Below, in pieces: positions 1 to 35,064 of a stretch of 35,064 nucleotides of DNA (its first letter is position 1; every line of letters starts with the position of its first letter). The stretch is from Pseudomonadota bacterium. GTDB lineage: Bacteria; Pseudomonadota; Gammaproteobacteria; Burkholderiales; Burkholderiaceae_C. The position numbers were made by a program, and so were the translations under genes. The stretch is from NCBI GenBank assembly GCA_030535425.1, contig JAUNHQ010000001.1, positions 102,229 to 137,292 of the forward strand, given 5' to 3'. The notes below the pieces were generated by a model. It saw only the letters and a program-made list of their open reading frames with translations, had not been told where the DNA came from and made no database searches.

Positions 1-1612
1 AGTCTTCTCTGATCGAGGTTCCCAGATATCTCGTGGCTTTGACGTACCAGGCGGCCACCAGGTCGAGCAGGCCCGCGTTGTCGATACCAGCAAACACGGC
101 GCGGGTGTCGGCGCGCTGGGCGTCGTTCATGAACTTGGCGCCCACAAATGGCGGGTTGCCCAGCACATAGCTGCACCGGCTGGCAGGCAGCACGCTGTTC
201 CAGTCAAGCGTGAGGGCGTTGCCGTGCACGATGCGGGGGCTGGTGACCAGCGGGATGCGGGCAAAGTACAGGCCAAATTCTTCGCTGGCGCGCAGGTTCA
301 TCTGGTGGTCGATCAGCCACAGGGCCACCTGGGCGATCTGGGCGGGGAATTCCTCGATTTCGATGCCATAGAACTGATCGACGTTGACGCCGATGAGCTG
401 GTGCACGTCCACGCTTTGCTGGCCGGTGTGGCCTGCCAGGGCGGCGGCGGCGCGCAGCACGTCAAGTTCCAGCAGGCGCAGCTCGCGGTAGCTGATGACG
501 AGGAAGTTGCCGCAGCCGCAGGCGGGGTCGAAAAAGGTGAGGCGGCGCAGTTTTTTGTGAAAGTCGAACAGTTTGTTGCGCTGGCGTTTGGCTTTTTCAA
601 ATTCGGCGCGCAGCTCGTCCAGAAACAGCGGGCGGATGAGCTTGAGGATGTTTTCTTCGCTGGTGTAGTGCGCGCCCAGGTGGCGGCGGGCTTGCTCGTC
701 CATGATGGACTGGAACAGGCTGCCGAAGATGGCGGGGCTGATGGCCGACCAGTCGAGCGTGCAGGCATCCAGCAGGGAATTGCGGGTGGCGGTGTCAAAG
801 TCGGCAATGGGCAGGTATTCTGCGAACAGGCGGCCGTTGATGTAGGGGAAAGCGGCCAGTTGCTCGTCCAGGTTTTTGCTGCGCTGGCCTTCTGGGGTGT
901 TGAGCACCTGAAACAGTTGCGCCAGCCGGGGGCCCAGGTCGCTGCCGTCTACAGCGGTGCGCTCTTCAATGAAGGCCCGGAAAGCCTGGGCGGGCTGGAA
1001 GATGGCGGTGTCGTCGGCAAACAGGCAAAACAGCACGCGCACCAGCAGCACTTCAAGCGGGTGGCCGCTGTAGCCGGCTTTTTTCAGGGCGTCGTGCAGG
1101 CGGCCCATGCGTTCGGCGGCCTGGATGTTGACGGGGTTTTGCGGCTCAATGCGCTGGGCTTTGTAGCCCGCCACAAAGCCGAACAGGCGCACGTGTTTGT
1201 GCAGCTCGGCCAGGGCAAATTCGGTGTAGTGGCCGGTTTGGCCGCTGGCCAGTTCGTAGACGCGAAAGCGGGCAAAGTCGCTGACGATGATGATTTGGGG
1301 CAAATCCCGCTCGGCAATGCCGGCCAGGTAGTCGCTGGCCTGGGCAAAGGCTTTGTCCAGGTCTTTGCCACGGGACTTTTGTTCCACCAGCAGCATGCCG
1401 GGCCAGAAGAGATCGACAAAGCCGGTGGCGCCGCCGTGTTTTTTGACGTTGAGCTCAAAAGTGGCCACGCGCTTGTTGGTGATGCCGAAACACTCAAAAA
1501 AGTCGATCCAGAAGGGCTTGGCTTCGGAGTCTTCGTTGGCGGCGTCGGCCCAGCGGCGGCTGAAGGCCAGCGCGCGGGATTTGATTTCGTTCCAGGACAG
1601 AGGGGTTGGCAT
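1..1612 (-). CDS. Type IIL (MmeI-like) restriction-modification enzyme, 3' part outside the window
   Basis: The frame is open from an ATG at 1612 to the left edge (537 codons), so the C-terminal part, including the expected target-recognition domain, is not visible. It resembles MmeI-type single-chain enzymes that cut DNA and methylate adenine. An N-terminal PD-(D/E)XK nuclease is shown by D67 in GFVDLFWPG followed nine residues later by E77-Q78-K79. A helical linker follows, then methyltransferase motif I, FDPACGCGNFL, at about 361-371 and the adenine-methylase motif NPPF at 486-489. The stretch just after (AGLLDLVAAWYVKA) also fits the family. The gene is followed on the same strand by nothing visible, and cobD lies upstream. 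A long plus-strand frame over the same bases is a shadow. Family call firm; whether the full gene is intact cannot be judged. Confidence 0.9.
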   Translation of the reverse strand, partial: MPTPLSWNEIKSRALAFSRRWADAANEDSEAKPFWIDFFECFGITNKRVATFELNVKKHGGATGFVDLFWPGMLLVEQKSRGKDLDKAFAQASDYLAGIAERDLPQIIIVSDFARFRVYELASGQTGHYTEFALAELHKHVRLFGFVAGYKAQRIEPQNPVNIQAAERMGRLHDALKKAGYSGHPLEVLLVRVLFCLFADDTAIFQPAQAFRAFIEERTAVDGSDLGPRLAQLFQVLNTPEGQRSKNLDEQLAAFPYINGRLFAEYLPIADFDTATRNSLLDACTLDWSAISPAIFGSLFQSIMDEQARRHLGAHYTSEENILKLIRPLFLDELRAEFEKAKRQRNKLFDFHKKLRRLTFFDPACGCGNFLVISYRELRLLELDVLRAAAALAGHTGQQSVDVHQLIGVNVDQFYGIEIEEFPAQIAQVALWLIDHQMNLRASEEFGLYFARIPLVTSPRIVHGNALTLDWNSVLPASRCSYVLGNPPFVGAKFMNDAQRADTRAVFAGIDNAGLLDLVAAWYVKATRYLGTSIRED

Positions 1613-1671
1613 GGGTGGAAGGGAAACAGGGTTGGGCGCGGGGTGAAATTGGAATCATCGCTGCTTGCCAG

Positions 1672-1690
1672 CATGGCCGCGCGGGCCATG
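1672..1690. repeat. Short GC-rich inverted repeat between cobD and the restriction-modification gene
   Basis: CATGGCC and GGCCATG face each other across GCGCG in the 119-base gap downstream of cobD and upstream of the restriction-modification gene. No T-tract follows on the minus strand, so a rho-independent terminator is not convincing. It could be a protein-binding palindrome or incidental in GC-rich DNA. Confidence 0.3.
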
Positions 1691-1731
1691 GCGCATCAGC
1701 GCGGGGCTTTTTCCCATTTGTGCCGGGCCGT

Positions 1732-2829
1732 TCAGCAAGGCCATGCTTTCAGCGCCTCCACCAGCGCATCCTGCCCCTCAGGCGCCACCACCGCCAGGCG
1801 CACGTGGCCGGGCAGGCCAAAGCTGGCGCAGTCGCGCAGCTTGATGCCGCGCGCGCGCAGGGCAGGCAGCAGGTTTTTTAAGTCAAACAGGCCGTTTGCG
1901 CCCGTCTGGCGCGTGGGAGCAGCTACAAAAAAGTTAGCATCACTGGGCAGCACCTGCCAGCCCAGCCCGGCCAGCAAGGCGGTTTGGCGGGTTTTCCACT
2001 GGCGCAGGGTGGCGCGGCATTCGTGCAGCCAGTCGTGGGCGGCGATGCTGGCCCAGTGCTGAAGCAGGGCCACGCCGTGCGCGCCCACGGGCCAGGAGGG
2101 GCTAAGGGCCTGCACGCGGGCGAGCAAGGCGCTATCGGCCTGCGCGGGGGCAATGGCGTAGGCGGCGCGCACGCCAGTCAGGCCCAGGGCTTTGTTGGGG
2201 GTGATGAGGCGCCACACGCTGTCAAGCGTGGCGGCGGCCAGCGCGCAGGTGCCGGACAGGCGCAGGGGCGCGTAGGCTTGGTCGAGCACCAGGGTTTGGC
2301 CGGGCTGCAAGGCGGCGGCCAGCGCGGGCAGGCTGGCATCGGGCTGGCCTAGGGGGCTGGAAGGCTCGCACGCCCACAGCAGGGCGGCGCGGGGTGCGTC
2401 GGGTGTGGGGTGCAGGCCGCTGGCATGGGCGGCGCGGGCATAGTCGCCATAGGCGTGCGCGGGCAGCCAGACCTGGCCGGCGCCCTGCCCTGCGGCGGCG
2501 GCGTGCAGGGCCACGGCGGTGCTGATGCGCTGGATGAATTCGCTGCCGCTGGCGGCCAGCACGATGCGCTCAGGCGCGACGTGGTGCCAGGCGGCCAGCT
2601 GCACGCTGAGCTGGATGTAGGCCGGGTCGGGGTAGTGGCGCGCGTCGGCCTCGCGCAGCGCTTGCACGGCGGGGACATAGGGGCCGCAGGCGTTGGCGTT
2701 GGTGGACAAGTCCCACGCGGGCACACCCAGCGCGTCAGGCCCGCCGTGCAGGGCAGGCAGGGGGTGAAAGCTATGGTTTAGATAGCTGCTCGCGCTTGTC
2801 TGGTGCGCGCGAAAGGCGTTTTCTTGCAT
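1732..2829 (-). CDS. cobD: L-threonine-O-3-phosphate decarboxylase (cobalamin biosynthesis)
   Basis: This is a PLP-dependent aminotransferase-fold enzyme that makes (R)-1-amino-2-propanol phosphate, the side chain joined to cobyric acid by CbiB, whose gene is immediately upstream. It is 365 residues. The N-terminal HGGPDALG and DLSTNANACGP stretch is typical of the family. The PLP lysine is K213 in TPNKALGLTGVR, and the C-terminal GIKLRDCASFGLPGHVRL contains the substrate-carboxylate arginine. The ATG at 2829 lies 4 bases after the cbiB stop. Residues about 2-22 are encoded by one copy of the local dispersed repeat, and residues about 297-316 (after SDANFF) by a second copy. Both are in frame and absent from relatives as I recall them. 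The original start may have been altered by the first insertion. The gene is called cobC in the Pseudomonas naming scheme. Confidence 0.9.
   Translation of the reverse strand: MQENAFRAHQTSASSYLNHSFHPLPALHGGPDALGVPAWDLSTNANACGPYVPAVQALREADARHYPDPAYIQLSVQLAAWHHVAPERIVLAASGSEFIQRISTAVALHAAAAGQGAGQVWLPAHAYGDYARAAHASGLHPTPDAPRAALLWACEPSSPLGQPDASLPALAAALQPGQTLVLDQAYAPLRLSGTCALAAATLDSVWRLITPNKALGLTGVRAAYAIAPAQADSALLARVQALSPSWPVGAHGVALLQHWASIAAHDWLHECRATLRQWKTRQTALLAGLGWQVLPSDANFFVAAPTRQTGANGLFDLKNLLPALRARGIKLRDCASFGLPGHVRLAVVAPEGQDALVEALKAWPC
1883..1942 (-). repeat. Dispersed ~60-bp repeat, copy A, inside cobD
   Basis: Read on the minus strand it runs TGATGCTAA, a T-run, GTAGCTGCTCCCACGCGCC, AGACGGGCGCAAACGG. 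It aligns with the copy at 34100-34163 almost throughout. It lies entirely within the cobD frame and encodes about 20 residues between the conserved NFF and LPALRARGIKLRD stretches. Confidence 0.65.
2765..2826 (+). repeat. Dispersed ~60-bp repeat, copy B, at the 5' end of cobD
   Basis: On the plus strand it reads GCTATGGTTTAGATAGCTGC, then TCGCGCTTGTCTGG, then GCGCGCGAAAGGCG. This shares the GATAGCTGCTCGC core and the GCGC-AAA-GGC tail with the other copies. On the minus strand it is translated as the first residues of CobD. Confidence 0.7.
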
Positions 2830-2833
2830 CAGT

Positions 2834-3832
2834 CTATGCCCCGGCCAGCCACACACCCGCACCAATGGCGGCGCAGCACAGCAGCGTGGCGGCCAGCGCG
2901 CAGCGCGAGCCGATGGCGCAGGCGCGCAGGGTGTCGGCTGCGGTGGGGCTGCGGCCCTGGGGGTTGAGGGCGTACACGCCGGGCTTGCGCAAATGCACGC
3001 CCAGGCCAATGGCCATGGCGGCCATGGGCCAGCCGCTGTTGGGCGAAGGGGTGCGCACGGCTTCTTGCCGCAGCCGCCCCGGCCCCTGCGCGCCGCCCAG
3101 CAGGCGGATGAGCGCGGCGGTGATGCGCGCGGGCAGCCAGGCCAGCACATCGTCGGCCCGCGCGGCCCATTTGCCGGCCCAGGCCCAGTCGTGCCCGCCG
3201 CGCTCGCCGGGGTAGCCCCACATGGCATCGGCCGTGTTGGCCAGGCGAAACAGCGCCGCGCCGGGCAAGCCCAGCAGGGCCAGCCAGAACAGCGGGGCCA
3301 CCACCGAGTCGTTGAGGTTTTCGGCCAGGCTTTCAATGGCGCTTTCCCGCCCCTGGTGTTCGGTCAGGGCCGACACAACGCGGCGGAACCGGCGCGCCAC
3401 CAGCGCGCGGCCCGCCGCCACGCCGTGCTGGGTGAGTGCGCGCTCCACGGCCAGCACTTCGTCATGCAGCATGGCCCAGGCCATCAGGGGCTTGAAAAAC
3501 AAGGCCAGCGCCAGCGCAGCCAGCCACAGGGGCTGGGTCAGCACCCAGGCTTGCAGCAGCCAGGCCAGCGCAAACACCGCCGCCGCCGCGCCGCACCACG
3601 ACAGCGCCGCCATGCAAAAGATGCGCGCATCAGTCAGCACGCGCGGCTGCCCCACGCGCGGGGCCAGCCGCTGGCCCGCCCAGGCCAGCCAGCGCCCCAT
3701 CCACACCACGGGGTGCCAGCGCACGGGCGGCTCGCCCAACAGGCGGTCAATGGCCAGGGCAAAGGCGGGCACGCAGGCCAGCACAAGGGCGGCTTGTGTG
3801 TCGGCCGCCGTGACATAGAAGAAAAACGGCAT
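2834..3832 (-). CDS. cbiB: Adenosylcobinamide-phosphate synthase, membrane protein
   Basis: CbiB (CobD in Pseudomonas naming) condenses adenosylcobyric acid with aminopropanol phosphate in the inner membrane. The 332-residue protein has the family's opening LAIDRLLGEPPVRWHPVVWMGRW, several hydrophobic membrane segments and the conserved ESLAENLNDSVVAPLFW and NTADAMWGY stretches. The ATG at 3832 directly follows the stop codon of the small upstream gene (TGA-ATG), suggesting translational coupling. cobD follows 4 bases after its stop, so the three genes form one minus-strand unit. No cobalamin riboswitch was recognised upstream. Length and motifs are normal for the family. Confidence 0.95.
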   Translation of the reverse strand: MPFFFYVTAADTQAALVLACVPAFALAIDRLLGEPPVRWHPVVWMGRWLAWAGQRLAPRVGQPRVLTDARIFCMAALSWCGAAAAVFALAWLLQAWVLTQPLWLAALALALFFKPLMAWAMLHDEVLAVERALTQHGVAAGRALVARRFRRVVSALTEHQGRESAIESLAENLNDSVVAPLFWLALLGLPGAALFRLANTADAMWGYPGERGGHDWAWAGKWAARADDVLAWLPARITAALIRLLGGAQGPGRLRQEAVRTPSPNSGWPMAAMAIGLGVHLRKPGVYALNPQGRSPTAADTLRACAIGSRCALAATLLCCAAIGAGVWLAGA

Positions 3833-4135
3833 TCAAAACGCCTCGGTGGTGTTGCGTTTTCGGCGGCGGCGCGGGCGCACGCGGTAGGGACGGCGCCCGC
3901 AGCAGAGGCAGGCGTCTTCACCCGTGGTGCTGCGCACACTCTCCAGGGGACTGAGGCCGCAGCAGGGGCATTCCACGTCATCCATGTCTTGCCGCAGGAC
4001 GGGGGCAGATTTTTTGCGCCACATGTCTTCCAGCACCCAAACCGCACCCCAAAGCAGGATGAAAGGAGTCAGTAGAAAAACCAGTCCCGCCACAGCGATG
4101 AACGCCAGCAGCAGGTATGTCCAAACATCGCTCAT
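3833..4135 (-). CDS. Small membrane protein with a two-CxxC zinc-ribbon-like motif
   Basis: This is a 100-residue hypothetical protein. Residues about 7-35 form one or two hydrophobic membrane segments (YLLLAFIAVAGLVFLLTPFI and onward). The soluble tail contains ECPCCG and DACLCCG about 20 residues apart, which could bind one zinc ion in a ribbon-like fold. The protein ends in a very basic stretch (RPRRRRKR). Its stop codon directly abuts the cbiB start, so it is probably co-expressed with the cobalamin genes. I do not recognise a named family and the role is unknown. The conserved cysteine pattern and tight coupling argue that it is a real gene. bioB lies 38 bases upstream on the same strand. 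Confidence 0.7.
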   Translation of the reverse strand: MSDVWTYLLLAFIAVAGLVFLLTPFILLWGAVWVLEDMWRKKSAPVLRQDMDDVECPCCGLSPLESVRSTTGEDACLCCGRRPYRVRPRRRRKRNTTEAF

Positions 4136-4173
4136 GTCGCGGCCTGTCTGGCTGTTTGATTTGACCTGACGGG

Positions 4174-5241
4174 TTAGGACGCCGCTGCATCCAGCGCCGG
4201 CACGCCGGGCACGCCCGCGTGGGCGTACATGCCCAGCCGCTGCATGAGCTGGCGGTCGCCCTCCACTTCAGGATTGCCGGTGACCAGCAGTTTTTCGCCA
4301 TAGAAGATGCTGTTGGCCCCGGCCAGGTAGCACAGGGCTTGTACGGCTTCGCCCAGTTGCTGGCGGCCGGCGGACAGGCGCACGCGGGCGGTGGGCATGG
4401 TGATGCGGGCGGCGGCAATCATGCGCACGAATTCAAACGGGTCCAGATCGGGCTGATCGGCCAGCGGGGTGCCTTGCACTTTCACCAGGTGGTTGATGGG
4501 CACGCTTTCGGGCACTTCGGGCAGGTTGGCCAATTGGGCAATGAGGGCGGCGCGCTGGCGGCGGTTTTCGCCCATGCCGACGATGCCGCCAGAGCACACT
4601 TTGACACCGGCGCCGCGCACGCGGTCCAGCGTGTCCAGGCGGTCCTGGTAGTCGCGGGTGCTGATGATTTCGCCATAGAAGTCGGGCGCGCAGTCGAGGT
4701 TGTGGTTGTAGTAGTCCAGGCCCGCGTCGCGCAGGCGTTCGGCCTGGCCGTCGGCCAGCATGCCCAGGGTGACGCAAGCTTCCAACCCCACGCCTTTGAC
4801 GGTGCGCACCAGCTCGGCCACGGCGTCGATGTCGCGGTCTTTGGGGGCGCGCCAGGCCGCGCCCATGCAAAAGCGGGTGGCGCCGGCGGCCTTGGCGGCT
4901 TCGGCAGCTTTTTTCACTTCGCCGCTGGCCATGAGCTTTTCGGCTTTCACGCCAGTGTCGTAGTGCACGGACTGGGGGCAGTAGCCGCAGTCTTCAGGGC
5001 AGCCGCCGGTTTTGACACTGAGCAGCGTGGCCAACTCGACTTCGTTGGGGTCAAAGTGCTGGCGGTGCACCTGCTGGGCCTGCCACAGCAGGTCGTTGAA
5101 GGGCAGGTTCAGCAGGGCTTCGACCTGCTCCACGCGCCAGCGCGGGCTGTCGGCGGGCAAAGCAGCGGGCTGGGGGGCAAGGCGGCGGTGCAGGGTGATG
5201 GGGCGTTCACTGTCGGCTGGGTTCATGGCGTGGCTTGTCAT
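4174..5241 (-). CDS. bioB: Biotin synthase
   Basis: This radical-SAM enzyme inserts sulfur into dethiobiotin to form biotin. The 355-residue protein carries the [4Fe-4S] cluster motif with C81, C85 and C88 ([13 protein letters not shown]). Further family stretches are [46 protein letters not shown] and [17 protein letters not shown], so both the radical-SAM and the [2Fe-2S] parts are present. A start at 5241 or at the internal ATG at 5226 are both possible; neither has a strong ribosome-binding site. No other bio gene is visible here, so the pathway genes must lie elsewhere. It is divergent from the eptA-like gene across a 129-base gap. Confidence 0.97.
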
Positions 5242-5284
5242 CGTGAAAAAGCAAAACGTGCCGGCGTTTATAGCGCCTGCGGCC

Positions 5285-5303
5285 GCTTAAGAAAGCCTTA
5301 AGC
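5285..5303. promoter_or_regulatory. Inverted repeat in the bioB / eptA-like divergent region
   Basis: GCTTAAG and CTTAAGC form a perfect 7-bp inverted repeat around AAAGC, 44 bases upstream of bioB and 68 upstream of the eptA-like start. The position suits an operator, but I cannot assign a regulator and the call is tentative. Confidence 0.3.
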
Positions 5304-5370
5304 CACGCCGCGCACCATCGCCGCCCTGATTGACCGACCCGGGGCGGATGGCAAGCCGCTCAGCCCATAC

Positions 5371-7041
5371 ATGCTTTTATCCGTGAGAAACCGCCTGCTT
5401 CAGCCGCGCGGGCCGCTGAGCCTGATGCTGGGGCTGGCGCTGTGGTTCAGCCTGGCGTGCAACTGGCCGCTGTGGGCGGCGTTGTGGCGGCATGTGTCGG
5501 CGCGTGGCGCCTCGGGTGCGGCGGTGCTGGTCGCTGCGGCGGTGGCGGTCACGGCCTTGCAGTTTGCGCTGCTGGCCTTGCTGGCTTGGCGCCGCGTGGC
5601 GCGGCCTGCGGGTGCGCTGCTGGTGCTGGCGGCGGCCACGGCAGCAGCTTTCATGCTGCAATTTGGCGTGGTGATCGACGGCGGCATGATGACCAATGTG
5701 TGGCAAACCGATGCGCTGGAGGTCAAAGGCATTTTGAACGCGCGCTGGCTGCTGACGGTGCTGCTGCTGTCGCTGCCGCCGCTGTGGTGGCTGTGGCGCA
5801 CGCCCCTGGCCGCGCCAGCGCCTGGCCGCGCCTGGTGGCGCCCTGCCCTGCGCAATGGGCTGGCCATGCTGGGCGCGCTGGCCGTGGCCGTGCTGGCCGT
5901 GCTGCCGGTGTACAAGGATGCCGCCGCGCTGATGCGCAACGACAAAAGCCTGCGCTACCGCATCACCCCCAGCAATGCGGTGTACGCCACGGTCCAAAGC
6001 CTGCGCCCGCCCCAGTCGGCCAAGCCCCTGACCCCCGTGGGCGAGGACGCGCGCACCGCGCTGCCGCCCGGCGCGCGCCCGCGCCTGCTGGCGCTGGTGG
6101 TGGGTGAAACCGCCCGTGCCGACCATTTCAGCATCAACGGCTACGCCCGCGACACCACGCCCCAGCTGCGCCGCGACGACGTGCTGAGCTTTGCCGACGT
6201 CACCTCCTGCGGCACCAGCACCGCCGTGTCACTGCCTTGCATGTTCTCGCTGCAAGGGCGGCAGGCGCACCTGTCGGAAAAGCGCCGCATGGAAAACCTG
6301 CTGGACGTGCTGCAACGCGCCGGCTGGCGCGTGATGTGGCTGGAAAACCAGGCCGGCTGCAAGGGCGTGTGCGCTCGCATCCCGCGCTTTGACACAAAGC
6401 CTGCCGAACTACCCCCTGAGCTGTGCGCCAGCGACGGCGAATGCCAGGACCTGGCCATGCTGCACGGCCTGCCCCAGCGCGTGGCCCAGGCCATGCAGGC
6501 CGCCCAGGCCAGCCAGGCCCCTGGCGTGGTGGTGGTGCTGCACCAAATGGGCAGCCACGGGCCTGAATACTTTCGCCGCAGCGCCCCGGCGCTCAAAACC
6601 TTTCAGCCCGAATGCCGCCAGGCCGACTTGGGCGCGTGCGAGCGCGAGCACATCGTCAACGCCTACGACAACTCCATCCACGCCACCAGCGTGTTTCTGG
6701 CCCGCACGCTGGATTGGCTGCAAGCCGAGCAGGCGCGCTTTGACACCGCCATGCTGTATGTGTCCGACCACGGCGAATCGCTGGGCGAAAAGGGGCTGTA
6801 CCTGCACGGCATGCCCTGGGCGCTGGCCCCCCGCACGCAGACCCACGTGCCCGTGCTGGCCTGGTTTTCGCCCGCCTGGCTGGCCGCCCAGCCCATGCCG
6901 GCCACCTGCCTGAAAGCGCAAGCAGCCAAAGCCTGGACACACGACAACTACGCCCCCAGCGTGCTGGGCCTGCTGTCGGTGCAGACCCAGGTCTACGAAG
7001 GCGGGCTGGACATTTTTGCCCCTTGCCGCCAAGCCGCATGA
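5371..7041 (+). CDS. eptA: Lipid A phosphoethanolamine transferase, EptA/MCR-like
   Basis: The enzyme is predicted to move phosphoethanolamine from phosphatidylethanolamine to lipid A on the periplasmic face of the inner membrane, which lowers binding of cationic peptides such as polymyxins. The 556-residue protein has five hydrophobic segments in its first ~180 residues, then an alkaline-phosphatase-type domain. Zinc and catalytic sites are visible: E246 in VGETARADHF, the nucleophile threonine region TSCGTSTAVSLPC (about 278-290), and D466-H467 in SDHGESLGEKGLYLHG. Many cysteines in the soluble part suit disulfides. The stop overlaps the next gene's start by four bases. Intrinsic chromosomal homologues of this kind are common in the group, so no acquired resistance is implied. 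Confidence 0.93.
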   Translation: MLLSVRNRLLQPRGPLSLMLGLALWFSLACNWPLWAALWRHVSARGASGAAVLVAAAVAVTALQFALLALLAWRRVARPAGALLVLAAATAAAFMLQFGVVIDGGMMTNVWQTDALEVKGILNARWLLTVLLLSLPPLWWLWRTPLAAPAPGRAWWRPALRNGLAMLGALAVAVLAVLPVYKDAAALMRNDKSLRYRITPSNAVYATVQSLRPPQSAKPLTPVGEDARTALPPGARPRLLALVVGETARADHFSINGYARDTTPQLRRDDVLSFADVTSCGTSTAVSLPCMFSLQGRQAHLSEKRRMENLLDVLQRAGWRVMWLENQAGCKGVCARIPRFDTKPAELPPELCASDGECQDLAMLHGLPQRVAQAMQAAQASQAPGVVVVLHQMGSHGPEYFRRSAPALKTFQPECRQADLGACEREHIVNAYDNSIHATSVFLARTLDWLQAEQARFDTAMLYVSDHGESLGEKGLYLHGMPWALAPRTQTHVPVLAWFSPAWLAAQPMPATCLKAQAAKAWTHDNYAPSVLGLLSVQTQVYEGGLDIFAPCRQAA

Positions 7042-7826
7042 CCTTCCGCCTTTCCCGCCCTGCCTCTGGCGCTGCTTTTTCCCACGCGCTTGCCGCCAGC
7101 CCTGGCGCCTGGCAGCCTGCGCGGGTCTGGGCCATGCTGGCGCTGTGCCTGCTGCCCCTGCTGGCGTGGGAGGCCAGCGGGCTTGACCTGGCCCTGGCCC
7201 ACGCCATGGGCGGCAGCGCCAGCGGCTTTGCCCTGCGCGACAACGTCTGGCTCAGCAGCGTGTTGCACAGCGGCGCACGCCAGGCCGGGCTGGCCCTGGC
7301 CTTGGCGCTGGCGCTGGGCATTGCCTGGCCTTGGGGCATGCTGAAAGGGCTGACGCGCGCCGACCGCGTGTGGCTGCTGCTTTGCGTGGCGGCCTGCGCG
7401 CTCATGATCAGCCTGATCAAGCGCCACAGCGCCAGCAGCTGCCCCTGGAGCTTAAGCCCCTTTGGCGGCGCCTGGCCCTATGTGCCGCACTGGCGGCTGG
7501 GGCTGACCGACGGCGGGCCGGGCAACTGCTTTCCCGCCGGGCATGCGTCCACCGGCTTTGCTTTTTTTCCGCTGGTGTGGCTGATGCAGGCGCGCCACCG
7601 CCAGGGTGGGCGCTGGCTGCGGGCCGTGCTGGCCGTGCTGGCCGCCGGCCTGGGCCTGGGGCTGGTGCAGCAGTGGCGCGGCGCGCATTTCATGAGCCAC
7701 ACCCTGTGGACCGGCTGGTGCTGCGCAGCCTTCAGCCTGATGGGCTGGCAGGTGTATGAGGCGCTGCGCCAGCGCCGACTGCGGCAGTCACCCGCCCTGC
7801 CGGTTCAGGCCAGCCAGCCTTCCTGA
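7038..7826 (+). CDS. PAP2-family membrane phosphatase, likely acting on lipid A or undecaprenyl lipids
   Basis: This 262-residue membrane protein has the three PAP2 signature blocks in order. Motif 1 is in divergent form (KRHSASSCPW), motif 2 is PAGHASTGF and motif 3 is RGAHFMSHTLWT. About six hydrophobic segments flank them. The ATG at 7038 overlaps the stop of the phosphoethanolamine transferase gene (ATGA), indicating co-translation. Such pairs are known next to mcr/eptA genes, and the partner is thought to remove a phosphate from lipid A or from the carrier lipid; which one applies here cannot be read from sequence. Its last 22 bases overlap the end of the convergent small gene. Confidence 0.88.
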   Translation: MTFRLSRPASGAAFSHALAASPGAWQPARVWAMLALCLLPLLAWEASGLDLALAHAMGGSASGFALRDNVWLSSVLHSGARQAGLALALALALGIAWPWGMLKGLTRADRVWLLLCVAACALMISLIKRHSASSCPWSLSPFGGAWPYVPHWRLGLTDGGPGNCFPAGHASTGFAFFPLVWLMQARHRQGGRWLRAVLAVLAAGLGLGLVQQWRGAHFMSHTLWTGWCCAAFSLMGWQVYEALRQRRLRQSPALPVQASQPS

Positions 7827-8092
7827 AACGCAAGGGCCACGAAGAAAAAGAGCATGGTGGCACTGCCGCTGATGATTGCAGCGCGATCCAGGTCAACCAG
7901 CAGGGCCAGCCTTGTATCGGCATGGCCTTGGCGCTGCAATGCCCGGATGTGGCGCAGCTTTTGCCTGTTCGATCCGGGCACGCCGGGCAAGCGGGTTTTC
8001 AAAAGGCGGTCCAGAACACATGTCAGCACGAAACTGACGACCATGCCCAGCAGGCAACCAAGGGTCAAAAAAGCCGTCACACCGCTGTTCAT
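7805..8092 (-). CDS. Small membrane protein of unknown function
   Basis: This 95-residue frame starts at an ATG at 8092; an in-frame start 24 bases further up is less likely. It has a hydrophobic N-terminal helix (about residues 3-30), a short basic/polar loop (RLPGVPGSNRQKLRHIRALQ) and a second hydrophobic helix (about 68-88). I recognise no family. It converges on and overlaps the PAP2 gene by 22 bases. The two-helix pattern with a soluble middle is more protein-like than the random frames around it, but support is moderate. Confidence 0.55.
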   Translation of the reverse strand: MNSGVTAFLTLGCLLGMVVSFVLTCVLDRLLKTRLPGVPGSNRQKLRHIRALQRQGHADTRLALLVDLDRAAIISGSATMLFFFVALAFQEGWLA

Positions 8093-8131
8093 GTGCCTTC
8101 CCACTGTGCCTGCCAAGGCGTTCCGTTTGCC

Positions 8132-8186
8132 ATAAAAACCATAGCTGCCCGCACGTCTTACACAAGGAAATCAGGCATAAAACAGC
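8132..8186 (+). repeat. Dispersed ~60-bp repeat, degenerate copy C
   Basis: The stretch contains ACCATAGCTGCCCGCACG, then ACACAAGGAAATCAGGC, matching the core and tail of the family with several changes. It sits in the 173-base gap between the small membrane gene and the end of gshA. A further fragment (GGCAGCAGCTTCTATTTTTG, about 8209-8226) may be a second, opposite and very decayed copy. Otherwise nothing was seen in this gap. Confidence 0.5.
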
Positions 8187-8265
8187 CTGAATTCTCCCCA
8201 TAAAAGGTGGCAGCAGCTTCTATTTTTGCAGCACCCATTTGCAGCCCTACAGACGCCCACGCGGC

Positions 8266-9828
8266 TCAGGGCGACTCGGCCCCGGCCAGCAAGGCGCCGG
8301 GGCGCAGGCCCAGGCGCTTGGGCGAGGTGTATTCGCGCCGGTAGTCCTCAAACGGCATGCTGTCGCGGCTTTCAATGGCTTTTTGCTCGGCCACCGAGGA
8401 CTGCGCCAGGCCCGCAAAGCGCTGGCGCAGCGCGTCGTCATACGGCAGGCGCAGCAGCTCCTGGCGCACGTGCAGCGAACGGTCGATGGCAAATTGCTTG
8501 AAGCTGCCGGCAAACCCTTCGTTCATGGCCCGCAGCACGCGGGCCGAGGGCAGGCTGTCGGGCTGGGCAAAGCGCGCGCGCGCCAGCGCCAGCGCCTGGG
8601 CATAGGCATCGCCGCCGCAGGCGGCATCCAGCGCCTGGGCAATGGGCAGGCATTCGGCCAGCAGCTCGGCCCCCCAGTCGCTCAGCCGCACGTGCTGGCC
8701 GCCGCGCTCCAGCGTCAGGCCAGGTTCGCGCCCGCGCGCGGCGGTGCGGTGCTGGTTGCGCGCCAGGGCGGCGATTTCCTCCGGCGTGTCGGGCGGGCTG
8801 TCGGTAAGCAGGCAGTGCAGCAAGAAGATGTCGAGCACGCGGGCCGTGTCGGCGTTCAGGCCGATCGGCTCGAAAGGGTTCAAGTCGAGCAGGCGCACCT
8901 CGACATACTCCACCCCGCGCTCGCGCAGCGCGTGCAAGGGGCGCTCGCCCGGCATGATGACGCGCTTGGGACGGATGGTGCCGTAGAACTCGTTTTCGAT
9001 TTGCAGCAGCGTGGTGGCCAGCTGGTTGTAGTCCCCCCCCGGGTTGCGGATGCCCACGTGCTCATAGGCCGGGTAGGGCTTGGTCAGCGCTTCTTCCAGC
9101 GAGGCGGCGTAGCTGTCCAGGCTGTTGTAGCTCACGGCCAGCGAGGCCTGCGCATCGCTTTGGTAGCCCAGCCGCCCCATGCGCAGCGAGGTGGCGTGGG
9201 GCAGGTACATGGTGTCTTCGCTCAGCGCTTGCAGCTCGTGCGCGCGCCCGGCCACAAAGCACGAGCACACGGCGGGCGAAGCGCCAAACAGCGTCAGCAG
9301 CAAAAAGGCGTGGCGGCGGAAGTTGCGGATCAGGCCGAAATAGGCGGCGCTGTCCACGCCCGGCAGCGACCAGTTGTAGTGGATGCCCGAGATGGTCTGC
9401 ATGCGGCGGCCATAGCGGTGGCTCAGGCCCATGCGGTACACGCTTTTGGCGCGGCCCACGTTGCTGGTGCCGTACACGCCGATGGGGATGTTCTCGTCCG
9501 ACGGCAGCCGGCAGGGCATGCTGGACACCCACAGCATTTCATCGCCCAGCGCGGCCAGCTCGTGATAAACGACTTGATGAATGTGCGTCAGCTCAGCCAG
9601 CGCGGCGGACACGTTGGCATGCACGCCGGTGACCAGCTCCAGCTGCGATTCGCTGAAGTCGGTGGTGATGTGCGGGTGCGTCAGGGGCGAGCCCAGCGCC
9701 TGCGGGTGCGGGGTGGCCGCCAGCGTGCCATCGGCACGCGTTCGCAGGCTTTCTTTTTCGATGCCGCGACGTATACCCTGCAGGCGCTGGGGCGTCAATG
9801 CGGCCAGCTTGGCCTGGAGCGTGTTCAT
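8266..9828 (-). CDS. gshA: Glutamate-cysteine ligase
   Basis: This enzyme catalyses the first step of glutathione synthesis, ATP-dependent joining of glutamate and cysteine. The 520-residue protein is the E. coli-type monofunctional GshA. Recognisable stretches include IRRGIEKESLR, TTDFSESQLELVTGV, MLWVSSMPC, YGTSNVGRAKSVYR, ISGIHYNWS and the C-terminal EDYRREYTSPKRLGL. The ATG at 9828 is preceded by AGGAAAGAG at good distance, which decides it over an in-frame start 42 bases upstream. It appears to be transcribed alone: the Dyp gene ends 149 bases upstream and the downstream gap contains only repeat remnants. The leader has a small palindrome that may be regulatory. Confidence 0.96.
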   Translation of the reverse strand: MNTLQAKLAALTPQRLQGIRRGIEKESLRTRADGTLAATPHPQALGSPLTHPHITTDFSESQLELVTGVHANVSAALAELTHIHQVVYHELAALGDEMLWVSSMPCRLPSDENIPIGVYGTSNVGRAKSVYRMGLSHRYGRRMQTISGIHYNWSLPGVDSAAYFGLIRNFRRHAFLLLTLFGASPAVCSCFVAGRAHELQALSEDTMYLPHATSLRMGRLGYQSDAQASLAVSYNSLDSYAASLEEALTKPYPAYEHVGIRNPGGDYNQLATTLLQIENEFYGTIRPKRVIMPGERPLHALRERGVEYVEVRLLDLNPFEPIGLNADTARVLDIFLLHCLLTDSPPDTPEEIAALARNQHRTAARGREPGLTLERGGQHVRLSDWGAELLAECLPIAQALDAACGGDAYAQALALARARFAQPDSLPSARVLRAMNEGFAGSFKQFAIDRSLHVRQELLRLPYDDALRQRFAGLAQSSVAEQKAIESRDSMPFEDYRREYTSPKRLGLRPGALLAGAESP

Positions 9829-9860
9829 GTCGTGCTCTTTCCTGTAGGGGCGGGGGGCTG

Positions 9861-9877
9861 AAGGTATCACATACCTT
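9861..9877. promoter_or_regulatory. Palindrome AAGGTAT-CAC-ATACCTT in the gshA leader
   Basis: This perfect 7-bp inverted repeat with a three-base centre lies 33 bases upstream of the gshA start, in an otherwise GC-rich gap (9829-9977). The position suits an operator or a hairpin in the 5' leader. The loop is short for RNA, so a dimeric regulator site is more likely, but the regulator is unknown. Confidence 0.4.
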
Positions 9878-9977
9878 ATGCCCCTTGCGCGGCGCCTGAC
9901 ACATACTCCACCCCAGATTACAGCCTGACAAGGCTGACACGGGGCTTGCCCCTGGAAGCAGCCGTGAAAAACAGCGC

Positions 9978-10925
9978 TCAGCCGGCTTCGCCCAGGGCTT
10001 CGAGCATGGGCTCGGACGGCACGAAAAACAGTGTGCCGGTGACGGCGCGGCTGAAGTCCAGCAGGCGGTCGTAGTTGCCTTCGGGGCGGCCGATGAACAT
10101 GTTGACCAGCATTTGCTCGGTCACGGCCGGGTCGCGCGCGTAGCCGATGAAGTAGGTGCCGAATTCGCCGCGCGAGGGGGTGGCAAAGGGCAGGTTGCCG
10201 CGCAGGATGGCCAGTTCGTTGCCGTCTTCGTCTTCAATGACGTTGAGCGCCACGTGGGAGTTGCTGGGCTTGACATCGTCGGGCAGCTCGATGTCGTCGT
10301 GCTTGGTGCGGCCGATGACGCGCTCTTGCTCTTCGGTGCTCAGGGCGTTCCAGGCCGTCATGTCGTGCAGGTACTTTTGCACGATGACGTAGCTGCCGCC
10401 GGCAAAGTGCGGGTCTTCGTCGCCGATGACGACGGCCTCAAAGGCTTCCTGGCCTTCGGGGTTTTCGGTGCCGTCAACAAAGCCGACCATGGAGCGCGCG
10501 TCAAAGTAGCGAAAGCCGTGCACTTCGTCCACGGGCTGCACGGCGCTGCCCAGGGCGCGCAGGGCTTGGGTGACGAGTTCGAAGCACAGGTCTTCGGTGT
10601 CGGCGCGCACGTGCAGCAGCACGTCGCCCGGGGTGGCGGGGGCGTGGTGCTTGGCGCCGCGCAGTGCTTTGAAGGGGTGCAGGTGCGCGGGGCGCGGCTG
10701 GCCGGCAAAAAGGCGGTCCCACGCGGCCGCGCCAATGCCCACGACCAGGTTCAGGCTGCGCGCAGCCTCGCGCGTGCCCACGCTGCGGCGCAGGCCGGCG
10801 GCGTTGGCAAAGAAGTCGCGCACGGCCTGCTCGGCCGCAGCGCCGGGGGCGATGTTGAGCACGATGTAGTAGGCCGCGCCGCCGGCGCTGGCGGTGACGG
10901 CCTGGGGCTGGGGCTGTTCGCTCAT
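9978..10925 (-). CDS. Dyp-type haem peroxidase (YfeX-like, class B)
   Basis: This 315-residue dye-decolourising-type peroxidase is predicted to bind haem and use hydrogen peroxide. The distal aspartate is D151 in GFVDGTENP, the proximal haem ligand is H224 in PSNSHVALN, and the distal arginine is R242 in ILRGNLPFA, followed by the typical GEFGTYFIGYARD. There is no signal peptide, so it should be cytoplasmic. The ATG at 10925 has AAGGAG upstream. No encapsulin gene or cargo-loading tail was seen. It is the last gene of the minus-strand purA-phosphoribosyltransferase group, 79 bases after the latter. The physiological substrate is unknown. Confidence 0.93.
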   Translation of the reverse strand: MSEQPQPQAVTASAGGAAYYIVLNIAPGAAAEQAVRDFFANAAGLRRSVGTREAARSLNLVVGIGAAAWDRLFAGQPRPAHLHPFKALRGAKHHAPATPGDVLLHVRADTEDLCFELVTQALRALGSAVQPVDEVHGFRYFDARSMVGFVDGTENPEGQEAFEAVVIGDEDPHFAGGSYVIVQKYLHDMTAWNALSTEEQERVIGRTKHDDIELPDDVKPSNSHVALNVIEDEDGNELAILRGNLPFATPSRGEFGTYFIGYARDPAVTEQMLVNMFIGRPEGNYDRLLDFSRAVTGTLFFVPSEPMLEALGEAG

Positions 10926-11004
10926 CGGGGGTTCTCCTTGTGGTGCGGGCGTGTCGGGGGCTGCGGCTGGCGCTTGGCGGCTTGTCCTGCCAGTCCTGCC
11001 AGGC

Positions 11005-11529
11005 TCAAACCTTCCACTTGGCCAGCAGTTTTTCGGGGCTGAGGCTGTCGTAGCCTTCAAAGGGCTGGTGGATCCAGGGGTTGGTGGGCAGGTGTTCGAC
11101 GGAGTAGTCGGCCTGAAAGCTCGAGCAGCCCTTGGTCCAGATGACGGCGGTGCGCAGTTCGGTGATGGGCGGGTAGTTGCTGCGCAGGCGGTCAACCACG
11201 GCTTGCAGGGTGACGCCGGTGTCGGCCAGGTCATCGACCAGCAGCACGCGGCCGGCAATCTGCCCCTTGGGGGTGGTGATGTAGTGGGCAATGTCCAGGT
11301 GGCCCTGCACTTTGCCGGCTTCGGCGCGGTAGCTGCTGGTGGACATGATGGCCAGGGGCACGTCGAAGATGCGGCTCAGGATGTCGCCGGGGCGCAGGCC
11401 GCCGCGCGCCAGGCACAAGATGGTGTCGAACTGCCAGCCGGACTGGTGCACCTTGATGGCCAGCTTTTCGATCAGGTTGTGGTATTCGTCGTAGCTTACG
11501 TACAGGTGCTTGCCGTCTTCCGTCAACAT
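11005..11529 (-). CDS. Purine-type phosphoribosyltransferase
   Basis: This 174-residue type I phosphoribosyltransferase has the PRPP-binding loop VLLVDDLADTG at about 104-114 and the early CLARGGLRPGDILSR stretch. It is probably a hypoxanthine/xanthine/guanine salvage enzyme, given its place directly after purA, but the base specificity cannot be fixed from sequence. The ATG at 11529 is chosen because AAAGGAG lies 7 bases upstream. A longer in-frame extension would run through a repeat copy and into purA and is rejected. The downstream neighbour is the Dyp peroxidase gene. Confidence 0.88.
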   Translation of the reverse strand: MLTEDGKHLYVSYDEYHNLIEKLAIKVHQSGWQFDTILCLARGGLRPGDILSRIFDVPLAIMSTSSYRAEAGKVQGHLDIAHYITTPKGQIAGRVLLVDDLADTGVTLQAVVDRLRSNYPPITELRTAVIWTKGCSSFQADYSVEHLPTNPWIHQPFEGYDSLSPEKLLAKWKV

Positions 11530-11539
11530 GGTTTCACTC

Positions 11540-11592
11540 CTTTTTTGATAGCTGCTCGCACGCGCCAGTTGCACGCAAATGCCGTTTTTGGC
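11540..11592 (+). repeat. Dispersed ~60-bp repeat, copy D, leader of the phosphoribosyltransferase gene
   Basis: The sequence includes TTTTTTGATAGCTGCTCGCA, CGCGCCAGTTGCACGCAAA and CCGTTTTTGG, a good match to copy A. It fills most of the 73-base gap between purA and the phosphoribosyltransferase gene and ends next to that gene's ribosome-binding site. Confidence 0.7.
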
Positions 11593-11602
11593 AATGAAAG
11601 GA

Positions 11603-14247
<2,645 letters not shown>

Positions 14248-14379
14248 GGCGGGAATGCAGCTTTCGCGGGCTGTTAAAAACGCGATTCTAAAGGCCCGGC
14301 AGCGCCCTGCCCTGGTGCGGCGGGTGGGCTCAGGTCAAAGCCTTGGGCCATGCGCCTGCGGCCCCCTGCCCCAAACGAC

Positions 14380-14404
14380 AAAAGCCGGGGCAAGCCCGGC
14401 TTTT
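14380..14404. terminator. Rho-independent, bidirectional-looking terminator after hflC
   Basis: AAAAGCCGGG and CCCGGCTTTT pair across GCAAG, a 10-bp stem flanked by A and T tracts on either side. It lies 26 bases past the hflC stop and should end the hfq/hflX-hflK-hflC transcript. Many proteobacteria have a DUF2065 (YjeT) gene after hflC; the 182-base gap here (14248-14429) holds no convincing small gene. Confidence 0.88.
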
Positions 14405-14429
14405 GAAGTGCTTGGCAACGCTGGGGCAC

Positions 14430-15308
14430 TTACTCCGGCGTGCGCATGTTCTTGAAGAACTCTGACGAAGCGGGGTCGATCACCAGCATGTCGCCAGGCT
14501 TGCCCACGCTGGCCTTGTAGGCGTCCAGGCTGCGGTAGAACTCGGCGAACTTGGGGTCTTGGCCAAAGGCCTGGCCATAGATGCGGGTGGCCTGGGCGTC
14601 GCCCTCGCCGCGCACTTTTTCGGCGTCGCGGTAGGCATTGGCCACGGTCACTTCGCGCTGGCGGTCGGCTTCGGCGCGGATTTGCTCGCCTTCGGCGGCG
14701 CCGGTGGCGCGCAGCTCGTTGGCCACGCGCTCGCGCTCGGCCTGCATGCGGCGGTAGACCGATTCGGTGATGGACTCGGAGTAGTCGGCGCGCGTGAGGC
14801 GCACGTCCACGATCTCAATGCCCCAGGGGCGCTCGCCGGAAACGGCCTCGGCCACTTCGCGCTTGACGGCGGCCATCAGCTCTTCGCGGCGGGTAGAGAG
14901 GATTTCGCGCACCGTGCGGCGGTTGATCTCCTCCTGAAAGGCGTTGCGCACCACGCGGTTGAGCTGCAAGGCGCCCGCGCTTTCGTCCAGACCCACGCTG
15001 CGGATGTAGGCCTGCGGGTCGTTGATGCGCCACTTCATGTACCAGTCAATCACCATGCGCTGCTTTTCAGCGGTGAGCATGGGCTCGGTGTCCATGCTGT
15101 CGAGCGTGAGCAAACGCTTGTCGAGGTAGTTGACGTTCTGGAACGGCGGCGGGAGCTTGAAGTTCAGCCCCGGCTCGGTGATGACGCGCTGAATTTGCCC
15201 CAGCTGGTAGACAACGCCGAACTGGCGCTGGTCCACCACGAACATGGTGGACACGGCGAGCACGAGCAGAATGAGAACGGTGGTTCCGATGAATCCGACT
15301 TTGTTCAT
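14430..15308 (-). CDS. hflC: FtsH protease modulator HflC
   Basis: HflC is a membrane-anchored SPFH/band-7 protein which, with HflK, surrounds the FtsH protease and modulates its degradation of membrane proteins. The 292-residue protein has one N-terminal transmembrane helix (about 5-25) followed by the SPFH domain (VVDQRQFGVVYQLGQI). A charged helical stretch rich in E, R and A comes next (about 185-240), ending near GEGDAQATRIYGQAFG. The gene lies 27 bases after hflK and is followed by a strong terminator. It is a normal member of the hflX-hflK-hflC operon. Confidence 0.96.
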   Translation of the reverse strand: MNKVGFIGTTVLILLVLAVSTMFVVDQRQFGVVYQLGQIQRVITEPGLNFKLPPPFQNVNYLDKRLLTLDSMDTEPMLTAEKQRMVIDWYMKWRINDPQAYIRSVGLDESAGALQLNRVVRNAFQEEINRRTVREILSTRREELMAAVKREVAEAVSGERPWGIEIVDVRLTRADYSESITESVYRRMQAERERVANELRATGAAEGEQIRAEADRQREVTVANAYRDAEKVRGEGDAQATRIYGQAFGQDPKFAEFYRSLDAYKASVGKPGDMLVIDPASSEFFKNMRTPE

Positions 15309-15335
15309 GGCTTGCGGTCTTTTTCCGGGCGGGGT

Positions 15336-16715
15336 TCAGCGGGTGTCGCGCTCGCGGCTGCGGGCGCTGTCGCGCGTGCGCGCATCGGCGGCGGGGGCCG
15401 CAGCGGGCGCAGGCGCGGGTGCCGCAGGGGCAGCGGCGGGCGCAGGCGCCGGCGCGGGTGTGGCCGCGCCCGCGGCCTGCATCACCTTGTCCAGCGGCAG
15501 GTACATGAGGCTGCCGGAGCGGCTGTCCACGATGACCTTGTTCACCCCGCCATAGACTTGCTGCATGGTGTCGATGTACATGCGGTCGCGCGTGACTTGC
15601 GGCGCCTTCTGGTATTCAGCCAGCACGGAGGCAAAGCGCTGCGCGTCACCTTCGGCCTGGGCCACGATGCGGGCCTTGTAGCCCTCGGCCTCTTCCTTCA
15701 GGCGCGCGGCCGTACCGGCGGCGCGGGGCACCACGTCGTTGGCGTAGGCCTGGGCCTGGTTCTTGGCCCGCTCACGCTCCTGGCTGGCCTTGAGCACGTC
15801 TTCAAACGCGGCCTGCACCTGCTCGGGCGGGCGCACGCCACCTTGCTGCATGTTGACGGCCACCACTTCGATGCCCAGGCCGTAGCGGTCGAGAATGGTT
15901 TGCATCAAATCGCGCACGCGCGGGGCGATCTGGTCGCGCTCTTCGGCCATGGCGTTGTCCATGGTCATGTTGCCCACCACTTCGCGCACGGCGCTTTCGG
16001 CCACCTGGGGCACGGCGTCGTCGGGGTTGCGGCTGACGAACAGGTAGGCGCGCGCGTCTTTCAGGCGGTATTGCACGGCGAACTTGATTTCAACGATGTT
16101 CTCGTCGCGTGTGAGCATGGCCGACTCGCGCAGGCCGGTGCTTTTGACGATGGTGTCGCGCCCCACGTCCACCGAGCGGATGCGGGTGACGGGCACCGTT
16201 TCGTGCCGCTGAAAGGGAAAGGGCAGCCGCCAGTTGAAACCCGCGCCTACGGTGGCGTGGTATTTGCCGAACTGGGTGATGACGGCCTGCTGGCCTTCTT
16301 GCACGATGAAAAAGCCCGAGCCCAGCCAGATGGCCACGGCCACGATGCCGATCAGCCCCGCGCCAATGCCGGTGCTTTTGGCGTCGGGCTGAAAGCCGCC
16401 GCCGCCGGGCAAGCCGCCCCGCCCGCCACGGCCACCGCCGTTGCCGCCGCCAAACAGGCCGCCAAGCTTGCGGTTGAAGTCCTGCCACAGCTCATCCAGA
16501 TCGGGCGGGCCCTGGTTGGCGCCGCCGCGCGGGGGCTGCTGGCGCGGGGGCTGCGGCTCGGGCGGCGGGGAGGCGGGACGGTCGGATGGACGGTCATCCG
16601 GGCGCGGCTCGTCCTGGCCTTCGCCCCGGCCCCAGCGCGGGTCGTTGAGGTTGAACATGCCCCGGATGCGCGCGGGCCAGGCGGCCAGGCGCGGGGTGCT
16701 GAAGCGGTTTTTCAT
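15336..16715 (-). CDS. hflK: FtsH protease modulator HflK
   Basis: HflK is the partner of HflC in the large membrane assembly around FtsH. The 459-residue protein opens with a Pro/Gly/Arg-rich cytoplasmic region of about 120 residues, including a Gly-rich stretch (GGLFGGGNGGGRGGRGG). One membrane helix follows (GLIGIVAVAIWLGSGFFIV), then the SPFH domain (EGQQAVITQFGKYHATVGAG, TRDENIVEIKFAVQYRLKD). The C-terminal tail is Ala/Pro-rich and ends in an Arg-rich stretch. It starts 27 bases after hflX. Low-complexity ends are usual for the family. Confidence 0.96.
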   Translation of the reverse strand: MKNRFSTPRLAAWPARIRGMFNLNDPRWGRGEGQDEPRPDDRPSDRPASPPPEPQPPRQQPPRGGANQGPPDLDELWQDFNRKLGGLFGGGNGGGRGGRGGLPGGGGFQPDAKSTGIGAGLIGIVAVAIWLGSGFFIVQEGQQAVITQFGKYHATVGAGFNWRLPFPFQRHETVPVTRIRSVDVGRDTIVKSTGLRESAMLTRDENIVEIKFAVQYRLKDARAYLFVSRNPDDAVPQVAESAVREVVGNMTMDNAMAEERDQIAPRVRDLMQTILDRYGLGIEVVAVNMQQGGVRPPEQVQAAFEDVLKASQERERAKNQAQAYANDVVPRAAGTAARLKEEAEGYKARIVAQAEGDAQRFASVLAEYQKAPQVTRDRMYIDTMQQVYGGVNKVIVDSRSGSLMYLPLDKVMQAAGAATPAPAPAPAAAPAAPAPAPAAAPAADARTRDSARSRERDTR

Positions 16716-16742
16716 GGCTTGGCTATTCGCTTGTGTAACCCA

Positions 16743-17930
16743 TCATTGTGCCTTTGCAGGGCTGGGCGCACCCTGGCCCTGCCCTTCAAAGGCCGCTTGC
16801 GCCAGCCGCGCCAGCTCGGCGCGCAGCAGGGGCAGGCCCTCGCCCGTTTGGGCGCTGACGAAGATGCGCGGCCAGGTGTGCCCTTCGTGCGCCATCGTGT
16901 CCTGCAAGGCCACGGGGCGGCGGTCGGGCGGCAAGGCGTCGAGCTTGTTGAACACCACCAGCTGCGGCAGATGTGCCGCGCCGATTTCGGCCAGCACGCG
17001 CTGCACTTCGCTCATCTGCTCGTGCCAGCCGGGGTTGGCCGCATCCACCACGTGCAGCAGCAAGTCGGCGTCGGCCGCTTCCTGCAAGGTGGCTTCAAAG
17101 GCTTCGACCAGGCCGTGCGGCAAATCGCGGATGAAGCCCACGGTGTCTGACAGCGACACCGAGCGCCCCCCGCCCTGCGCATCGCCCAGGTAAAGCTGGC
17201 GCGTGGTGGTGTCCAGCGTGGCAAAAAGCTGGTCGGCAGCATAGGCGCGGGCCTTGACCAGCGCGTTGAACAGCGTGGATTTGCCCGCGTTGGTGTAGCC
17301 GACCAAGGAGATGTTGAAGGCTTCGCGCCGCTCGCGCTGGCGGCGCTGGGTCTGGCGCTGGCGCTTGACCTTGGCCAGGCGTTCCTTGGTGCGCTTGATG
17401 GCTTCGCCAATCATGCGGCGGTCCAGCTCAATCTGCGTTTCGCCCGGGCCGCCGCGCGTGCCGATGCCGCCTTGCTGGCGCTCCAGGTGGCTCCAGCGGC
17501 GCACCAGGCGGGTGGCCAGGTATTGCAGGCGCGCCAGCTCCACTTGCAGCTTGCCTTCGTGGCTGCGGGCACGCTGGGCGAAGATTTCCAGAATGAGCAG
17601 CGTGCGGTCGTTGACGGGCAGGCCAATGGCGCGCTCCAGGTTGCGCTGCTGCACGGGGCTCAAGGCCTGGTCGAACAGCACTTCGCTGGCGCCGTGGCTT
17701 TGCGCCAGCAGCTTGATTTCTTCGGCCTTGCCGCTGCCGACGAACAGGGCGGCATCGGGCGCCTTGCGCTTGCAGGCCAGGCGCGCCACGGGTTTGAGGC
17801 CCGCGGTTTCGGCCAGCAGGCCCAGCTCGTGCAGTTCGCCGTCGAAATGCGGCACGCCCAGGTCAACCCCCACCAGCACGGCGGCAGGTTGGGCGATGGC
17901 GGGTTCGTCAGGAAGTTGGCGAGGGGGCAA
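16743..17930 (-). CDS. hflX: GTPase HflX, ribosome-associated
   Basis: HflX is a translational GTPase that binds the 50S subunit and splits stalled ribosomes, especially in stress. The 395-residue frame has the N-terminal HflX domain (LFVGSGKAEEI, FDQALSPVQQRNLE), the conserved GGIGTRGGPGETQIE, a basic coiled helix, and the G domain: VGYTNAGKSTLFN (G1), DTVGFIRDLPHGLVEAF (G3) and VFNKLD (G4). The start is uncertain: the first codon shown is TTG, no ATG precedes it before an in-frame stop at 17973-17975, and a CTG at 17966 is the only other nearby option. A repeat copy separates it from hfq. Confidence 0.93.
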   Translation of the reverse strand: MPPRQLPDEPAIAQPAAVLVGVDLGVPHFDGELHELGLLAETAGLKPVARLACKRKAPDAALFVGSGKAEEIKLLAQSHGASEVLFDQALSPVQQRNLERAIGLPVNDRTLLILEIFAQRARSHEGKLQVELARLQYLATRLVRRWSHLERQQGGIGTRGGPGETQIELDRRMIGEAIKRTKERLAKVKRQRQTQRRQRERREAFNISLVGYTNAGKSTLFNALVKARAYAADQLFATLDTTTRQLYLGDAQGGGRSVSLSDTVGFIRDLPHGLVEAFEATLQEAADADLLLHVVDAANPGWHEQMSEVQRVLAEIGAAHLPQLVVFNKLDALPPDRRPVALQDTMAHEGHTWPRIFVSAQTGEGLPLLRAELARLAQAAFEGQGQGAPSPAKAQ

Positions 17931-17967
17931 GGCGTGGGGGCAGAAGGCAAGGGCCGCCTGCGGCAGG

Positions 17968-18032
17968 TATTGCTATATATTCAATAGCTGCCGCCACAGA
18001 CTGGACGCGCGCAAAAGGCTTATTTGCTATCA
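17968..18032 (+). repeat. Dispersed ~60-bp repeat, copy E, overlapping the hfq stop codon
   Basis: It reads TATTGCTATATATTCAATAG, CTGCCGCCACAGACTGG, ACGCGCGCAAAAGGC and TTATTTGC. It fills the hfq-hflX gap, and its right end contributes the last Hfq codons and the TAA stop. Confidence 0.7.
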
Positions 18033-18271
18033 GACTCGGCGTTGTCTGCGCTGACCTGGAAGTTCACCGCGCGACCGGGGACGATGGTGGAAATGGCGTG
18101 CTTGTAGACCATTTGCGTGACGGTGTTGCGCAGCAGCACGACGTACTGGTCGAACGACTCGATCTGGCCCTGGAGCTTGATGCCGTTGACCAGGTAGATG
18201 GAGACGGGGATGTGCTCACGGCGCAGGGTGTTAAGGAAGGGGTCTTGTAGGAGTTGCCCTTTGTTGCTCAC
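18020..18271 (-). CDS. hfq: RNA chaperone Hfq
   Basis: Hfq is a hexameric Sm-fold protein that pairs small RNAs with mRNAs. The 83-residue protein has Sm1 ([20 protein letters not shown]) and Sm2 ([14 protein letters not shown]), with the conserved N-terminal [11 protein letters not shown]. The start is GTG, preceded by GGAGA. The tail after the Sm fold is short and acidic ([10 protein letters not shown]), and its last codons fall inside a dispersed repeat copy. The gene lies between der and hflX, as is usual in the group. Confidence 0.97.
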
Positions 18272-18367
18272 GATATTCTCCGTGTTCGGATGTTGGTTTC
18301 AGGGGGAGCGAAGTTACCACATGGGGGTGGCGCGCCAAATGACAAGGGGCGTTGCCCAAGGGGGCGT

Positions 18368-19711
18368 TCATGTCGGCTTGTCGGCGTAGGGGTTGTGCGC
18401 GGTTTTCATCTCGATGCGCAAGGGCGTGCCCGTCAAGTCAAAGGCCTTGCGAAAGCGCCCTTCCAGGTAGCGCTTGTAGGCATCGGTCACGCCTTCGAGC
18501 GAGTTGCCGTGCACCACGATCACGGGCGGGTTCATGCCGCCTTGGTGGGCATAGCGCAGCTTGGGCCGGTACATGCCGCTGCGCTTGGGCTGCTGAAACT
18601 GCACCGCCTCTTGCAGCAGGCGGGTGAGCTTGGGCGTGGCCATCTTGCACATGGCGGCGCGGTGCGCTTTGGCAATGGAGCCCCACAGCGGGCCCAGGCC
18701 CTGGCGCTTTTTGGCCGAGATGAAATGCAGCTCGGCAAACTTCAAAAATGCCAGGCGCGATTCGATGGAGCGCACCACCAGCTCGCGCTGGTAGTCGTCC
18801 ACCGCGTCCCACTTGTTCACGGCCAGCACCACGGCGCGGCCCGCATCCAGAATGAAGCCGGCAATGTGCGCGTCCTGGTCGGTCACGCCCTGGGTGGCGT
18901 CCAGCAGCAGCAGCACGACGTTGGCCGACTCAATGGCTTGCAGGGTCTTGACTACAGAGAATTTCTCGATGGCCTCGAACACCCTGCCCTTGCGGCGCAG
19001 GCCGGCGGTGTCGATCAGCTCAAAGCGCTGGCCGCCGCGCTCAAAGTCCACCGTGATGGCATCGCGCGTGGTGCCGGGCAAGTCAAAGGCCACCAGGCGC
19101 TCTTCGCCCAGCCAGGTGTTGATGAGGGTGGATTTGCCCACGTTGGGCCGCCCGGCCACGGCCAGGCGGATAGGGCCATCTGCTTCAGGTTCAGGCTCGT
19201 CCTCCGGCTCGGGCAGGTGCAGCGCGTCCAGCGCCGCATCCAGCATGCCGCGTACCCCCTGGCCGTGGGCGGCAGATACGGGGATCACCTCGCCCAGGCC
19301 CAGCTCATAAAACTCGGCCAGTTGCGCGCCTTCGCGCATGCCCTCGGCCTTGTTGGCCACCAGCAGGCAGGTTTTGCCCAGGCGGCGCAGTTCCTTGGCG
19401 ATGTCGTGGTCCTGCCCCGACAGGCCCGCGCGCGCGTCCACCACGAAGATGACCACATCCGCCTCGGCAATGGCCTGGCGCGTCTGGCGGGCCATTTCGC
19501 GGAAGATGCTGCCTTCGCCCGCCTCGGGTTCAAAGCCGCCGGTGTCGATGACGATGTATTCGCGCCGCCCCAGCCGCCCCTGGCCGTAGTGGCGGTCGCG
19601 CGTCAAGCCCGCGTAGTCGGCCACGATGGCATCGCGGCTTTTGGTCAGCCGGTTGAACAGCGTGGACTTGCCCACATTGGGCCGCCCCACCAGGGCCAGA
19701 ACGGGTTTCAT
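18368..19711 (-). CDS. der: Ribosome-assembly GTPase Der (EngA)
   Basis: Der is an essential tandem GTPase needed for 50S ribosome assembly. The 447-residue protein has two G domains, each with GRPNVGKST (near residues 8-16 and about 180-188), DTGG or DTAG switch motifs, and NKAE or NKWD specificity motifs. A KH-like C-terminal domain includes [20 protein letters not shown]. The ATG at 19711 is chosen over a GTG 9 bases upstream because AGGAAGG lies 8 bases before it. It is co-oriented with bamB upstream, across a repeat-filled gap, and hfq downstream. Confidence 0.97.
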
Positions 19712-19748
19712 TGCCACCACCTTCCTCTGCCCCGCAGGCCAGAGACAT

Positions 19749-19805
19749 CAAAAACATAGCGCCTAGCGCTTTCCCAGCAAGCGCTAAACCGGGTTTTGAA
19801 ACTTA
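19749..19805 (+). repeat. Dispersed ~60-bp repeat, copy F, with perfect inverted repeat
   Basis: TAGCGCTT (19764-19771) and AAGCGCTA (19779-19786) flank TCCCAGC, followed by a T-rich tail. This is the hairpin half of the repeat family in its least decayed form. It lies between bamB and der. Confidence 0.6.
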
Positions 19806-19968
19806 AAAACAGCGGGACGCCTGCCCCGCCCCTCCCCAGCGGGGGAAGGAAGACAGCCAAAAGGCCGCAGAGCAGGCCAACCCAGAACGCCGTGGCCGGG
19901 GCCCCCCGGCCACCAGCGTTGTCCCCTCTCAGGAGGGAAGGCGCGCCAGCGCCTCAGGGGGGAGCTTT
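19806..19968. repeat. GC-rich compound palindromic element between bamB and der
   Basis: This block of about 160 bases holds several nested inverted repeats: CCTCCCCAGCGGGGGAAGG-type arms, TGGCCGGGG with CCCCGGCCA around CC (19892-19911), and GGCGC-GCCA-GCGCC (19940-19953). It ends in a CTCAGGGGGGAG stretch next to the bamB stop. I recall closely similar blocks between genes of Comamonadaceae. No protein frame in it looks real. It probably acts as a large RNA hairpin or passive repeat. Confidence 0.55.
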
Positions 19969-21126
19969 TTACTCCGGCACAAAGCCGTACACCCCGCCAT
20001 TGCGCGTGACCACCACCAGCGTATTGCCCGCCACCACAGGTGTGGCCGCAATGCCGGAGCTGTCGGTGTTCATGCGGTTCAGGGGACGGCCATCTTCGCG
20101 CGAAAGCATGTGCACCAGGCCCGTGCTGTCGCCCATGATGACAGAGCGGCCCAGCACCAGCGGGGCTGTCAGATAGCGCCACTTCAGGCGCTCACTGGCC
20201 CAGGCGCGCTCGCCCGAAGCCGCGTTCCAGGCCAGCACACGTCCATCGGATTCGGCGCCGTACACGCGCTCATCGTCACCGGCCACACCCGTGGCGCCGT
20301 TGGCCGGGCGCGTCCAGGCCACGTTGCCGCTGCTGGCATCCACGCAGCCCACAGCGGCCTGGAAAGCCCGCGCGCACACCACGCCGTTCTGGCGGCGCAC
20401 ACCGCCTACCAGATCGATCAGGCGCTCCACGTCATTGGTGCCGCGCGCCGCCGCCAGGGGCGCTTCCCAACGCACGCTGCCATCGTCCGGGTCCACACCT
20501 ACCATGCGCCCGGCCATGCCCGCCACCAGGGTGTTGCCCACGGCCATGAGCAAGCCCGCCTGGCGCAGCACCAGCGGTTCGGCAGGGCGCTGCACGTTCC
20601 ACAGCAACTGGCCACTTTGCCCGTCCAGGGCGATGAGCGAGCGGTCCGCCCCCAGCACGAACACGCGGCCACCGGCCACCAGCGGCGCGGTATAGCTTTG
20701 CGTCGGCAAGCGGCGGCGCCACAGCTCGCGCCCGCCTTCCAGCGCCACCACCTGGTTGGCCCGGGTGACGACGGCGCTCATGCGGCCATCGCTGCCCACA
20801 CCGGCTGACAGCGCGTCCCCCGCGCTGGCGCGGCCCAGTTCGGCGCCGTTGCTGGCATCCAGCGTGACCACCGTGCCATCGCTGCCGGCCAGCGTCACCT
20901 GCTGGCCATGCACACTCACTTGCAGCGGCAGTTGAACGGCTGGTATGCGTGCCGTCCATGCCTGGCGCACACCCACCAGTGCCTCATTGGGCGGCAGATC
21001 GGCAGGCTTGGGGCGTGCCGATCCAGCCGCGCAGCCGGCCAGCAAGGCCGCTGCCAGCAAGCCCGTGCCCCATGCCAGGGCACGCGCAGCCGCTGGCAAA
21101 GATGTCAAAGCGCGGCGGTTGATCAT
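19969..21126 (-). CDS. bamB: Outer-membrane assembly lipoprotein BamB
   Basis: BamB is a beta-propeller lipoprotein of the BAM complex that helps insert outer-membrane proteins. The 385-residue protein has a lipoprotein signal with lipobox LLAGC (C at about 32). Repeated PQQ-like blades follow (TLDASNGAELGRA, ALDGQSGQLLWNV, GVDPDDGSVRWEA, AWNAASGERAWAS). Its start overlaps the yfgM stop by four bases (ATGA). The pair yfgM-bamB upstream of der is the usual order. It is normal in length and motifs. Confidence 0.96.
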   Translation of the reverse strand: MINRRALTSLPAAARALAWGTGLLAAALLAGCAAGSARPKPADLPPNEALVGVRQAWTARIPAVQLPLQVSVHGQQVTLAGSDGTVVTLDASNGAELGRASAGDALSAGVGSDGRMSAVVTRANQVVALEGGRELWRRRLPTQSYTAPLVAGGRVFVLGADRSLIALDGQSGQLLWNVQRPAEPLVLRQAGLLMAVGNTLVAGMAGRMVGVDPDDGSVRWEAPLAAARGTNDVERLIDLVGGVRRQNGVVCARAFQAAVGCVDASSGNVAWTRPANGATGVAGDDERVYGAESDGRVLAWNAASGERAWASERLKWRYLTAPLVLGRSVIMGDSTGLVHMLSREDGRPLNRMNTDSSGIAATPVVAGNTLVVVTRNGGVYGFVPE

Positions 21127-21797
21127 GATGCAGTCCTCGCGCCCCCCGCCTCGGGGTCGATGCCCAGGGCATTGAGCTTGATGCCTACCAGGCGCCGGTA
21201 TTCGCCGCTGTCGGCACCCATGCCCTGATAAGCCTTGCCGTACTCCGTGGCTGCTTCTTCACGCTTGCCTTGCAGCAGCAGCACATCGCCCCGGCGATCG
21301 GCGGCCAGCGCCACGTAATAGGCCGGAAAGCTGCCAGACAAGGTCTTGAGCGCCTCGTCATACGCCTTTTCGCCCGTGAGTACCGATGCCAGACGCAGGC
21401 GCGCGACAGATTTCAGACCGTCATTGGGCGCCTTGTCAGCCACCCAGGCCAGCGCAGCCTTGGCTTCGGTGGCCTTGTCTTTTTCGGCCAGCACCTTGGC
21501 CGCCAGCAAGGCGCCCTGGGCGCCGTAAGTGGTGCCGCCGTACTTGGCCTGCATGTCGCCCAGCGCCTGCTCCACGCGGGCCACATCGCCCGCCTCAGCT
21601 GCGGTGCTGATTTGCTCGTAGAGCACGGCCGCCAGTGTGGCCTGGCGCCGCTGCCAATACTGCCAGCCGTTCCAGGCGGCATACGCGCCCAGCACCACGA
21701 TAAGCACCCAGGTGATGAGATTGCCCCACCGGTTCCAGAAATGTTTGAGCTGGTCGATCTGTTCCTGCTCTTCAAGGTCGAAATGCTGCGTGGCCAT
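21123..21797 (-). CDS. yfgM: YfgM-like periplasmic tetratricopeptide ancillary protein
   Basis: This 224-residue inner-membrane protein has a short cytoplasmic N-terminus (ATQHFDLEEQEQIDQLKHFW), one membrane helix (about 25-45) and a periplasmic TPR-like helical domain. In E. coli YfgM works with PpiD at the Sec translocon. The ATG at 21797 is chosen because it gives the family N-terminus; an upstream in-frame start at 21878 adds a 27-residue stretch without similarity. It overlaps bamB by 4 bases. The gene upstream on this strand is trmD, whereas hisS is usual there. Confidence 0.92.
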   Translation of the reverse strand: MATQHFDLEEQEQIDQLKHFWNRWGNLITWVLIVVLGAYAAWNGWQYWQRRQATLAAVLYEQISTAAEAGDVARVEQALGDMQAKYGGTTYGAQGALLAAKVLAEKDKATEAKAALAWVADKAPNDGLKSVARLRLASVLTGEKAYDEALKTLSGSFPAYYVALAADRRGDVLLLQGKREEAATEYGKAYQGMGADSGEYRRLVGIKLNALGIDPEAGGARTAS

Positions 21798-21896
21798 GCG
21801 TGTGAAAAAGTGATGGGATGTGCCGCCAGACAAGCGGTGCGTGAAGCGGCAAAAGATGGCAATGGCGCCACCTGGCAAGCCGCTGATTCTAGGCGC

Positions 21897-22721
21897 TCAG
21901 CTCTCTTGGGCTTTGCCCTGCAAGGCAGCGGGCGCAGCGGCAGCCCGCAGATGCTGCTCGTCCTGCGCACTCAGGCGCCCAGCGGCGCGGGCCGCGTGCA
22001 GCAAGTCGGGGCGCTGCTGCGCGGTCAACCGCAGGCTTTGCGCGCGCCGCCAGCGTTCGATCTGCGCATGGTGGCCGCTGAGCAGCTCGGGCGGCACGCC
22101 CTGGCCTTGCCAGACTTCGGGGCGGGTGTAGTGCGGGCAGTCCAGCAAGCCGTCCAGTGCGGGGTTGAAGCTGTCGAGCTGGTGGCTGCCCTGGGTGTTG
22201 AGCACCCCCGGCTGCAGGCGCGCCACCGCATCCAGCAGCGCCAGCGCGGCAATTTCGCCGCCCGAGAGCACGAAGTCGCCCAGGCTGATCTGGTGCGTGA
22301 CGTGGCGGTCGATGAAGCGCTGGTCAATGCCTTCGTAGCGGCCGCACACCAGCACGGCGCCCGCACTGGCGGCCCAGTCTTGCACGCAGGCATGGTCCAG
22401 CCGCTGGCCGATGGGCGAAAACAGCACCACGGGCACGGGGCCGCCCTCGCCCGCTGCGGCCCGGTCGGCCTGCGCGGCGGCCAGGCAGCGCGCCAGCGGC
22501 TCGGCCAGCATCACCATGCCGGGGCCGCCGCCAAAGGGGCGGTCGTCCACGCGGCGGTAGTTGCCCTGGGCATGCTCGCGCGGGTTCCAGCAGCGCACCC
22601 GCACCTGCCCGCTGTCGTAGGCGCGGCGGGTGATGCCGGCTTGCAAAAAGGGGGCGATCAGCTCAGGAAACAGGGTGATGAGGTCAAAGCGCGGCCCGGC
22701 CCCGGTGGCAGTGTGCGTCAC
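21897..22721 (-). CDS. trmD: tRNA (guanine-37-N1)-methyltransferase
   Basis: TrmD is a SPOUT-class enzyme that methylates G37 of tRNAs to prevent frameshifting. The 274-residue protein contains [27 protein letters not shown], the knotted SAM site [14 protein letters not shown] with [14 protein letters not shown], and [13 protein letters not shown]. It starts with GTG, overlapping the hslO stop (GTGA). In most proteobacteria trmD lies in the rpsP-rimM-trmD-rplS operon; none of those partners is present here. The last residues are Ala-rich and extend slightly beyond the family core. Confidence 0.96.
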
Positions 22722-23704
22722 TGCACCGACCCCGGCTGCGGCGGCAGCTGCTCGGGCGGGGTGAACAGGCGCTGCACGTCCACCGCGTCAAAGTGCTGCT
22801 GCTGGCCGCAAAAGTCGCAGCTGACTTCAATGTCGCCACGCTCGTGCACGATGGCATCGGCCTCTTGCCGGCCCAGGCCCTGGATCATGGCGGCCACGCG
22901 TTCGCGGCTGCACGTGCAGGCAAAGCGCGGGCCGCCGTCGCCGGCCTGCGGCTCAAAGCGCAGCAGTTTTTCTTCCCAGAACAGGCGGCGCAGCACGGTG
23001 TCGACGTCCAGCCCCAGCAGCTCTTCGCGCTTGAGGCTCTTGGCCAGCACGGCGATGCGCTGGTAGGCGTCTTCTTCGCCGTCGCTGCCGTCTTCGCGCG
23101 CCACGTTGCTTTGAGAGAGGTTGTCCTGCCCCTGCACCGGCAGGCGCTGAATCAGCAGGCCAGCGGCCACTTGCTCGTCGGCGGCCAGCACCAAGGTGGT
23201 GTCCAGCTGCTCGGACTGGCGCATGTAGTGCTCGATCACGCTGGCCACGCTGCCCAGGGGCGCGCCGGCGGCGTCCACCAGCGGTACCACGCCCTGGTAG
23301 GGCTGCTGGCCTTCGCGGCGCTGGGCTGGATCAAGCGTGATGGCGCAGCGCCCGCGCCCGTGGGCATTGACCATGTCGGCCAAGCCCATGCCGGGCGTGA
23401 CTTCGCCTTGCAGCGAAGCGGTGGCGCGCAGGCGCAAGTCGCTGTGCACTTCGGCCACGGCCAGCTTGACGGGGCCGTCGCCAAACACCTGCATGACCAG
23501 CGCGCCGTCGAACTTGATGTTGCCCTGCATCAGCACGCTGGCGGCCAGCAGCTCGCCCAGCAGCTCGGCCACAGGCGGCGGCCAGGCGCCGGTTTGCGTG
23601 TTGGCGGCGCGGCGGCGCAGCACCTCTTGCCAAGCGTCGGTCAGACGCACCAGCTGGCCGCGCACGGGCAGGCCGTCGAAGATGAATTTGTGAAGCTCAG
23701 ACAT
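22718..23704 (-). CDS. hslO: Redox-regulated chaperone Hsp33
   Basis: Hsp33 is a cytoplasmic holdase activated by oxidative unfolding. The 328-residue protein begins [20 protein letters not shown], the usual family opening. Its C-terminal zinc centre has CTCSRERV and [10 protein letters not shown], giving the CxC and CxxC pairs that release zinc on oxidation. Its stop overlaps the GTG start of trmD, so the two are likely co-translated. It is slightly longer than the E. coli protein, with an acidic insertion near [11 protein letters not shown]. The gamma-carbonic anhydrase gene ends 66 bases upstream on the same strand. Confidence 0.96.
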
Positions 23705-23770
23705 AAGCCCGGTATCTGGGGGCAGGGGCCGGGTTAATCAACCATGGCGCCACTGCTGCGCGCCCTGGCC

Positions 23771-24298
23771 CTATAGCGGCTTGAGCGTGGCGCGAAAGCG
23801 CCGTGCATTTTCAATGTAGTGCCGCGCGCTTTCGCGCAAGCCTTCGATCTGCTCGGGCGTGAGCTGGCGCACCACGCGCGCGGGCGCACCCATGATCACG
23901 CTGCCATCGGCAAATGTCTTGCCCTCCGTCACCAGTGCGCCCGCGCCCACCAGGCAGTTTTTGCCAATGCGCGCGCCGTTGAGCACCACCGCGCCAATAC
24001 CGATCAGGCTCTCATCGCCAATGGTGCAGCCGTGCAGCATCACCTTGTGCCCCACGGTCACGTGGCGGCCCACGGTCAGCGGTTGGCCGATGTCGGCATG
24101 CAGCACGCTCAAATCCTGGATGTTGCTGCCCTCGCCAATGGTGATGGTGTCGGTGTCCCCCCGCAGCACGCAGCCAAACCACACGCTGGCTTCCGCGCCC
24201 AGGTGCACGTTACCCATCACCTGCGCCGAATCGGCAATCCACGCCGTCGCATCCACCTGCGGGGCCACGCCATCCAGTTCATACACCGCCACGGGCAT
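23771..24298 (-). CDS. Gamma-carbonic anhydrase-like hexapeptide-repeat protein
   Basis: This 175-residue left-handed beta-helix protein of the YrdA/PaaY/gamma-carbonic anhydrase family contains repeated hexapeptides ([20 protein letters not shown] and onward). Metal ligand histidines are in SVLHADIG and [14 protein letters not shown]-terminal helix follows ([18 protein letters not shown]). Members bind zinc or iron and some hydrate CO2, but others have no measured activity, so the function is open. It is divergent from the DUF455 gene across a 44-base gap and upstream of hslO. Confidence 0.9.
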
Positions 24299-24342
24299 CT
24301 CCTTTTTTTCTGTTCAACCAAGGGCTGCCTACAATTTTAGGG

Positions 24343-25149
24343 ATGCACCTGCGCGCCCTTGCCCTCCAAGCCCTTGGCGAACCCGATGTTGAGCAAAAAC
24401 TGGCCTTAGCGCTTGATCTGCACGTGCGAGCAGCTACTTATTCGATAGCACCTGAGGCGGTATTGCCCGAATCCGCCGCCCTGCCCGGCCGCCCGGCCCG
24501 GCCCGTGCTGACCAACCCGGCCCAGGTGCCCCAGCGCAGCGTGCACACGGCCGAAGGGCGCGCCGCGCTCGTGCATGCCATCTGCCACATCGAGTTCAAC
24601 GCCATCAACCTGGCGCTGGACGCCGTGTGGCGCTTTGCCGGCATGCCCGAGGCGTACTACCTGGACTGGCTGCGCGTGGCCGCTGAAGAAGCGCAGCACT
24701 TTCGCCTGCTGCACCAGCACCTGCAAACGCAGCTGGGCCACCGTTATGGCGACTTTGCCGCGCACGACGGACTGTGGGCCATGTGCGAAAAAACCCAGGG
24801 CGACATCACCGCCCGCATGGCCCTGGTGCCGCGCACGCTGGAAGCGCGCGGCCTGGACGCCACGCCCCTGATCCAGCGCAAACTGCGCGCCGTGGGCACA
24901 CCCGACGCGCTGGCCGCCTGCGACATTCTGGACATCATCTTGCGCGACGAAATCGGCCACGTGGCCATTGGCAACCGCTGGTACGGCTGGCTGTGCCAGC
25001 GCCAGGGGCTGGACCCGGTGGCCCATTACCGCACCCTGGCCCAGCACTACGGCGCGCCGCGCCTGAAAGGCCCGTTCAACCTGGCCGCGCGCGCGCAAGC
25101 CGGCTTTGCCCCCGGCGAGCTGGCAGCGCTGGGCGCTAAGGCGCCCTGA
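24343..25149 (+). CDS. DUF455 ferritin-like protein
   Basis: This 268-residue protein is of the DUF455 family, a four-helix-bundle di-iron fold whose reaction is unknown. Likely metal ligands lie in HAICHIEFNAINLALDAVWR (about 80-99), RVAAEEAQHFRLL (about 111-123) and RDEIGHVAIGNRWY (about 203-216), each giving E and H in helix-spaced pairs. The family's LPGRPARPVL and KGPFN stretches are present. Residues about 17-37 (around ALDLHVRAATYSIAP) are encoded by a copy of the dispersed repeat, in frame, within a weakly conserved N-terminal segment. It converges on tatD. Confidence 0.88.
   Translation: MHLRALALQALGEPDVEQKLALALDLHVRAATYSIAPEAVLPESAALPGRPARPVLTNPAQVPQRSVHTAEGRAALVHAICHIEFNAINLALDAVWRFAGMPEAYYLDWLRVAAEEAQHFRLLHQHLQTQLGHRYGDFAAHDGLWAMCEKTQGDITARMALVPRTLEARGLDATPLIQRKLRAVGTPDALAACDILDIILRDEIGHVAIGNRWYGWLCQRQGLDPVAHYRTLAQHYGAPRLKGPFNLAARAQAGFAPGELAALGAKAP
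24393..24452 (-). repeat. Dispersed ~60-bp repeat, copy G, inside the DUF455 gene
   Basis: On the minus strand it reads GGTGCTATCGAATAAGTAGC, TGCTCGCACGTGCAGATC, AAGCGCTAAGGCC and AGTTTTTGC. It retains almost every conserved position of the family although it is translated in the plus-strand gene. Confidence 0.7.
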
Positions 25150-25216
25150 AAACACCGGTGCAAGCCATACGGATTCAACATGGGCGAGCTCAGACGCGCC
25201 CGGCCATCCCATCTCA

Positions 25217-26098
25217 TCACGCCATGCCGTCATCCGGCATGGCCGGCGCATCCGGCGCGTCCAGCGCACGGGGGCACAGCGCCGCCAGACGGGGCAGTGC
25301 GGCCAGGCTGTTGGCGTGGGCGGCCTGGGCCAGCACGGGCAGCGGCAGGCCGCGCAGGGCAGCCAATTCGGCGGCAATGCGGGGCAGCTCGCCCGGTGTG
25401 TTGCGCCCTTGCGGCTGGCCCGCAGCGCGCTGCCCGGCGGGGGCGTACAGCCAGTGCGGGGGGATGTCGGGTGCATCCGTTTCCAGCACCAGCGCGTGCA
25501 GCGGCAGCGTGGCCGCCAGCGTGCGCAGGCGGGTCGCTCGCGCATAGGTGGCGGCGCCGCCAAAGCCCAGTTTGAAGCCCATGTCCAGCAGCATGTGCGC
25601 CTGCTGCGCGCTGCCGTTGAAGGCATGGGCCACGCCGCCAACGGCGCCCATCTCGCGCAGGCCTTTGAGCACGGCATCCACCGCGCGGCGCACGTGCAAG
25701 ATGACGGGCAGGCCATGCTGGCGCGCCAGCTTCAGCTGCTGCCTGAAGAACCACTGCTGCCGCTCCCACAGCGGCGGGGCCGTCAGCGCGGGCACAAAGC
25801 CGTCCAGCCCGATCTCGCCCACTGCCACCAGGCGCGGATCGCCGGCATGCCGATCCAGCGCCTGCGCCAGCTGCGCCAGCGCGTCCTCGTGCGCCTGCGC
25901 CACGTACAAGGGGTGTATGCCCAGGGCGTAGGCATCGCCAAAGCAGTGCGCGGTCTGCCGTGCATCGTCCAGGGTGCTGACTTGCACGGCCGGGATGACG
26001 CACAGCGCCACGCCCTGCGCACGCGCCTGGGCGCGCACCTGGGCCGCATCAGCGGCAAATTCGGGGGCGTCCAGATGGCAATGGGTGTCGATCCACAT
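25217..26098 (-). CDS. tatD: TatD-family metal-dependent hydrolase
   Basis: This TIM-barrel amidohydrolase-like enzyme is expected to act as a metal-dependent deoxyribonuclease. The 293-residue protein starts MWIDTHCHLDAPEF, with metal ligands HxH (H6, H8). It continues with AVGEIGLDGF (Glu ligand), PVILHVRRA, HAFNGSAQQA and ETDAPDIPP, all in the normal order. The C-terminal 15 residues are Ala/Pro-rich and unconserved. The gene lies 16 bases downstream of the AlkB-like gene, so both may share a transcript and a DNA-damage theme. It converges on the DUF455 gene. Confidence 0.93.
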   Translation of the reverse strand: MWIDTHCHLDAPEFAADAAQVRAQARAQGVALCVIPAVQVSTLDDARQTAHCFGDAYALGIHPLYVAQAHEDALAQLAQALDRHAGDPRLVAVGEIGLDGFVPALTAPPLWERQQWFFRQQLKLARQHGLPVILHVRRAVDAVLKGLREMGAVGGVAHAFNGSAQQAHMLLDMGFKLGFGGAATYARATRLRTLAATLPLHALVLETDAPDIPPHWLYAPAGQRAAGQPQGRNTPGELPRIAAELAALRGLPLPVLAQAAHANSLAALPRLAALCPRALDAPDAPAMPDDGMA

Positions 26099-26114
26099 GG
26101 GCGGCCATCATGCC

Positions 26115-26729
26115 CTAAGCCTCCGGGTGCGCGGGCGCAGGCCGGCGCACGCGAAACGCCAGGCTCATGCGCGGGCCGACGGTCTGCGTGGTTTTGGGAA
26201 TACCGTGCAGGTGCGTGTGCTGGCTGGCATGGCTCATGACCAGCACGCTGCCGGGCGCCAGCAGCACGCGCTGCGCCGGCCCGCCGCCACGGGGGCGCAC
26301 GAGCATGTCGCGCGCAGCGCCCAGCGAGAGGATAGCGATGGGCCAGCCGGGCGCCAGCTCTTGCACGCGGTCGCCGTGCATGGCCACGCTGTCGCGCCCG
26401 TCGCGGTACAGGTTCAGCCCCACGCGGGTGTAGGGCGCGGGGGCCACTTGCCGCACGGCAGCCAGGGCTTCGTCCAGCAGGCCGGGGCGCGCCGGGTCGT
26501 CCAGCGCCACGCTAGCCACCAGGCGCGGCACGGGCACCACGCGCTCGTACATGCGCCGCGCTTGCAGCCGCCAGGCCAGCTGCGCTTGCAGGGCGTGCAG
26601 CCAGTGCTGCGCCTGCGCGGGCGGCAACACGCCGGGGTGATACACCACGCCGCCTTCGACATCACCCACCACCGGCACGGGCGCGTCGCAAGGCCATAGG
26701 CACGACTGACTTAAATACTGTTGATTCAT
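26115..26729 (-). CDS. alkB: AlkB-like 2-oxoglutarate/Fe(II) dioxygenase
   Basis: The predicted role is oxidative removal of alkyl groups from DNA or RNA bases. The 204-residue protein has the iron facial triad H118-x-D120 (MHGDRV) and H175 (HLHGIPK), plus the 2-oxoglutarate/substrate arginine pair R187 and R193 (RMSLAFR). TRVGLNLYRDG matches the family's N-Y-Y strand region. The ATG at 26729 is chosen for length; it lacks a clear ribosome-binding site. A perfect CTGT-N8-ACAG LexA-type box overlaps this start, so SOS control is likely. tatD follows 16 bases downstream. It could belong to the ALKBH2/3-like rather than the classical AlkB branch. Confidence 0.9.
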   Translation of the reverse strand: MNQQYLSQSCLWPCDAPVPVVGDVEGGVVYHPGVLPPAQAQHWLHALQAQLAWRLQARRMYERVVPVPRLVASVALDDPARPGLLDEALAAVRQVAPAPYTRVGLNLYRDGRDSVAMHGDRVQELAPGWPIAILSLGAARDMLVRPRGGGPAQRVLLAPGSVLVMSHASQHTHLHGIPKTTQTVGPRMSLAFRVRRPAPAHPEA

Positions 26730-26733
26730 ACAG
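26718..26733. promoter_or_regulatory. LexA-type SOS box over the alkB-like start codon
   Basis: CTGTTGATTCATACAG fits the proteobacterial LexA consensus CTGT-N8-ACAG at all eight fixed positions and extends to TACTGT on one side. It spans about -4 to +12 around the alkB-like ATG. On the coding strand a TAATAT sequence lies about 12 bases before the ATG and could be a -10 box, which would put the operator at the transcription start. Confidence 0.7.
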
Positions 26734-26900
26734 TGAATATTAGCGCCTGGAAAGCGGTCTGTGCGGTGCAATGAAAGAGACGGCAAACCCTCACCCTCAT
26801 AAGTCAAAACAGGCATTTGCGCTTGACTGCATTCAAAGTTTGCTATTCTTTTTGAATAAACAAACCCCATGCCATGCCTCGCACAGCCTGGCGGCCTGGC

Positions 26901-27473
26901 TCAAATGTCTGGCAGCACGCGCGCCTGTCCAAAGGGCAAGGCATCGGCTGGCCAGTGCGCGGCGCTGGCTGGGCAGCGCGTGCCGCGCGACAGCAGCAGT
27001 GCCGCGCGCATGACTCCCGCGTGGGTGATCCACAGCATGGGCTGCGCCTGCGCGCGCGCTTCGTCCCAGGCGCTGCCCACGCGGGCCATGAAGGCGCGCA
27101 CGCTTTCGCCGTGGCCACCGGGGCGGGCGTGGGCAAAGTCGTCGGTCCAGGCACGCAGCTCGGCTTCGGGGATGGTGCTCCAGCTCCGGCCTTCCCAGGC
27201 GCCGAAGTCCATCTCGCGCAGGCGTTCGTCGGTCAGCGCGGGCAAATCGGGCCGCAGCGCGTGCAGCGCCTGCGCCAGTTGCTGGCAGCGCCGCAGGGGT
27301 GAGGTGCGCACCCGCAGGCCCGCCGGCAATTGCGCGGCCACGGCCTGGGCGGCTCGGGCGGTGGCCGCCGCATCGGCGGGCCAGTCGCTGGCGCCATAGC
27401 ACAACGCGCCTGCCCCGTCCGCCGCGCCGGGCGGGGGCAGCACCGGCGCATGGCGCAGCAGCCACAGGGTCAT
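26901..27473 (-). CDS. cobC: Alpha-ribazole phosphatase, histidine-phosphatase family
   Basis: The predicted role is removal of the 5'-phosphate from alpha-ribazole-P or adenosylcobalamin-5'-phosphate, at the end of cobalamin nucleotide-loop assembly. The 190-residue protein has the phosphohistidine motif LLRHAPV (H8), with A in place of the more common G. It also has SPLRRCQQLA, DERLREMDFGAWEG and the second catalytic histidine in WITHAGVMRA. The ATG at 27473 lies 22 bases after cobS, and this placement supports the cobalamin role over a general phosphoglycerate-mutase-like one. The 171-base gap downstream contains the alkB control region. Naming follows Salmonella. Confidence 0.85.
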   Translation of the reverse strand: MTLWLLRHAPVLPPPGAADGAGALCYGASDWPADAAATARAAQAVAAQLPAGLRVRTSPLRRCQQLAQALHALRPDLPALTDERLREMDFGAWEGRSWSTIPEAELRAWTDDFAHARPGGHGESVRAFMARVGSAWDEARAQAQPMLWITHAGVMRAALLLSRGTRCPASAAHWPADALPFGQARVLPDI

Positions 27474-27495
27474 GGCCACAGCCTCATCGCCCCCG

Positions 27496-28293
27496 TCACC
27501 GCAGCGCCAAGCCCAGCAGCAGCGCCACTTCGCACAGTTGCTGGGTGGCGCCCAGGGTGTCGCCAGTAAAGCCTTGCAGGCGGCGGCGCAGCAGGCGGGC
27601 CATGGCCAGCAGGGCCAGGGCGCACAGCAGCAAGGCCCAGACCGTGGGTGCGGCCCCCAGCGCCCACACCCACAGCAGCACGGCAGGCAGCGCCCAGGCC
27701 AGGCCCACGGCCAGCCCGGCGCGCGAGACGGCATCGGCCAGCGGCTTGGACTTGCTGGCGTCGGCATCGCTCACGTAGGGCAGTGCCCGCATGATGCAAA
27801 GCGGCGCCAGGCGCGAGAGCACGTGCGCGCCCAGCACCGCCACCGCTGCGCTGGCCGCGCCCAGGCTGCCGGCCAGCAGCGCGGTCAAGGCGGTTTTCAG
27901 CCCCAGCACCAGCAGCAGGGTCACGGCGGCGTAGCTGCCGATGCGCGAATCTTTCATGATGGCCAGCGCGCGCTCGCGCGTGGCGCTGCCGCCCAGGCCG
28001 TCGGCCGTGTCGGCCAGGCCGTCTTCATGAAACGCGCCGGTCAGCCAGGCGCTGGCGGCCAGGCTCAGCAGCGCCGCCACCAGCGCGCCCAGCCCGGTGC
28101 CCGGCAGCGCCCGCAGCGCCGCCCACAGCACCGCCGCCGCCGCCGCGCCCACCACCCAGCCCACGCCGGGGAAATGCCCGGCGCTGGCGCGCAGCATGGC
28201 CGGGCTGTAGCCCACCCACGCGGCCAGCCGCCCGGTGACGGGAATGCGGGTGAAAAACTGCAAGGCCAGCAGCCAGTGGCGCAAGGCGTTCAT
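27496..28293 (-). CDS. cobS: Adenosylcobinamide-GDP ribazoletransferase (cobalamin synthase)
   Basis: CobS is an inner-membrane enzyme that joins adenosylcobinamide-GDP to alpha-ribazole. The 265-residue protein has several hydrophobic helices and the family signature GAFHEDGLADTADGLGGSATRERALAIMKDSRIGSYA at about 86-122, containing the metal-binding acidic residues. It opens with LLALQFFTRIPV, as usual. cobC follows on the same strand and the aldo/keto reductase gene ends 34 bases upstream. cobU and cobT are not in this window. Length and motifs are normal. Confidence 0.95.
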   Translation of the reverse strand: MNALRHWLLALQFFTRIPVTGRLAAWVGYSPAMLRASAGHFPGVGWVVGAAAAAVLWAALRALPGTGLGALVAALLSLAASAWLTGAFHEDGLADTADGLGGSATRERALAIMKDSRIGSYAAVTLLLVLGLKTALTALLAGSLGAASAAVAVLGAHVLSRLAPLCIMRALPYVSDADASKSKPLADAVSRAGLAVGLAWALPAVLLWVWALGAAPTVWALLLCALALLAMARLLRRRLQGFTGDTLGATQQLCEVALLLGLALR

Positions 28294-28326
28294 GGGCAGG
28301 CAAGGGCGTGGGTGGCGTGGGGTGCC

Positions 28327-29385
28327 TCAATACGCCGGGTCGCGCATCTGAAGCCGGATGTCGTCGCAGGCTTGCAGCAGCTCGGGGCTGAGCTGCACGT
28401 CCCAGGCATCCAGGTCTTCGTCCAGCTGAGCCAGGCTGGTCACGCCGATGATGGTGCTGGCCACGCGCCAGTTGCGGTAGCAAAAGGCCAGGGCCAGCTG
28501 CGTGGGGGTCAGGCCGTGCGCGCGGGCCAGTTCGTTGTCGCGCTGGGCGGCGGCCAGCGACTGGGGGCGGCCCCAGCGCTGGTTTTTCATGCGTTCGAAC
28601 AGGCTCATGCGCCCGCGCGGGGCGTCGGGCGAGTGGATGCCTGTGGCGTCGTACTTGCCGGTCAGCAGGCCAAAGCCCAGGGGTGAATAGGCCAGCAGGG
28701 CCACGTTCAGGCGGTGGCAGGTTTCGTCCAGGCCGTTGTCGTACACGCGGTTGATGAGGCAATAGGGGTTTTGTGTGCTCACCACCCGCGGCAGACCGTG
28801 TTGCTCGGCCAGGCGCACGAATTCGTGCACGCCGTAAGGGGTTTCGTTGGACAGGCCCACATAGCGCACCTTGCCGGCCTGCACCAGCTTGGCCAGGGCT
28901 TCAAGCTGCTCGCGGATGGAAGTCTGGCTGCTTTCCTTGGCCGGCTCGTAGTACAGGGTGCCAAAGGCGGGCACGTGGCGTTCGGGCCAGTGGATCTGGT
29001 ACAGGTCGATGACGTCGGTTTGCAGGCGGCGCAGCGAGCCTTCGCAAGAAGCGGCGATGTCGGCTGCCGTCAAGCCCTCGCCCGCGCGGATCCAGGGCAT
29101 GCCGCGCCCGGGGCCGGCCACCTTGGTGGCCAGCACCACTTTGTCGCGCAGGCCGGGGCGGGCCTTGAACCAGTGGCCGATGATGGTTTCGGTGGCGCCA
29201 TAGGTTTCGGCGCGCGGGGGCACGGCGTACATCTCGGCGGTGTCGATGAAGTTCACGCCGCGCTCGATGGCGCGGTCAAGAATGGCGTGGGCGTCGGCCT
29301 GGCCGACTTGTTCGCCAAAGGTCATGGTGCCCAGGCAGATAGGGGTGACGCGCAGATCGCTGGCGCCCAAGGTGAGAAGGTTCAT
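28327..29385 (-). CDS. Aldo/keto reductase, Tas-like
   Basis: This 352-residue NADPH-dependent oxidoreductase has a TIM-barrel fold. The catalytic tetrad is visible: D and Y in FIDTAEMYAVP (about D48 and Y53), K in LATKVAGPG and H in LYQIHWPERH. The cofactor stretch TIIGVTSLAQLDEDL is near the C-terminus. The VPPRAETYGATETIIGHW stretch is typical of the Tas subgroup. The substrate is unknown. It lies between ureG and cobS on the minus strand and is not obviously linked to either function; the terminator before it suggests separate transcription from ureG. Confidence 0.93.
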   Translation of the reverse strand: MNLLTLGASDLRVTPICLGTMTFGEQVGQADAHAILDRAIERGVNFIDTAEMYAVPPRAETYGATETIIGHWFKARPGLRDKVVLATKVAGPGRGMPWIRAGEGLTAADIAASCEGSLRRLQTDVIDLYQIHWPERHVPAFGTLYYEPAKESSQTSIREQLEALAKLVQAGKVRYVGLSNETPYGVHEFVRLAEQHGLPRVVSTQNPYCLINRVYDNGLDETCHRLNVALLAYSPLGFGLLTGKYDATGIHSPDAPRGRMSLFERMKNQRWGRPQSLAAAQRDNELARAHGLTPTQLALAFCYRNWRVASTIIGVTSLAQLDEDLDAWDVQLSPELLQACDDIRLQMRDPAY

Positions 29386-29414
29386 GGAATGTGACTGAGC
29401 CTGTGAGGTAGGGG

Positions 29415-29444
29415 AAAGAAAAAGTGTAGGCGGGCCAAGCCGCC
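29415..29444 (-). terminator. Probable rho-independent terminator after ureG
   Basis: On the minus strand GGCGG-CTTGGC-CCGCC is followed by TACACTTTTTC. The stem is only 5 bp and the T-run starts 5 bases later, so strength is moderate. It begins 6 bases past the ureG stop and lies before the aldo/keto reductase gene. Confidence 0.5.
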
Positions 29445-29449
29445 CTGCC

Positions 29450-30100
29450 CTACGCCGCCGCGCCGAGCAGGCCGCGCTGCTCGATGAAGGCCACCACCTC
29501 GGCCAGCCCTTCTTGCGTTTTCAGGTTGGTCATGACGAAGGGCTTGCCGCCCCGCATGCGCCGGGTGTCGGCGCGCATCACGTCCAGATCGGCGCCCACG
29601 TGGGGGGCCAAGTCGGTTTTGTTGATGACGAACAGGTCGCTCTTGGTGATGCCGGGGCCGCCTTTGCGGGGGATTTTCTCGCCCGCGGCCACGTCGATCA
29701 CGTAAATGGTCAAGTCGCTCAGCTCGGGGCTGAAGGTGGCGGCCAGGTTGTCGCCACCGCTTTCGACGAAGACGATGTCGGCATCGGGAAACTGCGCCAG
29801 CATGCGGTCAATGGCCTCCAGGTTGATGGAGGCGTCTTCGCGGATGGCGGTGTGCGGGCAGCCGCCGGTTTCCACCCCCAGGATGCGCTCGGGCGGCAGC
29901 GCGCCGCTGATGGTGAGCAGGCGCTGGTCTTCCTTGGTGTAGATGTCGTTGGTGATGGCCACCAGGTCCCACCGCTCACGCATGGTTTTGCACAGCATTT
30001 CCAGCAGCGTGGTCTTGCCGCTGCCCACAGGCCCGCCGATGCCCACGCGCAGGGGCGGCAGTTTCTTGGTGCGGTGGGGGATGGTGTGCAGGGCAGTCAT
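29450..30100 (-). CDS. ureG: Urease accessory GTPase UreG
   Basis: UreG is a SIMIBI-class GTPase that, with UreE, UreF and UreD, loads nickel into urease. The 216-residue protein has the P-loop GPVGSGKT (23-30), [10 protein letters not shown], the metal-binding CPH in [27 protein letters not shown] and the NKTDLAP specificity motif. The ATG at 30100 gives the standard length; a 43-residue upstream in-frame extension runs through a repeat copy and is rejected. It normally follows ureF directly, but here the Anbu operon separates them and points the other way. It must therefore have its own promoter within 30101-30389 or be reached from elsewhere. Confidence 0.96.
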
Positions 30101-30177
30101 GGCGGTGGGCAAGTCCTGGGACGAAAAGCTGGAACAAAGCAAAGGGCTGGGCGCAAGGGGTTTCAGGTGCGCTAAAG

Positions 30178-30226
30178 AAATGATAGCAATGTTTGAACAG
30201 GGACGCGCGCAAAAGCCTTTTTTGCC
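30178..30226 (+). repeat. Dispersed ~60-bp repeat, copy H, in the ureG / Anbu-operon gap
   Basis: It contains AATGATAGCAATG and then GGACGCGCGCAAAAGCC, TTTTTTGCC. The tail matches copy E (GGACGCGCGCAAAAGGC) nearly exactly, while the centre is degenerate. Its right end stops 1-2 bases before the upstream NtrC-like site. Confidence 0.6.
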
Positions 30227-30227
30227 A

Positions 30228-30244
30228 TGCACAAAAATGAGGCG
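30228..30244. promoter_or_regulatory. NtrC-like binding site, distal (weaker)
   Basis: TGCACAAAAATGAGGCG matches the NtrC consensus TGCACC-N5-GGTGCA at 8 of 12 half-site positions and keeps the A-rich centre. Its centre (30236) is 32 bp, three helical turns, from the centre of the proximal site, as in paired NtrC enhancers. Confidence 0.45.
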
Positions 30245-30259
30245 CGAGGCAGCGGGGCA

Positions 30260-30276
30260 TGCACCACTGAAGTGCC
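30260..30276. promoter_or_regulatory. NtrC-like binding site, proximal
   Basis: TGCACCACTGAAGTGCC has a perfect GCAC-N7-GTGC dyad and matches 10 of 12 positions of the NtrC half-sites. Its centre lies about 101 bp upstream of the transcription start predicted from the sigma-54 box. Confidence 0.55.
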
Positions 30277-30342
30277 TTGCGCGCTGTCAGGGCGGGCTTG
30301 CAGCATCTGCGGCGGCAGACGCAAGGAGGCTGACGCAGGAAG

Positions 30343-30358
30343 CGGCATGTTTATTGCA
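30343..30358 (+). promoter_or_regulatory. Sigma-54 promoter of the Anbu operon
   Basis: CGGCATGTTTATTGCA has the invariant GG and GC with exactly ten bases between them. It matches TGGCAC-N5-TTGCA at all but two positions. It is located 32 bases before the ATG at 30390, which puts the transcription start near 30369 and leaves a leader of about 21 bases. Confidence 0.7.
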
Positions 30359-30389
30359 TTCGGCCTGGTTCAACCAAGGACTTGCGTGC

Positions 30390-31844
30390 ATGACCGCCCC
30401 TTCTTCTGCGTTTTACGACGAAATCCTGCGGCCCGATGGCTCGCCCCGGCCGGGCTGCGAGCACGTGGCCCAATGGCTGGCCGACAACGATGCGCGCAGC
30501 CTGGCCTCGCTCAACCAGCAGGCGCTGGCCATGTTCTACCGCAAGGGGGTGACGTTCACCGTCTACAGCGAGGCCAGCAACATCGAGCGGGTGATTCCGT
30601 TCGACATCATTCCCCGCGTGATGGCCGCCAGCGAATGGCAGAGCCTGCAGGCCGGCTGCGCCCAGCGCATCCGCGCGCTGAACATGTTCATCCACGACAT
30701 CTATCACGAGCGGCACATCATCCGTGCCGGGCGGATACCGGCGCGGCAGATCATGGTCAACGACTGTTATCAGCCGTGGATGCACGACATCCGGCAGCCG
30801 CACCCCATTTACGCGCACATCAGCGGCATTGACCTGATCCGCCACGGCGACGGCAAGTACTACGTGCTGGAGGACAACCTGCGCACGCCCTCTGGCGTGT
30901 CCTACATGCTGGAGGGGCGCAAGATCAGCGAAAGCCTGCTGCCCGAGCTGCTGGGCCGGCAAAAGGTGCTGCCCGTGGGCGGCTACCCCGCCATGCTGAA
31001 AGAAAGCCTGCTGGCGTGCAGCGGCCAGGACGCGCCCAACATCGTGGTGCTGACACCCGGACGCTACAACAGCGCGTATTACGAGCACGCCTTTTTAGCC
31101 CGCGAAATGGGTGTGCCGCTGGTGCACGGCTACGACCTGTTCGTAGAAGACAACTTCGTCTACATCAAGACCGTGACGGGCCGCCAGAAAGTGGACGTGA
31201 TCTACCGCCGCCTGGACGACCCCTACCTGGACCCCCTGGCTTTCCGGCCCGATTCGGTGCTGGGCGTGCCCGCGCTGATGGCCGCCTACCGCGCCGGCAA
31301 CGTGCTGATCTGCAACGCCCCCGGCACCGGCGTGGCCGACGACAAATCCATCTACCCCTACGTGGACGAGATGATCCGCTTTTACCTGAGCGAAGAGCCC
31401 CTGCTGCAAAACGTGCCCACCTACCAGTGCCGTCAGCCCGAAGACCTGAAATACGTGCTGGCGCACCTGCACGAGCTGGTGGTGAAGGAAACGCAAGGCA
31501 GCGGCGGCTACGGCATGCTGGTGGGCCCCAAGGCCAGCCGCAAGGAGATCGAGGACTACCGCCAGCGCCTGAAGGCCCGGCCCGAGGGCTACATTGCCCA
31601 GCCCACGCTGGCGCTGTCCACCTGCCCCACCTTTGTCGATGAAGGCGTGGCCCCGCGCCACATCGACCTGCGCCCCTTCGTGCTCACCGCCCCCGACAAG
31701 GTGCGCATCGTGCCCGGCGGGCTGACCCGCGTGGCCTTGCGCGAAGGCTCGCTGGTCGTCAACTCCTCCCAAGGCGGTGGCGTGAAAGACACCTGGGTGG
31801 TGGACACCGCCGCGCAGCGCACAGAAGGAGTGCAGGCCCCATGA
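30390..31844 (+). CDS. Circularly permuted ATP-grasp protein (DUF404/DUF407 type), Anbu operon
   Basis: This 484-residue member of the circularly permuted ATP-grasp family is predicted to form peptide-like bonds using ATP; its substrate is unknown. Family stretches include FYRKGVTFTVY, RIRALNMFIHDIYHE, YVLEDNLRTPSGVSYMLEGR, VVLTPGRYNSAYYEHAFLAR, VIYRRLDDPYLDPLAF, NAPGTGVADDKSIYPYV and KETQGSGGYGMLVGP. These cover the acidic Mg/ATP residues (EDN, DDP) and the Gly-rich loop. The ATG at 30390 is chosen from family length and lies just after a sigma-54 promoter. Its stop overlaps the next start (ATGA), so the alpha-E protein is co-translated. This gene opens the four-gene Anbu cassette. Confidence 0.93.
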   Translation: MTAPSSAFYDEILRPDGSPRPGCEHVAQWLADNDARSLASLNQQALAMFYRKGVTFTVYSEASNIERVIPFDIIPRVMAASEWQSLQAGCAQRIRALNMFIHDIYHERHIIRAGRIPARQIMVNDCYQPWMHDIRQPHPIYAHISGIDLIRHGDGKYYVLEDNLRTPSGVSYMLEGRKISESLLPELLGRQKVLPVGGYPAMLKESLLACSGQDAPNIVVLTPGRYNSAYYEHAFLAREMGVPLVHGYDLFVEDNFVYIKTVTGRQKVDVIYRRLDDPYLDPLAFRPDSVLGVPALMAAYRAGNVLICNAPGTGVADDKSIYPYVDEMIRFYLSEEPLLQNVPTYQCRQPEDLKYVLAHLHELVVKETQGSGGYGMLVGPKASRKEIEDYRQRLKARPEGYIAQPTLALSTCPTFVDEGVAPRHIDLRPFVLTAPDKVRIVPGGLTRVALREGSLVVNSSQGGGVKDTWVVDTAAQRTEGVQAP

Positions 31845-32443
31845 CCTTGCTGCTGTCTACCGCCTACAACCTGTACTGGCTGGGCCGCTACATGCGCCGC
31901 ACGCAAGAGCTGCTGCGCACGGCCACCCAAATCGCCCCGCCGCAGCGCCAGCAGGTGCTGGCCGCCGTGGGGGTGGTGCTGGACGACATGGGTGACGACA
32001 AGGTGCTGGCCCATCTGGCCGAAACCGCCCTGCCCGATCTCTTTCACCGCATCAACGACAACGTGCAGGCCGTGCGCGCGGTGATTGATGCCGATGCCTC
32101 CGAGCTGTTCAACCAGGTGCGCCGCCTGTACCAGGCCGGCAGCCCGCGCGCGGCGGTGTTTCAGCTTTCCGCCTGCGCCGCCGTCATGCTGGAGCAGCGC
32201 CCGCTCATCACCCAGTTCTGGCAACTGGGCGACTACGTGGAAATGCTCGACCAGCGCATCCGCCTGGGCAGCGCCGAAAGCCGCCACTACCGCTACCTGG
32301 CCCAGGTCGTCACCCAGCTGCCGCCCGGCACCGGCTGGGACCGCATCAAGCAGCAAATCCAGGCGCTGGTGTTCACCACCCAGCACAGCGAATTTCACGA
32401 CTGGCGCCAGCGGCTGGACCAGCTTTTTGAAGACGGCGTCTGA
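31841..32443 (+). CDS. Alpha-E domain protein (DUF403), short form
   Basis: This is an all-helical alpha-E protein, a constant partner of the circularly permuted ATP-grasp enzymes; its biochemical role is unknown. It begins with the family signature LLSTAYNLYWLGRYMRRTQ. Stretches such as LFHRINDNVQAVRAVI and RIRLGSAESRHYRYL follow. At 200 residues it is clearly shorter than the roughly 300-residue stand-alone DUF403 proteins I know. The frame is intact with a clean stop, so this looks like a genuine short version rather than a frameshift. It overlaps the ATP-grasp gene by 4 bases and is followed 42 bases later by the transglutaminase gene. Confidence 0.87.
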   Translation: MTLLLSTAYNLYWLGRYMRRTQELLRTATQIAPPQRQQVLAAVGVVLDDMGDDKVLAHLAETALPDLFHRINDNVQAVRAVIDADASELFNQVRRLYQAGSPRAAVFQLSACAAVMLEQRPLITQFWQLGDYVEMLDQRIRLGSAESRHYRYLAQVVTQLPPGTGWDRIKQQIQALVFTTQHSEFHDWRQRLDQLFEDGV

Positions 32444-32485
32444 CAGCCCAGCGCCCAGCCCAGCACACCAGGAAAACCCGCCGCC

Positions 32486-33289
32486 ATGAAACTGCACATC
32501 GACCACAGCACCCAGTACTTCTACGACACGCCGGCCAAGCACAGCATCCAGCTGCTGCGCGTGACCCCGCAGACGCTGGCGCACCAGCAGGTCCTTTCCT
32601 GGCAGCTCACCCTGCCCCGGCTGGCCGAAGAAGTCTTTGACGGCTTTGGCAACTACTGCACCGTGCTCAACGTCACCGGCCCGCACGACGTGCTCAACAT
32701 CCACGCGCAAGGCATCGTCGAAGTCGACGACACCAGCGAATACAACAGCGACACGCGCCTGCCGCCGGACATCTTTCTCAACCCCACCGCGCTGACCCAG
32801 TGCGACGAGCAGATGCACGACTTCACCCAGCGCATCACCGGCGGCATCGGCAACCGCTCCACCCTCAGCCGCCTGAGCGAAGGCATTCTGGAGCACATGC
32901 CCTACACCCCCGGCGTCACCCACGTGGCCACCACCGCTGCCCAGGCCTGGGCCGGCCGGCTGGGCGTGTGCCAGGACCACACCCACGTCTTCCTGGCCTG
33001 CGCGCGCAGCATCGGCGTGCCCGCGCGCTACGTCTCCGGCTACCTCTACACCGCATCGGACAACCACCTGGCCAGCCATTCCTGGGCCGAAGCCTGCCTG
33101 AACAACCACTGGTTCGTCTTCGACGTCAGCAACCAGCTCTTTCAGCCGCGCCAGCACGTGCAACTGGCCGTGGGCCTGGACTACAACGACGCCGCCCCCG
33201 TGCGCGGCATGCGCCAGGGCGGCGGGCTGGAGAAAATGGAATACTTGGTGCGCGTCAGCCGCGTGGATGCCAGCGCCCCGGCGCAATGA
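32486..33289 (+). CDS. Transglutaminase-like cysteine protease, Anbu operon
   Basis: This 267-residue protein has an N-terminal beta-rich transglutaminase-associated domain (MKLHIDHSTQYFYDTPAKHS) and a papain-like transglutaminase core. The catalytic cysteine is in GVCQDHTHVFLACARSIGVP (about C168), the histidine in ASHSWAEACL and the aspartate in FVFDVSN. There is no signal peptide, so it should be cytoplasmic, like its neighbours. In this cassette it is expected to cut or make isopeptide/amide bonds related to the ATP-grasp product. The gap to the Anbu gene is 75 bases. Confidence 0.92.
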   Translation: MKLHIDHSTQYFYDTPAKHSIQLLRVTPQTLAHQQVLSWQLTLPRLAEEVFDGFGNYCTVLNVTGPHDVLNIHAQGIVEVDDTSEYNSDTRLPPDIFLNPTALTQCDEQMHDFTQRITGGIGNRSTLSRLSEGILEHMPYTPGVTHVATTAAQAWAGRLGVCQDHTHVFLACARSIGVPARYVSGYLYTASDNHLASHSWAEACLNNHWFVFDVSNQLFQPRQHVQLAVGLDYNDAAPVRGMRQGGGLEKMEYLVRVSRVDASAPAQ

Positions 33290-33364
33290 AACCATCGCGC
33301 CGCCATCGCCCCGCTTTCTGCCGCCTGGCCGCACCTGATCCCACCGCCCCCGCGCCCTTCGCCC

Positions 33365-34099
33365 ATGACCTACTGCGTTGCCATCCGCCTGCAAGACGGC
33401 ATCGTCTTCGCATCCGACACCCGCACCAACGCGGGGGTTGACCACATCTCCATCTTCAAAAAGCTCTACACCTTCGGCACCCCGGGCGAGCGCGCCATCG
33501 TGCTGCTCACCTCCGGCAACCTCGCCACCTCGCAAGCCGTGGTCAAGATGCTGGAAAACGCCGTCAAGCTGGGCGCCAGCGAACACATCCTGAACGTGCC
33601 CACCCTGTTTGACGCCGCCCGCATGGTCGGCCAGCTCGTCAGCCAGGTGGCGCGCGAAACCCAGGTGCGCGCCCATGCGCAAGAAGGCTTTGGCAGCAAC
33701 TTTCTGCTGGGCGGGCAGATCAAGGGGCAGGCGCCCGAGCTCTACCACATCTACCCCGAAGGCAACTGCATCAACGCCACCGAAGACACGCCTTTTCTGC
33801 AAATCGGCGAAGCCAAATACGGCAAGCCCATCCTCGACCGTTCACTGAGCTACCGCAGCGGCCTGCACGAAGCCGTGCGCGCCACGCTCGTGTCTTTTGA
33901 CTCCACCATCCGCTCCAACCTCTCCGTGGGCTTTCCCATTGACCTGATGGTCTACCGCAACGACAGCCTGAGCCTGCCGCAAGGGCTGCGCATCGAGCAG
34001 GACGAGCCCTACATGCGCAACATCCACGTGCAATGGTCCGACGGGCTCAAAGCCATCCTGCGCCAGTTTCCCGAGCCGCCGGGTTATTACTTTCAATAA
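33365..34099 (+). CDS. Anbu, proteasome-like self-compartmentalising protease
   Basis: This 244-residue member of the Ntn-hydrolase proteasome superfamily belongs to the Anbu (ancestral beta subunit) branch. Removal of Met exposes T1 of TYCVAIRLQDGIVFASDTR, the expected nucleophile. D17 and K31/K32 (FKKLY) complete the proteasome-type active site. Further conserved stretches are LLTSGNLATSQAVV, NFLLGGQIKG, the ELYHIYPEGN region and GFPIDLMVYR. There is no HslU-like ATPase here, so how substrates enter the particle is open. It is the last gene of the cassette. A repeat copy begins directly after its stop and separates it from the convergent ureF. Confidence 0.94.
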   Translation: MTYCVAIRLQDGIVFASDTRTNAGVDHISIFKKLYTFGTPGERAIVLLTSGNLATSQAVVKMLENAVKLGASEHILNVPTLFDAARMVGQLVSQVARETQVRAHAQEGFGSNFLLGGQIKGQAPELYHIYPEGNCINATEDTPFLQIGEAKYGKPILDRSLSYRSGLHEAVRATLVSFDSTIRSNLSVGFPIDLMVYRNDSLSLPQGLRIEQDEPYMRNIHVQWSDGLKAILRQFPEPPGYYFQ

Positions 34100-34163
34100 T
34101 GAATGAAAATGGCTCCAGCGCTTGTCTGGCGTGTGGCAGCAGCTATTTAAACAATAGCATCAA
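34100..34163 (-). repeat. Dispersed ~60-bp repeat, copy I, between the Anbu gene and ureF
   Basis: On the minus strand: TTGATGCTATTGTTTAAATA, GCTGCTGCCACACGCCAG, ACAAGCGCTGGAGCC, ATTTTCATT. It fills the entire convergent gap, and its TTGATG start provides the ureF stop codon (TGA). Both imperfect palindromic halves are kept, so it could also serve as a weak transcription stop. Confidence 0.75.
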
Positions 34164-34861
34164 GATCTGAACAGGCGCGAATACTGCGCCTCGTGCCGCG
34201 CCGACAGGATGGCCAGCATGGGGGCGAACGCCTGGCGGTCTTCATCGCCCAGTTGCAGGGCGTGGTCAACGGCGGCGGGTATCTCAGCGGCCAGCCGCGC
34301 CAGCATGCGCTGGCCCGCGCTCTGGCCCAGGGGCACGGCCTTGATGGCCGCCTGCACCATGTTCTCGGCCCAGCCGAAGGCGAAGGCCAGCGCCACCTCG
34401 CGCGCGCTGGCCTGCGCGGGCGCGGCGGCCAGGGCAAAGGCAATGGGCCAGGTCGGCGTCATGCGCGCCAGCTCATCCAGGGCCGCTTGCGCGGCCGTGT
34501 CGTCCGCGTGGCGGTTGCGCAGCCAGTCGAGCATGGACTTGCCCATTTGCTCGGCTTGCAGGCGCAGCTCGCTGCTCTCGCGCGTGGTGCGCACCCAGTC
34601 GTTGAGCGCCCTGGCGCGCTCAAAATCGCCCGCGCGCCAGGCCGCCAGCGCGGGCGCCAGCACGGCCAGGTCGGCCCGCGCCTGCGTCAGCCACAGCTGG
34701 TCAATCAGCCAGTCGCACGCGCGCGCTTCGGTGCCGATGCCAGCGTATTCCACCGCGGCTTCCAGCCCTTCTGAATACGAAAAGCCCCCCACCGGCAAGG
34801 CGGGCGAGGCCAGCCAGATCAGGTGCAGCAAGCTGGCGGGGTCCAAGGCCGTGGGGGTCAT
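34160..34861 (-). CDS. ureF: Urease accessory protein UreF
   Basis: UreF is a helical scaffold protein that bridges UreD-urease and UreG during nickel insertion. The 233-residue form contains [25 protein letters not shown] near the N-terminus, [11 protein letters not shown], and the C-terminal [19 protein letters not shown], all typical. Two starts are possible: ATG at 34861, used here because it fits family length, or ATG at 34894, one base after the ureE stop. Its final codons and TGA stop fall in a repeat copy. The next gene on this strand is ureG, about 4 kb away beyond the opposing Anbu operon. Confidence 0.93.
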
Positions 34862-34895
34862 GGCCGCGTGGCGCTGCTTATCGGCTGGGGGCATG

Positions 34896-35064
34896 TCACG
34901 GCTGCGCGCGGTGGGCGTGGTCGTGGCCGTGCGGGTGATCGTGTGCATGGTCGTGTGTGTGACCGTGACCGTGATCGTGGTCGTGACTGTGGCCGTGCTG
35001 GCAGCCCGGGCCATGCACGTGGGGGTGCGCAGGGTCGTGGTCGTGCGCATGGCGATGGCCGTGC
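34896..35064 (-). CDS. ureE: Urease accessory nickel chaperone UreE, C-terminal tail only
   Basis: Only the last 55 codons are inside the window. They form an extreme His-rich tail: 23 of 55 residues are histidine, mostly alternating with D or G ([18 protein letters not shown]). There is one cysteine in GPGCQHG, and the end is RAQP. Such tails bind extra nickel ions in UreE proteins. The position directly before ureF on the same strand confirms the call. The folded N-terminal domains are beyond the right edge. The same bases read in the ureF frame give a Thr-rich stretch that is not considered coding. Confidence 0.92.

Follow-up and report, generated by a model that had tools for sequence, protein, structure and literature searches.

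The window, i.e., the entire stretch of 35,064 nucleotides that was analysed, contains a four-gene operon, the last gene of which encodes Anbu, a proteasome-related protein. Upstream of this operon are found a candidate sigma-54 promoter as well as candidate sites for the activator NtrC. The features are as follows.

29450..30100, minus strand: ureG, the divergent neighbour (TIGR00101, 331 bits, over cut-off)
30228..30244, no strand: weak candidate second NtrC site TGCACAAAAATGAGGCG (score 7.0; weak companions are common in relatives)
30260..30276, no strand: NtrC-type dyad TGCACCACTGAAGTGCC (best of 35,048 window positions; such dyads are enriched in relatives)
30343..30358, plus strand: sigma-54 -24/-12 element CGGCATGTTTATTGCA (top-scoring window position by weight matrix; also seen in related leaders)
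30390..31844, plus strand: circularly permuted ATP-grasp protein, operon gene 1 (Pfam PF14403, 525 bits; PDB 3n6x)
31841..32443, plus strand: alpha-E protein, short form (Pfam PF04168, 27.5 bits)
32486..33289, plus strand: transglutaminase-like protein (Pfam PF08379, PF01841)
33365..34099, plus strand: Anbu, proteasome-related protein (Pfam PF00227; PDB 5lox, E 5e-85)
34160..34879, minus strand: ureF (within the stretch examined), the convergent neighbour (Pfam PF01730)

The Anbu protein matches five distinct PDB chains, including 5lox, several of which are named Anbu, and its translation possesses both the N-terminal Thr1 and Asp17, residues whose roles are described in the available portion of PMC6376114. 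The order of genes as assigned by Pfam, that is, ATP-grasp, alpha-E, transglutaminase and then Anbu, is also the order given in that portion.

The operon sits between ureF and ureG and in the opposite orientation to them (window 30101-34160). Among 29 genomes of the genus, ureG was detected in 11, the source genome included. In seven of the ten other ureG-bearing members, ureF and ureG lie on one strand and no more than 80 bp apart, so that the Anbu operon parts two genes that are close neighbours in most of these relatives. In an eighth the gap is 690 bp, and in the remaining two ureF was not found in the stretch examined around ureG. Read-through from ureF would run antisense to the Anbu operon. 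Also present, at 34912-35057, is a tandem array of 12-base units of the TGGTCGTG kind, which perhaps encodes the His-rich tail of a minus-strand urease accessory gene.

Candidate promoter and NtrC sites

Weight matrices for sigma-54 and NtrC sites were fixed before scanning. The sequence-only reading had placed at CGGCATGTTTATTGCA a sigma-54 box containing GG-N10-GC and differing from consensus at two positions, all of which the sequence bears out: 10 of the 12 specified positions of TGGCACG-N4-TTGCW are kept, the mismatches being C for T at -26 and T for C at -21. Between this box and the ATP-grasp ATG at 30390 are 31 bases, and transcription is predicted, from the -12 element, to start at about 30369. 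With a score of 14.6 out of a possible 18.8 the box is the highest of approximately 70,100 positions on both strands of the window, and it is nonetheless weaker than many of the boxes seen in relatives.

Upstream, GCAC-CACTGAA-GTGC is found at 30261-30275, centred at 30268, i.e., at -101 from the predicted start and just where it had been claimed to be. The corresponding dyad, TGCACCACTGAAGTGCC, scores 15.5 out of a possible 17.8. Scoring by matrix, as the sequence-only reading had proposed, thus ranks both box and dyad best in the window. That reading had gone further in describing paired NtrC sites. The second site, TGCACAAAAATGAGGCG, is indeed located where described, 32 bp further upstream with its centre at about -133, but as a site it is marginal, its score being equalled or beaten by 76 window positions and so by itself unremarkable. 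In Escherichia coli, the glnAp2 promoter has NtrC dyads lying about 100-140 bp upstream of a sigma-54 promoter. The leader considered here is similar in having NtrC-type dyads upstream of a sigma-54 box, differing in that it displays one strong and one marginal site whereas glnAp2 has two strong ones.

The underlying words, as distinct from matrix scores, do not set the sites apart from background. Allowing up to two mismatches, the sigma-54 consensus occurs 4 times in the window versus 14.0 in shuffles, and GG-N10-GC occurs 1064 times versus 1064. For GCAC-N7-GTGC the counts are 4 versus 3.4 and for TGCACC-N5-GGTGCA, where as many as three mismatches were tolerated, 44 versus 49.4. With counts at or below chance, words alone prove nothing, and they are not used here as support.

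Recurrence in related leaders and origin of the operon

Within the order, 198 of 399 genomes have an Anbu match. From these an order set of 74 Anbu loci was assembled, about one per genus (L163-L236) and oriented by Anbu, of which 47 were counted as having a co-directional ATP-grasp gene upstream of Anbu; the 27 dropped consisted of 6 with divergent ATP-grasp and Anbu genes and 21 for which no co-directional ATP-grasp gene was found or the leader was too short. Boxes scoring at least 12.5 stand in 37 of the 47 leaders; the opposite strand gives just 2, and the number expected from dinucleotide shuffles is 0.85. These 37 boxes have 30 different N4 spacers and flank identities down to about 0.3-0.4, while the invariance of their GG and GC is partly imposed by the score cut. 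In four of the 47 loci (L173, L180, L189, L190) the ATP-grasp gene lies 4.4-5.8 kb from Anbu, which makes one operon less certain at these loci. Among divergent loci, 4 of 6 have a box of at least 12.5 directed towards ATP-grasp. In L179, L185, L204, L219, L223 and L235 the two genes diverge from a short common region, with L219 and L223 having high-scoring boxes on both strands.

Two further sets were analysed. The named set, drawn from a separate collection as the top 80 of at least 587 loci, is mostly alpha- and gammaproteobacterial with few betaproteobacterial members; of its 78 usable leaders 50 have a box of at least 12.5, versus 0 on the opposite strand. The genus and family set consists of 42 ATP-grasp loci, in stretches mostly too short to show Anbu, and here boxes reach 12.5 in 31 leaders and 11 in 40, with none on the reverse strand. 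Across related species, leaders cannot be counted as independent samples.

Absences of the box are seen as well. In Pelistega, the nearest relative, rpoN, ntrC and the dyad are present and a recognisable box was not found. In family f8, the leaders of five rpoN-bearing genomes score just 6.0-11.2, four of them with TTGAT as the -12 element. Near-consensus boxes with TTGAT or TTGTA in place of TTGC can be discerned in L248, L250, L252 and L254, which belong to f8, and in L028, L034, L036, L038 and L039; the four f8 genomes concerned all have rpoN.

The dyad was sought within 200 bp above the box as a palindrome scoring at least 12 with a five-base gap. It is found in 19 of 38 box-bearing leaders of the order, where wrong gaps give 0-1, and in 20 of 41 from genus and family, the window included. 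Half of the box-bearing leaders of order and family, that is, are without a dyad at this cut. Over both sets, controls with gaps of 3, 4, 6 or 7 yield 0-4 such dyads, with 0.75-0.95 from shuffles and 0.25-0.35 from scrambled half-sites. The comparison with related leaders that had been suggested for the box and dyad thus favours both, as each recurs while spacers and flanks differ. Among the box-bearing named leaders, by contrast with the order and family, a dyad of at least 12 occurs in 0 of 56, leaving the NtrC reading without support for those leaders.

Centres of the 39 main dyads range from -54 to -179, with 11 of them, including that of the window at -101, between -96 and -105. Of 38 relatives, 22 have a companion dyad that scores at least 7 and lies 17-50 bp from the main dyad, where wrong gaps yield 6-10 and scrambled motifs 3.5 (at most 9); several of these relatives are closely related. 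This lends some support to a pair of sites, but not to a fixed spacing between them: the companions lie at spacings anywhere from 18 to 42, and the idea of a constant 32 bp was dropped. Helical phasing of dyad centres likewise gave no signal (Rayleigh p about 0.2).

In Acinetobacter leaders the box is present and a dyad of NtrC consensus was not found. By eye, a TGAWACAWGW-like element is seen upstream of the box in five of six of these leaders (L016, L017, L019, L020, L021), and it may possibly be the site of another activator.

Dyad and box were also sought jointly, as GCAC-N7-GTGC followed after 45-75 bases by GGCAYR-N4-TTGC, a composite pattern written to fit the window. It was scanned across 71 genomes, 20 from the genus including the source and 51 others from the order, all 51 chosen for possessing Anbu. 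There are 32 sites in 22 of the 71 genomes, versus 1 for the reversed pattern. Within the source genome (3.31 Mb searched, 88.6% complete) the single composite site is that of the Anbu operon leader. Nine of 30 sites that were fetched, the window's included, precede an ATP-grasp gene. Among the remaining 21 sites, the downstream genes of ten were compared with NCBIfam (E 1e-20). One of these encodes the glutamine synthetase GlnA, over the family cut-off. Strong matches below cut-off are to an amt-type ammonium transporter, two NarK-type transporters, a stretch of NirB, a UrtA-like protein and a branched-chain-type binding protein, with the rest consisting of one weak formamidase match and two genes without a match. 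The scan, in short, recovers nitrogen genes, with the Anbu operon the commonest among them, though 51 of 71 genomes had been picked for Anbu.

As to where the operon came from, in a FastTree analysis of 61 ATP-grasp proteins that of the window does not group with its own genus and family. It joins instead Pelistega (support 0.957) and then two Acinetobacter (0.999), and this group in turn joins L179, L185, L197, L219, L223 and L235 of the order (0.861). In five of those six loci ATP-grasp and Anbu are divergent; L204 is absent from the tree. The protein is 72% identical to that of Pelistega, 63-65% to those of Pseudomonas and 59-61% to those of Acinetobacter; identity reaches at most 61% within the genus and, among the family matches listed, 63%. 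The window's box resembles Acinetobacter boxes even in its spacer (TGGCATGTTTATTGCT in L018). Going by these sequence comparisons, the Anbu operon is likely foreign to its own genus and family, having presumably arrived there horizontally.

rpoN, ntrC and an altered NtrC in one genus

The source genome has one rpoN match (PF04552, 213 bits) as well as one NtrC over the family cut-off (TIGR01818, 672 bits) with GAFTGA and LFLDE intact. A local activator gene was considered and rejected, as by Pfam no enhancer-binding protein was found among the 12 neighbouring open reading frames, and a nearby AAA+ activator is present in just 3 of 217 loci (L051, L067, L185), many of which were viewed with only 1.5-kb flanks.

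More broadly, rpoN has a match in 117 of 128 genomes examined and none in 11, a tally that takes in 80 of 139 further Anbu-bearing genomes. Ten of these 11 had a usable leader, the ATP-grasp gene of G556 running off its contig, and eight of the ten leaders are without a box (scores -0.6 to 9.1). The two exceptions are G428, which has a full box and ntrC and is 91% complete, such that its rpoN may have been overlooked, and G498, where the match lies at -190. The comparison of rpoN with box is muddied by f8 and genus g172, where the standard box is missing from rpoN-bearing genomes as well.

Genus g172 consists of six species with small genomes, with rpoN present in two and absent in three of the five examined. 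In all six the NtrC (L269-L274) has GAFPGA instead of GAFTGA, and in five the Asp of LFLDE, the Walker B motif, is replaced. None of the six Anbu leaders (L256-L261) has a sigma-54 box (scores 1.9-9.1), including those of species that keep rpoN. All six nonetheless have an NtrC palindrome that scores 13.4-17.8, has a varying spacer and stands some 60-73 bp ahead of the mapped start, at a position that suits sigma-70 polymerase. NtrC proteins without GAFTGA that act at sigma-70 promoters are described, in the available text of PMC10274813, for Rhodobacter capsulatus and Caulobacter. The chances seem about even that in Burkholderiales the Anbu operon belongs to the core targets of NtrC, with the operon's promoter rewired where NtrC itself has changed. 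If so, then NtrC would have turned into a sigma-54-independent activator outside of the alphaproteobacteria, and nitrogen control of Anbu would have outlived the loss of sigma-54 control. No title on such a sigma-54-independent NtrC was seen among the matches listed (best 10 of 274 and best 12 of 35), which is a thin basis for novelty.

Proposed nitrogen control and its alternatives

A link between Anbu and nitrogen has already been published for Pseudomonas putida. The literature is cited in the following from those portions of the papers that were available. With reference to Hervas 2008, PMC5666114 and PMC6376114 both report Anbu as up in P. putida when nitrogen is limiting. The region upstream of PP_2688 is induced 3.7-fold upon nitrogen depletion, that upstream of PP_2685 is nitrogen-agnostic in a reporter, and on nitrate versus ammonium PP_2685 and PP_2688 are up by log2 values of 4.4 and 4.0 (PMC8050072). 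PMC7801951 attributes PP_2685-2688 to NtrB/NtrC; there, nitrogen limitation raises PP_2686, PP_2687 and PP_2688 by 12.6-, 11.0- and 14.7-fold in the wild type, and in an rpoN mutant by 14.2-, 16.0- and 19.6-fold. These mutant data speak against strict sigma-54 dependence in P. putida. Urea transporter genes including urtA, also given to NtrB/NtrC, are however likewise induced in the rpoN mutant, making the data of that paper hard to read. PMC5666114 also describes the proteins of the Anbu operon as constitutively expressed, at a moderate level that several other conditions did not alter.

The P. putida genes resemble those of the window in consisting of ATP-grasp (PP_2688), transglutaminase (PP_2686) and proteasome-type (PP_2685) proteins, and in that the region upstream of ATP-grasp responds to nitrogen (PMC8050072). 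They differ in belonging to another lineage, and in that induction persists there without rpoN (PMC7801951). Five Pseudomonas leaders (L011-L015, not P. putida) carry boxes and lack a strong consensus dyad; in their examined stretches ureG and ureF had no match, and Anbu is near in just one of the five. Another similar system is the transglutaminase cluster I35_5080-83 of Burkholderia cenocepacia, which PMC5491218 lists as a target shared by sigma-54 and NtrC; when nitrogen is limiting, two of its genes are 6.0- and 9.4-fold down in an ntrC mutant. It is described, differently from the operon here, as transglutaminase-like proteins including a large one, and the terms 'proteasome' and 'ATP-grasp' are absent from the main text of that paper. 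According to PMC12316311, the sigma-54 regulons predicted for alpha-, beta- and gammaproteobacteria show enrichment of the proteasome-type protease COG3484, though in the portion available this is a COG-level listing with neither NtrC dyad nor operon anatomy. PMC3162934 contained, in its available text, none of the terms searched, and a literature search pairing Anbu with NtrC returned unrelated titles only. Relative to the literature consulted, in such portions, the comparative base here is stronger, and the finding correct in substance if ordinary in kind.

Control of the Anbu leader by NtrC and sigma-54 is a supported reading, as judged from sequence comparison. A sigma-54 promoter within the intergenic region (30101-30389) would transcribe the ATP-grasp/alpha-E/transglutaminase/Anbu operon; phosphorylated NtrC, bound at the dyad 30260-30276, would activate that promoter from about 100 bp upstream, perhaps helped by the weak second site; and the operon would be low given ample ammonium and on during nitrogen limitation. 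That an NtrC-activated sigma-54 promoter drives the Anbu operon under nitrogen limitation is given a probability of roughly 0.75.

Other readings must be weighed against this. The sigma-54 promoter may be real and yet driven by a different enhancer-binding protein, as alphaproteobacteria and Acinetobacter keep the box without a dyad of NtrC consensus, the named leaders (0 of 56) being a case in point, and as the window's operon groups with Acinetobacter. The best NtrC dyad of 35 kb nevertheless lies at the usual distance from the window's box, about half of related leaders have such a dyad too, and neither the 12 neighbouring open reading frames nor, with three exceptions, the 217 loci searched, many with only short flanks, offer an alternative activator, all of which renders this reading rather unlikely. 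It is possible to imagine instead that the dyad serves the divergent ureG, with the box used by another activator or else unused, the intergenic region being common to both genes, the ureG start lying 168 bp from the dyad centre, and ureF and ureG being close neighbours in most ureG-bearing genus relatives. The minus strand of 30101-30390 has no sigma-54 box, however (best score 5.6), and dyads precede the operon also at loci without a ureG or ureF match; service to ureG thereby becomes very improbable.

Equally hard to credit is that NtrC, or another nitrogen regulator, acts at a sigma-70 promoter so that the box is not needed. Consistent with that are the induction of PP_2686-2688 in the P. 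putida rpoN mutant (PMC7801951), in the available text, and the retention in g172 of the dyad without the box. On the other hand, the NtrC of the source genome has GAFTGA, and the box recurs far beyond controls. There is lastly chance resemblance, i.e., an ordinary promoter with inert motifs, as individual motif counts in this GC-rich DNA are at chance; but the composite occurs once in the source genome as searched, and both elements are present in related leaders far beyond controls, such that chance is the least credible account, and extremely so.

Within the literature consulted, in the portions available, it is P. putida expression data upon which the link between Anbu and nitrogen is based, and the substrates of Anbu are described as unknown (PMC5666114, PMC6376114). 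A layout of NtrC-type and sigma-54 sites that recurs across the sampled Burkholderiales genera points to nitrogen starvation as the condition under which to study Anbu, and the appearance of the Anbu operon beside glnA- and amt-type genes in the composite scan argues in the same way. With activation by NtrC as the favoured reading, this would provide growth conditions, a ready reporter, and indeed the genera in which the substrates of Anbu may be sought.
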